Shown here piece by piece: positions 1 to 64,000 of a DNA stretch of 64,000 nucleotides. The stretch is taken from assembly GCA_903813345.2 (NCBI GenBank), contig CAIIXF020000005.1:9861375-9925374 (forward strand), written 5' to 3'. Origin of the DNA: Owenia fusiformis. Its lineage: Eukaryota; Annelida; Polychaeta; Sabellida; Oweniidae. A program made the position numbers and the translations under genes. Positions within the stretch are counted from its first letter, which is position 1, and the number at the start of each line of letters is the position of its first letter. The notes under the pieces are model-generated. The model had not been told where the DNA came from, ran no database searches, and saw only the letters and a program-made list of their open reading frames with translations.

Positions 1-943
1 TGATAAAATGGGGGAAAAGTTATGGTTACTATAGTAACGTGACATCACAATACCCGGGGCAACTTTTCATGGAAATGTAATATTTAACATTTTTATATTA
101 CTGAAGAAAGTATCTTATTCACCTATTATAATACAACATTTCTTGTTTGTTTTATAAGTTGCTTTATATTTATGTGATGTAGCTATATAACTCAGATTCA
201 AGTATGATTACATAATAATAATATTTATTCAATTTCCTGAAATATCATTATGTATAACAGTCTGCACAATTCACTGTTGAGTTTTTGAAAAGACCCAATT
301 TGAAGCCAGTCATCCACCTTGATAAGGCGTCTGCCCGCAAGTCAGCATTAAAGACCACTGCAGCTATAGCGGAGCTAGGTCTTGAGGTCTAAGACCATGC
401 ACCATACTCTTCCGATCATGCAATATCTAATTTTTATTTTTGTATGGAGAATGGAATGCTAATCAGCGCGGTAAGACCTTTAGCGTGGTAAGACCTTTAA
501 AGATGAGAATGACCTTCTCCAAGTTGTCCTATGGACTCTGCGTGACATGTCATCAAATGGGTTCACTCATGTGTTTGAGTCATGGATACTGAGTGCTACT
601 TTGGACTGACAAAAGAGGACCCTACTTTTTTCTAGAGGATACATAGGAATATCAAATAATATATTTAGCAAATGTAATTCCCACCATTTGTTGGATTCTA
701 ACTTTGATATGGGATGTAGAAAATGCTGAAAGTCTCTGTAACTTTCTGCGTGGAATGTTGCCCCGGGTATCGTGATGTCATGTTACCATAGCAACCATAA
801 CTCTACCCCAGTTTCATAATTTTTGTCGAAACTTTGCAGTCTTAGTAGCAATACATGGAAGTACATTATGTACAATTTTGAAGACTATTGGTGCATATTC
901 AACAAAATGCCAGCACCAGTCCTGTTACTTTTGGAACACCCTG
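1..943. mobile_element. Inverted-repeat DNA element, cut by window start
   Basis: Bases 1-62 are repeated in inverted orientation at about 757-826, sharing the block ACCCGGGGCAAC and the surrounding GTTATGGTT..ACTATGGTAAC-like sequence. The right end reads ttggaacaccctg followed by TA, a terminus typical of mariner-like elements (CAGGGTGTTCC on the other strand). The left end lies outside the window. No transposase reading frame is visible, so it looks non-autonomous. It would lie upstream of, or in an intron of, the dystroglycan gene. Confidence 0.55.
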
Positions 944-1098
944 TATATTAAAACATGGTACATGAAACAGACTTTTATAGGTGCTAAATTATAAGGGAGG
1001 TTATGAATTGGACATGTGGGCTTTAGGCATGCCTGGATCAATGATATATTATTGTCAAAGGTCTTTTCCTGTTCAGCCTGTTCATCTAGACAAGCTGC

Positions 1099-1422
1099 AT
1101 TTATAGTGTGTTAGTCCTTCATTCAGGTACTAGAAGTCTGTATTAAGTCCCCTTTATAGTCTGTTTGTCCTTCATTCAGGTACCAGAAGTCTGTATTAAG
1201 TCGTACCCTTTATAGTCTGTTTGTCCTTCATTCAGGTACCAGAAGTCTGTATTAAGTCCCCTTTATAGTCTGTTTGTCCTTCATTCAGGTACCAGAAGTC
1301 TGTATTAAGTCGTCCCCTTTATAGTCTGTTTGTCCTTCATTCAGGTAGCAGAAGTCTGTATTAAGTCCCCTTTATAGTCTGTTGGTCCTTCATTCAGGTA
1401 CCAGAAGTCTTGTATTAAGTCC
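1099..1422. repeat. Minisatellite, about 53-56 bp unit, 6 copies
   Basis: Six head-to-tail copies of a unit containing ttcattcaggtaccagaag and tctgtattaagtc. Copies differ mainly by 3-4 bp length changes just after 'aagtc' and by single-base changes such as tactag, taccag and tagcag. The high identity suggests recent expansion or homogenisation. No coding role is seen. Confidence 0.9.
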
Positions 1423-1606
1423 TTGCCCGTAGCCAGCTTTTACCAGGAGGGGGAGCTTTTTTCCAGGGGGGGAGCTTTTCAACAATTTTGGCTAAAAATC
1501 ATGCGAAAAATTCTTAGAATGGTGAAAAACTGCATGATTTTGAAAGAATTTCTGGCCAGGGGGGGGAGCTTCCGCTCCCCAAGCTCCCCCTATGGCTACG
1601 GGCCTG
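1423..1606. mobile_element. MITE with GCCCGTAGCCA termini in the minisatellite edge
   Basis: The left end has GCCCGTAGCCA and the right end has its reverse complement TGGCTACGGGC; both ends are followed inward by G-rich or C-rich AGGGGGAGCTT / AAGCTCCCCC blocks. The direct repeat AAGTCC on each side (1417-1422 and 1607-1612) may be the target duplication, but the same six bases belong to the minisatellite unit, so this is not certain. An 86-codon open frame here is a by-product of the repeat. Confidence 0.6.
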
Positions 1607-1612
1607 AAGTCC

Positions 1613-3449
1613 CTATATTATCTCGTATAAAGTATTTCCTTTATTCTGGAAAAATAATGAGGAGGGAGTTTGTGCAAAATTAACAGCTAGAAAAATTAAG
1701 GAGTCTGACAGATTGTCTAAATACATCAATACCAATGTTTCTGGTGCTTTCTTTTTAAATAGAATAATCTTATAAATAGCATGATATTTAAAATCTTAAT
1801 CATAAGGTTATCATGGTAATATGTATGAAATATGAAAAGAAATACATATGTTAGATATTTCATTTGCATCATGTAACAGGTGCCTGTTGTTTAAAGGAAA
1901 TTTGCAACTGTTTTCTTGTTACAATTATAATTCAATTACCTGTTTTTTGCCAGTTGTTTTGACTGTTTTCAGAAAAATTCTAATGAACCCCCTCCCTCTA
2001 CACATAAATCAACATCTTATCAAGTTTATATTTTTCTTTTGAGAGTTCAGTTATCTAAAGTTCAAAGGGTGCATGATATATACATTTTCAGTACATGTGT
2101 GGCATATCTTATAACACCACTAACTTGACAACTGGACTTTGAAATTAATAAGTGCAAGCCACAACTTCTCAAGTGTCAGCTGATATACATTCATTATGCA
2201 CCCAGTTTGTGAATATTTTGACACACTTGGATATTTTGAAGATAAACAAAACTCATGCCAATAATAACAAAGCTAGTAAAGCATCCATCCCTGCCTTAAA
2301 TGAAGTCTGCTGTCTACATTAGATAAACTAACACAAAGTGACTATAGTGAAAGTTTCAGTCTCGTAGGATGATAATTTCACACTGTTCTCTTTAAAATAG
2401 GAAAGCTGGCTGATTTTAAGAATTGCCATATAATTCAAAGTCAAAATTTGTATAATTCAAAGTCAAAATTTGTATAATTCAAAGTCAAAATTTGTCTTTG
2501 AGTTCTTGTTCCATGTGAATCGGCCATTATCAACATATTTTAAAATAATATTTCATACTATGTTTCATGGTTTGGATTGCCAGACTTCCAGGTAGTAGTA
2601 GACTACCTCTAGGATGAGACAATTATTTTCAATTAGTAGATAGACTATAATAACCTCAATGTTTTCTTTATTTAAAACCTCAATGTTGGAGTTCATAGCA
2701 ACCTTCCCAAATCTCCATCTGCTGTTCAAGCTAATTTATCAAACTGGAATAATAACATTGAAAATTGCTGCAAATACGACTTTTGCTGAATCTACAAGAT
2801 AAGATGTTATTATGGTTACGATATTAAATGTCACTCTGATCTTGTTAATAGCTTCCGTTTCTCTATGTGTATAAATGAAGTCTGGATTTTGTTCTCTATC
2901 TGCAAAATTCATTCCTGTTTCCTTTATTCCTAGGTTATTTTCTTTCAACTCGAATGTGTTTTAGTTTATTGGTTGTTGGCATTAGTATGCTGTTTTATAC
3001 TTCAGCTAACTCGATAAATTCACTCAATATTTGATCAATCTTGACTTTTGAATTGAGAAACCATCAACGGAATCATCGTAACTAAGCAAAATGGAACATT
3101 GATCCTTTATATTCCCCTGAGACACACGAAAGAGGCTAATTAAACTATTTGGTCTGCTTTTCTCCATATATTTTCCTACCAGATATTGACTTAAGAAAAT
3201 CAATATAACTCAAGTTATACAAAATATGTTTTCTTCAAACATTTTCTCTTGCTCCTTTCACAACTTTTCTTTAAATAATTGGCAAGTCAGAGTCGAGTCC
3301 TCATTAGGACTAACTCATTGACTCAATTGAGAGTTTAACCTAATTTAATCTCATTTATTCAATTTCCTTGACTGCAAGTCTAAATCTTTTAAACCAAAAT
3401 TGTCAGCACAGCAGATAAATAACATTATTTATGTTTTGTGTACCTTCAG
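1613..3449. other. Intron upstream of the dystroglycan exon; no gene seen
   Basis: Apart from the 22-bp triplet repeat, this AT-rich stretch shows no convincing exon. It ends in a splice acceptor (taccttcag at 3441-3449). The short open frames at 1848-2042 and 2739-2948 have no recognisable protein character. The missing start of dystroglycan (signal peptide and first Ig strand) is expected further upstream and was not found here. Confidence 0.6.
2430..2496. repeat. 22-bp tandem repeat, 3 copies
   Basis: Three perfect or near-perfect copies of tataattcaaagtcaaaatttg in tandem, in non-coding sequence upstream of the dystroglycan exon. Confidence 0.9.
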
Positions 3450-6400
3450 GTGGTTGAAGCTGGAACTGATAGTCTGCCATCTTGGCTACATTATGACAGC
3501 ACAAGTCAAACAATAGAGGGCGTCCCAACACCCGGCAATCTAGGACAGCATTATATAGAGGTCACTGCAAACAGTAAGGACCAGTCTTCTCAGGACAAGG
3601 ATGTCTTCTCTATCAATGTCATGGAAGATGCGTCCCATACATCTGCCATGCGCCTGAAAGTGTCAAAGGAGGGGTTTAAACCAATCAAATGTCAGACAGG
3701 GTCTCCAATTACCATGGTAACTGTTGCCATAGATACTAACTTTGATGGAATGGTTGCTAAGGAGAAAACAGATTTATTGAAAAGCATGGTGTCTCATTTG
3801 AAACTGTCTAATGAGTTATTGAAGATTATCCCTATGGGAAACCGACCTCTATTTGACTCTGATGCTCTTGTCGCTGGTCCTGGTGATGCTAAAGACCAAA
3901 AACAGGCTGGTGCATTTATGACATGGGAAGTTGGTTGCGGTAATGTTGAACCTAAACATATGGAGGTGCTACAGCATGTCGAGTCCAGTGCTCAGGATGG
4001 TTCTATGAGAGAAGCCATTAAATATCCCATCATTGGTTGGCATGTCACCAATAAATCACCCCCAACTCATCGTAGACTGAAGCGCCAAGCTGCCCAGTAT
4101 GTTACAGCTACCCCTGTACAACCAAGTATGGCTCCCACTAAGACTCCCATTGAAACAGTTGTTGTTGAAGAGCCTAAAGATACCGAAACAAAAACTGATG
4201 AACCTACAAGGGTTATCCCCACAATGGAGTCCCCTACATTTGTAACTGGAATACACCCTACTAAATCTCGCCACCATAGAACAAAAACTGCAGGGCGTCA
4301 TAAGGGTCGTAAATCTAAACACCACCAACCTAAGCAATCACCTCGCTCTAAACATCACCATAAGTCCAAACACCCTAAACTGCCAATCGTGACCCCAACC
4401 CAGGAGCCCATAGCCCCTACAAAGATCGTTGACTTCACAGATATGGAATCCAGCAGTGTGTACACTGCACCAATTGATGATGTTCACATGTCCCGCACAG
4501 ATATTATTGAACCATCTGTGACATTATCTTCAACCAAGACTAAGCCCACAAAAACAGAAGCTCTACCCCCCAGCCGTACCTTCACTCAGGACCCCAGCCC
4601 AACAAGCTCTGAGGTTGTACCCACCAAGACAGAACAAGTCACAGTAGCACCATCCGAAGAATACAACTTCGAGCCAATTAGCAAGAACAATATTGATGTT
4701 CTATACGCAAAGGTGGGTGAAGTATTCAAGTTCCACGTACCTATGGATACATTCTATGATGTGGAAGATGGGACCACTGAGAATTTGAAGCTGGTATTCT
4801 TAACTGCACAAGGCTTTACACTACCTGCTTCCTCATGGGTGAAGTTCGATCAGGAAAAACAAAACTTATATGGACTGGCTTGGGAGAAAGATGTTGGTGT
4901 GAGTGAGTATATCTTGGCTGCCATTGACAGTCAAGGAAAAATGGCAAGACAATCACTGGAAATTGTCATCCAAGATAGACAGGACACAAAACCTCCTACT
5001 CATGAAATGGCATTTACATTAGATCTCGATTATGATAAATTCATAAACGATGTAGACATGCAAATCCTAGTGGCCAATAAAATTTCTGCAATGTTTGGGG
5101 ATTCTGATTCATCTAAATTAACTGTCACAAAGATAGCCAAAGGATCAGTCATCTACCAGTTTACCAATAACAGCATGCCTGATGGGGATGGATGCCCCGC
5201 TGATGAGATCAACAGACTCGTTGATTTACTCCTGGATGAAGATGGAAAACTCAAACCTGAAATTGTTGAGAAACTGAAACCTATTGAGATCAAGAACTTC
5301 ACTCTTCAGAGAGCTGGGCCTTGTAAGGATGATGACAGAATTAAACCAGTAGTAGCCAAGCCACCAGGCTTTAACTTCACACCATATCAGAGCAACCCCA
5401 TTGACAAATTAACTGCTCGAGCTGGACGATTCTTCCGTTATCGAATTCCGAAGAACACATTCACCGATCCTGAAGATGGAAATACCCGCAAATTGAAACT
5501 CCTGTTCCTTACCGTTGGGGGCTATGATATTCCTCCTAATTCCTGGATTAAACTTGATGAGCAGAAACAAACTCTATATGGATTACCGTTAAAGGAAGAT
5601 GTCGGCCGTGATGAGTTCATACTTGCTGGTATTGATCGAGGAGAAAAGATTGTTCGCGATGCATTTGAGATTTTCGTTGAGGACTATCCCGAGAAAGACT
5701 TAACGCACACATTCTCATTGACATTAGACAAAGACTATGATAAATTTAGTAAAAATGTCGATGACCAAATCAATGTTGGAGATAAGATTGCTGCCATATA
5801 TGGTGATAGTAATGAACGATTTATAACAGTGGAGAGCATCAAACCTGGCTCAACAATTTTCACATGGTATAATAATAGCTACATGGGCCACCCCTGTCCT
5901 ACAGCACAAGTAGCAGCCCTTTTGGAGAAACTCTCTGACAATACTAACAGCCTATTGCCAGAGGTTAGGGAACTATTCAGTGATATACCTATAAAAGAGT
6001 TTAAACTTACACCTCTTGGTGCTTGCGAAAAGGACAAGAACTTTACCAATGTTATTATCACAGATATTCCAGTTGGACCGAGAGATGTTGAGACTCGTGG
6101 AGCAAGTAATGATGAAGTTTGGATTACAACTGTTGTACCTGCCGTTGTCATAGCAGCCATGTTGCTACTCGCTGGAATAATAGCCTGTATTTTATATCGT
6201 AAAAAGCGAAAAGGTAAACTCTCTGATGAAGACCAAAATACATTTGTGAACAAAGGTATACCTATTATATTTGCTGATGAGCTTGAAGAAAAACCGGAGA
6301 CACCAACAAAGCCTCTGATTTTGGAGGACGAGAAGCCACCTTTACCTCCTCCTGAATATCGGAGGTCGTCATGTGGCAGTGGCGCTCCCTCAACACCATT

Positions 6401-6578
6401 ATCTGATCATAAGGAACCAATAGGAACCACAGATGATGAAGACAATGAGAGAGATGAATATGAACAATTATTGTATCAACCCCCTCCCCCTTTCCCATCT
6501 AATGGAAACAATAGAAATGCCAGACCAAATCGCCAACAACAGCAATATAAAAGTCCACCACCTTATGTACCTCCATAA
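3450..6578 (+). CDS. DAG1: Dystroglycan, large 3' coding exon (5' end missing)
   Basis: Membrane receptor linking extracellular matrix to dystrophin/utrophin. The exon enters at a CAG|GTG acceptor and encodes 1042 residues to TAA; the signal peptide and first Ig strand must be on earlier exons. Numbering from V1: end of Ig1 with LPSWLHYDS; S6-like domain; furin site RRLKR at 208-212, aligning with the human N-terminal cleavage site; Thr/Pro-rich mucin-like stretch to about 410 with a Lys/His-rich insert; Ig-like plus SEA module 1 (about 412-630); a second Ig-like plus SEA module (about 649-864); membrane helix about 893-917; basic YRKKRKGK; cytoplasmic tail ending SPPPYVPP, the dystrophin WW-binding motif. 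Human dystroglycan has one Ig2-SEA module, so this one carries a tandem duplication. Each SEA keeps a Gly-Ser pair (565/566 and 800/801) where alpha/beta cleavage occurs, and the Cys pair. Identification is very secure. I believe the intron position matches the human one. Confidence 0.97.
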   Translation: MVEAGTDSLPSWLHYDSTSQTIEGVPTPGNLGQHYIEVTANSKDQSSQDKDVFSINVMEDASHTSAMRLKVSKEGFKPIKCQTGSPITMVTVAIDTNFDGMVAKEKTDLLKSMVSHLKLSNELLKIIPMGNRPLFDSDALVAGPGDAKDQKQAGAFMTWEVGCGNVEPKHMEVLQHVESSAQDGSMREAIKYPIIGWHVTNKSPPTHRRLKRQAAQYVTATPVQPSMAPTKTPIETVVVEEPKDTETKTDEPTRVIPTMESPTFVTGIHPTKSRHHRTKTAGRHKGRKSKHHQPKQSPRSKHHHKSKHPKLPIVTPTQEPIAPTKIVDFTDMESSSVYTAPIDDVHMSRTDIIEPSVTLSSTKTKPTKTEALPPSRTFTQDPSPTSSEVVPTKTEQVTVAPSEEYNFEPISKNNIDVLYAKVGEVFKFHVPMDTFYDVEDGTTENLKLVFLTAQGFTLPASSWVKFDQEKQNLYGLAWEKDVGVSEYILAAIDSQGKMARQSLEIVIQDRQDTKPPTHEMAFTLDLDYDKFINDVDMQILVANKISAMFGDSDSSKLTVTKIAKGSVIYQFTNNSMPDGDGCPADEINRLVDLLLDEDGKLKPEIVEKLKPIEIKNFTLQRAGPCKDDDRIKPVVAKPPGFNFTPYQSNPIDKLTARAGRFFRYRIPKNTFTDPEDGNTRKLKLLFLTVGGYDIPPNSWIKLDEQKQTLYGLPLKEDVGRDEFILAGIDRGEKIVRDAFEIFVEDYPEKDLTHTFSLTLDKDYDKFSKNVDDQINVGDKIAAIYGDSNERFITVESIKPGSTIFTWYNNSYMGHPCPTAQVAALLEKLSDNTNSLLPEVRELFSDIPIKEFKLTPLGACEKDKNFTNVIITDIPVGPRDVETRGASNDEVWITTVVPAVVIAAMLLLAGIIACILYRKKRKGKLSDEDQNTFVNKGIPIIFADELEEKPETPTKPLILEDEKPPLPPPEYRRSSCGSGAPSTPLSDHKEPIGTTDDEDNERDEYEQLLYQPPPPFPSNGNNRNARPNRQQQQYKSPPPYVPP
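4684..6042 (+). repeat. DAG1: Duplicated Ig-like/SEA module inside dystroglycan
   Basis: Copy 1 (about 4684-5340) and copy 2 (about 5394-6042) are diverged in-frame tandem copies. Shared landmarks in the same order are: a TF.D.EDG motif, LKL.FLT, a SW.K.D..KQ.LYGL block, a DVG..E.ILA.ID block, D.DYDKF..(N/D)VD.QI, the K.GS..(I/F) cleavage-type motif, a NNS glycosylation sequon, and two cysteines (one after the NNS motif, one near the module end). The copies differ at many positions, so the duplication is old and both copies are under constraint. Confidence 0.93.
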
Positions 6579-6690
6579 TAATACATCAAAAGTAATGACT
6601 GACTTAAGTCTTTAATAAGGAGATATTTTGGGAATCTTCAATACAGAGATCATTAGATATTGAACTCTGTGTAAAGGAAGACAATTTGGA

Positions 6691-6696
6691 AATAAA
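6691..6696 (+). terminator. Poly(A) signal AATAAA after dystroglycan
   Basis: Canonical hexamer 113 bp after the dystroglycan stop codon. Later hexamers are also possible. Confidence 0.45.
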
Positions 6697-9282
6697 AACT
6701 TCTGAGACAAGTATTTTAAAACAATCCAAGAAAACATAGAGGCAATTGCAATGATTTGAAAAAGACAGAGTGACAGACATACAATATGCAATATGTAATT
6801 TAGTTAAAATTGATTACGGATTTATTGAGTTCTATCATGACAATGAGTTTCATCATATATGATATTTTATATCGAAGAAAATGATGACTTCAAACAGTAT
6901 ACACAAACAATCTAAAAAAGTGGCTCATAGATAGCAACAAAATAGAGTTTAGATGACAAACCTTTGCTGTATCTATGCCATGTACATGTATCAATAACTT
7001 GAGTTTAGTTATTATCCTTTTTTGGTTTCGAGGAATCATGTTCAATAAGCTGAAGACAACGAAGCAGTTGAAATATGCTGCAAGTTATTAGATGCATTTT
7101 TGTAGATGACAAACAATTTCACCATTTACTGCTGTTACAATGTGAAAATATTTCCCTAGTATACTGTAAATAATCATTGATACTTTGACAATGTCAATCA
7201 GTTATCTACTCAGTATTAGAGTAACTGGGTGCTAAACTACACCCTATTATAAGGATGACTTTTTGACATGTTTTGACAAAAATTAGGAATGATTTACCCA
7301 GAATTCATAGAAAACCATTCATCATTACATAGATATAGGTTCAACTATGAATTCTGGAATATTTTCTCCTCTTCAGCACCTTGTTTGGAAAAACCAAGAG
7401 AGATCACTAAGTTATGTGATCAAGTTATTGAGAAACAAGTTGTTTTAGTGAAAGCATGTTTCATACTATTTTTGTACAATCAAGTCCTGCAGATGTAACA
7501 TGAGTAAATGGTGATTCTAGTCAGAATCCAACTATCTCTATTGCTATATTACACTATAACATTGTGTGAATGTGCTGTTATATTTATTATCTAGAAGGTT
7601 TGCCAAAGTTGTATAACAGTAAATTGCACTGAAAGTCGAGAATGAGATAGCATAGTCAGATGAAGCATGTATCTGAAAACTACAAATGAAAGTTTCAGTT
7701 GTGAAGAATAATTTAGTTATGTAGTCATACAGCATTACCATTTTTGGTTACATAGTTTTGCATTAAGTTTGTGTGGTTACTTGGCAGCATCTGTTTTAAA
7801 GAGGTGACTCATAATGCATAACTATTGTATCGATCATTCTAACAATGCAGTGTCATGAATTGCAAAGTGAATCCATCTAAGAATGCCACTTTAATTTGAC
7901 CTAATTATCACCAAACTACATGTACATTTACATCACCAATATCTCATCCTCTGTACTCAGGGCTCCAAAATCCAGAAAATATGGATTCTGGACACCTGCT
8001 TAGGAGGATGCCAATATCTTGGCTGTTTAAATCCAAACTATCATCGAAGACTAAGTGACAAAGAATAGGACCATTGTAAATAATGTAGCTAGTATGGTTT
8101 GTAGATGAAACATTTCATATGTCATTTATTTTAAACCCAATGTCAAAAGTTGTGAGGTATAGAATAGAAACTGTTTTAAGTGAGTGATCGGAAGATACTT
8201 CAACTATCTGGGAGTTGTCGATTTAGAAAAAAGGATTCACTTTCTCAAGTCTTATTTTATTCTAACATTTGTCTCTTAACCTGAAGAAATGGAATCGGAG
8301 ATGGTATGTTAAAATAAAAAAAGATTTGAGAAATAATTAATTTTGTCTCTCTGTTGAGCTTTAATTATTGTGGCTCCCAAACAATGGTGCTTTTATGTGA
8401 TCAGCAATGTTCAATGTCTTATATTATGTGCCTAGTGTACTTATGCCTAGTGACCCAATCACCAACATTGTTCAATAGTTTTGTATATTGTTGTCAATGA
8501 ACTAAAGTGTACTTGATTTTTTAAAGTCATAACTATAGTATAAGTTACACTATCATTTATTTATCATTAGGACATTATATTATATTTTATCTCATCCAAA
8601 TCAATTCATATCTGTAAATAGGATCATTTTACAGTTTTACATGATTTTAAGTTTTTAACTCTTAGATAAAGACTAAATGAAACATGAATTTTGTTGATGT
8701 ATCCAAAAATCTATCTGTTGTATTAAAAATCTGTTAGTGAATTCTTTAGTTTATGTGACTCATGTTATTGTAAATTGTACATTATTGTATAGTCATTTTT
8801 ACCATGTGACATAACTTATAAACTGTATATGTATACATAATTCTATGACAAGTTAGCCGTAATATGTGCGTAATAAGTTTATAATCCATAAGATGCATTA
8901 CACCATAGTTACAAAATTATGAAAAAATTTGTACATATTGCCTATCAGTTTTGTTCATGCCATTCAATTCAGTTGTTTTTCTAGTCTTTCGAAAAACTGT
9001 TCCAAGTGTTATTAATTTCTATCAACACTGTAGAGGACATCTTTTAATTTTAATTGTATGTCACTTCTATATTGAATCAAGCCAGTTTTGAAGATGTTCC
9101 ATGAGGCAAGATATTTATTTTAATTTTCTCCACAGGTTAAAAATCAATAGTTTTAACTCACCTTCCCCTTTTGTATTTTATTCTCATATTTTAGCATTGT
9201 ATTTATGATTATGTAAATGGGATATATACACATGTAACCACGCATCTAATAGGGAATTGTATCATGTGAGAACTGGAGTCTC

Positions 9283-9378
9283 TAGCCTTGCCCAAGTCGG
9301 TATTTTTTTACTTATCTGATCTTGAATTGTCATAATAAAAATCAAGATAAGTAAAAGAGACCGACTTGGACAAGGCTA
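9283..9378. mobile_element. 96-bp foldback MITE with 9-bp target duplication
   Basis: The element is almost entirely two inverted arms: TAGCCTTGCCCAAGTCGG on the left and CCGACTTGGACAAGGCTA on the right, continuing inward with an ACTTATC / GATAAGT pair. It is flanked by the exact 9-bp direct repeat TGGAGTCTC at 9274-9282 and 9379-9387. A 9-bp duplication is typical of Mutator-like elements. A larger relative lies at 35.5-36.9 kb. Confidence 0.85.
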
Positions 9379-10084
9379 TGGAGTCTCATACATACAAGTT
9401 TTATTAGTCTTGCGTCAAGATCCAATCCCCCTTATTTAACAGATTAAAAAGTAGATAAGGTTGGCTGCAGGGCCTTGAAGCAAGACTAACGTTTTGAGAA
9501 ATACTTGAACAAAATAGACATCACCAATTTGGTTGAATCGAATAAGATATGTTCTCTCAAAAATGCAAAAATGTCAGGGCAACCCAGTTCTCATGTGTAG
9601 TACTTAAAATTGATGTAATTTTGGTTTTCTATTCAACATTATCGTATCTCATATGATATCACCATATAAGACTGAACAATAAATAGTTAACATAAACCAT
9701 AATATGTTGTTTTTATTTATTTTTACCACTGTTATATTATTCACAATATAAAAGTTACAAAAATGTAATGTAGAACACATGTACATAGACAACGCAAAGG
9801 AATCAGTCGGATTGAGTGTTGAATCCATACCCATACAACAAACAGTTTGTGCAGCATTGACATTTTTATTTAAATCAATACTTGAAAATCAAGATTTCAA
9901 TATGGCTCAATGACCACCATATTATTAAGATACATGTAAATATCTAACTCACTTGAGCAGTGGACATAATAAAATCCAGTATTCTCCTCGTGGTTTTTAC
10001 CAAGTTGACATTGTATATTTGCCATGTATTAAAGGAAGTCCATGTCCCAATTTCTTCAAAATAAATTCATTGTATTCCACTTAA

Positions 10085-10090
10085 TTTATT
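10085..10090 (-). terminator. Poly(A) signal for EMC3 (minus strand)
   Basis: TTTATT on the plus strand is AATAAA on the minus strand, about 310 bp downstream of the EMC3 stop codon. Confidence 0.5.
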
Positions 10091-10401
10091 CAAAGCTGCC
10101 GCTAAAGTGAAACTGGCTCCATTATTCTTATGTATATGTCACTGGTGTATTGCCAAGTTCATTAGTCGAGGCATTTAAAACTTCAAAAATGACAAAACAT
10201 CACCATCTGGTCGAAATCTCAAGTTGTACAATTTGTTGCAAATACAGAAAGCCGGACACAAAAACAATGGCTACAGCAATAATTCAACACTTCACGGTGG
10301 TGACGTAAAAATATAATATACAAGTCCTTTGGAACATGATGCATGTTCCTCACGTCTCAGTGTATGAGATATTTAAATAATATGTACTATGCTATTGCAC
10401 A

Positions 10402-13400
10402 TCAGTTGAATTTATTCTTTGAAAAAATTATATTCTCAGGCTGCTGGACTGCCCCCAGAATATCTTCCTCTACCCCTTCTAGAGCATTATTGTAATTTGT
10501 AATCTTCAGTGCTTCCCATTCAGCCTGCAAGTACACAAAAGCATGTTTCACATTCTCTTCCATTTTACAATTACCATTTACCATTACCATTACCTCTACC
10601 ATTTTTATTTGTTAAGCCTATAACCTGATAACCCAGATAAGAATACTCGGCTGAAAATTTCCAATTTAATCGCAAATGAATGACTATTTTAATGTTACAA
10701 TTCTGTTTGTCTATCATTTGAATTGGGTTGAATTGAATATTGGAAGTTTTCATAGTTTTGATGTTGCTTTAAAATACACTGAATGAGAAATTAAGTATAT
10801 CATTTTGTATTCGTGTAATAGGTCTGTATCTTTAAGGTGCAAAGATGGCAGAGTATTAGTAGTCATATGAGAAAAAGTTGCAATGGGAATTAAAAAACAT
10901 AATCTGAGATGCCCTATTAACATCCATTAACCTCTTGAATACCCAGAGTGACGGATATATCCGTCACAAATAAAATAAGACTGGTGCCAAGAGGGATGAG
11001 AAAATCCGTCACAAAATTTTTCACAAAAATTGCTCTCATTTGAACAATTTTCGTCCAATTTACACAAAAATTGTTTTAAAGGGTTCCGATTAGCATCCCG
11101 TATAAAAACAATATGGCGGCTCCAGGCGAATCAACTGGATCAGTCCATTTTTAAGAAATAAGGGGAGTTCTGTAAAATCCAGTTTATTGAAATTGTCTTT
11201 GAGATAAAGTAATCCGTTTATAATGATTTTGAAAACGTTATCCAAAGAGTGATTGCGTTCAAATAATACATGTACAACAGCCAATATAAATTCTTGTATT
11301 AGAAACCGGTTTGTCTTGCTCTTGTTTCATTTGTAGGATATTTCATATGCCAAGCTGTGTGCTATTACGTTATGGGGAAATTTAGATGCCAATTTTTCCT
11401 TATTATACACAAATAGAAGATCCTGAAACGTCACCCATAAATGTGGAATTGATTTGTCAAAATAAAAATCACCCTTTTATAAATGTGTGAAGATCTATAA
11501 TATACTTATGCTATATAACAGTTAGAGGTGTTGACACAACGACCTCGAACCTGTGAACCCTTGAGTATTATTCCGGGATCGGGCCTTTTATACTAAACGG
11601 TGAGCAACACCAGAAACGAGCGTTCGATTTGCTAAACGATATGCGTCACCCTTTAAAACGTGTAGAAATGATCTCTGCCGTCCAATTTTACTAAGCTGAG
11701 CATCTAAAGTTGTATAGGTATGTAATAAAATGTCAAAAGGTGGCAAAAAATGAAAAATTCTCTGGTTTCATGCCAATTTTAGAGCCTGGGATTCAAGAGG
11801 TTAAATCAATTTTATCAAAATGTAAGAGCTGCCGATGAGTCATTTCAGCTGACATCAGAGAGTTGGGTTATTGTGCTTGTTTTAACTCTTAATATCATAT
11901 ATACTACAAACAAGTTTCAAATTCTGTACGGAATAGCAATTTTAGTCTTCTCTTCTGTTCCTTCTATTTACTATATTCCTTCTATTTACTATATACCATT
12001 TGCAATATACAATATTTGTATAATTTTCAGACTACATATAGACTGTTTCAGTTAGTTCAATGTAATAAATTGATTTTACGTTGCATAAAAATACCCAGAG
12101 TACAACTAACAATGCGATACATGTAAATTTTAACGCACACAATGATAAACAAATGCTAATTGGCAGGTTTCTGGTTTTAATTATACAACTTGCAACTTGA
12201 TGCCAGCAGGAATGTTTATGCATTTTATCTGGATTCAAGTTAATGTACTATTTGAGGACATCAATCTAATGATAAAGTAAAATCTTACTGTTAGAGCTTT
12301 GGATGGATCCTGTACTTGCATTGCTGAGCCAGTCATTTGGTCCTGCATCATTCTAGTCTGGTCAGCCGCTACAATCAAACATAACATTATATAGAAGTTA
12401 TTAGTGACCAACTTGAAGCACGGGAATCAAGATATGTAATCTACTATAGATGGCAGCAGTGAAATGCAGAATCAGCTTTTTTACATTTAACATATTTCAT
12501 GGATGTAGGTCAAAATATTGCACATTCAATCAAAATCGTCATACTAGAAAATATGGGTGAGACGGATCAAAAATTCTGATTTGAGTAGGGTCAAGTTTGG
12601 ATCAGTAAAATTCAGTAAAGTGTTGCGAGCTGGGAAGATGGAAGGCAGGAATTTACTGATACGAGGATAAATTGACAGGCAGAAGTCTGATCCTATGCAC
12701 TTACCATTGTCCATTCCTAGGATGAGGTTATACATGCTACGAAGGCCAAACACATTGAGGAAATACCATGAAGCTGAACTGACCCTGGAGATAAAGAAAT
12801 ACAAAATATTAATATATATAATGTAAAGCACCTACATCATGTCTCTGTCCTCCTAACCATTTCCCTGACCCATATAGGTGTGTATGAAAGAGGGAGGGGG
12901 TCACATGCTGCAAAATTATCATTGATTGTATTGTGTGTGAAACATTAATGTTACTTGATAACATATGATTATATTGAGTATATTAAGTATTAAGTCCTGA
13001 TTATTATCACAATACAAGAATTCATTTTCTCTATACTAGAAAACTTACCATGAAGCATCTAAAGTGATGAGCTCTACCCCTCGCTGCAACATTGGTTTAA
13101 ATCTAAATGTCAGTGGAAATGGCACCTTGGCTGAAAATTGACATATGTATTTATTGTAACCATGGTACATATAAAGTTCAGAAAAATCAAATATCATACA
13201 GTGTTATGCGACTTACTTGTCAGTACACCTAAAAATGAGGTTTTAACAATTGTTCATCAAAATTGGAAATTTTAATCCCTTTTGAAGATGTAATTTTTAG
13301 GTAGGGTAAATTACCTAATCAAGCCCCAAATGACAATCACAGACAGAACAAGACACAGAGTGATAAACATTCCACTTTGAAAAGCAAAACTCCCACCATG

Positions 13401-15835
13401 AAATTTACCCAACAAGCCCAAAACCTCGACATAAAAGATATCTTGACAATAGTTTGCTCTGGTATCTAAAAAATTTCAAGTTGAATCATGGGTTTTCAAC
13501 ATGTTTTCCTGGAATGGAAATGTGCCATCCACCAACCCAGCAGTTCAAAGTGTAATAAATAAAACTTACTTGTGAGAAAGCCAGAAAAGGCCCAGTTGAT
13601 CCAGCCCCCAATGACAATCATAGGTAGGACATTAGTGAGATTACCCTTCAACATGTCAGTCATCATACTAGGATCTGGAAACATAACATAAATATTTTGA
13701 AATGGAATAATCGTTTCATGTTATAAATATGAAATACATGTACATATATTAGTTCAGCAATTTAGCTTTGTTATACAAAAGTCTTTTACAGGTCTCAACC
13801 AAAAGAGGTAAAAAAAACAAATTAAAAAAACAAGGCATTAATTAATTGTATTTCTATTAGGGTTTCATATCATTCAAATGTAAAAATATAACACACAAAG
13901 AGGGCAATTGATGAAGTATTAACCTATTAAGTTCACTTGAACTTTTTAATGAAGATAATCACCCTTGGTATACGCAGCTAACGAAAATTGACTGGTACGG
14001 GTCAAAAGCTGGACCAGTACGGGTTAACGGTTTTATTTGAATTTAAAACAGCCATAACTTGCACAATATTGACTTCCTCGTGTCTAATTTCGGGGCAATA
14101 GAACCGGTCCGTCTTCTCGCTGCAAGCAGGATGAAATTCTTTGTCACAAAGTTTGGCATTTTTTATAAAATCAAACGCGCGTCATTCAAACTCACAAGAT
14201 GTAAATAGTATGTCATTTACATCATACCTTGATGGGGAAAAATAGATCTTATATGTTAGAAGTACTAAATAAAAGTTATCGTGAAAATGAGACAGTCGTT
14301 CTCGAGAGAAAAGAGCATAAATGCGCATTTAGAGAGTTTTGGTCCGTTTAAAAATCTGTAAAAAATTGGGGTACTTAAAAGCATCGGGCATCATATATTT
14401 CAAATTAGACACGAAGAAGTCAATATTGAGCAAGTTATGGCTGTTTTAAATTCAAATAAAACCGTTAACCCGTACCATATTTAATAGTATAAAATAAGTT
14501 GATCGACTAGGTCTACCTGGTAGCAAAAACCTCTTGAAAACTTTTCAATGAGAAGGAGTGAAAAAATGGACTTCTTTCGATGCAAAGAAAAATGCTGATT
14601 TGCGGCGATTTGAGGGCTTAAAGCTGTGTAAAGATACAATTTTCTTGTTCCGGAACCAAATTGAAATGTTGAATAATTGTTCCGTGTTCCGATCCAAGGA
14701 ACAGAACAAAATTGGGTAATGCGAGACACCTCTAGCAGAAATCTGAATAAAGTTGTCTGACTGTACTGTACATGTATATTATAGTATAATGTGTCACTTA
14801 TGTGTGTCACTTAATTGTATCATTATACACCTCACTGCATACCTGTCATGGGATTTTTTTGCACTGGCTCTCTTTTGATACCCTTCAACTTGCCCTCTAG
14901 AAAAGCTTTCCTCATTCTAAATGCCTGAAATAAGAAAAATCAGCATAGAAATGATTCACATTTTATTGTCTTAAGATGCATATTCTCTGTATTCAAAACT
15001 ATAATTTTAGTCATCGCTTCTATTTATATTTTGGAAAATGTGTCCACATTTATGGGCTTTAAAGCTTTATGTAGATATTGATTCTCATATCTGACTTCAG
15101 AAATTTTTGAAGTCAGATACAAGAATCAATATCTGAGACTATAATGTAAATGGTTAACTTACACTCCTTGGCAAATATTTCCCATTTTCTCGCAGAAGGC
15201 GGCTCCTTATTAACAACTGACTGAAACAAAAAATTAAATAATGTCATAAATTTCTGTATCAGAAACAACTAGTTACAGTCCTAAAAAATGCTCAGAGTGT
15301 ACCAAAAAATGTCTTCAATGACAACAAATTCCATGGGAGAACAAGCCCCAGAGTCTCTGACAACCCCCCCCCCCCAAGAAGCATGGGTAAAACACTTGCT
15401 GCACCACCTTTATATTCCAGAAAATGACCCCCTTTTCAAATATGGTCTGACGCCCCTGCACTGTCAAGTTTGAGGGGAGTTTCGCAGTGTCAAAGGACAT
15501 GTCGCATGCTGGTAAGTACTGATACATGATGAATATTATGTAAATTTTTCATTTTTCAGGATCAAAGTTGTCAAAGAAATTGTAAGGATCAATGTACTAG
15601 ATCTAAGCTTATTGGCTACACAACTTGTGTCACAAGAATGAAGAAAAATTCTGTTTCATCATTCAGACATATTCAACTAAACTCACCTATCTTCGATCTG
15701 TGTTGATTCCACTTTTTTCTCAGATTGGAGGAGGATTGTTACATAATGTCTAATTATGCCTACCAGGAATGTGATGAGTACAATCGGCAGGAATACCCAC
15801 AATCTAATATCAGGATCTAAAAGCAATTCAGCCAT
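10402..15835 (-). CDS. EMC3: ER membrane protein complex subunit 3 (EMC3), 8 exons
   Basis: Oxa1-family insertase subunit of the ER membrane complex, which inserts tail-anchored and multi-pass membrane proteins. Minus-strand exons in order: 15835-15687, 15220-15163, 14924-14843, 13674-13570, 13130-13049, 12784-12705, 12368-12289 and 10524-10402. All junctions are GT-AG with matching phases, giving 252 residues (human 261). Three membrane segments are visible: about 13-34 ([15 protein letters not shown]), 112-131 ([20 protein letters not shown]) and 161-181 ([20 protein letters not shown]). Arg29 and Arg174 align with human Arg31 and Arg180, which as I recall line the hydrophilic vestibule. 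The C-terminus (TEWEAL-like AEWEALKIT then GVEEDIL) matches the family, but the last 15 residues diverge. The start ATG sits 204 bp from the divergent UXT start. Introns carry several MITEs. Identification is secure. Confidence 0.96.
10931..11800. mobile_element. piggyBac-like MITE (TTAA-flanked), EMC3 last intron
   Basis: Terminal inverted repeats CCTCTTGAATACCCAG (left) and CCTGGGATTCAAGAGG (right) are each bordered by TTAA (10927-10930 and 11801-11804), the target duplication of piggyBac-type elements. About 870 bp, no transposase frame. Near the left end is the perfect 20-bp palindrome GTGACGGATATATCCGTCAC. A fragment of the same family lies at 53.4 kb. Confidence 0.85.
14017..14475. mobile_element. 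MITE with ~75-bp terminal inverted repeats, EMC3 intron 3
   Basis: The left arm starting GTACGGGTTAACGGTTTTAT is matched by an inverted right arm ending AACCGTTAACCCGTAC; the arms extend about 75 bp with few mismatches, including CAGCCATAACTTG and GTGTCTAATTT. About 460 bp with no coding frame. A second short GGTACGGGT motif lies just outside at 13993. Confidence 0.85.
15072..15137. repeat. 66-bp hairpin in EMC3 intron 2
   Basis: Arms of 27 bp (starting AGATATTGATTCT and ending TATCTGACTTCA) with two mismatches around an 8-12 nt loop. It looks like a minimal foldback element or a transcribed hairpin. Confidence 0.8.
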
Positions 15836-16039
15836 TTTGGGAATTCCCTCTTTTGTCTCTTTTGAGCGAGATGTTTTTAAACACTCTTTAAATGGTTATT
15901 AATAATAACTATTGTTCAATAATTCACTGGTCAGAGATATCATATCGGAATTATTGTACTAAAATCAATATAATTAAATCATATATAGAAAAATAGTAAA
16001 ATATATATGTCACGTGACTTCATTTTGGGGAAGCCGAAA
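15836..16039. promoter_or_regulatory. Bidirectional promoter between EMC3 and UXT
   Basis: Only 204 bp separate the two divergent start codons, so both promoters and 5' UTRs must lie here. It contains GGGAATTCCC (15839-15848), a perfect kappaB-type palindrome just upstream of the EMC3 start, and GTCACGTGAC (16009-16018), a perfect CLEAR/E-box palindrome 21 bp upstream of the UXT start. AT-rich sequence lies between. No other gene is present. Confidence 0.85.
16009..16018. promoter_or_regulatory. CLEAR / E-box palindrome GTCACGTGAC
   Basis: Exact match to the 10-bp CLEAR element bound by MiT/TFE factors and also a USF/MYC-type E-box (CACGTG). Its place in a short divergent promoter makes function plausible; binding is inference. 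Confidence 0.65.
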
Positions 16040-19000
16040 ATGGAGGATGAACTTTTGAAAGAAAAAGTTTTGAAATATGAACATTTTCTCAATGAAACGC
16101 TGCGTACCGACTTAAAGTAAGTAATTTAAAGTGAGCGGAGTGTTAAGTGGTATGCATTAAATCGATTTTAATTATTTCCGTGTTCTCAGAGCTTCAATTT
16201 TCATCAGAGCCATATATTCAATTATTTCGATTTTCAAAATAATTAGATCTATCTCATTCTCATTCAGTCATTTCTCAGACTCACAAGTCGAAGTCACATG
16301 TTGTGATTTAAATCTACCACAGGAAACATAGGCCAAGGACCACGTGTAATTAAATAGTCATGGAGTCCCGAATAGAAAATAGTGTGTAGAGTCCATTTCA
16401 CTGTTTAACTGCGTCAGTAAAAGCTAAAAAATAAGAAATCAAAATATCATTTTGCAATAATATATGGAAAAATATATTCCTATTGTACATGAATGACATT
16501 TGTATATCTTGGATTGCTTCTAGTTTGGCTTATAAAGTGTGTGGCCTCTTATATTTGGATGTTTCTCTGCCATGTTATTTTCAATAAGATTAACATGGCT
16601 GAAATTCTTCAAATTACAAGACGGCATAGGCTTATTGCACAAAAAACTAAAAAATCTGAAATATACAAATGTTATTCATGTACATTATAAATATACTTTT
16701 CCATATATTATTGCACAATGGTCTCCCAATTTCTTATTTTTGCCGTTCTACCGACAGGTAATCTAAAACAGGTTTTGATTTTAAATTTGTTTCTTTTTCC
16801 ACCTCCCAAACTAGAATTTGGGCTTTATGATAGATATCAACTTTTTAACTGTTTAAATATTTTGTTTCAGGACAATAACTGTTTAAATATTTTGTTTCAG
16901 GACAATTCTGGATAGAAGAGATCAAGTATACAGTGAAACTGCAGAATATCTACAGCTGAAGTCAATAATAGAACGTCTTCGACAAGTATGTATATGTACT
17001 TGTAATATGAAATTAATGTAGGAATAGAGATATAGAGTAGTACCCTGGTTTTACTAATGCTCACAATATACTCATTTTGAAAGGTAAATACCATGTACTA
17101 AGGTCATATTTGTAAAATGCATATACATTTATCAATTCTATGTTTTCCTAGGATACTCCATCTACACAAAAGAATTTAAAAACAAAGATAGATCTAGGCT
17201 GCAATTTCTACTGTCAGGCAAATGTGTAAGTTCCATTTTTACAATCCAAAACCCTTGGTCTTGCTACTTGTGTTTTCGTCGCCTAATTTTAAATCCACAA
17301 GCTGCTGTTTTTATTGTTGGCTCACATACTAAAGGAATCATCCATCAACAGTTTTTTGAACCAATGCTCATATCCATCTTGTGCAGTTATGAGTGCCATT
17401 CTACCAGCTTTTCCCTTTGTTTTAGAAAAATCTGTTATTGCTGGTTGTGCCCATCAAAAGGTGCCATTTTCTTATGTAATATATTAATGTATATTTTGTT
17501 TCCATGGACTTGAAGAATGTATCTGTAAGTTCTTGGCATTATCCATCTACTGTAATTTAACTTTAATTTGGTGCTACTTAACTTGGCATGATTTTGGGAT
17601 ATCAGACATATTGGTGTCTATTTAATTTGGCTTTCTATGGGGATACGTATAGGATGTTCTTATTATCCCATAGTTGAGGTCAAATCATCCCATACTTCAC
17701 CTTCCAAAGCATTTCACAACTACATTCAGTTTTATTTGTCTGAACTATAGCCAAAACATTAATCATTTCCATGATTGTGTCATGAAATCACTGTGTAAGC
17801 ATATAACATGTAACAATTCACGTCACATTGGCGGGAGTTTTCAAATCCGTGGAAAAAAGTGATATCTGTGGAATATTCTCCATATTCCACAGATATCGCT
17901 TTTTTCCACGCATTTGCAAAATATCATAAATATATATATGTGTTATTCTACAGATTTGACCTCAACTATGGGATAAATACAGAATATCACATCATTTTGA
18001 GTGATATCATTTTTATCGCCGAGTTGATATCAAATATCAACACGAGTGAGCGAAGCGAATGAGTGTTGATATTTGATATCTACGAGGCGATAAAATGATA
18101 TCACGAGAAATTATGTGATATTGGGTTTATCCCATGATTACGATCACCTTGTGATATAGTTCGTCGTAAATACAATTTTTAATCGTTATTTAGCAGCCTT
18201 CTAATCAAATTATATACACAATCGTAATTTAATACACCAATGAAACTTAAAGAGAAAAAATTAACGGACCTATTTTCTCAAAAGAGAATAAATTATCTGA
18301 CCTAATTTCCAACAATATTGTGGCGCAAAATGCAAATGAGATATCACACGGATATGCGTGAGATAAACGATTTTCTGGAAAATATCACACGGATTTCAAT
18401 GATATCAGAAATATCAATAGCTGTTATTGTACAGATAACACATTAATCGTGGGATAAATCTCATTATCTATTTAACTTCAAGATACTTATTGTCAGTGTT
18501 CTTGATTAACAATATCTTCAAATATTTCTAAATTTACCCAGGCCATTTTGAATATTTTTTATAACTTGAAGTGCATTCAACAAAAAACATGTCGAATTCC
18601 TGTGTATTTTGGCTAATATTTTATTTTTTTGATCCGCCAAATTAAAATACTCACAAAATTAAAGACAAATGCAGTTTACTATAATGTACAGTTACAATGT
18701 CTTTCATTATTATGGTGCTTATAATAATTTCAGACCAGATGCCTCTATGATCACAGTGTGTATTGGTCATGGTTTCTATGTAGAGTTCACCTTGGATGAA
18801 GCTATCAAATTCATAGATAAGAAGACAAACCAGCTGACAGAGAAGAGTGATGTTCTAACGAAAGATGCTGCGAAAGTTAAAGCACACATCAAGCTTGTGT
18901 TACAGGTAAGGGCAATATGTATGGCTGTATCATATGTTTCAAACTAAGTCCTACTTATACGTTTTTTTAGTTACTGGGTTGTAAAAGAGTAAAATATGTG

Positions 19001-19392
19001 AAAATTATTTTAAGAGAAACCTTTTTTATTTGGAGAAATTTTTCTTAAAAGTCTACTTTAAAATGAGAATGGAAGCATGGGTAGGCAGTCTGGTCTAGTT
19101 GGAACAAAAAAAGAGATGGTCCCTATAATGCCTCATTGTTATAATTTGAGTTCCCCGTTTAAGTCATTAGATTAGGTAGTGAAGAACAAGGGATACAGGC
19201 AGAGAAGTTTCTTCCCAAAGGAGACTGGAAAAACCAAAAATACCTTGAAGACTCACTGCATTCTTTATTTCTGAATCTGTTTTTCACATACTTGTTTAAT
19301 ATGTGATTTTTTGTTATCTCCAGGCCCTGAAAGAGATTCAAATGATCGGTGATAGCAAATTTGAACAAACGCGTCAAGGACTTTGGGACTGA
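16040..19392 (+). CDS. UXT: UXT, prefoldin-like alpha subunit, 5 exons
   Basis: Prefoldin-like chaperone subunit of the URI1/R2TP prefoldin-like complex; in vertebrates also reported as an NF-kappaB and androgen-receptor cofactor. Exons 16040-16116, 16901-16985, 17152-17225, 18734-18905 and 19324-19392 join in phase with GT-AG borders to give 158 residues (human 157). Matching landmarks: KVLKYE near the start, LDRRDQVY, EYLQLKSIIERL, a KIDLGCNFY strand, GHGFYVEFTLDEAIKFID in the central beta region, then KSDVLTKDAAKVKAHI and the C-terminal helix. The start follows the CLEAR box and is the first ATG. The stop is TGA at 19390-19392; PSTK begins 60 bp later in the same frame. No AATAAA lies between them. 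Exon 2 has a duplicated splice acceptor. Identification is secure. Confidence 0.95.
16846..16905 (+). repeat. Duplicated splice acceptor at UXT exon 2 (30 bp x 2)
   Basis: A perfect 30-bp tandem duplication that includes the polypyrimidine tract and AG: each unit contains TTTTGTTTCAGGACAA. Only the downstream AG (before 16901) keeps the UXT frame. Using the upstream AG (before 16871) would add 30 nt with an in-frame TAA (ACT GTT TAA). Confidence 0.9.
17226..18733. repeat. UXT intron 3: nested hairpin elements
   Basis: At least three inverted-repeat structures are seen: TCCCATAGTTGAGGTCAAAT at 17667 with its inverse at 17955-17975; a 61-bp hairpin at 17847-17908 (arms GTGGAAAAAAGTGATATCTG); and a long hairpin at about 17962-18139 with arms of about 85 bp, ATGGGATAAA at both outer ends and a GCGAAGC centre. 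Similar pieces (AAATATCACACGGAT, GTGGGATAAAT) continue to 18450. No exon is seen between 17226 and 18733. Confidence 0.8.
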
Positions 19393-19452
19393 AGGCTGCT
19401 GAAAATTCAGAGCATAGCAATTGCCAAAAATAATCATCTGGACTTAGTCGAC
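19393..19452 (+). other. UXT-PSTK junction: 20 open codons in one frame
   Basis: Between the UXT stop TGA (19390-19392) and the PSTK ATG (19453) are exactly 60 bp without a stop in the shared frame. The TGA is thus the only stop separating the two proteins. There is no AATAAA and no promoter-like motif. A CAG at 19408-19410 falls on a codon boundary and could in principle act as an alternative acceptor, but its pyrimidine tract is poor. Confidence 0.9.
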
Positions 19453-20523
19453 ATGGATGAACATTCTAAGTCAGACGAGATTAAATTTGGATTAGTGGTA
19501 TTATGTGGAATACCAGGAAGTGGGAAATCTACACTAGCAAACGGTTTAAAGAATTACCTCCGGGAAGCAAGTGATAAGACACATGCCATCCATATATGCT
19601 ATGATGAACTATTCCCCAGCGATTTAGAGAGAGAGATTATAACGCAGTCTCAATACAATAGTGATGAAGGAGAGGGAATTTCAAAATGGAAATCATATAG
19701 GAAAGCAATATTTAATTCAGTTGAGGGATTGATTGGAAAAGTAATGCTGAAACAAGTCAATCCTAATACGGATGATATTGAATCAGAAGAGGACAGATTG
19801 CTGTTTGAAACTATCCAAAGGACCATACATAAGAAATATGATGAGATATTCTCCGGCATAAGGACAGATGTTAATAATGTTGTGTTAATAATCGATGACA
19901 ATATGTATTATAGAAGTATGAGATATTCTTATTTCCAGTTGGCAAAGAAGTATAGCACTGGATTTGTGCAGTTTTATATTAAATGCCCAACAGATTTAGC
20001 ATTAGAGAGAAATCATGCAAGGGGTGAACCTGTGGACAAGGATATTATCTTAACAATGGATACAAGATTAGAACCCCCAAATCCAGAGTTAAACAAATGG
20101 GAAGAAAACAGTTATGTTATAGACAGTATGGAAACTGATATGAATGCACGTTTTTCTTTTGTTATAGATAAAATTGAACACTGTTTGAAAAATCCTATTC
20201 CTCTTGAAATTGAAGAAAATGTGGAGGAAAAAGAAGAGTCTAGAGTAATTTGCTCTAAGAATACCTTACATCAAATTGATCAAATTCTCAGAAAAATTGT
20301 TCAAGATCACATGAAACATTCTGCCAGAAATGCAGCCAATATGGCTGAACAAGGAAAAATTGCTAATGCCACAAGAAGTTATATATTTAGTCATTTTAAA
20401 CTTGGAAAATTAACATTGGCTTCAATGGATGATGTAACTGACTCAAGTAAAGATAAAAATAGTACTCTGTATAAACATGTCTCTGAATTATTCAAAGCAG
20501 AAATAAACAAATATAAACAGTAA
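19453..20523 (+). CDS. PSTK: L-seryl-tRNA(Sec) kinase (PSTK), intronless
   Basis: Phosphorylates Ser-tRNA(Sec) to phosphoseryl-tRNA(Sec), the step before SepSecS in selenocysteine synthesis; cytosolic. A single open exon encodes 356 residues (human about 348). Features: P-loop GIPGSGKST at about 19-27, CYDELFP matching the Walker-B-side YDD region, IIDDNMYYRSMRY at about 147-159 with the family RSMRY signature, AKKYSTGFVQFY, CP.DLALERN, LEPPNPELNKWEENS, and a C-terminal RVICS.N.LHQIDQILRKIV block. The start is the first ATG after the UXT stop; an upstream in-frame extension would run into that TGA. Spacing from UXT and the missing promoter suggest transcription together with UXT. AATAAA is at 20789. 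Identification is secure; the transcription model is inference. Confidence 0.95.
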   Translation: MDEHSKSDEIKFGLVVLCGIPGSGKSTLANGLKNYLREASDKTHAIHICYDELFPSDLEREIITQSQYNSDEGEGISKWKSYRKAIFNSVEGLIGKVMLKQVNPNTDDIESEEDRLLFETIQRTIHKKYDEIFSGIRTDVNNVVLIIDDNMYYRSMRYSYFQLAKKYSTGFVQFYIKCPTDLALERNHARGEPVDKDIILTMDTRLEPPNPELNKWEENSYVIDSMETDMNARFSFVIDKIEHCLKNPIPLEIEENVEEKEESRVICSKNTLHQIDQILRKIVQDHMKHSARNAANMAEQGKIANATRSYIFSHFKLGKLTLASMDDVTDSSKDKNSTLYKHVSELFKAEINKYKQ

Positions 20524-21858
20524 AATATTTTATATTATTTTGTTGTTAAGATTGATTGTAGGTGATCATAAAATACAAGATATTTTTCTGCATTGCTTCA
20601 AGTAGACTTACTACTGCTTTAACACAATACACACTGAAAGTTTAACTGATCTAGGCTATTCCCCTGTTATTCATTACTGTACATACTTAATTTTGTGTTT
20701 TGCCATTTTTATGTCACCACCTGACCACAAGCTTTAAAGACGAGGTTAAACTTTTTCAAGATGGCCTTTAACCTCTATACAGAAAATCAATAAAGTTCTC
20801 AATTTTGAAGTGAAAGAGATGAAATAAAAGGTTCTAGGCATGTTGGTATTTAAATGACCAAATTGAATTAATCAACATTTTTGAGATATTGACCAAAAAA
20901 AACAAAAAAACTGATTTTTCACCTTAACCACACCAATTTTTTCACCCATCTTCCATGGATCAAACGTTAGCATTCCTCCTCACACAGGAGCGTATAATTA
21001 AGGATTCAAGCCCAGGACTCCATGAATTGTAGATGATTTTACGAAGTCTTGTATTTATTTTAAAAAGTTTCTATGATACAATACAAGACATATGGCTCTC
21101 CGAGGAAATCTCCGAGGTGCAGCACCTCCATAACACAAAATTCCCCTCCATAATTTTATGTGCTCCCAAAAATCCTCCATAAAGAACCATGAAAATCCTT
21201 AAAATGTTGCAAAAAATACAAATCCTAAAATGTTGCACTAAGAACTAAAACAAAAATATTGCTCAGAACAAACATTTGAAATTGTGTTTAAAAAAGACAG
21301 GAAAATTCTTGGGAGAGCACTGAGACACGAGTGCATTTTTTCATCCACAATTCATTGAGTTATGTGCTACATATTGCAAAAATGCAATAAATTTTGAACA
21401 GTAACTTCAAAGAATTTCTTGCAACAAAACTTTTTGCAAGGGTATTGCAAGGTTTGACATTTTTGCCCATTCTGATTTACAAGGTTTCAGTTGCTCCGAT
21501 GTGTCATAGCCTTTTTGGAAGTCAAATATGATTTTGTGGCATGGCCATTTTTCTAATCAAAATTATCAATTTCCAATACTGAAGAGGATTACTCATATTG
21601 ATTTAAAGGTACAGGCGTTTGTATTTTTGGTGAAGGGCGTTCGGTTTTTTGATATATCATGACAATGAAATTAATGCTTTTATTTGATAAATAATTTTAT
21701 GGTAATTGGTCAGAGATTATATTTTAACTGATCATTTTGCGCATATGTATTGTTTTTGATTTAAATTTATATAATTTTTCATATGTGTGGCAATAACTCA
21801 GTAGAATATAAACATCAAAATATCAGGATAGTTACTTGTCATAGAAAAAAATTGAAAA
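20524..21858 (+). other. PSTK 3' UTR and PSMD4 upstream region
   Basis: No coding exon is seen. A repeat with inverted ends (ACTCCATGAATTGTAGATGA near 21029 and its inverse ATTCATTGAGT near 21348) occupies about 21000-21370; a relative flanks the MITE at 50.7-51.4 kb. PSMD4 transcription must start in the last few hundred bases, but no TATA or known proteasome-gene element stands out. Confidence 0.6.
20789..20794 (+). terminator. Poly(A) signal AATAAA after PSTK
   Basis: Canonical hexamer 266 bp after the PSTK stop. An earlier AATAAA (20502-20507) lies inside the last PSTK codons and an ATTAAA at about 19480 lies in the PSTK start; one of these could serve a UXT-only transcript. Confidence 0.5.
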
Positions 21859-24800
21859 ATGGTGCTGGAAAGTACAATGATCTGGTAAATATCTGTCATT
21901 TCTTCTTATGCTGGTGACTATACGTACTGAAACTCATACATGAATTATTTCACGTGTTATTTTTTCAATTTAATGCGAAACAATAACCCATAACATTGTA
22001 TTTATTATGTAAAACACCACCGAAGTACCTACCGGAAGTATGACATTTCAAAAAATCAATCATTTTTCATGATTTATTTTTGCCTAGGTCTATTTTTGTA
22101 TGTTTTATTTTAGAATAGATGTTTCATTTAATGAATTTTCCATGCTGAGAGTAGAACACAATTATTCAGCCAAGGTTATAATACAATGGATTGTCATACA
22201 AATTTGATCTGACTGTAGGGCAATGTCGTTCAGGATCATGTATAGTCAAATTCATAATTCCATAAACAAATTTGATAAACAAGCAAATAACCACATCACA
22301 ACAGCTTATTGCATCCTACGACCCCTTTAGATTGTGGTCGTACGTGCGAATAATTGGTCAGTCAATGTTTTTACAAAGTTGGAGAAAATACTACGCGTTG
22401 CACACCTAAATGACCTACCTCGATACATTATTTAGTATTTTAGAATTCTTTTTATGTAGTTGAATCGCCAATTGTATGGGTTTATCGTCAGAACGAAGAG
22501 GTTTTCGTTTTTGATAGCAATATTTGCGTGTAATATTTAACTTATTTCAACCGTAAAATTCCTCCATTCAGTTCCCGGCATGCACCAGTCATAAGGGAAA
22601 TCCCTGGGGAATTCCCCTTCCGACATTTTGAAAATTGCTGATATATTTCCGATGTAAAAACTAAAATCTCTTCGTTCTGCCGATAAACCCATACAATTGG
22701 CGATCTAACAACATAAAAAGAATTCTAAAATACTAAGGAATGTATCGAGGTAGGTCATTTAGGTGTGCAATGCGTAGTATTTTCTCCAACTTTGTAAAAA
22801 CATTGACTGACCAATTATTCGCGCGTACGACCACAATCTAAAGGGGTCGTAGGATGCGATAAACAACAGCATATGAAAAAATTGAAACATACGAACAAAG
22901 CCTCTGGGTGAATTGTTTTATGTGTGATTGATTCAATTTATACGAAACAATAACCCATAACTTAGTATTTATTATGTAAAACACCACTGCAAAGTACCTA
23001 CCGGAAGTATGACATCAATCATACAAATTTGATTTGAAATCTTCAGACAGTAGACAGGGAGGCAATGTCAATCATGTACAGTGACCCATAACTTAGTATT
23101 TATTATGTAAAACACCACTGCAAAGTACATATGTACCTACCGGAAGTATGACATCAATCATACAAATTTGATTTGAAATCTTCAGACAGTAGACAGGGAG
23201 GCAATGTCGTTCATGTACAGTGAGATTCATAATTCCGTAAACAACTTTGATAAACAAGCAAATCACCACATCGCAACAGCATATGAAAAAAATGAAACAT
23301 ACGAACATGGCCTATGAGACTGAATTTACATGTAAATTGCAAACTCTGCTCTTAAATATAATATGGGATAAAATAATCCATCCCCTAAGGCTTTCTAGTC
23401 AGTTCAAATGAAAATTTAAAAATCATTTATAGCGTGGATAGCAGTGATTATATGCGAAATGGTGATTTCCTTCCTACCCGGATGGCAGCCCAACAGGATG
23501 CTGTTAATCTCATATGCCACTCAAAGTCTCGCTCCAATCCTGAAAACAATGTCGGAGTTCTAACACTAGCTAAGTAAGTTCTAGATCATTCATGTAATCT
23601 GTCATTTCATTGATCCTTGGTTTCTACACTTGTTTAGTCATATCAGACATATAGCTGTGTAATACATTTTATTATGTACGTACAGTCGTACATTGACACT
23701 CGAGAGGTAGCATTGAGGATTGGTCATTATTTAACTAATTTTTTAAAAATTACCAGCTTTTTAACCTATCATAACGAAGCCAAGTAGAAAATTATCTGTA
23801 AGAAAATCGTTTCAAGAATGTAGCCTTGTGTATTTTATTGGACAAATTGTATTTTATATAAGTTTACAATGTTATGATTTAGAACTGAAGTGTTGGTGAC
23901 TCTGACCTCAGACAGTGGGCGTATTCTAACTAAACTTCACCAGGTGCAACCAGAGGGACAAATCAATCTTGTGTCTGGGATACGCATTGCTCATGTAAGT
24001 CTTACGGTTTAGGAATTCATGTTTTACATGATTAATAATTAGAGAAATTAGGATTAAAACATTGAAAATATACAATAATCATAAAATACCTTTGCATACT
24101 ATCTTAAAGGGTATATTTCTGAGCTATAATTTGCATTTTTCTTTCAAACATACCAAAATAGGAAATAAGTAATTTTATTTCCAGTTGGTACTGAAACACA
24201 GACAAGGACGTAACCATAAGATGAGAATTGTAGCCTTTGTTGGCAGCCCAGTACAAGAGGATGTTAAAGATGTGAGTTTACATTAAGCAAATTTTGTATT
24301 TATTTGCATTAAAAATTCATTCAGTTACTTTATTTTTTTATGAAACAGATTTTCTTTGAAAATTCAGAATGGATCTAACAAGTGTCATTTACAATTAGGA
24401 CAGTGTACTAGTTTTATACTTAATCATGTAGTTGATATTTCATCCACTTTTTATTTCTAGCTTGAAAAATTGGCAAAAAAACTGAAGAAAGAAAAAGTGA
24501 ATATTGACATCATCAATTTTGGAGAAGAGGTAAAGTTGAATATATTGCTTAGATGATTTTATAAAATGTAAAAAAATATTATTGATTTTAAATCAGATAA
24601 AAACTTTTAATAACTTTTAGCCGTTTTGCAACAGAAATTCTTTTGGGACTATAGAGGCAAGATTCACAGATTCGCATAATTTGCTAGCAGCAATATACTC
24701 AAGTGTTCCCTGTCTTCAGTACACACAACGACATGTTCTACTTTCAGAAAGACAATACAGAGAAACTCACTGCCTTTGTCAATACAATTAATGGCAAAGA

Positions 24801-27557
24801 AGGAACAAGGTTAGTATACTTCTATGGATTGTTTCAGAATGAATTCATCAAAATTTAGGAACTAAACAAACTTGAGGCTTTTAAGTCATGTAAACTATAA
24901 GTATGAACAGACAAAAAATGTTATGAAAAAATTAAAATGCAAATTTGACATCTTGTCTATGTTTTCTCTATCTTTCACCAGAAGTGGTGACATTGTTATA
25001 TAGTCTCCAACTTTTTGTAGACTGCGTTTGCTGGGTGGTTTTTGGTGGTCGGTGTCTGTAACAAATGGCAGTTGATGACATTTTGCATGTTAATGCCTTG
25101 TATATCTGTGTTGTAGCTCTCACTTAGTGACTGTACCACCAGGCCCTGTGCTGTCAGATGCTTTGTTGTCATCGCCAGTGATCGTGGGAGAGGATGGCCA
25201 AGGTGCAGTACCAGGCATGGGTGGTGGCTTTGAGTTTGGAGTTGATCCCAATGAAGATCCTGAACTAGCTCTGGTGAGTAGTGGAATCACTATTAAAAAT
25301 ATCTGCATTTTTTACTCAAATGTAAATTTTATTCACTTGAACATATCTTTAGGCCTACGCAATTTTCTGTATTTCTGTTATATAATTATCTTTGGAACAC
25401 TGTACCATAAACCACATGCTTTCTTCAGATTAGTGAGCCTCATGTCAGTTTAAGTTATTCTCACAAGATTGTATAATTTATTAAATTTATGAATGATGTA
25501 TGATCTCCTTATTACCAGGCTCTACGTGTCTCTATGGAGGAGCAGCGTGCCAGACAGGAAGGGGATGCAGGCAAGGCCCAGCAGCCCTCAGCAATGGAGG
25601 TCACACCTGCGCCGGCTTCAGCCGAAGGTATGAAACACCTCTCTTCCAAAAGTGTCAATGAATTTAATTGTCAAACAATAATTGTATTTTTCACAGTTTT
25701 CAACATTTCCCAAGTGAATTAAAGGAATTACAACTGGAAATTTGCTCAAATATTGCTCACTTTTTAGATTTCAACTGTTTTAAACTGCTATTTTCTATCA
25801 TTATTAACTACCTATTTCCCTTGTATCTATATTTAGCATCTAATTTACAGTACTTGAGATGTAGAAAACCCTGTAAAAACTTGTTGAGTTGTTGAGGGTT
25901 GAGATTCTTGTTTGAAGTTTAAAACGAGGCCTTTAGCCTAGGTAATACAACTGCATACAAGAATCGGGTACAATAAACCACTAACAATTAATTGACATGG
26001 TTGAGTCCTTGGTTTAAGTCTTCTCACTTTTAGCAAAGCATTTTAAATTCTGATGAAAATATATTATTGTAAAGAATTGAAATTTCAACCAGAAGCTTTT
26101 GCAAGGCACTAGCCTTACACATAGACATGCATAAGCACCTGTTTGACTAATCATTAATGATAATATTTATACACTGTAGTTTTTTACACAAGATCTTGTT
26201 TTTCATTATCACAGTTTTCCATTATTAAATTAGCTGTCTAATAAAGCATGGCTATAATGTGTTCTGATTAGTCAGAAATAAATAATGCATGCCTAGATAT
26301 GTGTGAATTTGTATTTAGCCAACAGTGAGGAAGCGCTATTGGAACAAGCTATGGCGATGTCCATGCAGCAGGAGAGTGAGGAGCCTACCCCCAGCCTGCC
26401 TGTTAACTACAGCTCTATGAGTGAAGAGGAGCAGATAGCACTTGCAATGCAGATGTCAATGGCAGGAGGAGGTAAGAAATGCCCATTTTGACGAGATAAA
26501 AATGTGAAGATGATAATCCAAATAAAATCAGAGAAGGTTGATGATTGTTTTCATATACTATATCTTGTAATATTATTCACTTTTCATAATTCAGTATATT
26601 TCAAGTCAAACATACTCTATAAAAATTTGTATGTCACAAACAGCTGGTCATGAACAAAATGATTGTTTTTTGTAAAAGTTCCATAGTTGAGAGTCTAATG
26701 AGAGAATCTGTAAATGTACCTTTTTACTTTGAAGGATACACACAAACTGCATGTTGAATCCCTTCACAATTTGATGGATTTATTTAGACTTACTATGTAT
26801 AATATTTGTGATTGTGCAGAACTCATTGGTTAGTTCATTTTGCGTGCTGCTTGCAAATTTGTTACCCCCTCTATCACTGATCCTAGCTTTTGTAAAGATC
26901 TATAAAATTTTTCAGATGAAAGTCCTGCTGAGTCACCAATGGAAACTGATGAAGGTGCAACCCCAGCTAAACAGGAGCAGGTAGGGATTCATTGAATCAT
27001 CCAATAGTCTCATCAGGTTCAGCTGGGCTGTACTGCATTATTGTAATGCAGAGAGATGTATTGGTGCTTTCAATTCAAAGGTTTTAATTATGTGCACATG
27101 GGCAATAAAATGCCGGAAGGCAATTTGCCCCAGCCCTGCCTATTCATTGTACATGTATATTTGTTTATGTTTATGAAATAAACCTATTGATTAAAAAATA
27201 TTATGTGCATCGAAAAGCATAAATGTTAGTGTCATTCAACCATAGCATTGTTTGCTGATGGGAGTCAAAATAAATCTTGTCTCACGACAACAGTTAAAAT
27301 GTGTAAGAAAATGAGATCAATGAAATAGAGGAGGAATTCCTTATTCCATTCAAAAATATTAACTTTCAATGAAAATTCAATTTCAGGAGGAGGACTACAG
27401 TGAAATGATGAATGACCCAGCTTTTCTACAAAATGTTCTGGAAGGCCTTCCGGGTGTCGACCCCCAAAGTGAGGCTGTTCGTTCTGCTATGGGATCCCTT
27501 GCCGATTCAAATAAGGATAATAAAAAAGACTCAAAAGATAAAGCTGATAAAAAATAA
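21859..27557 (+). CDS. PSMD4: 26S proteasome subunit PSMD4 / Rpn10, 11 exons
   Basis: Ubiquitin receptor of the 19S regulatory particle. Exons: 21859-21884, 23433-23573, 23883-23994, 24185-24271, 24461-24529, 24748-24809, 25117-25273, 25519-25627, 26319-26471, 26916-26980, 27387-27557; all GT-AG and in phase, giving 383 residues (human 377). The tiny first exon encodes MVLESTMI and two bases of Cys, as expected for the vWA start. The vWA domain covers about 1-190 ([36 protein letters not shown]). UIM1 is at about 214-230 ([14 protein letters not shown]), a middle UIM-like helix at 257-273 ([16 protein letters not shown]) and the last UIM at 290-303 ([14 protein letters not shown]). Then [24 protein letters not shown] and a Lys/Asp-rich tail. 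The middle UIM is degenerate in human. Intron 1 holds a hAT MITE and segmental duplicates. Confidence 0.96.
21940..23330 (+). repeat. Local segmental duplication, three copies, PSMD4 intron 1
   Basis: Copies at about 21955-22305 plus 22871-22900 (split by the hAT MITE), 22921-23083 and 23084-23312. Shared landmarks include AACCCATAACTTAGTATT, CTACCGGAAGTATGACAT, ACAAATTTGATTTGAAATC and CAGACAGTAGACAGGGAGGC. Copies 2 and 3 are nearly identical, except that copy 3 has an 8-nt insertion (acatatgt) and 'cgttc' in place of 'caatc'. Confidence 0.9.
22306..22862. mobile_element. hAT-like MITE (557 bp) in PSMD4 intron 1
   Basis: Inverted arms of about 200 bp start TTATTGCATCCTACGACCCC on the left and end with the near-complement on the right (GGGGTCGTAGGATGCGATAA). 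Exact 8-bp target duplications ACAACAGC lie at 22298-22305 and 22863-22870, typical of hAT elements. The uninterrupted target is present in a local duplicate at 23270-23290 (GCAACAGCATATGAAAA). No transposase frame. Confidence 0.93.
24960..25110. repeat. Dispersed repeat in PSMD4 intron 6
   Basis: Segments CACCAGAAGTGGTGACATTG, TCTCCAACTTTTTGTAG, GTCTGTAACAAATGGCAG and TGACATTTTGCATGT recur in the same order at 37930-38100. It is a dispersed repeat of unknown class lying just before exon 7. Confidence 0.7.
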
Positions 27558-27837
27558 TACAAGTTTGATTAGGATATATGTATAAAAGACTACAACAGGA
27601 TCTCTATACCTTTATTCTTTGGATAATTAAAGAGATCAAAAAACATTATCGTAAATTATGCGTATGTTACATATATAATTATATATGTAATACCCACTTG
27701 AAAAATCTGAATGATGTGAAGGAACAAATGCAGTAAATTGCTTACTTGTGTTTTTCTGATAAAAAATGCACATAAGACAAATCTTATTGTAATTTGAGAA
27801 TAGTATTGTATTGTGAAGAAGTCGACAATGTTTGTAA

Positions 27838-27843
27838 AATAAA
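27838..27843 (+). terminator. Poly(A) signal AATAAA after PSMD4
   Basis: Canonical hexamer 281 bp after the PSMD4 stop codon. Confidence 0.6.
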
Positions 27844-28329
27844 GTATGTATTGTAAACAATTTGCATGTGTCTGTTGAGCATGGTGAAAAAAACATTGAT
27901 ATAGTCTAGTTTCCAAATTTTTGTTGTCAAAGATTTTATATTTTCCAATATCTATTTAATTTCTTCTGATAGTTATTCCTCAGATTCATTGTCTGTGACC
28001 TAAGCACAACCAATGATTTTTTGTGATCTTATTTTTATTCTCTAATTGTTGGTACGTACACAGTACATACATGTATCTTTTGCAGTTTAGTGAAGACAAT
28101 GATATCCACTCATGGATGAAAATGATACCCCTCAAATCAAATCAGGATATCCTAAATCTTCAGATATAAATAAATATAGACAAACCACACTGCCATCTTT
28201 CTATTATCTCAAAACCTATGGGTGGCCAACAACATAATTTTCCTGTCTCTTTTTTATTGATATCTGATTACTGAACTCGGATGTTATAAATCTGGAACTT
28301 TGAACTCCACCCGCTGTCAAGGAGAATTG

Positions 28330-28529
28330 GAAGCTGTTATTCAAACTCGATACTCTGTTGCCCGGAGTACACCAATTTGGTAACAATATTAATCATATCT
28401 TGAAGACTAGAACTGCCAATGAAACGTGAATATTGCCATACTATTCGACCAAGAGTATTTTAAAGAAATATCTTTACCAAATTGTTACATGCTGGGCAAC
28501 GGAGTATGGAGTTTGAATAATGGCTGCTT
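28330..28529. mobile_element. MITE-like inverted repeat, 200 bp
   Basis: Left arm with TTATTCAAACTCGATACTCT and GTTGCCC, right arm GGGCAAC, GGAGTATGGAGTTTGAATAA in inverse order. Arms are about 50 bp with several mismatches. No coding frame. Confidence 0.7.
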
Positions 28530-29570
28530 ATCATTAACCCGCTGTGCAGTGCAGTTTATGAGTTTAACACACATTTCAATCTTTAGTTGAGTAAAATGTA
28601 GTGTAATAAAGTAATAACTGGAAAATAGATGTCGTTGATTCCAATTTTGAACAATCATCGTACGCCATAAACTGTTTAGTACCCGTTACTTTGAATCGCT
28701 ATGTGGCGTGTCACAGCTCTTCAAATCAAGTTTTCAATACTTTTTTGATTTTCGAATGTCTCCAATAATCTGAATCGTTAGTAAGTGAATTGCTATAATA
28801 GTTATAATCCAATAACATGACGAGGCAATGAATTTATTTTACCACAGGCTATGGACTTTCAGCTCTCGATCTTGTAAATGTAGTTTCAGGATTTTAGATA
28901 TAAAGATTCAAGTTTACTATTTTTTTCAAGGCCTGTCTGCGTCGCTAACATGCTAAATATAAGAGTTAGCTGACGTTTGGGAGTCTGACTTACCTTCTAA
29001 AGGTTAGAACCCGAATCTTAATGAAACCATATCGGAATGTACTAAAAACCCTTCGACCCTTCGACCCTACGACCTACGACTTACAGGGTGTCAAGAATTT
29101 TTGAAATATATTTTTATAAAAACCCTTCGACCTTCTATTTTCTATCTTTCTTTACTGTCCGATCAACAATAAGTACAGTATAGGATGTAAACGAAGTGAA
29201 AATATTCCCAAAAATTTTCCGAAAGGCATGTCATTTCCGGAAGTTATGATACGTTATATTACCGAACATGCATGAAAATGGAACGTTTGTTCGTTCATTT
29301 TACGAGAGCTAAATAAAATGCGAACATCCAAGCATCAGGTATGACTCCACCATTGTTTGTCGTTTTACTACTTGCCACAATCAACCTCACTGCCAGGATA
29401 TCAAACAAGGCCCATTTTCCATCAAACTTGGCCCAACTACTATCAGGCGGATGTCCTTGAAAAATCAAGTTGACATGGTTACCAAAACCTAAAATAGTTG
29501 AATTAGTTGCCATGGCAACCATAGAAATGGGCTAAAAAAAGAGAGCAAAAAGCACCCAAACCCACCATAA

Positions 29571-31073
29571 CCCAATTGAAAAAAGCCTATGGAAAATCAT
29601 CTCCAATTATCACCTAACTTACTATTGATAATTAGTTGAAAGTTAGGTGTAAAAATTCACATGCAAATGAGCTAATTATCAACTTAATTAACGCTTAATT
29701 TGCAACTTAATTAACGATTAACTACCATCAATATGCAAATGAGCTATTTACGTAAATTAGTTGAAAGTTAGTTGTAAGTTTGATGTAAGTTAATCTCTAA
29801 TTATCACCTAACTTACTATTGATAATTAGTTGAAAGTTAGGTTTAAGTCAGATTTGTGACATCTCAAAAATGACTCGCTTCTTTTTTGCTTCCCTTCACT
29901 CGGAGATTTTTGCTTCATCTTGAACTATTTTGTGACGGAATATTCATCTTAATTAGGATCTTTCAGAACAGACAACATTGAACTTGAACTATTGAAATTT
30001 CACAGCAAGAGGAGGGAAAACCCCATGATTCAATTGATGACATAAGATTTCCTCCTTCGCACACCTTCTTTTGTCGAAAACGTACCCTCCATCTTGGTTT
30101 TTAAAGTTTTCAAATTGACCTAGATTTAAACCAATCAAGGATCGACTCGCTAAACCAATCAGCGACGATGTCATCTCAATACAGATTTACATTATAAGCG
30201 TATGTCATCTTTGAACCCTGGGGTTTCTCCCCCTCTTTTTTAATTCTATTTTGCAAATTTTTAAGATTCATGAAAAGCATGTGAAAACATCATTATTGCC
30301 ATCAACAACTAAAATCAGAACACAAACATTAGACTATAATGTTACATAATAAGGACGTAACAGATATAATCAAAAATATGTTTTGAAATGTCTTTGATCT
30401 AACGATCATTATTTAGAAGAGCACATTTGGATTACTTGTGAAATATAGGTAACCCATGTTAGTACCTAAATTGCATTCTAGGATTAATATTATATGATCT
30501 GATTCAAAAAGATTTTTAAATTCATAAACATTTCAGACAGAAGTGTGAATAAGATTAAACATACATTGTATTCATGTTCTACATACATTGTATTCATGTT
30601 CTACATACCCTTATAATAATGTTGACCAAATTTCATGGTAGTATACGCACCATTCACGTTGTAATTTTCAATTTTATGAGATAAATATCTCTCACATGTT
30701 TTCTTTTTCCACCATCTTGAAATTAAATTTAGGGGGTTTGTATTTCTAAATCATGGGCCTAATTTACGACTAATTATCATTAAAATCATCCTATATGTTA
30801 ACTATCAACCAATAATCTACTTCAGACCAAAAACGTTTTAATTTACCACTTACTATCACCCTCAAACATTTCATATCTTAATTATCAACTAAAAATCATA
30901 AATCAGCATTATTGTAAGTTAATTTACGTTGAACTTGCTACTGATAATTAGGCCATAATTATCATTGATTTAATTAACGCTTAACTTTAATTCCAATTGC
31001 CAGCAGAATTGTTGATAATTAGTTGTAAATTAGTTGGTAATAAGTTGGTAATTAGTTTTATTTTTCAATTGGG
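29571..31073. mobile_element. Element with CCCAATTGAAAAA termini, nested in element A
   Basis: Left end CCCAATTGAAAAA, right end TTTTTCAATTGGG. Both subterminal regions (29600-29870 and 30760-31060) are full of short repeats of the type AATTAGTTGAAAGTTAG and TTATCACCTAACTTAC. No clear target duplication and no transposase frame. Subterminal short repeats of this kind often act as transposase-binding sites in DNA transposons (inference). Confidence 0.75.
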
Positions 31074-31734
31074 AATGGCACTAATTTTTAAAATATTTCT
31101 AGATATACAAATTTTCTTAAACTTTGATATCATCTAGAACACTTCGATTTTTTTCTAGGCTTGGTCAAAGTACTCCCATAGTGTTAGATATCAAAATGTA
31201 CCTGTTCATATAGGGGTTCGATTGATCTACATCAAATTATAGGGAGTCCGGTTACTTTTTGAGATATCAGCGTCCATTTATTGTAACTCACGTTTGCTAC
31301 CATTTTCTGAGATGACAGGCAACGCGTAGTAAACATGCTCACGCCGGAACTATATTTTGACCTACATCGCTATTTTCGTAATTTAAATTAAAGTTGAACT
31401 CCTCCTCTATATTTTGATACAAAATGGCATACTAGGTACCCTAGAAGTCAACTATGGCGTTATTTAGTACAAAACCACAAGTTTTTAAATGGACTATATA
31501 CCTTTTGCAGGCCTGTCAACTGTCCCGCAATTTGCGTATTTGTCACGCATTTGCTGAAGAATTTGAAGTCACGCCAGTTTTTTTTGCGTGACAGAAAATG
31601 TCACGCAAAATACGCATTTTACCTGGCAATTGTCAAGCAAAAATATTTCTGTAGAAATTTTTTCGAAATATGTTTAAGATACGGTAAAAATACGAACGTC
31701 GGAAAAAACCGAACGCGAGCGAGCGCGAAAAATT

Positions 31735-31860
31735 GGAGGTGTTCAAAGTTTGGCAAAGGTGCTCAAACTTTGGCCAAAGGTGTTTAAAAGTTGGCCAAAG
31801 GTGTTCAAAATTTGGACAAAAGTGTTCAGATTTGGACTTAGGTGTCCAACATTTTGAAGT
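31735..31860. repeat. Tandem repeat, ~23 bp, about 5 copies
   Basis: Diverged copies of a unit like GGTGTTCAAAGTTTGGCCAAA inside element A. The open frames across it are repeat by-products (a degenerate H-L-W-P-K-F-E peptide repeat on the minus strand). Confidence 0.85.
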
Positions 31861-32844
31861 CACTCATATTAGGTGGTCCCAAGTTGAAAGCCCTGCTTTT
31901 GGCGGATGGATATGGAAGCTCATACCAGAACTTGAATTTTGTGATTTTTTTCAATATTTTTCAATGATTTACCGTAGTGACACCCTAACGTATCATAACT
32001 TCCGGAATGACATGCCTTTCGGAAAATTTTTGGGAATATTTTCACTTCATTTACATTTCTTGTATAACTGTACTTATTGTTGATCAGACGGAAAGATAAG
32101 CTGATGTAGTTAGAGTTCGTTTACTACCATTTGGAAGGCGTGTGAGGGTCCCATTCATCAGGTAACACTCATATGTCGAAGTTATGTTCTTGCTATTTTT
32201 AACAGTTAACAAGCTGTAGGTAGATTAAATCCTACAGGGAGCTCAAGTTGGAACTATACGTAATCATTTAGTAAACTGGACTGGGAAATCAGAGGTCGAA
32301 GGGTTTTTCAATATTAAAATATATTCCAAAAATTCTTGACACCCAGTAAGTCGTAGGGTCGAAGGGTCGTAGGTCGAAGGGTTTTTAGTACATTCCAACC
32401 ATATCACCTTTGTTCTGTCAACCATGGGGAATGTACTAAAAACCCTTCGACCCTTCGACCCTGCGACCTACGACTTACAGCGTGTCAAGAATTTTTGAAA
32501 TATATTTTTATAAAAACCCTTCGACCTTCTAGATATTTCTCAGTCCATATGAAGTTGCTGGAAATATTACTTTGTGTATAGAACTTAAGAATCTGTCCCA
32601 AGAGAGTTAAAGATATTTAAAGCTGGACTTCGATCGGAGCCGGCGATATGATTTTGGAAAGGTTTCTAAATGAAGAACGTGACGTCACTTCCGAATCATA
32701 GCATTCAAAATGAGTAGCGTTTAATTACTCCCACCATTCATAAAATCACGGTGGTCTAGCGGAAGAATGCTCGCTAATGCCAACTAAATAAGTAGATTCT
32801 TTGTTTTGCATCCTACAAAATCCAAAGCATGCGAGGTTCTAAGG

Positions 32845-32965
32845 CTAGAGTACCGACAATTGTCGGTACTCTAGACTCTGATGTGGTGGCACGCTAGAGG
32901 ACCGACAAATAAATTGTCGGTACGGGAGATATGCTGTGTTTACACGCTAGAGGACCGACAAATAT
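32845..32965. repeat. Cluster 1 of ACCGACAATTGTCGGT palindromes
   Basis: A perfect 30-bp palindrome at 32845-32874 (core ACCGACAATTGTCGGT, outer CTAGAGT/ACTCTAG), then GAGGACCGACAAATAAATTGTCGGT at about 32897 in spaced form, then a half site GAGGACCGACAAAT at about 32951. All lie inside element B. Confidence 0.9.
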
Positions 32966-33799
32966 TGATTTTCGAATTTTCTGGCGCATGCGCAATGCGC
33001 GGGGGGGATATTTCAGATATCATACGGATATTTTGGGAACAAGTGCAAAACCCGGGGAGGGCATTAGCCCCGGTTACCCGGGGATTACCAAACCCAGTCA
33101 AAAAATGGTAGCCCGGGAACGGGGAATGGTAGTAAACGTTGAAAACCCAATAAAAACATGAACAAGTAAGACGTTAGAGAGCTATTAATGCAGAGTAAAC
33201 GGCTATATATATTCTAAACAGACAGGATATTTCTCCTGAGCCGATCAGGCGTAGAAAGGGGCGTTTGCTACCCATTAGATAGAAGAAAATAGCCATAGAA
33301 TGTTTTTTATTTGAAGCTTATGGTATGAGGTTCCATATCCATCCGCCAAAAGGTATGACCCCTATATAGTCCATTTAAAAACCTGTGGTATCATTCTAAA
33401 TAACCCATAGTTGGCTTCTAGGGTACCTAGTATGCCACTATTTGGTATCAAAATAAAGAGGAGTTCAACTTTCATTTGAATTACGAAAATAGCGATGTAG
33501 GTGAAAATAGTTCCGAACGTGAGCATGTTTACTACGCGTTTGCCCGTCATATCAGAATTGAGGAAGTGGTAGCAAACGCAAGTTACAATAAACGGACGCT
33601 GATATCTCAAAAAGTAACCCGACTCCCTATAATTTGATGTAGGTCAATCGAACCCCTATACGGACAGGTGCATTTTGATATATTACACTATGGGGGGTAA
33701 GCTTCAATTTTTGTCGAAATAAATTATGGCTCACTACAAGTTAATGCCTGTACGATTCAATACTGCAAAAGAAGCACTATGCCCCCTCAAAAGAAAAAA

Positions 33800-33875
33800 G
33801 TAGGTCCTGCCGGGATTCGAACTCGGGACCGAGTGTGTTCGAGTCGTGCTCCCTCACCACTAGGCTACCAGTGAT
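33800..33875 (-). pseudogene. tRNA-like sequence (SINE head or tRNA pseudogene)
   Basis: On the minus strand an A box (TAGCCTAGTGG) and a B box (GAGTTCGAATCC) stand at normal tRNA spacing, and a T-arm loop TTCGAAT is intact. The would-be acceptor strands (TCACTGG and CAGGACC) do not pair and the anticodon arm is not convincing, so this is not a working tRNA gene. It is probably a tRNA-derived SINE promoter or a dead tRNA, inside element B. Confidence 0.65.
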
Positions 33876-33916
33876 GAGGTTATTTCGAAAAGTAAACGTA
33901 GTGGATTTATTTATGA

Positions 33917-34080
33917 AATTGTCGGCTCTCTAGCAAAAACACGCAGCAGCCACTTGCGTACCGACAATTGTCGGTTCTCTATCTGGCACTACTAGGTGAC
34001 GATAGAGTGCCGACAATTGTCGGTACCCCAGCAAATACCCCTGGACAGTCTTCAGTACCGACAAAATTGTCGGTCCTGGA
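33917..34080. repeat. Cluster 2 of ACCGACAATTGTCGGT palindromes
   Basis: A half site AAATTGTCGGCTCTCTAG (33917), then full palindromes at about 33959, 34009 (GCCGACAATTGTCGGT) and 34055 (ACCGACAAAATTGTCGGT), spaced about 45-50 bp. It lies toward the other end of element B from cluster 1. Confidence 0.9.
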
Positions 34081-35525
34081 GCCACTCCGATATGAAACAT
34101 TTCAGAACTAGATAACAGCAACGCGAGGTGGAGCAAATCCCATCGAACTTTTGATCTCAAAATCGTTCAACTACTTTTCAAGTTTTAGTAAAAAAGTAAA
34201 ATAACGCAATGCGTGACATATACGTAATTCGCGTGAAAATCCCGAACGAAATGCGTACGTTTTTTTTCGGCGTTCGCATTTTTGCTGTGTAGACGAACTT
34301 TTTTAGAAATTTTTCTACTGAAACATTTTTGCTTGACAATTACCAGGTAAAATGCGTATTTGCGTGCACAGGGAGCTCAAGTTGGAACTATACGTAATCA
34401 TTTAGTAAACTGGACTGGGAAATCAGAGGTCGAAGGGTTTTTCAATAAAATATATTCCAAAAATTCTTGACACCCAGTAAGTCGTAGGGTCGAAGGGTCG
34501 TAGGTCGAAGGGTTTTTAGTACATTCCCAACCATGGAGCATTTGCCACAACATCCAAGAGGTAAATCATGGATCGAGAAAATGAATGATTTCCTTGTAAG
34601 TTCCGGAAGTTTCAATACAAAAAATTACCGAACATATGTGAAAACCGAATATTTGTTCGTTGTTTTCACGATTTACAGGTTCGTTTGTTCTTCAATGTTT
34701 TGGTCTAAATTATAAAGCATCACCAACAGGTCTTTCTCTATTAATCGACTAATACAGCAGACGGCTCATATTTCTACGTAGCATTTCATTCAGACCAATA
34801 GTGGGAGTGTAGATCACGCAGTTTCGTTCGTTGCGTACTTCACTTGAAATTGGTAATTTTTAATATTGACTACTTCACTTAGCTTGGCGGATGTAGAACA
34901 TTGCTTAATATTCTTTTAATTTTCACACCAGACATGCTTGGTTGACACGTCAACAAAGTAAAGTTCAAGGGTCAATGCGTTATTTCGTGATAACTACAAC
35001 GCCTTCCCGGAAGTCAACATTGATGAAAAATGAAAAAGTCGGAAAAGCATTTACGCTAATTTCTATCAAATGCTATGTTTATGCATCATCATCGACGCAA
35101 CAAAGGTGATATAGTTTCATTAAGATTCGGGTTCTAACCTTTAGAAGGTAAGTCAGACTCCCAAACGTCAGCTAACTCTTATATTTAGCATGTTAGCGAC
35201 GCAGACAGGCCTTGAAAAAAATAGTACATGGCAAGTTTACATGGCAATCAATCTCAGAGGAACCTGTATCAACTGATGGCTATTGAAACATGTACAGGGC
35301 TATAGGATCAATAAGCTTTTATTATCCATTTATTATTTTATATTATAAAAGAATAAAGGGGAAAAAAAGTTTATTTATTCTTTCCAGTTTCAATAGCATG
35401 TAGACATCACTTGATACAGGTTCCTGTGATCAACCTCAGAACTGAGGCAAATGTTTATGAGTGATGACATGATCATAATACTGAGTTTACATAAGAGAAG
35501 TAATACCCCCACACTGCATATAACC

Positions 35526-36872
35526 TAGCCTTGCCCCAGTCAGTCTCTTTTACTTATCTTGATTTCTATTATGACTGCCTTGTACCAGCGAGAAAGCCAC
35601 GTGCATAACCATGGGCTTTCAACTAGAAGGGTAGGCAACTTCCCATATTTCATACATGAGCATTGCCTTGATTTTCAAAATTGGAGAATGTACACAATCC
35701 AAGAAAATCTTATTCTGTACTTTTTATTGATGATTTAAAGAAATAAGTCAAAAATAAAAACATGATTATCTCCACACATGTTGACAAATTAATAAAAAAT
35801 GGAATTCATCATAATTATGACAATACAGAAAGTGAACATTCACCCACAAATTATGTTTTTATTGGAATGTGTTCATGAATAATAACCCACAATGCAATAT
35901 TCAAAGAGAACATCTTGATACCTCTTATTCTTATTGGTCTTTTTTTGTTTACTTTTACATGATATTGAATATATTTCATGCTTAAATCATATTGAAAATT
36001 GATTTTCATTCAAAACAATACTAAAACATAGATACTTTTTGAAATAATAGCATAAAAGGGAAGCGTGGCACTGCTCATTTTGAAGGTCTCATGGTAATAC
36101 ACAGAGTTGCATACCCTTCTAATTGAAAGCCCATGGCATAACCAACTCAATGTTTATGTCGGTAAATTTGACCAATCAATGACGGCCCTGCAGCGTTAGC
36201 TCATTATAATGCACGATCAAGACAAGTAAATTTTTGACAAACAAATCCTCCGGCAAATCTTGCACAGTGCATCATGAAAATACAAATATTTTATAAGATA
36301 AATATCAATCAGAGTTTAGTGGATGCCGGAGCATCGATTGGATACCCAGAGGTGAGAAGATTTCAACAAGAAACGTTGAAACGATTTCTGAAATTGTCGA
36401 ACATAACTAGATCTAGGCCGAGATCCAGATCAATCACTGAATTAGATTGATGATTACATGGACTAGGTCTTCGATGCATTTTAATCGCAAATTCAGTTTT
36501 AAATCAACATTGGATCGCATGATTTAATTAATATAATGACTGCTTACATTCCAATGTACATTTAATTACATATCATATTGTAATCTGAAGAAATAATCGA
36601 ACAGATCATTGGATTTCAAGTAGTAGACGGGTAGTTTGTTTTGTTTATGCGAGTAAACCTGAAAACGTTCTGATTGGTCAATCAGCCTGAAGTAACACAT
36701 CATGTCCGCGCGATCTTGCCAATCAATAAGGTTTCGCGATACTCCTGACAGCGTAGGAATTATGGTAATCTTGAAACCGCTGAATAACAGAGAATAATTA
36801 TCATAATATCAGTGATCAGGTAATAGTTCAAGATCAGGATAAGTAAAAAAATACCACCTTGGCACACATTTC
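35526..36872. mobile_element. Larger relative of the 9.28-kb foldback MITE
   Basis: Left end TAGCCTTGCCCCAGTCAG with CTTTTACTTATCTTGATT inward; right end, decayed, has the inverse GATCAGGATAAGTAAAAAAA then TACCACCTTGG. These match the 96-bp element at 9283. About 1.35 kb because other DNA, including the element at 35610-36135, lies between the arms. No transposase frame. Confidence 0.65.
35610..36135. mobile_element. MITE with CATGGGCTTTCAA termini
   Basis: Left CATGGGCTTTCAACTAGAAG, right inverse CTTCTAATTGAAAGCCCATG, with arms of about 30 bp. A direct repeat GCATAAC flanks it (35603-35609 and 36136-36142); with one mismatch it is 8 bp. A 42-bp minimal relative is at about 56775. Confidence 0.85.
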
Positions 36873-37269
36873 AATTTTTATTCCATGATCTAGGCCTACA
36901 TGTAGTCTTTCATATGAAAATTCAGCCTTTTCATATCAATGTGGAGGGTGTTGAATTTGACCATCATTGTGAATCTTCCTTTTCTATACAACTTCACTCC
37001 CATTTAACAGATATTTTTACTGTTTACTCTCTGTAATGTAGATATCTCTGATTAATTTTTTATTTTCAGTTCAAGTAAAGATGGCATGATGATACTTGAA
37101 ATCAACTGTTCCACTTCTTAGCATTCATAGTGGCCCATATTGACATCAAAAGAGTGCATGCTACTTACTGAACTTGACCAAATAGACCTACTGCATATTT
37201 AGACTCCCTAAAACAGCTAGCACCCAGGGTCTTTGTTAATAATAGAGGAGGCTAACAGTCAGAGGCTAA

Positions 37270-37445
37270 GGTGATGTTTGGAGCACAGGGCATGTTTTTA
37301 CCATGGGCCAGATGGTGTTTGGAGCATATGGCATGTCTTTGCCATGGGCCAGATAGTGTTTGGGACACAGGGCATGTCTTCGCCATGGGTCAGCAGATGT
37401 TCCGAGCGCAGGGCATGTCTTTCCCATAGGCCAGATGATGTATGA
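37270..37445. repeat. Minisatellite, ~42 bp unit, 4 copies
   Basis: Diverged copies of a unit with TGTTTGGAGCA..GGCATGTCTTTGCCATGGGCCAGAT. The unit length is a multiple of three, which keeps both minus-strand frames at 37266-37522 open; these are not genes. Confidence 0.88.
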
Positions 37446-37597
37446 ACCAGAGGACATGTCTGAACAAGAGGGCATGTTTGATTTGAACCAAAGAAACCAG
37501 ATAGAATTCTGCAGATATGCAAGATAGTGATATACCTAAGGGAGGTGGTAAGTACTGTTTGCTTCCTTAGTGTATATTATGTACTATAACTGAACAT

Positions 37598-37809
37598 GGG
37601 TGTAGCCAGGGGATGCGGTAGGTGCGATCACCCTTAGGCCTACCCTCACAAAAAAGGAAAAAAAACAATTTTGTAAAATTATAGTTATTAAAGTTTATTA
37701 TATAGTTTGAAATGCTTAGAATGCACTACAGTATACAAAATTTCCGCTCACAGTGATGCAGACCCAAGGAGTCTCACCCCCCCCTTGACAATTGCCGGCT
37801 ACACCCCTG
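37598..37809. mobile_element. GTAGCCAGG-type MITE, copy 1
   Basis: Ends GGGTGTAGCCAGG and inverse CCGGCTACACCC. Internal blocks AGTTTGAAATGCTTAGAATGC and AAAAGGAAAAAAAAC are shared, in inverse orientation, with copies at about 40975-41170 and 54681-54870. Confidence 0.8.
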
Positions 37810-38815
37810 CTGAATGTATATACATATGGTGTCTGCCCTGTCTGATCTTGGTGCTAATTTAGAACTCCTGTTCTTAAGTAGTTTATTGGTGTGTTGTTGC
37901 TATGTTGCAATATGTTATATGCTATTATATCACCAGCAGAAATGGTGGCATATTGTTAATACCCTCCAACTTTTTGTGGTTGGTGTTCAGTAGTTGGAGT
38001 TTGGCAGTTTAAATAAGGTACAGAGTTTGGCGGTTGGTGTTAGGCATCTGTAACAAATTGCAGGTAGTGACATTTTGCATGTAAATCATGCCTTGTCTCA
38101 CTATCGTCTGAAACAATAACAATACTCCATTGACCTCTTATATCTCATACTATTGACCAAAAATAATCTTCATCTTTTCAATTGGGCATTCTGACATTTA
38201 GTTGCATCAATAAATGTTGATTAATTTTGGAACAATCAATATTCCAATTACATTCCAAGCTTAAAGGTGATATGGGCTTAACCCCTAACATGAGGGAATC
38301 ACCTGATAATGTAAAAGTACAAGCTGGAAATTTCCAAAAACAGGAGCTTATGTTTAACCTAAATTGCAATGTATGTCAACATTGTTTGAAATATTTTAAA
38401 TCCATGTATTCACCCCTGTTGTCAGTTCTAGTACCTCTTAGGTCTAACTTGAACACGTTGGGGAAAACTATACTAGTACTTGAAATGACTTGATTTGAAA
38501 TGAGGTTAAGGGGATTGATTTGTATACCATACAATGAAAGATTGCCCAGATTTTATCAATATTTCTAGAAACAAGTATTCAGTAGTTGTATAGATCCAAG
38601 ATAAGTCAATTACATAGTCAAATTCTTATTTGAGAGGCCTGGTATTTGTTCTGAGTACACTTTATTAAAAAACTATAAGGAATTGTTACAAGATAGAGGT
38701 ATACATTTGAATTATGACATCTATGTATTCTATTTTTATGTCGCCACCAAAAGTGGTGACACATCTCCCACTAACTACAGATTAAATGCAAAATCAGCTA
38801 GGTTTATATACACAT

Positions 38816-39166
38816 GGTACTAACTCACTGGGGCGTATAGAAACCAAAACGCCCCGCAAAACCGTTAATTTGAATTTTAAACCTACCCTTTCTTTGGAAA
38901 ATCAATGATTCTGAGTCTCACAGTACACCATTTTTCTGGGGACATCTGGGGACCAAAACGCCGATAAAACGAGGGACTTTGTAAACAAAAGCAATGTCCC
39001 GACTGAAAGGTATTTCTGTGAAGGTTTTAATGGAACAAGTTTGAAGAAAAACGGTATAGTGTGAGACTCACAATCATTGATTTTCCGAAGACAGGGTAGA
39101 TTTGAAATTCAAATTAACGGTTTTGCGGGGCGTTTTGGTTTCGATACGCCCCGGTGAGTTAGTACC
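38816..39166. mobile_element. MITE with ~110-bp terminal inverted repeats
   Basis: Left arm GGTACTAACTCACTGGGGCG, right arm inverse CGCCCCGGTGAGTTAGTACC. The arms continue with ACCAAAACGCCCCGCAAAAC and AAAATCAATGATT and differ at only a few bases. 351 bp. No clear target duplication and no coding frame. Confidence 0.9.
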
Positions 39167-39989
39167 GCGTAATATAGACACTGTTAAAAGTATTTTTATA
39201 ATCTTGAATAAAGATACGATCCTTTAAAATTGAATAGGTGTCAGACATAAAAGTCAGACAAGAGATGTCACATATATCAGTTATTGAGAGACAATGTATA
39301 AATATGTTTTAAATCGGCACCTTGATTTATCGATGTATTGTTCAAATGTTTTTCTTTGATTATTTGTTATGATGGAACAGTGCTAAGATACGAGAATCTG
39401 AGAAATTGACAGATTTTATTTGTATAGGAGTAAGGTTACGTAGAGTTTGAGCTGTTAATGCCTGGATGATCTATTGAATCAACTGTGTGGCATTGTTTTG
39501 ACCAAATATATTATTGGGTATTAGGGTGCCAACGAACAAAACCCCAGATTATGACGTAGGTTGTGATATTTAAGAAAAGATAATACTCTAAGTAAAAATA
39601 GAACAAATAAAATTGATCCTTGATAGATTTTAGGGGAAAATCAATTTGAGGTATATGACCGCTGCATTGTGACATTACTACCATAAATCTGTTTAATTGA
39701 GACTACTTTTAAATTTTAGAATTTTACAGAAATTAGCTTAATATAACTAGATAGTTTGCTGTATGTAACCATTTGCATTATTCATATTGTAATCTCAAAA
39801 TTAGTTTGCATAGAATAGATGGAAATTTTGAATAATCAACAAATTTTTTACTCCCATTTCAAAAGGAAGCTACAGTATTGATTTCAAGACACAGTTTCGA
39901 CATTGTTTGTTCGCATGATATTTGTCTGTATTTACAATTTGTCTTTGTATCATCAAAACAACCGAGTGTCAGTGCTACAGTACTAAAGT

Positions 39990-40090
39990 TCTGTTCGTAT
40001 CCCCATGAACGAAGTTCTGTAGGGATATAGTGAGGCCCTTCATCCATCTGTCAGTCTGTCCGTCTGCCGTAGCTCACATAAGATTTTCTT
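39990..40090. repeat. Dispersed repeat, copy 1 (GAAGTTCTGTAGGGATATAG)
   Basis: CGAAGTTCTGTAGGGATATA then GTGAGGCCC and a CTGTC-rich run recur at 40565-40680 in the same orientation. A related CCGTCC-rich repeat lies at 46.23 kb. Class unknown. Confidence 0.65.
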
Positions 40091-40564
40091 CACATTTCGG
40101 GGAAAGGTGTACATAGATAAGTTCTTTTTTAAAAAAATGGCCCCTACTTCATAAATGGCAGGAATTAGGTGAACTTTAATCATGTTATCAAAATTCCAGG
40201 AAAATCGCTTATCCATTCAACTTGAAATATACATATCCAAGAGCAGACTAGTGCCAAGATCTTATTAGAATTTTGGTATGCAGGGTACATTAAATGGTGG
40301 CCATTCTGAATTTTTTTCAGCAATATGACAAGTGATATTTATCACTATATGTGTCTTCTATGTTGAGTCTGTAAAGGTATTAAATTTTGTAAGAAAATGA
40401 GAATACATTGGCCGAGTCATGTTATTTAAGAAACTGGTTATTTTGACCCATTCAGCAAATATAGACTTATTTCATAAAAAATGTACTAATTATATCATAA
40501 AACTGAATAATCATGTACATAAACCTGTCTGAGAGGCTTCTCAAAGCAGATGCTGGCCATTATC

Positions 40565-40690
40565 CTAACGAACGAAGTTTTGTAGGGATATAGTGAAGCC
40601 CTCTGTCTATCAGTGTGTCTATCGGTCAGTCTGTCAGGAGCATAAGTCAAATACTATAGTGGATGGATTTTCTTCATATTTGTAATAGGT
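40565..40690. repeat. Dispersed repeat, copy 2
   Basis: Direct copy of the repeat at 39990, sharing CGAAGTTTTGTAGGGATATA, GTGAAGCCCT and ATTTTCTTCATATTT-like sequence. Confidence 0.65.
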
Positions 40691-40974
40691 TTTAAATTTT
40701 TGCAATTTAATTTGAGAGTATATCTAATTCACATATACTCCATGTTTTTTTGGGTTGGCCCTCAGGGGTCATGTATGGGGTTTGAGAAAGCAGGAATTGA
40801 GATCTCTCTGAAGTATCTTTTTATGATTCGAGCTTAAAAATCCAAAGAGGTCACTCGGTGTAAATTGAGATCTCTTCAAAGAATAACTATATTACACCCA
40901 AGATATTTATTTTAGAGATCACTATTATTGTATCATTGATCTTATTTCTTTTTTATTTGGGTTTGCATGACTAT

Positions 40975-41170
40975 GAGTGAAGCGAGCCCCAAAAAGGATG
41001 TTACGGGGGTTCACCCCCGGATATTTAAAAAATTTACGATTGTATATGGTGCATTCTGAGCATTTCAAACTATGATTTGTATAATTAATGTTTTTTCAAC
41101 AAATTTTACAAAATTGCTTTTTTCTTTTTTTGTTGGGGTGGGGGAGGGTGCACCCATAGCTACGCCCATG
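40975..41170. mobile_element. GTAGCCAGG-type MITE, copy 2
   Basis: Shares GTGAAGCGAGCCCC, GGGGTTCACCCC, ATTCTGAGCATTTCAAACT and the CTTTTTTTGT..AGCTACGCCC end with the copy at 54681 (same orientation) and, in part and in inverse, with 37598. Confidence 0.75.
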
Positions 41171-44100
41171 AGTTCTCAATAATTAAGAGATGGCTATATT
41201 GTACTGAGATTTTAGATATGACATTTTCAGATTCATGAATAATTTGTTCGTTGGGATTTTGCTACTCTGTGGAATTGCTGTTTTCTAGTTATGTGTTGCT
41301 GTTGTTACATTACAGTTGCATCTGATTGTTGCATCAGGCTCAATAAATCAACAACAAAAACATCTAAGAAAAGATTCTTCAAATTTCGTAGATGCCATTA
41401 TTAATACAAGCATGAAAAAAGTTACTTCCTTTTGAGTGATGCAATATGAGAGTTCAAAAAAATATTGATATACGTCTCCTTGGTATTTTTAAGAAAAATA
41501 GTTACTTTTCCTAACTGGTAAAATTGCCATTCCTACCCCTAGCACATGACATAAAATTCTATTTTAGAATTGCTACAGCCTACTCTTTCGTGGGATTGAA
41601 TCATATCTTCCAAATATTGCATTGAACTCTTTTTGAACCAAATTAACACAGTTCTATTTGATATTCATTCACTCGTGAGTGACTTTGTTGATGGATGTTA
41701 CAGGCAGTTCAGAGCGCTGGGCTCTAAATCGGGTCACCTTTATTTGAGACAATAACTTCCTGTTTTGTTATAATCATACAGCAGGTGAGGTTAATCGTCT
41801 GAGGCATAGAGCCTCAATCTGATTTGGTCCTACCCCAATTTGCCCCAGTCACTTAACAAAAAGAAATTTCCCTCACTTAAATCTTAAAAAAGCATTAATG
41901 TGTTTATTTCCCAAAATATAAGAATTTCGTTCAGGGAGTTATGGTTTCAAGGGCTTGTTGACCTGGGAAAGAAGTTTTTCCTTTTAGAACACTGCTTTGA
42001 TTTAGACTAGAAACCTGCTTTCTCCATGGGAGGGGGCAATAACCATTTTTTGGAGTCTGAATTGTCAGTTTTGCTGAGAATTGCTAATTTTGCCAAAAGT
42101 TGCCAATTTTTGAAAATTGCAAAATTTTGAAATTTTGCAGAAACTTGCCAATTACCAAGATTGGCAAATTCTTGCAAAATGATAAGTCCATAAGCTCTAA
42201 CTTCTATATTATGATAATCTTAATTTTAAAGTTCAATAATGGCCAATTACATTAAAGCTATCAAGAATACAGCTGTTGGTACTGTTCATAGCCTCCCCCC
42301 CCCCACCCCCGTTCATACAGAGTGCAGTGTAATAAATATAAGAATATCCTAATCTTACCAGGAAGTCAGTAAACTTACCTCTTCAGGAATGCTCTTTAGA
42401 TATGATATGATAGAAAAATCTAGTTCAAGTATTGCAGGTACATTTGTGATTAAGTTCAAATACATTAATAATGGACTGTATCACATGAAATGATATGAAA
42501 GGATAAGGAAATAAATATTATATCTTATATATTGCTGTTAGATAACATGAAGCATGTCTCTAGCTAAAATAACTATCAAACATTTCAGTTCTACTTTTAT
42601 TTGAATAGTTTTTACATTGGCTTTAAGGTTCTTGATATTCAAAATTTCAATTTTCCCTGCCTAGTATAAGAGAATTTTTTCAGAATGATTTTACAAAATA
42701 GTACATTTACCATAATTATAGAAAAATATTCTTCATGTGTGTGTTACAACTTACCCTGGGTGGTAGAATTACTAAGGAACAGAGTTGAAAAAATGTACTT
42801 TTAGGTCTTATTCGCATGAGATGCCCCCTGACATAATTTGTGAAAATTGCTACAAATATGCATTTTTGGCACTCAAGATTCCACTGCCATAACTACTTCT
42901 AGAACTCAGTGGATATTCTAAAATTGACTGAAATATTCCAAAAATTAGGTTTGCAGATAATATTGTACTATATATAATAATAGAGTTATGAGATCTATAG
43001 AATGACGTCAGTGCATATAGTTAATATAATGAGGCCAATAAGTATAATGGCAGGGCATTTCACATTTTGAACTTCTCAAGGTTTGGCAAAAAATTGAATT
43101 TTGATAGATGAAAATGTCTATGCCTGAAAATTATGTTCAGATATTAACCTATAATCAGAATTATAAAATGTTTTTGTGTTCACCAGAACCATATATGGAA
43201 AACAATAAACAAAATTTATTTGCAATTATCAAGATTCTCAACGGAAGTAGATTTGACAAATGAATGATTTTATTGATTTAAAATTGGAAATTAATTCCAG
43301 AATCATTGCAACAATTGGTAGATACGTGCCGATAGCTTTACTTTGTTTGATTTAATATTTCCTGTTGCATCATATACAGCAATGATTAATGACTTGGGGA
43401 GTCAATGGTAGGGCTCGTTGACTGAATTGTTTTTACAGTGGTTGTTTTTTTCTAGTACAGCATAAGAAACTGTTTATGTTTAACAGATCATTTGAGTCAG
43501 CTACCTTATACATTTCATTGACTTTTTCTCCACTGTGATTGGCTGGAATAAGAGTTAATATATGCATACCTTCGACTGATATCAGTCATGTTTGCAGAAC
43601 ATGGTTTTAACTTCAAGCGAGCAGAATCGTCCATTATTCTAGTTTTCTCAATAAGTTCTTGGTTTATTTGAATGTATTTGTAGAAAAAAATACCACTTTC
43701 ATTGATGAATTTTTTTCAGAGATCTGACAAAACGTGCGATTTTCAAAGTTACACTTTGCAACCTTGATTGTAGGTTGCCATGACATTTGAGAAAATGGTC
43801 ATGAAATTACTGGATTCTGATTGGTTGAAATAAAGTTAATGTATTCATGGAGGCTTTCATTGTCTAGATGTGTTTTTATAGAGAAAATGATCGAGATATG
43901 GCCTTGCATTGATACAGAATGGTCAATAAACCTTCTAAATATAACATGTTATAAGGACATTCGCTGTCTCTCATCCTATTGAGATCTAAGTACTTTAAAG
44001 TGTAAAAATGGAAAAGAAAACAATTAACCATTGGACATTTACACAGTTTCATCAGAAAAATATATGAATGAATATTTGTCTGTAAAATTTGGGTGTTTGG

Positions 44101-44876
44101 CCAAGCTACCTCATTCTACAGCCTTGTTTTGATGAAGAAACATGTAGACATTCACGTATTTAGTTCTAAAAAGAGTTAGTTTTCATTCATACTTTGAGAA
44201 TGTTTCTGCAATAGCATATGCAAAAACAAGGTTATCAATGATAAGGTCTATTTATCTCAAATATTTTAATGATTTTGTTTGTAGCTTATGTCTGTTATAC
44301 TTTTTGGAGTCTTCAAAGCTGAAACTGTGTTTTTCAAACCTATTGTGAGGGATTATGTTACTAAGACAGGGGTGTACCTGAAAGTTGACAAGGGGATAAG
44401 TCTTTTTTCAAATTTAATCTTTTCCCAGTTTAGGTATGCTATGAATTTTATTTTTAATTGGGTCTTTTTCTGAAAAATAAAACTTTATTTTGAAATGAGA
44501 TACAAATAAGGCTTATTTTTAGTTTCAGAATGAATATATGATATAAAGACTGAGCTGCTCCATTTCATAAAAAATTTTGATAACTCAAATACCAGTTATC
44601 AGAGTTGGTTCAAATTTTATAGCCTAGTGCCTAATAGGTGTAGGGCCTCTTCCCAAGAAACAATTTCTAATAAGTGTAGAGGGCGCCAAGAGTGCCAAAA
44701 AGCAGTACCAAAAGGAGATAGATATACTACCTTTTGTTTCTATCATGATTAAATATGTTTTGTTCAGTGGAATGTGCTTCTCCGGGGAGTCGATGTTATT
44801 CTATTTATCACAGTTTTAAGGTGAAACATCCTCCGATCACAGGGCTTAAAAATCCAGAATATATTCTTTCTTTTTA
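41171..44876. other. No gene seen; AT-rich intergenic sequence
   Basis: I see no splice-bounded open stretch with protein character. A faint tRNA-like D-arm (AGAGCGCTGGGCTCTAAATC) lies near 41710, low-complexity TTGCC/TTTGC sequence at 42050-42180, and a C-run at 42290. The 61-codon frame at 44288 has no homology I recognise. Confidence 0.5.
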
Positions 44877-45033
44877 CCCCCTGCGATAAGCAGTTAGCAT
44901 TTCCCCGATTAAGAACTCGCAATCTGATTGGCTGTCACAGCACTGCGACAGAAATCATGTATAAGTCATTGCGCATAATTAGATCATGTGATTCAGTTTA
45001 ATCGGGCGCTTCTAAATTGGTTATAGCAGGGGG
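44877..45033. mobile_element. Small MITE with CCCCCTGC termini
   Basis: Left CCCCCTGCGATAAGCAG, right inverse TTATAGCAGGGGG. It interrupts an older repeat whose uninterrupted relative is near 7957-8010 (AAATCCAGAAAATATGGATT then TCTGGACACCTGCT). Confidence 0.65.
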
Positions 45034-46223
45034 AAGAAGGAGGTACGGATTCTGGATACCTGCTAAAGAGGATACAAGTGAAACAGCCATACATATTTCT
45101 ATGATCCAATATAGGTGAATCATAACACAATAAAAATCAAACCACAAATGATATTTTGACAAGTTTGAAAATAATCAATTTTATTTAACATTTTAAAATG
45201 CCCTTATTTCATTTGTTTTTGTCATTGAATCATTATTTTCCAGACTAGACTAGTCTAGACTCTTTCAAGGTAGAGACAGCGAAAGGTTAAAAATTCTGGA
45301 ATAAACATCATTGAAGATGATAAAACTGGCTTTTGTGATGGTATGCTTTAGTTGTTTAATGATCAGATGATGAAATCAATTTTGCGAAACTGACCGATTT
45401 AAATGACTGCAAACAATGCAATGCCTCAATGTTTCTAAGTAAACACACTTGAAAAGCTTAGCTCAACGTTTAAGAAATACTTTTAATTTTCAAGGAACTT
45501 ATTTGATATTCAATTTATATTTGCCTATATTAGTCTAAAAAATCCAGGTATTTAATAGAGATGCTGAAAATCACGTAGTCCCATCATTTTGAATGTATCT
45601 TCTTTGTACCTGACTGAACTTTTGATATTTACTGACGTCATTGCAAATAATTAAACTACATTCCATGTTAAGTTGTTGTAATATTGAGATTGTGGCATAT
45701 CTATGAAAACACTCATATCATAAAATGTTTATGTTGATTTGGTCGGTGAGCAACTAACTGCAACCTTGGCAGAAGTCATCAATCAAAAGTCATTTGTCCT
45801 ACATTCATTTTGCGAAATTAACCTAGTTTTTTTAAACACGCCTATCTTCATTCTCAAGGTTTCACATTGACATCCTTCAAGATCGGGCTTCACTGCTACA
45901 GTGTTCGTGGTAGCCGTTTAAATTACGTAACCCAGTTTAAAAATCTGAGTCCCGTCTAATTTTTTGGCGTCTCTCATTTTTTAAATTTTCCATATTTTGT
46001 GCATTAATTTTGCAAATCTATGTATGTAAGCATTCATGAAATTTATTATCAATCAAAAAACGTTGCTGCAGTAAAAGTTACCTTGATGCGGTCTATAATT
46101 TTTGCGTGTTGGGATATAAGTTGTGCCTAATTTTTCCTTCTAACCTTCGTTGCCGTGTATAATGAAGGGCACACCTTAAATCAAATACAATAACATTGCC
46201 ATTTTTGGGCTTATTACTTGAAA

Positions 46224-47212
46224 GCATAATGCTTTTTGGCTCACACAGTGAGCCTATGGGATCGACCAGGCGTCCGTCCGTCCGTTGGTCCCTCCGTTGA
46301 TCCGTCCGTTGGTCCGTCCGTCAACATTGGCCGCACAAATTAAAACTGCTATACGGATTGCGTCATATCCACATTCATTTTATGCATATCCATAATGCCT
46401 ATTTGACCTATCATCGCCATTTCCCAAGTTCGCCCGGTTTCCGAGAAATTGCGGATTTTGACGTCAAAAAGTCAAATTTTCTGTAAATACTAGACACTTT
46501 GTTGAAGTATAACTTTTAGTAGTTGCTGTATATGCAACTTATGTCCTCTGAAGATTTCAAAGCTCTTGGAATTACAGTTTTTGGTGTTTACTCTATAAAA
46601 TTTGATAAAAAGTAGGACTTGGAAGTCATTTTCAGGAAACTTTCTCATGTATAAAGTCAATGGCAGGTTTTGTGATTGACAAGTTTCTCAAGGTTTGCCT
46701 TATACTTGATCATTTCTTGCAATGAATTACATCATTACTAGATTTAAGCATTCCTACATATTGCTCAATATATGTCAGCATCAAATTTTTACCGTTTTTG
46801 AGATATTTGATGTCAAAAAACAGTAAAAATAAGTTATTTTTCAACTTGCTTCAATTTGACCAAATTTTTTTTGAAAATCATCTACAAGTTGCCAGGAGTT
46901 CAAATATGACATTAGTTTTAGGATTTGACCTTTACCTGACCTTCAGTGACCTTCGAAAGGTCAAAAAAGTTGACTTTTCAAATTGATTTTTGGATGTAAA
47001 TTTTGGTCAGCTTAATCACAAAAGACCTTACTGAGCTCTGAATAAGTAAAATTTTCAAGGTCAAAGCTCATCAAACTAGGTCACACAACTGTGCTATCTA
47101 AGTTTCTCAAAGTTCGAGACTACAAATCCAAATCAATATTTTTGTTTGAAAGTCAGGATATACATTCCTCTGAAGGTTCCAAACTGTGTGAGCACAGGAC
47201 CGTGGGTCCTAT
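46224..47212. repeat. Dispersed repeat with CCGTCCGT run
   Basis: Begins TTTGGCTCACACAGTGAGCC, followed by a run of CCGTCCGT/TGGTCCGTCC, and ends with CTGTGTGAGCACAGGACCGT. The ends share GTGTGAGC in inverse. A roughly 1-kb repeat unit of unknown class. The open frame at 46798-46986 is inside it. Confidence 0.6.
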
Positions 47213-47983
47213 TTTTTATTATCATATATTAATATTAATATGAGGAATCTATTGCATTGTGATAGAACGCTTATTATACCCTAGTTAGGGTTCATTTTGT
47301 ATATAAATTTTAAAAAATGGGGAATCCACTATGAGTTGGGAAGTTTCTCCAAATACATGTATATCGTTCTTACGGAAATGTTGTCATATTACATTGGATT
47401 TCCACAAGAGCGGGTTACGAGTATTACGTCATAGATACACATTCGTTTTGGGGAATTCCTGACAACGGCCAAACACTTTCACTTTCGTTATGAGAGCACT
47501 TTGACAATCAATTGGAAATCGAAAGTGTATTTATTAAATTTAGTTGATGAAAAGGAATCAAAACGATGATTATCCTCAAAAAGTCGTTTTTTACATTTTC
47601 TAAGGCCTAGACAGTTATAAACATCCTTTAAAGGCCATAAAATTTTTTTTTTAAAGTTTTCTTTTTAAACAAATATTTGGATACCTTTGATTGGTTCCTT
47701 GAAGATGTTCTTGGTGACACACCACACCAAAACAGGACAGAAAATTCATTTGCATCTAAAGTGTGTTATAACCACCTTGGAGGTTGGAGATGAACACACC
47801 CCCAAAGAAAAAATAAACAAAAGGTGTGTCTTTATTATTCATTGCCGGCTACTTGTGTACTCAATGATGGTATTTTTACCACACAAAATGTTTATTACAT
47901 AACCTACAGACTTTTGATTCATCAAAGGAAAATATAGTAAACAATGTTCTATATAAGCATATCTTATAATTTTATGTTTCGCA

Positions 47984-48374
47984 AGATGAAAACTGACCAT
48001 GGAATAATAATTTTTCTTTGTTCAGGAAATATACCAATGGTTCTAATCCCAGGTTCCACAATTTAAAAATTTATTATTTGATTTAGAATGTCAAACTAAT
48101 TAGACAAAGGTTGGAACATACTTTTTCTTGTCTTTAAACATTTTAATATAATGTAACAATGTATACTTTTAATTATAGATGAAAACTGACCATGGAATAA
48201 TAATTTTTCTTTGTTCAGGAAATATACCAATGGTTCTAATCCCAGGTTCCACAATTTAAAAATTTATTATTTGATTTAGAATGTCAAACTAATTAGACAA
48301 AGGTTGGAACATACTTTTTCTTGTCTTTAAACATTTTAATATAATGTTGCAATGCAATGTATACTTTTAATTAT
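47984..48374. repeat. Recent tandem duplication, 193-bp period, 2 copies
   Basis: The block starting AGATGAAAACTGACCATGGA at 47984 is repeated at 48177 almost without change; the second copy differs mainly by a few inserted bases near 48346-48356. Confidence 0.95.
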
Positions 48375-49783
48375 ACTTAATTATACCAAATATACAAAAG
48401 TAAATAATTGTAATGATACCTTCATGTAAAATATATTATATATCATTACTTAAGTAACTGAGTAAAGGGGTATGTATTATATTTACCATGGGCTTTAGAT
48501 ATCTCTTGAAAACCTATAAACACATTCCTAAAGCTATGGGCTTTGCAATTCTGATAAAAAAATATTTATTTCTCATACATTCTCGCGCTCAATGAAGCCT
48601 GGGATTAACATAATATTCAACAATTTTGACAGATATGAAGTGTGAAGTAAACATCCAAGAAAATAGAAATTAGGAATGCAGTTATTTGAATTAACCTATA
48701 GATTACTTTGATTAAGTAACATATTTGGCATTTTGTCTTATGAGTTGGCAAACGCCTAGGTGCTATAATGGCTTGAAGTAGGACATTGTACTAAATAGGT
48801 TCAGATGAGGTTACTAGTTGCTCATTAGGGTGTTATATAATAGATATTATTCATTCTGGAAATATATTCCAGAATGGCACATGTATCTATTAGTCTCTAT
48901 AGCTTCTCATAACCAAATCTCAGAATTCATACTCTAGAAAACTTTGTAAAGTGTTAGTATATAGAGAAAAAGTTTTAGAACTTAATTCAAGTATTGAAAG
49001 GACAAATTACTAAATGTTAAAGCTAAGCAATGAGATAGAAGCAATAGACATTTGCTTGACAATTCAAAAAAACATCAAATGTCCTATTTTAGAAATTGAT
49101 GCATCACCAGATTAATTTTGGACTTTATAAACCTTCGGCGGTGTATCGATTCAATATGCTTTAAATGTTTTTCATCACTATTTCACCGAAAAGGGCATTG
49201 GCCTCTCATAAATAGGTTGGTCGAAAGAATGGCAATAATTCGGGGTGACACAGATAACAAATAAAAACAAACCCAAACAAACAAAAATATGTATTAAAAA
49301 GTGTATAATTGGTTTATATTCACTGTTATCATTAAAATGAACATAAGACATTATATTTCAAGACAGTATAATAGCAAAATCTAGCAAAACATGTGTTCAC
49401 ACTCAAGTGGTTTAAAACAAGGAACCTAAATCTACAAGTTGTGCAATATACTGTCCTCGTGATAATACAAGCAAAACCTACAATTTGATCTTGAAAAAGC
49501 ATGAATAATGTCCATGGACATACATGTATTTTCAAGGGCATATTAACTTGGTATAGTTTTTGTCCAATGAAAGCTGTCAGAATGAGGTGAAGGTATGTGA
49601 TGAGAATGACGTGTCATTTTAACCTGAGACAGATACTATAGACAAGTAGGACAATGCTGTGGCTGTTTAACAGCTGGCTTATTAGGTGGTAAATTGGCAC
49701 ACAGGCACAAAACCAGGAGAGTTTGACTGTTCTTTCAAGCAGGGTGATAAAGATACCTTTTATTCCAAAAATGGCTATACAGA

Positions 49784-50302
49784 CAGGGTGGGCCAAAAAA
49801 ACACCCCCCTAGCCGATATTCCTGATAAAAATTCATTTTTTTAACATGTACACCAACAATGATATATCATTTTAAAGATAATTTAATTTGCAACAAAATT
49901 ATATATAACAGAACAATTTTCAACAACCCTGGCTCGAGATATAATAAGCATACACATGTTTATTGAGCATGCATGGTTCAAAAACTGAATGAAAACAATA
50001 TATAATATCCAATTATGAAAGACTCATGACAATGTTGCAATTTTTAACTGAACAGTAAAATTTGGTAGAAATAGGCTATTGTTCGCAAAATCGATTAAAA
50101 TTGAAAAGGTGTTTTTTTACCCCCATGTCACATAATTGGTTATTTTTCTATATGGGGTTGTTGAAAATGGTGCTATTATATATATCATTTTATTGCAAAT
50201 TCAATTATCTTTAAAATGATATATCATTGTTGGTGCAAATGTTAAAAAATAGATATTTATCAGAAATAATGGGTAGGGGGTGGTTTTTTTTGGCCCACCC
50301 TG
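49784..50302. mobile_element. mariner-like MITE, CAGGGTGGGCCAAAAAA termini, copy 1
   Basis: Left CAGGGTGGGCCAAAAAAA, right inverse TTTTTTTGGCCCACCCTG followed by TA. Inner arms share ACAATGATATATCATTTTAA. 519 bp, no transposase. Terminus and TA flank suggest the Tc1/mariner group. Confidence 0.85.
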
Positions 50303-50730
50303 TATAGTTGTATATGTTGTTCTAAACACTGAACATGCTAAGCAAGGTGCTGTTGCTGTGCATATGAGGTTGTGAGACCCCTGAGCTACTTACGTTTATT
50401 TATTTAGATAAATATTTTAAAAATTCCTCCATAACATCTATTATCTCAGGAATAGATATAGGACAAGCTTAAGATAAATAAAGAAAATAAACGCGAATGT
50501 GAAGCAATTTCTAAGGGAGCTACCTAATTTTTGTCCTCTCCTTATAAGGACTGTCAGACGGACAGATGGACAGATTTTCAATTGATTTAAGGATCAATTT
50601 GTGAGCCAGAAAAAATATTTATGTTTACATAAGCCAATGAAGAGAATTTTGAAAATATATCAAAAATGTCTAGAAAATCGCAATGATAAAGTTTGCTAAA
50701 GGATTTAAGCCCAGCACTCAATGAATTATA

Positions 50731-51288
50731 CAGGGTGGGCCAAAAAAACAATACCCAAGTTTAAAGATGAATGATTCATATGATATATGTTAAACCATGC
50801 CATGTATTATATATCATTTAAAGAAAAATCATTTCCTTACAAAATTACACCATCCAATTGAAAACCTTTGTTTTTCCATAGAGTTAGAGACTAAAATTGA
50901 CACCAGGGGTGCTGTGAACAACCAAAAATCAAAAAATGAAAATTCCCAAATTTCCCTCCATATTGCAGTCACAGCTGCACTCAATATGCTTGACTGAATC
51001 ATCATTTTGCACTATACTTGTATAAATGTACCTCTTTTGAAGGTGCCAAAGTTCTCTCCATTTTCCATAATTTTGAAATATGCATTAAATAATTCTGTAA
51101 ACTTGACACCCTAAGTGTCAAGTTTAGCTTCTAAATCCACAAGAAAACAATGGTTTTTCAATCAGATGGTGTCATGTTGTTAGGAAATGATTTATCTTTA
51201 AAATGATATATAATACATGGCATTGTTTGATGTTACATCATGTGATATTCATCCTTAAACTTGGGTATTGGTTTTTTGGCCCACCCTG
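50731..51288. mobile_element. mariner-like MITE, copy 2, nested in an older repeat
   Basis: Same termini as the element at 49784 but a different interior (arms share ATACCCAAGTTTAA and CATGCCATGTATTATATATC-type sequence). Left flank TA; right flank CA, probably a mutated TA. It splits an older repeat (about 50694-51416) related to the one at 21.0-21.4 kb. Confidence 0.85.
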
Positions 51289-52132
51289 CAGATGGATTAA
51301 ACCACATTTGTCTTGTATGAAGACTTTGAAGGTAGCCCAAATTTAATGTCTAGGATACAAGACATGAGTGCATTAAATCATCCAAAATTCATTAAGTCAT
51401 GTGCTTAAATTCGTCTCACTCATTATGAAAAAGATTTTGTACAGTAACACTTAAATGAGTGATTTTTTCAGAAAAACATTTTGCAAGGGTTTACAAGATT
51501 TGACATTTCAACTTGCATAAGCACCTGCCTTGCTATTTCTTATTTTATTTTAATAGTTATAGGTTTTCACTAAACTACTGCTAACTCGAAATTATGAAAT
51601 TGATGAGGGTCATCAATTTCACTAAATCGAAAAAAAGCCATGAACTCGGAATAAAGAATCTAAGCTGTTTGGCTGAGACACACATGACATATTTGAATAC
51701 AGAATTAAGAATGCACATTTACTATGTTCTGATTGGCTAGAATTTGATATATCGTGCCTAGCTTTATGTGAGTATGTTAAACAGAATGTAAAATATGAAA
51801 ACAAAAATGATATCAAGTCCTTCTTGTCTACGTGTATGTTGTGATTTATGCAAAAAGTAAAGAATAACCAAAAATCTAAATTACTTCCTGACCTAATTTA
51901 TTTGTCTGGTATCAAAGGCCATATAGCCAACTGTTGTAAGATTTTTACTCACGCATCTGACAAAAGTTAATATACATGTACTAGCATGCTAGAGTAATTA
52001 TAACCCAAAATGCACAAGGCAACTAATTTAAAATATACCGGGTGACCTAAAATCATTTTGATTATCATTTTGTTTGAGGGAACATTAAAAATTAATTTTC
52101 ATCTTGAAATCTATCTGAAACAAGCTGTTTAA

Positions 52133-52736
52133 AGGAATATTCCTTGCCAAACCATCTCTCTCCTCATATGGTAGCTATAACCATATATATGCTTGCCATG
52201 TTTAGCAAAACACGCAAAAATGTTTTGATATGGTCAAATTTGATCACTTAGAAATGTGATGCTCAATTCCAGTAAGCTGCCATCTTTTAAAATTTCACAC
52301 AGGAAGTGATGTCATCGACTCTCAACTTTGCATATAGCATTAGGTGAGGAGCTATTAAAAATTACAAAACCAGCTAAATATTCTTTTTCAACTTTGTATC
52401 TTATTCAATCCTTCTGAAAATCTCTTCTTTTATTCTAAGTTGACAAGCCCTGAAAATATTTTTGCACAGAAAGTAATGATCACTTGTCTAGAAGTGATTT
52501 TGTGCTACTTTCCTATACTGTTATGGGCAAGGTTATAGAAGTTGAGAGTTAATGACATCACTTCCTGCAAGAAATCTTAAAAGATGGCAGCTCACTGGAA
52601 ATAAGCACTGGATTTTTAAATGATCAATATTGACCATATTAAAACATTTTCCCATGTTTTGCTAAATATGGAAACTATATATATATGATTATAGCTACCA
52701 TATCAAGAGAGAAAGGGTCTGGTAAGGAATATTCCT
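52133..52736. mobile_element. TTAA-flanked MITE with ~200-bp inverted arms
   Basis: AGGAATATTCCTTGCCA at the left and inverse TGGTAAGGAATATTCCT at the right, each bordered by TTAA (52129-52132, 52737-52740). Arms include AAGATGGCAGCT..CACTGGAA and GATGTCATCGACTCTCAACT-like blocks. piggyBac-type target; no transposase. Confidence 0.85.
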
Positions 52737-52809
52737 TTAAGTGGTCAAACATTTTTCTCAATGTACCAGAACATGATGGCAGCTAACCAATCAAAATCAT
52801 GGAAGGTAC

Positions 52810-53267
52810 TAGAGGTGTGCACTGTTGGTAAATCACTTAATCGATTAACAAAATATTTTAATCGATTAATCATCGATTAATCATTCTAACATAAACGATG
52901 GAGATCTGACATAATTTCCCTTCAATTTTCTAATTCTTTAGTACTAGGCGATAATTCATTCGTTTGATTTGATTGCATACCTCTATTTAATATATACGAG
53001 TATATATCAATATAAGATGTATCAGTGAAACACAAAAAGGTAACCGTCGGGCTTAGGCTAAGCTTGTTTGGCAGTTTGAGTTTTAAGCTTGGCATGTCAA
53101 CCTGACAAATTAGGTCTCAATCAGTCAGTGAAATCAAGTAAGCTTACTCACAGCAGGATATTGAAGATTATCATTTTGAGAATCAGTTAATTGAGTATTA
53201 AAAATCTTAATCGATTAAACTTGTGTCGATCAATTAATCGATGATCGATTAAAAATTCACACCTCTA
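52810..53267. mobile_element. hAT-like MITE with exact 8-bp target duplication
   Basis: Ends TAGAGGTGTGCA and inverse TTCACACCTCTA, with AATCGATTAATCATCGATTA-type subterminal repeats. Direct repeats GAAGGTAC at 52802-52809 and 53268-53275. The TAGAGGTGTG terminus is typical of hAT elements. 458 bp, non-autonomous. Confidence 0.93.
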
Positions 53268-53275
53268 GAAGGTAC

Positions 53276-53600
53276 TCATGATCAGTTAAGGTGCTTCATC
53301 ATCAGTTTAGGCAAACCAGTTTAGAAAATATATGATCAATTTAGGTAGAAATGATCAGTTTAGTTACCATATGATCAGGTTAGATACCCCATGATCAATG
53401 TATTCCATGATCAGTTAACCTCTTGACTACCTGGAGTGACGAGATTTCTTGTCACCTCAGAAGTGACCTTGAAACCCAGAGTGATGAGAAAATCCGTCAC
53501 AAAATTTTTCACTAAAATTGCTCTTATTTGAACAATTTTAGTTTAGTTACCATATAGTCAGTTTAGGTACACCATGGTCAGTTTAGGTAATTGTTCTTTG
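53276..53600. repeat. ATGATCAGTTTAGGTA tandem repeat split by a TTAA-element fragment
   Basis: About ten diverged copies of a unit like CATGATCAGTTTAGGTACC. At 53415-53542 they are interrupted by TTAACCTCTTGACTACC and sequence matching the left part of the TTAA element at 10931 (CCGTCACAAAATTTTTCAC, ATTGCTCTTATTTGAACAAT). Confidence 0.75.
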
Positions 53601-54680
53601 CACAGTATTCCAATGTATGCTAAGGAAACATGGTATTTTGAATAATAGATAGTTTTTCATTTATGTGAGCATAATATTATTTGAAATCATACCATCATTT
53701 CTACATGTATCGCACTTTATGAACTTAAGTATGACAAAATAGATATTTACTCTTAAAGGTTTTATTTTTAGGTTGACCCAGAATTACCCAAGTTATATCA
53801 TAATTGTGTATGAACCAGGTACCTGGGAGTTAATCTGAGGTCATCATAGATTCATTAATTAATCCAGGTGGAAAACAAAATAATTACGAGTAATTAAACC
53901 TCAACTTGGACATTTCACTATGATGATTACTCATACAATTTCAACCTGTATGCACTAGACGAAATACCAATATAGCATAAATTATATTGAAAAATTATAT
54001 GATTAAAGAATTAAACTGAAACAAAGAATTATTTATGATATAAAATATATGATTAGATTCTTCTTCATGATAAATAAAAATTTATAAATAAACCACTTGC
54101 ATGTTTAAGAAGGGTCCTCCAAGGTAAAAGGTTTCTCAAATTAATCTCAGTGTTTAAACTTGATGAACTCCCGAAATGATGCACTGGATAAGTAATTGTT
54201 TGTGGAATGAATTAATCTGCACTGAAGTGATAAAAATATTTTCAAAGTGACCCTGTCTGTATTTCTCAGGCATTTTGAGTAAAATGAACTTGGAATGATC
54301 TCATCAACATGCTTCTGGGGAACTGAAAGTACATTCATGGGTACGATGGTTCAATCAGGGGTCATATCTAGTGATTCTTCAGTCTAAATGCCGCCAACAT
54401 TTACAGATATCACGTCATAGTCCCATATCTGCAAGTATTGAGGTAATGCATTAGATAACAATTATGATTTAATTAAATATCGAAGTGTGCAACCTTTTAC
54501 AGTCTAAACATATTACAGAGAATTCCTCTTAAGCAAATTGATTCTTATGATATCCATATGTGCATTGAACTCATTGCCTCATAGCACTAGATCTTCAACT
54601 CATTCTTCAAACCACCTGTGAACTGAAATCTCAGCAACTTCCTCTTGCATAATTTCAATGAAATGAAAAAAGCATGATCA

Positions 54681-54870
54681 GGGGTGTAACCAGCAATCGT
54701 CAAGGGGGTGAGATTTTTGGAGTTTGCATCACTGCAAGCGAAGTGAGCCCCCAAAACAGGGCTATGGGGGTTCACCCCGGAAATGCATTCTAAGCATTTC
54801 AAACTCAAATTTGTTAATGTTTTTCCAACAAATTTTAAAAAATAGCTTTTTCCTTTTTTTGTGCCCATGA
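54681..54870. mobile_element. GTAGCCAGG-type MITE, copy 3
   Basis: Starts GGGGTGTAACCAGC and shares GCAAGCGAAGTGAGCCCC, GGGGGTTCACCCCGG and TTCTAAGCATTTCAAACTC with the copy at 40975. The 102-codon minus-strand frame over it is a repeat by-product. Confidence 0.8.
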
Positions 54871-55149
54871 TGATGACTTTCTTCAATTCTTCCACATGAT
54901 TGACGTTAAATACATTGCAAATGAAATGACATTGATGGCATTGATTACCACAAAGTCATAGCAAATGCATTATAACTCACATTGAAAGATTTTTTCTCAT
55001 TACATTCTGATTATACTTAATACAAAGTAATACTGAGTTTGTCAAATGCTTCTTAACTTCATATAGAACTGAAGTGGTACCCCTTGCATTCGTTTGACTA
55101 CACTTCTTAAAAGAGAGCTTCGTCTTCACTCTTTTAAACTAAAATAAAA

Positions 55150-55400
55150 CTGTGAACTCACCGCGCCAATCAGTGTTCGTCGGCCAAATTTGACCAACGT
55201 TCTATATATGGTCATCACTTCTGACGTCATCACTGAGCCCGGAATTGACCAATGATATGCGCATATTTAATTAGAACGCATTTGGCGTATGTTTCTTCAA
55301 GCTCGCTGATTGGTGGAAGAAAGGTCAGCGCGTAGGTCAGAAGTGATTTACTACCCAAACTGTCACCGGTACCCATCGCGGGGGCGGGGCTACTAGACTG
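55150..55400 (+). promoter_or_regulatory. Candidate promoter: CCAAT, CRE and GC boxes
   Basis: CCAAT at 55166 and 55249, inverse ATTGG at 55309, a full CRE palindrome TGACGTCA at 55222-55229, a direct repeat of AGGTCA (55322 and 55334, 6-bp spacer) and a GC box GGGGCGGGGC at 55381-55390. The stretch is visibly more GC-rich than its surroundings. It may drive the gene whose first coding exon is at 62.4 kb; a splice-donor-like GAG|GTATGT follows at 55507/55508. Confidence 0.5.
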
Positions 55401-55876
55401 TAATATGATCTCTACTAGGTAGAGTGTAGTTTAACTAGACTCTGCACGCAGGGTACTAAAGTGGAAGAATGTTCTTATAAGATCTGTTGAGTCTATAGTC
55501 TGTTGAGGTATGTAAGTCCCAGATCAAGTGAATAGTGACCTTTGAACCATGAAATATGTTTTTATAAACTTTTATATACAAAGTAATACAAGAAAGAAGG
55601 TTATCTCTCTGTTAGATTGCCCTTGTAAGTTTGTACTTTTGCAACAAGAGATCAGCTGTTTTAGCTAATGCATCATATGGCCATAGCTAGAAGGTGCAAT
55701 GAGGCATTGTTTTTCTATCAACGAGTAAATTTTTTTCTGTCAACAAAACAAAAAGAGAAAATTTCACAAGGGGGTGCAGTGAGGCTAATTTATTCTCTCA
55801 ATAAGGTCAATTTTTTGTCAATGAGGCAAAAAATTATCATTGTCCAAACAAACTTTTTGACCCTTTAATATACTGC

Positions 55877-56072
55877 CATGGGCGTAGCGCTATTTTTCTA
55901 AGTAGTACGCTACCATGACAGGAACAAGAGTTGAGTGAATCAAAAAACGAGAATTTGGGGGGATCTGGGGGTTCTCCCCCAGGAAAATTTTGAAATTTGG
56001 TTGTATTTTGAGCGAATTTGCAACCATCTGGTACGCCTATGCATACCCAGCGTACCGGGCGCTACGCCCATG
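55877..56072. mobile_element. MITE with CATGGGCGTAGCGC termini
   Basis: Perfect 14-bp inverted ends, flanked by the direct repeat ACTGC (55872-55876, 56073-56077). 196 bp, G-rich interior (GGGGGATCTGGGGGTTCTCC). Confidence 0.88.
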
Positions 56073-57149
56073 ACTGCATAAGGCAGACTTGAACAGCTAG
56101 TCTTATATGGTACAGATGATAAAGCAGGCCCAGAGCCAGGAGGAGGGAGCTGATATCTCCTAAAAAAATATGGACCTAAGCCTACCTTTTTGCCAAAAAG
56201 TGATGTCACAATTAGTACAAAAGATTAAAACTTGTTGACTGTATCATCCCAATAGATTATACCTATCCACGATATATTTGTAATGTGTTTGACCTTATTT
56301 TCTATTTAGACCTATTTTTAATGCCAAATTACAATGAAAGTAAAATGTTTTCAAAAAGTAAACCTTTAATTTATTATGAATGAAGGAATTACCATAGATT
56401 TTCCCAATGTGTGCCCACCTAATATATGTCAGCATTGAATACTGAAATAAATGACATATATTACATCATGCAAAGAAACTTCGAAATAAACGATAATTGA
56501 TGTCAAAAATATGGCAACCATTATTGCATGTGGGAAGGCAATATATTATTTTCTGAAGAATTCGGAATGCACTTTTACCATTTATCCTGATATGATTGTA
56601 ATTATGTCAGGTTAACATAATTTCACTCACAAATAAATTTTGACAAGGCATCAAGACATCTTTGTTCCTTTTACTGTAGAAATTGTTCAGATGAAATGAT
56701 TCTAATGGAATATGATATGCAGTAGTATGAGCTTAATAATTTAGGTATTTTCCTAACTTTTTCATCATATTAAACCACGGGCTTTCAACTAGAGTTAGTT
56801 GAAAGCCCATGATTAAACTGGCTTCCAAATGATTGTATTTGTATATTACATTCAGAATAACCATTGATGACTGTCATAATTCTAATGTTGTTGTTGTTTT
56901 GAACGAGTAGATTGAAACCTCAAATGACCCAAACATTTCAGAACAAGTTTCCTTATATAATCTCGACCATAACAAGGTGATGGCAACTTCTTATTCTATT
57001 TTATTATATAATTTATAGTTTAGCTCTCATGTACACTGCAACTCAATGACCGCAAAATTGTCGTATATTTAATATTCAAGTACAATATTCAAGTACAAAT
57101 ACAATAATGTATAATGCGTACAATGTACCAAGTCCAATCAAATTCCAAA

Positions 57150-57402
57150 GTTCAATTGGTGGCATTTAAAACATAAAAATAAAACATAAATAAGAGGTGT
57201 CCCTTAATATTAAAACGTACGAAGCATTCCAAAATAGAAACATTTTAAAAATCCCATCAGATTCTCAGTAGGTTATTTTGAAGAAATTTTTCCTAAAATA
57301 GTCTAATTAAGTGATTGAATGTCAGGTGTAATTTAGGGACACTTCTTATTTATGTTTTATTTTTACATTTTAAAGTTTAATGATGGATAATACCAATTGA
57401 AC
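57150..57402. mobile_element. MITE-like inverted repeat, GTTCAATTGGT ends
   Basis: GTTCAATTGGT at the left and inverse ACCAATTGAAC at the right; inner arms share AAAAATAAAACATAAATAAG followed by AGGTGTCCCT (one mismatch). About 253 bp. Confidence 0.8.
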
Positions 57403-59895
57403 GTTGGAATTTTATTGGACATTGTATATATTATATTTGTGTTTTGTAGTTCGTAACATAACATTGTTCCTTAAGTATGTATAAGTATACTCCCTTATTT
57501 GTTTTGTATTGAATAGCACTTGACTTAAAAATATCAGCTGATTGCGGATTCGTTTTTTCACATACAGTCTTCAATGACCTGGTTACCAGTAAATGAATTA
57601 TCGTAGCATTCACGTTTCATTTCATTTTCAATACAGAGTTGAAAACGGGAACATTGATGTCAGGAGGACAAAAGAAACAAAATGTGACACACAGAATGAT
57701 CTCAAATTTTTTAGACTTAACTTTCATTGAAATTAATGTATTCTAATCAAATTCAGGTTAAAAAAAAGTATGTTCGAATAGACGAGACTTCATTACATTT
57801 TGATAAATTGCACGTATTCAATGTCATTTAGGTGTTAAAAGTCATCATGGTTCTTTTCAAATCTTTTGTTTCATTTGCCATTGTTTGAAAGAGAAAAATG
57901 ATGTTTATTTTAAGTGACTTGATTTGATACCATCATGCAATGTGCGTCACCAGATTCAAGCTTTGAAATAAAAAATAAATAAATCACAGACTATTCATAT
58001 TAATCTACCTAATTTTTGTAGTCTGATTAATAAACCCAATGTAAAAATACATGTATAGAATTTGAATGCTACATATAACATAATAAAGACCTTGTCTGTT
58101 CCTGATCATTTGTTAGAATTAATCACAATCCATCACCCCTCGACTAAAAAATTGGTTTGTTATTTTAAATGGGGGAATAATTTGCTTAATTTTAATTATG
58201 CAAGATATAAACAAATAGATATATATACTGTATATATAACATTGGCAGTAATTTTAGACAGCAATTATCTAGGGTCGTTGACTAACTGATTAATTATAAA
58301 TTTATCTATATTGCTTAAAAACGTGTTACATCTCCGTCTAAATAGTTGACTGGATGGGTTGAGTCCATGGAAGAGATAATATTTTAGGTCACGTTAATAT
58401 TTAACAATTAAACATGGAAATATATATATTGCCAAAAATTTGGAAATTATTTTTTGCAAGATCACCTGTATATCAAGGTAACCTTGTGAACAGGTGTGTG
58501 ATGACCAGACAGGTGTAAATTGTAGTTCATTTTATAAATCCATATTCGTTACAAAATTCAAGTAAATTGTCTGACATTCTTAAATTACATACAATTTTAA
58601 ATCAGACGTCATTTACAGTATGATAGCATTATCTTTCGCTACTTTGATTCTATTTTACTTTCAAAACGTGACAATTGTATGTTATTAGATTTTCATCACT
58701 TTGTTGAATTACAGTCATCATTCCTAGAATTGGCCTCCTTTTGAGGGCATTTTAACCTAAATTGTCTAATTGATTGTCCGACTTTTTGAGGTAACCTCAG
58801 TACAAATTAAATTGGGTTAATCGTTCTGTTTTGTTTTTTTATTTTTTAAGATCTGTATAAGATGTTGATTTCCTCAATGTAACCACATTGGCTTATTTTG
58901 ATGAGTAAATTCTTTATGATTTATGGGTGGTTTGAACTATATATGGGATGTACTCGTTTTAATGCCATTGTGAACATTATATCTATAATGGTCATCATAA
59001 CCTGTTTTAACAGAATTTGACTAAAGTGATGTTTCATGATTTAGGAAAAACTATACTGGAAAATTGAAATTCTGTAAATATTTCATATTGCAATCAAAGC
59101 ATGGCAAACTTGGGTGAATCTACAATAGAGAAAATTACAATTAGAATGACCATTTTCAGAAATGTATCACTTTCAAGAAATATAAAATTCCTAGGTAAGA
59201 GTAACTAAGAAAATAGAAATCCTGTATGCTCCCATACCAAAATTGTTAAGATGTATGGAAAAAAAACATAAAAATGAGACATCTGAACTGTAGAAAAATA
59301 ATGGTCATTGTGACCTGACTTAACGGTCATAAGAAAGGAAAATGGGTTATCTGTCAGATCAATCCTCCTTGTGGCTGTACATACAGGTCAGACCTGTAAA
59401 GATTTCATAAATATGTAAAAGCAAAAGTAAAACTTGTTAGTAAATATTTATAAAATGGATTAACATTTTTAACATTTATAATACATGTATTTATAAAATA
59501 TTTTAACTTATGTACCTGTCATGTTGGATCAAATTTCAAGAATAAAAAGTAGCAAGTTGGAGTTCCCTTGATATTCAAAAGTGAAAAGTTTAAGTGAGGC
59601 TAGATGGAATTTTGATAAAACAAGATGAGAATATGATATGACCAAATTCTATGACATTTGCACCCTGAATTTCATAGTAGTTTCTAATACTGTTTAAAAC
59701 ATTCATATACAGTATACATGTGTAATACATGACTGCAGCTTATTTAAAAATGGAGTGTCTGTATTTTGTATTTGAAATCACATTTCAGTTATTCTTTAAA
59801 AAATCAGTATCTTAACTAATATCATACTCTTTTGTATAGAAAATAAACTTCTCTATATTGATACCAAAATGCTAACTTAATTTCTCTATTTTTAG

Positions 59896-60106
59896 GAGGG
59901 GCCCTGCAATCCTGCTCAAAGCAAGTGACAAAAACAATAGTGGTTGTACCTGGGAAACATTGGGACAATTAAAACACTGTCAGTCATCTTGCATCGATAG
60001 AGTATGATATCATGCCGCCCTCCCGCCACTAAGGCTGATCGATATGGTACTATTAACAAGGGGCCTGGAGTCAATAACAGTAACAGTGGCTTGTGGAAGC
60101 TGATTG
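59896..60106 (+). other. Possible untranslated exon
   Basis: Bounded by an acceptor-like CTATTTTTAG and a donor-like GATTG|GTTAGT, GC-richer than its surroundings and without a long open frame. It could be a 5' UTR exon of the gene at 62.4 kb. Weak evidence. Confidence 0.25.
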
Positions 60107-60465
60107 GTTAGTATCTCAGTTAATGTATTCATAAAGTTCAAGTGTATGTACTGCTGTATTTTGTGTGATATCAATTTGTTTGTACTTTGTACTGATCTGA
60201 CAGATCTGTTTTAACAGGTTAATCTGTATGTTAATGACTTAATTCTGTTTTGCAAAATTGTTTTTTATGTTTGTTATGACTTGTAGAGAAATTAAAATAT
60301 GGAGGTTAATTATTGTAAAATAGGTGCAAGTAGATGGGTGGACTTGATTGGGTATTGTGTGTATTGGCAAGCTCTGGTTGTATCAGTCATTTACCTTGCC
60401 AGCCAATTATGACCTAATTGTGTCCTATCACCCCTTTGGCTCAGATTTAATCTGGTCCATTCCAG

Positions 60466-60661
60466 GTTTAAAAGACGGAGAGATTCTACATTTGGTCATA
60501 GACTTGATGTCACATCGTCATAGACAGACTGACAACGCAACAAAAGGACCAACAGCGCAAAAAGATTTGTGAAACAGATACAACTTGGAGAAAAATATTC
60601 GAGAACAAAATAACCGAAGAAAAAATACTGAAATAATCTTAGAAGAATTGTCACTGCAAAG
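60466..60661 (+). other. Possible untranslated exon
   Basis: Bounded by an acceptor-like TCCATTCCAG and a strong donor CAAAG|GTAAGT; A-rich and without a long open frame, like 5' UTR sequence. Candidate 5' UTR exon of the gene at 62.4 kb. Confidence 0.3.
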
Positions 60662-62373
60662 GTAAGTAGATTATTGAAAATATAGATTAAAAACATATTT
60701 TTTCTTTGGCAATTCATTTTAAAATAAAAAAATAATTGAGATTGTATGATTTTTTGTAGGATAAGATACATTACATAATAATCATAGATTAAAAAATCAA
60801 CTTCAGACATATCAACGACACTGGTGAATTAAAATTTTAAATACATATAATTGCAATTTTTTATTATTTTCATCAGTTGGTAAAATTATTAAATTGTAGC
60901 CTACACAAACATTTTATATAATGCCCACAGAGATTTTTTATTGTATCCTTTGTCATTTGTACTGATGTTGATATTGGGTTTCATCAATACCATATCGCCA
61001 AAGTAGAAAAAATACTATTGCACCTATTAGTATAAACAATATTTTAATTGTTACTTCATTTGCTTCTCTAGATTTTATTGACTTGAGTAAAGAGAATGCT
61101 AAAAACCATTCCTTTAACTGATTAAATATTGGATAACACTTTATTTTCCTTGAAATTTAATTTTTAATAAAACATTAAGGTGTAAATTAAATATCTGATA
61201 TATTTACATTTAATTTGGCAAAACACAATTTTCAAATTAAACAGTATTCTGGGAAGTTTAGCGTCTATTCAGCATCTATTCAGTGAACTTTGTAAATGGC
61301 CTATTTAAATGTGAAAACAGGACATGTACATCTTTTTTTTTTTAATTGTTATCATCGTTGAGTATGTTAAGTGTTCCTCTCATTTGAAGCTGAAATTGTC
61401 ATTATTGTTAATGAATACAGTGTAACATTACCTGACATAAGTATTCTTGTAATATGTAATGTGAATATTGAATTGTACCTCAAATCATTGTTTTTCTTTC
61501 TATGAAAAGGTAAATCAAGTTCATTTTGAAATATTTTACTAACTCTTGCCAAAATTTTGAGATAATACTGGTGACCTTAAAAATAGTATGAATAGCACAA
61601 TAACGCAGATGCGAGTAGGTAGTTACCAGTTTCACCACCAGGTGGCTCGTTCGGGTCAGATAGCATGGTGGGTATAGGAGAAAGTTCCCTTTAACTTAAA
61701 TTACATCTGTTTTAGTGGTTCAATTTTCATATAACCCTTATGTATCTAATAGTTATTCAAATTAAAATATGTCCAGTAAAAGAAAATGTTATCTGTCCAA
61801 TACAAGAAAAGATATCTCACTTTTTGTGATTTTGTAACATGGGGTCTATGGGGAATCAACCCGAACAACAAGTCACATTTTCCAAAAAAAAAAATAATTC
61901 AAAGTTGATAAACAACTTTCGAAACCACATTTTTAGATGTACTTTTACATGTAGATTTCAAATATGACATCACTTTGACTTTTTGAATTTTGAATATTTA
62001 ATGACGTATTTCTACTCGCATCGAGTCTATTAAATTGAATTGATAGACTAAACACCATAGATTTTTCTCCTACGATTTTTTTACATGTGAGGGCACAATT
62101 CAAATTCCATTCAAAATAATAATTTCAAGTAGGATTTCAAATAGGTGAATGCCTTGGTATTATATGAAAGCATATTTCTAGAAGCAAATTATCGCCAATA
62201 AGACAAAACAAAACCATTCACTTTATTACTTCTGCTAATATTATAAAAGATAAAGAGATTTATTGTCTTGCATACATCTACTAATGTCTAGTCTTTCAAT
62301 GTTCTCATACTGTTTAGTGTATCTCCTATTTGGTTTGCATTGATGTTTTATCCATAGGGATATCTATTTTCAG

Positions 62374-62844
62374 AATAATTCTCCCGAGAATATTACAATT
62401 CAAGTACAGCACTAATTAACTGAAGAATCCCTAATAGACAACATGTCCGAATTGCAGAAAATCTTGGCATTTAACAGTTTTGACAAACGACCCCAACTCC
62501 TCCCAGAATTCTTCTTTTCCGAAAAAGATTCAGCTGGACTGAGTATGTACGATATGCCCGATGGTCAGATATCAGTAGCCAATGGTGTATCAGAACAGGG
62601 GGAAGACTGTATCGATGCTTCACAATTTCCTTGTATGGTTTCTGATGTCCCTCCACAGTATGGTATAGGGCTAATCACAACTCAACTAGATGAAGTAAAA
62701 ATATCAGACATTGATGATGCTCGGCAGAAGTTAATAGACAATGTCTTAGAAAGTGTTGAAGCGGCACATATGGACACTTGCGCATTCACAAAACCAAAAC
62801 TTGAAGTAGCTTTTAAAGCATTTGCAGAAAAGAAAATGCCTATG
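62374..62844 (+). CDS. First coding exon, possible NR1-type nuclear receptor
   Basis: An acceptor-like CTATTTTCAG precedes 69 nt of untranslated sequence, then ATG at 62443 in a good context (ACAACATGTCC). The exon is open for 134 codons to a donor ATG|GTACGT at 62844/62845 (phase 0); the rest lies beyond the window. The first 100 residues are acidic and unrecognised (starts MSELQKILAFNSF). The last 35, with VLESVEAAHMDTCAFTKPKL, resemble the start of an NR1 ligand-binding domain such as insect E75 (an AHLETCEFTREK-type motif). No Cys4 zinc fingers precede it, so either this is a transcript lacking the DNA-binding domain or the resemblance is misleading. The exon itself is convincing; the family call is tentative. 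Confidence 0.6.
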
Positions 62845-64000
62845 GTACGTATAGTCATATAAAGCTGTTTTTATCTTGATGAAAACCTATTCTAGAATGT
62901 GTTCATTGTGACAAAATGGATGTATTCTTTGTTCAAAATTTGATTTGATTTGATTTGAAAATTGCAAGTCATATTGGAATATTGTTCTAAATTTCAAAGA
63001 TTGTATTTAGAAAGGAGATCTCCCAAATAATTCACAACTTTTTGATTTCATACATTTTTCTGTCAACACTTGGAAGAGTTGACATATTATTCTGGCCTCT
63101 ATTATTTGGCATCCATCATTTAGCGTTGGTGTTTGGCATCAGCAACATGTAACATGTAACAATTTTGTATTGAAACAATAATGACTTGCAATTTTAGACT
63201 GTGAATCCATATTGACATGCTATGAATTTGATATTTTAATTCTATATTATTTATATTGTATGTGACTAAAAGTCAAATGTAAGTAATGTTGATTCCATTG
63301 TTGCCCCCAGGCATGGACTTATTTGTTAAAAAACTTTTGATTGATATGACTCAGAAATCAAACAGATCCATGTGATATTGGCGTGAATAAACATTACCCT
63401 AAAATATGATATTTATATTTACAGTGTCATTGATTCCCAGGAATAGAGTGACACTGACTAGGCTTAAGTGCTAGAATATTTAAAACCTTCAGCTCTCTCA
63501 TTGGGCATTTATCTTCAAGGAACTAATGATTTTTTTGTATCGATGCATGATTTAGTCTTTGCACTTTATCTCACCTTGATTTATTCCGTGCTAAATGTCT
63601 TAAGATCATGAACACTGTGATCTAGGTGATACGTAAATAGAATGGTATTGTACTCTTATCATGTTAAAATATATTGCAAATCAATCAAAAGAGATCCAGC
63701 ACAACTTGACCCTAATATCAATAAAACAGCTGGTTGCGCCTTTGCCAAGGGTCACCGTACAAGGTACCTGTATTGATGTATGTTTTGTTGAGACAAGCGA
63801 AAAATAGGCCTATGTCAGTTGGAAGTCTCAGGTCATTAAGTAGATTAACTGTTTTATGCATTTATCAAAAGCAACTGATGGAAATAGAAATAAACTGATA
63901 TAATAATTCCGTCAATTTTGAGTGGAAGAATTTGAACAGGTTTAAAAGAAGCGCTGCAATACTGCATATTTAAAACCATCAATGACCACGAGATTTGTAG
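62845..64000 (+). other. Intron after the 62.4-kb exon; nothing recognised
   Basis: AT-rich sequence with no further exon that I can support before the window ends. Confidence 0.5.

Follow-up and report, generated by a model that had tools for sequence, protein, structure and literature searches.

Through the receptor dystroglycan, cells are anchored to the matrix around them. A gene for a vertebrate-like dystroglycan in the annelid Owenia fusiformis carries the juxtamembrane IG2-SEA module twice, with the cut position kept in each copy, and lets one ask whether SEA domains placed in series can each be cut, and whether the extra module acts as a spacer or as another break point. We analysed this gene in a window of 64,000 nucleotides (contig CAIIXF020000005.1 of assembly GCA_903813345.2, positions 9,861,375 to 9,925,374 of the forward strand; coordinates below are those of the window unless marked otherwise), which had earlier been described from its letters without database searches (the sequence-only reading). 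Statements attributed to PMC4582122, PMC5216574, PMC9478142, PMC6586460 and PMC8478517 refer to the excerpts of those papers available to us.

Identity and exon structure of the gene

A single open frame (3423-6578, forward strand) runs for 1051 codons without a stop and spans both copies of the module. Pfam searches with this frame returned DAG1 (1.9e-84, in two stretches), a_DG1_N2 (4.5e-26) and He_PIG (4.1e-14, in three Ig-like stretches), and a PDB search matched alpha- and beta-dystroglycan chains, best 9c3c_A at 5.1e-65, bearing out the family identity that had been proposed from the letters. The chains of 8uf4, 9c3c and 8yt8, on which much of the comparison below relies, we take to be mammalian. 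The N-terminal IG1 and S6 domains are also present (phmmer to 5llk_A, 4.4e-41, and to 1u2c_A, 3.9e-38), and outside the two modules the frame contains:

3450..6578, + strand: dystroglycan coding exon 2, 1042 codons plus the stop TAA (sequence by inspection; open frame)
3690..4061, + strand: S6-like domain of alpha-dystroglycan (Pfam PF18424 a_DG1_N2, 4.5e-26, frame residues 90-213)
4071..4088, + strand: RRLKRQ, predicted furin-type site, aligned with KRIRRQ / KRVRRQ of 9c3c_A and 5llk_A
4089..4655, + strand: mucin-like region, rich in Thr and Pro, that includes a basic stretch of many His and Lys (from the translation)
6117..6194, + strand: transmembrane helix, much like that of 8yt8_O (second aligned stretch of 8yt8_O, query 887-932)
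6195..6575, + strand: cytoplasmic tail with C-terminal SPPPYVPP, a putative dystrophin-binding PPPY motif (Pfam DAG1 to profile position 290/290)

By inspection, exon 2 follows a CAG splice acceptor (AG at 3448-3449), with coding from 3450, and is preceded by a candidate ATG exon with a hydrophobic start and a GT donor at L005:6652-6900, in the ten kb before the window. This upstream exon, for which Pfam gave no family, ends in ...GDVTSYK at L005:6900, is followed by GTAAGC, and would continue in phase 0 into the VVEAG encoded from 3450. A count by hand gives a predicted intron of 6549 bases (about 6.5 kb), lying inside IG1, and a predicted protein of 1125 residues. A coding part split into two exons by an IG1 intron is the conserved layout of dystroglycan genes, and that intron is described as universally conserved (PMC5216574). 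As judged from sequence, the gene is a genuine invertebrate dystroglycan, encoded mostly by one uninterrupted frame, and the S6 domain, furin-type site, transmembrane helix, tail and candidate upstream ATG exon with its IG1 intron provide the dystroglycan context that supports the main reading developed below.

Several other features were noted in this part of the window. Within the mucin-like region, 39 residues (4263-4379; KSRHHRTKTAGRHKGRKSKHHQPKQSPRSKHHHKSKHPK) are strongly basic and rich in His, Lys and Arg, and 9c3c_A differs where it aligns. Upstream of exon 2, in the IG1 intron, a 53-base unit occurs in six tandem copies with 93% matches (1100-1422), and a 22-base unit is present in three exact copies at 2429-2495.

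Two diverged copies of the IG2-SEA module

The frame carries tandem IG2-SEA modules in one exon, copy 1 at 4656-5369 and copy 2 at 5370-6089:

4656..4997, + strand: copy 1 IG2-like domain (phmmer to 8yt8_O, 9c3c_A and 8uf4_A)
4998..5369, + strand: copy 1 SEA (MAT_NU) domain (Pfam DAG1 8e-19; 8uf4_B 0.002)
5142..5147, + strand: copy 1 Gly-Ser (IAK-GS-VIY), predicted site 1, aligned to the alpha/beta chain boundary of 8uf4 and 9c3c
5370..5702, + strand: copy 2 IG2-like domain (phmmer to 8yt8_O, 9c3c_A and 8uf4_A)
5703..6089, + strand: copy 2 SEA (MAT_NU) domain (Pfam DAG1 1.1e-13)
5847..5852, + strand: copy 2 Gly-Ser (IKP-GS-TIF), predicted site 2, aligned to the Gly-Ser of 8yt8_O

The sequence-only reading had reported two diverged in-frame copies at 4684-6042; the alignment upholds this with slightly wider limits (4656-6089), 100 of the 229 aligned residues being identical (43.7%) with a score of 486, against a mean of 33.9 (sd 5.1, maximum 54) in 300 shuffles. 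Identity was similar in the two domains (IG2, 46%, 51/111; SEA, 43%, 47/110), and codon positions 1, 2 and 3 agreed at 56, 65 and 33%, respectively; with only 33% of third positions identical, the copies must be old and do not reflect a recent assembly error. They look maintained at the protein level. Two other origins were considered and rejected: the copies cannot belong to separate genes, an objection that the sequence-only reading had itself raised, since they share one frame and one exon, and a recent duplication at the DNA level was ruled out, a repeat search of 4500-6578 giving three two-copy families of only 12-13 bases. The genomic sequence gave no sign that either copy is removed by splicing, the other objection of that reading.

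Each copy taken alone scored well above the Pfam DAG1 cut-off of 23.3 (68.6 bits for copy 1 and 51.7 for copy 2) and matched 8yt8_O over both IG2 and SEA (118.7 and 102.2 bits). He_PIG, the Ig-like family, gave 17.3 for copy 1 and 14.6 for copy 2, under its cut-off of 24, so the IG2 assignment rests on the PDB matches. The landmarks that had been picked out by eye, an NNS sequon (located after the Gly-Ser), two Cys and a Gly-Ser, proved to be in register between the copies, with the Gly-Ser at the alpha/beta boundary of the PDB chains and the Cys pair aligned with that of 8yt8_O; in both copies we take this pair to be Cys669 and Cys713 in the numbering of PMC4582122. Within IG2, copy 2 and 8yt8_O have YGLP and DAFEI where copy 1 has YGLA and QSLEI, and the Pro of YGLP is presumably Pro565 in the numbering of PMC4582122. 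A Pro in the IG2 region is described as universally conserved and tied to the alpha/beta interaction, and DAFEI as missing in most protostomes (PMC4582122).

A second dystroglycan gene and the origin of the duplication

A search of the 498 Mb genome with the DAG1 profile found three places among 9 candidates scored, namely the two modules described here and one on C7, in a search where a missing match does not prove absence. The latter belongs to a second dystroglycan gene (L004:3423-7749, minus strand) with one IG2-SEA module, and this one-module paralogue of the same genome offers an internal comparison for the two-module gene. Its frame of 980 codons has an S6-like domain (6.1e-7), a long Ser/Thr-rich stretch and, by inspection, likely its own ATG exon; the module contains NIFEGSVEIAW, with GSVEI at the cut position, and is followed by a transmembrane segment and a PPPY tail (DAG1 6.3e-24). 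Identity of this module was 34.3% with copy 1 and 38.6% with copy 2.

We compared copy 1, copy 2, the C7 paralogue and 8yt8_O as a quartet, limited to these four sequences, by simple distances with 1000 bootstraps. Over the whole module, copies 1 and 2 grouped together in 909 of the 1000 replicates and copy 1 with 8yt8_O in 91; by domain, the two copies grouped in 835 replicates for IG2 (copy 1 with 8yt8_O, 160) and in 721 for SEA (274). These bootstraps favour, short of proof, a duplication that happened inside the two-module gene itself.

Where the two SEA domains may be cut

Both Gly-Ser pairs fall where dystroglycan is divided into its chains. In the alignment with copy 1, Gly163 pairs with the last residue of 8uf4_A and 9c3c_A, and Ser164 with the first of 8uf4_B and 9c3c_B; when the two copies were combined in a profile, the boundary of these chains fell again at 163|164, corresponding to Gly160|Ser161 of copy 2. 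Matches to the beta chains were short and weak, copy 1 giving 0.002 with 8uf4_B and 0.092 with 9c3c_B, and copy 2 alone 0.11 and 0.47, neither of them significant. Cutting at the two sites was then weighed by their flanks. The dystroglycan cleavage consensus is given as Hy-x-R/K-G-S-Hy-Hy-Hy (PMC4582122); site 1 (IAKGSVIY) fits it provided that Tyr is counted as hydrophobic, and site 2 (IKPGSTIF) departs from it at two positions, with Pro for R/K and Thr for the first Hy. On these motifs and alignments, site 1 is probably cut, a cut at site 2 is an even call, and cutting at both sites falls a little short of even.

The departure of site 2 from the consensus at two positions supports a receptor in which distal site 1 alone cuts, the proximal module remains an uncut spacer, and two chains result, with a longer beta chain. 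A precedent exists outside dystroglycan in the proteoglycans IMPG1 and IMPG2, each with two SEA domains, of which SEA-1 lacks the motif and SEA-2 cuts; for IMPG1, SEA-1 is predicted to stay uncut and blots agree (PMC9478142). The comparison is weakened in that the study left the non-cutting of SEA-1 untested for IMPG2, and in that site 2, unlike SEA-1 of either IMPG protein, retains its Gly-Ser. Copy 2 has kept Gly-Ser, Cys pair and sequon despite the low third-position agreement between the copies, and has also kept YGLP and DAFEI, which speaks against an uncut spacer. We regard cutting at site 1 alone as a serious possibility, held at less than even.

The converse arrangement, with a cut at the proximal SEA alone and copy 1 serving as spacer, would match hymenopteran and dictyopteran insects, in which the C-terminal module is reported to hold the Gly-Ser site (the first copy being unmentioned in the excerpt), with none in Diptera, Lepidoptera and Coleoptera (PMC4582122). 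The YGLA and QSLEI of copy 1 point the same way, but the consensus is fitted better by site 1 than by site 2, and we consider this arrangement unlikely. A strict motif for autoproteolytic SEA domains, GSxxV with x being V or I (PMC9478142), is found in neither GSVIY nor GSTIF; GSIVV of 8yt8_O matches it. This would agree with no cut at either site and a single chain, as expected in nematodes and in the insect orders without a site; those animals, however, lack any Gly-Ser site, and here Gly-Ser is kept twice, so that we judge an uncut receptor very improbable. The deviations of copy 1 lie in its IG2 motifs and those of copy 2 on either side of the cut position, and there could be a division of labour between the copies.

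Structural models contributed little to these assignments. AlphaFold models made for each copy from a two-row alignment had mean pLDDT values of 40.4 (copy 1) and 51.4 (copy 2), a quality too low for any estimate of how strained the Gly-Ser turn is. In the model of copy 2, Gly160-Ser161 would sit between strands 152-157 and 162-168, with the cut-site residues 159-161 below pLDDT 50. Foldseek returned 148 matches at E <= 10 for this model, and the sole match at E <= 0.001 was 8yt8_O (2.7e-4), with TM values of 0.28 / 0.24 and an rmsd of 14.6, a match that lends weak support.

Proposed arrangement of the receptor

We favour, with modest confidence, a duplicated module of IG2 plus SEA fold that is cut at site 1, whichever way site 2 behaves, a reading that overlaps with cutting at site 1 alone. 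Against it stand the flanks of site 2, the missing GSxxV at either site, the YGLA and QSLEI of copy 1, the low-confidence models and the weak beta-chain matches of copy 2. In this proposal, the juxtamembrane IG2-SEA module would have doubled long ago within the large 3' exon, and both modules would fold as a cadherin-like IG2 domain followed by SEA. The distal SEA would cleave itself at the Gly-Ser of site 1, leaving alpha-dystroglycan held non-covalently, and the proximal SEA may also cleave, fully or in part. If both sites were cut, three chains would result: alpha, a middle chain of 235 residues (the C-terminal half of SEA1, IG2b and the N-terminal half of SEA2) and beta, with 242 residues. 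A cut at site 1 alone would leave a membrane chain 477 residues long, with the second module as its stalk. With either outcome, the laminin-binding part would stand farther from the membrane.

In Notch chimeras, the unit of cadherin-like and SEA domains from dystroglycan acted as a proteolytic switch and shielded against MMPs (PMC6586460), and repeats of the module have been suggested to stiffen the ectodomain and push the laminin-binding region outward (PMC4582122). By analogy, two units in series may form a longer stalk and, if both are cut, may place two non-covalent joints under tension. More tentatively, and at less than even odds, the gene may encode a receptor of three chains joined non-covalently, which could come apart at two successive points on the way from laminin to dystrophin and which arose separately in an annelid lineage where the published survey records no expansion of the module.

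Relation to described dystroglycans

The doubled-module architecture is already known. The sequence-only reading had allowed that the duplicated form might prove both ubiquitous and already described in invertebrates: it is described, with two IG2_MAT_NU modules in Saccoglossus kowalevskii, arthropods and Trichoplax and six in Nematostella (PMC4582122, PMC5216574), as well as an inserted copy of the module in urochordates (PMC4582122), and it is not ubiquitous, the dystroglycans of echinoderms, molluscs and annelids being vertebrate-like in organisation with no expansion marked in the excerpt (PMC4582122). With mammalian dystroglycan (8uf4, 9c3c and 8yt8) the gene shares the order of domains, the transmembrane helix, the sequon, the Cys pair and the Gly|Ser boundary, but the mammalian protein has one module only. 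The hemichordate S. kowalevskii, compared by published description only, has the module twice, as here. Arthropod dystroglycans likewise have a module of about 250 residues doubled in tandem (PMC4582122), but their genes have gained introns (PMC5216574), whereas both Owenia modules share one exon; the Nematostella vectensis protein is also a tandem expansion, but with six modules and with GP replacing Gly-Ser in beta-dystroglycan (PMC4582122).

Among the literature matches listed, no title dealt with a dystroglycan of two SEA domains or three subunits, nor was there any mention of one in PMC10293626 or in the excerpt of PMC8478517. The new points may be the annelid lineage and the presence of Gly-Ser in both copies, the latter of which the figures or supplements of PMC4582122 might already show.

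Other loci noticed

A 376-codon open frame at 19393-20523 matches Pfam KTI12 (1.5e-25); its product is like a P-loop kinase and appears to resemble the Sec-tRNA kinase PSTK. For the frame at 25094-25453, Pfam gave no match at E up to 0.1; part of it appears to resemble the proteasome ubiquitin receptor Rpn10/PSMD4. COX1 had no match in the assembly, in a search whose control registered in 8 of 14 genomes, and a search for bindin, run without a positive control, also came up empty. A hint of an annelid source, provided that a family called annelid in its Pfam name is exclusive to that group, comes from C6 (L006:331-1692), where an LDL-A domain precedes the C-terminal domain of an erythrocruorin linker (Eryth_link_C).
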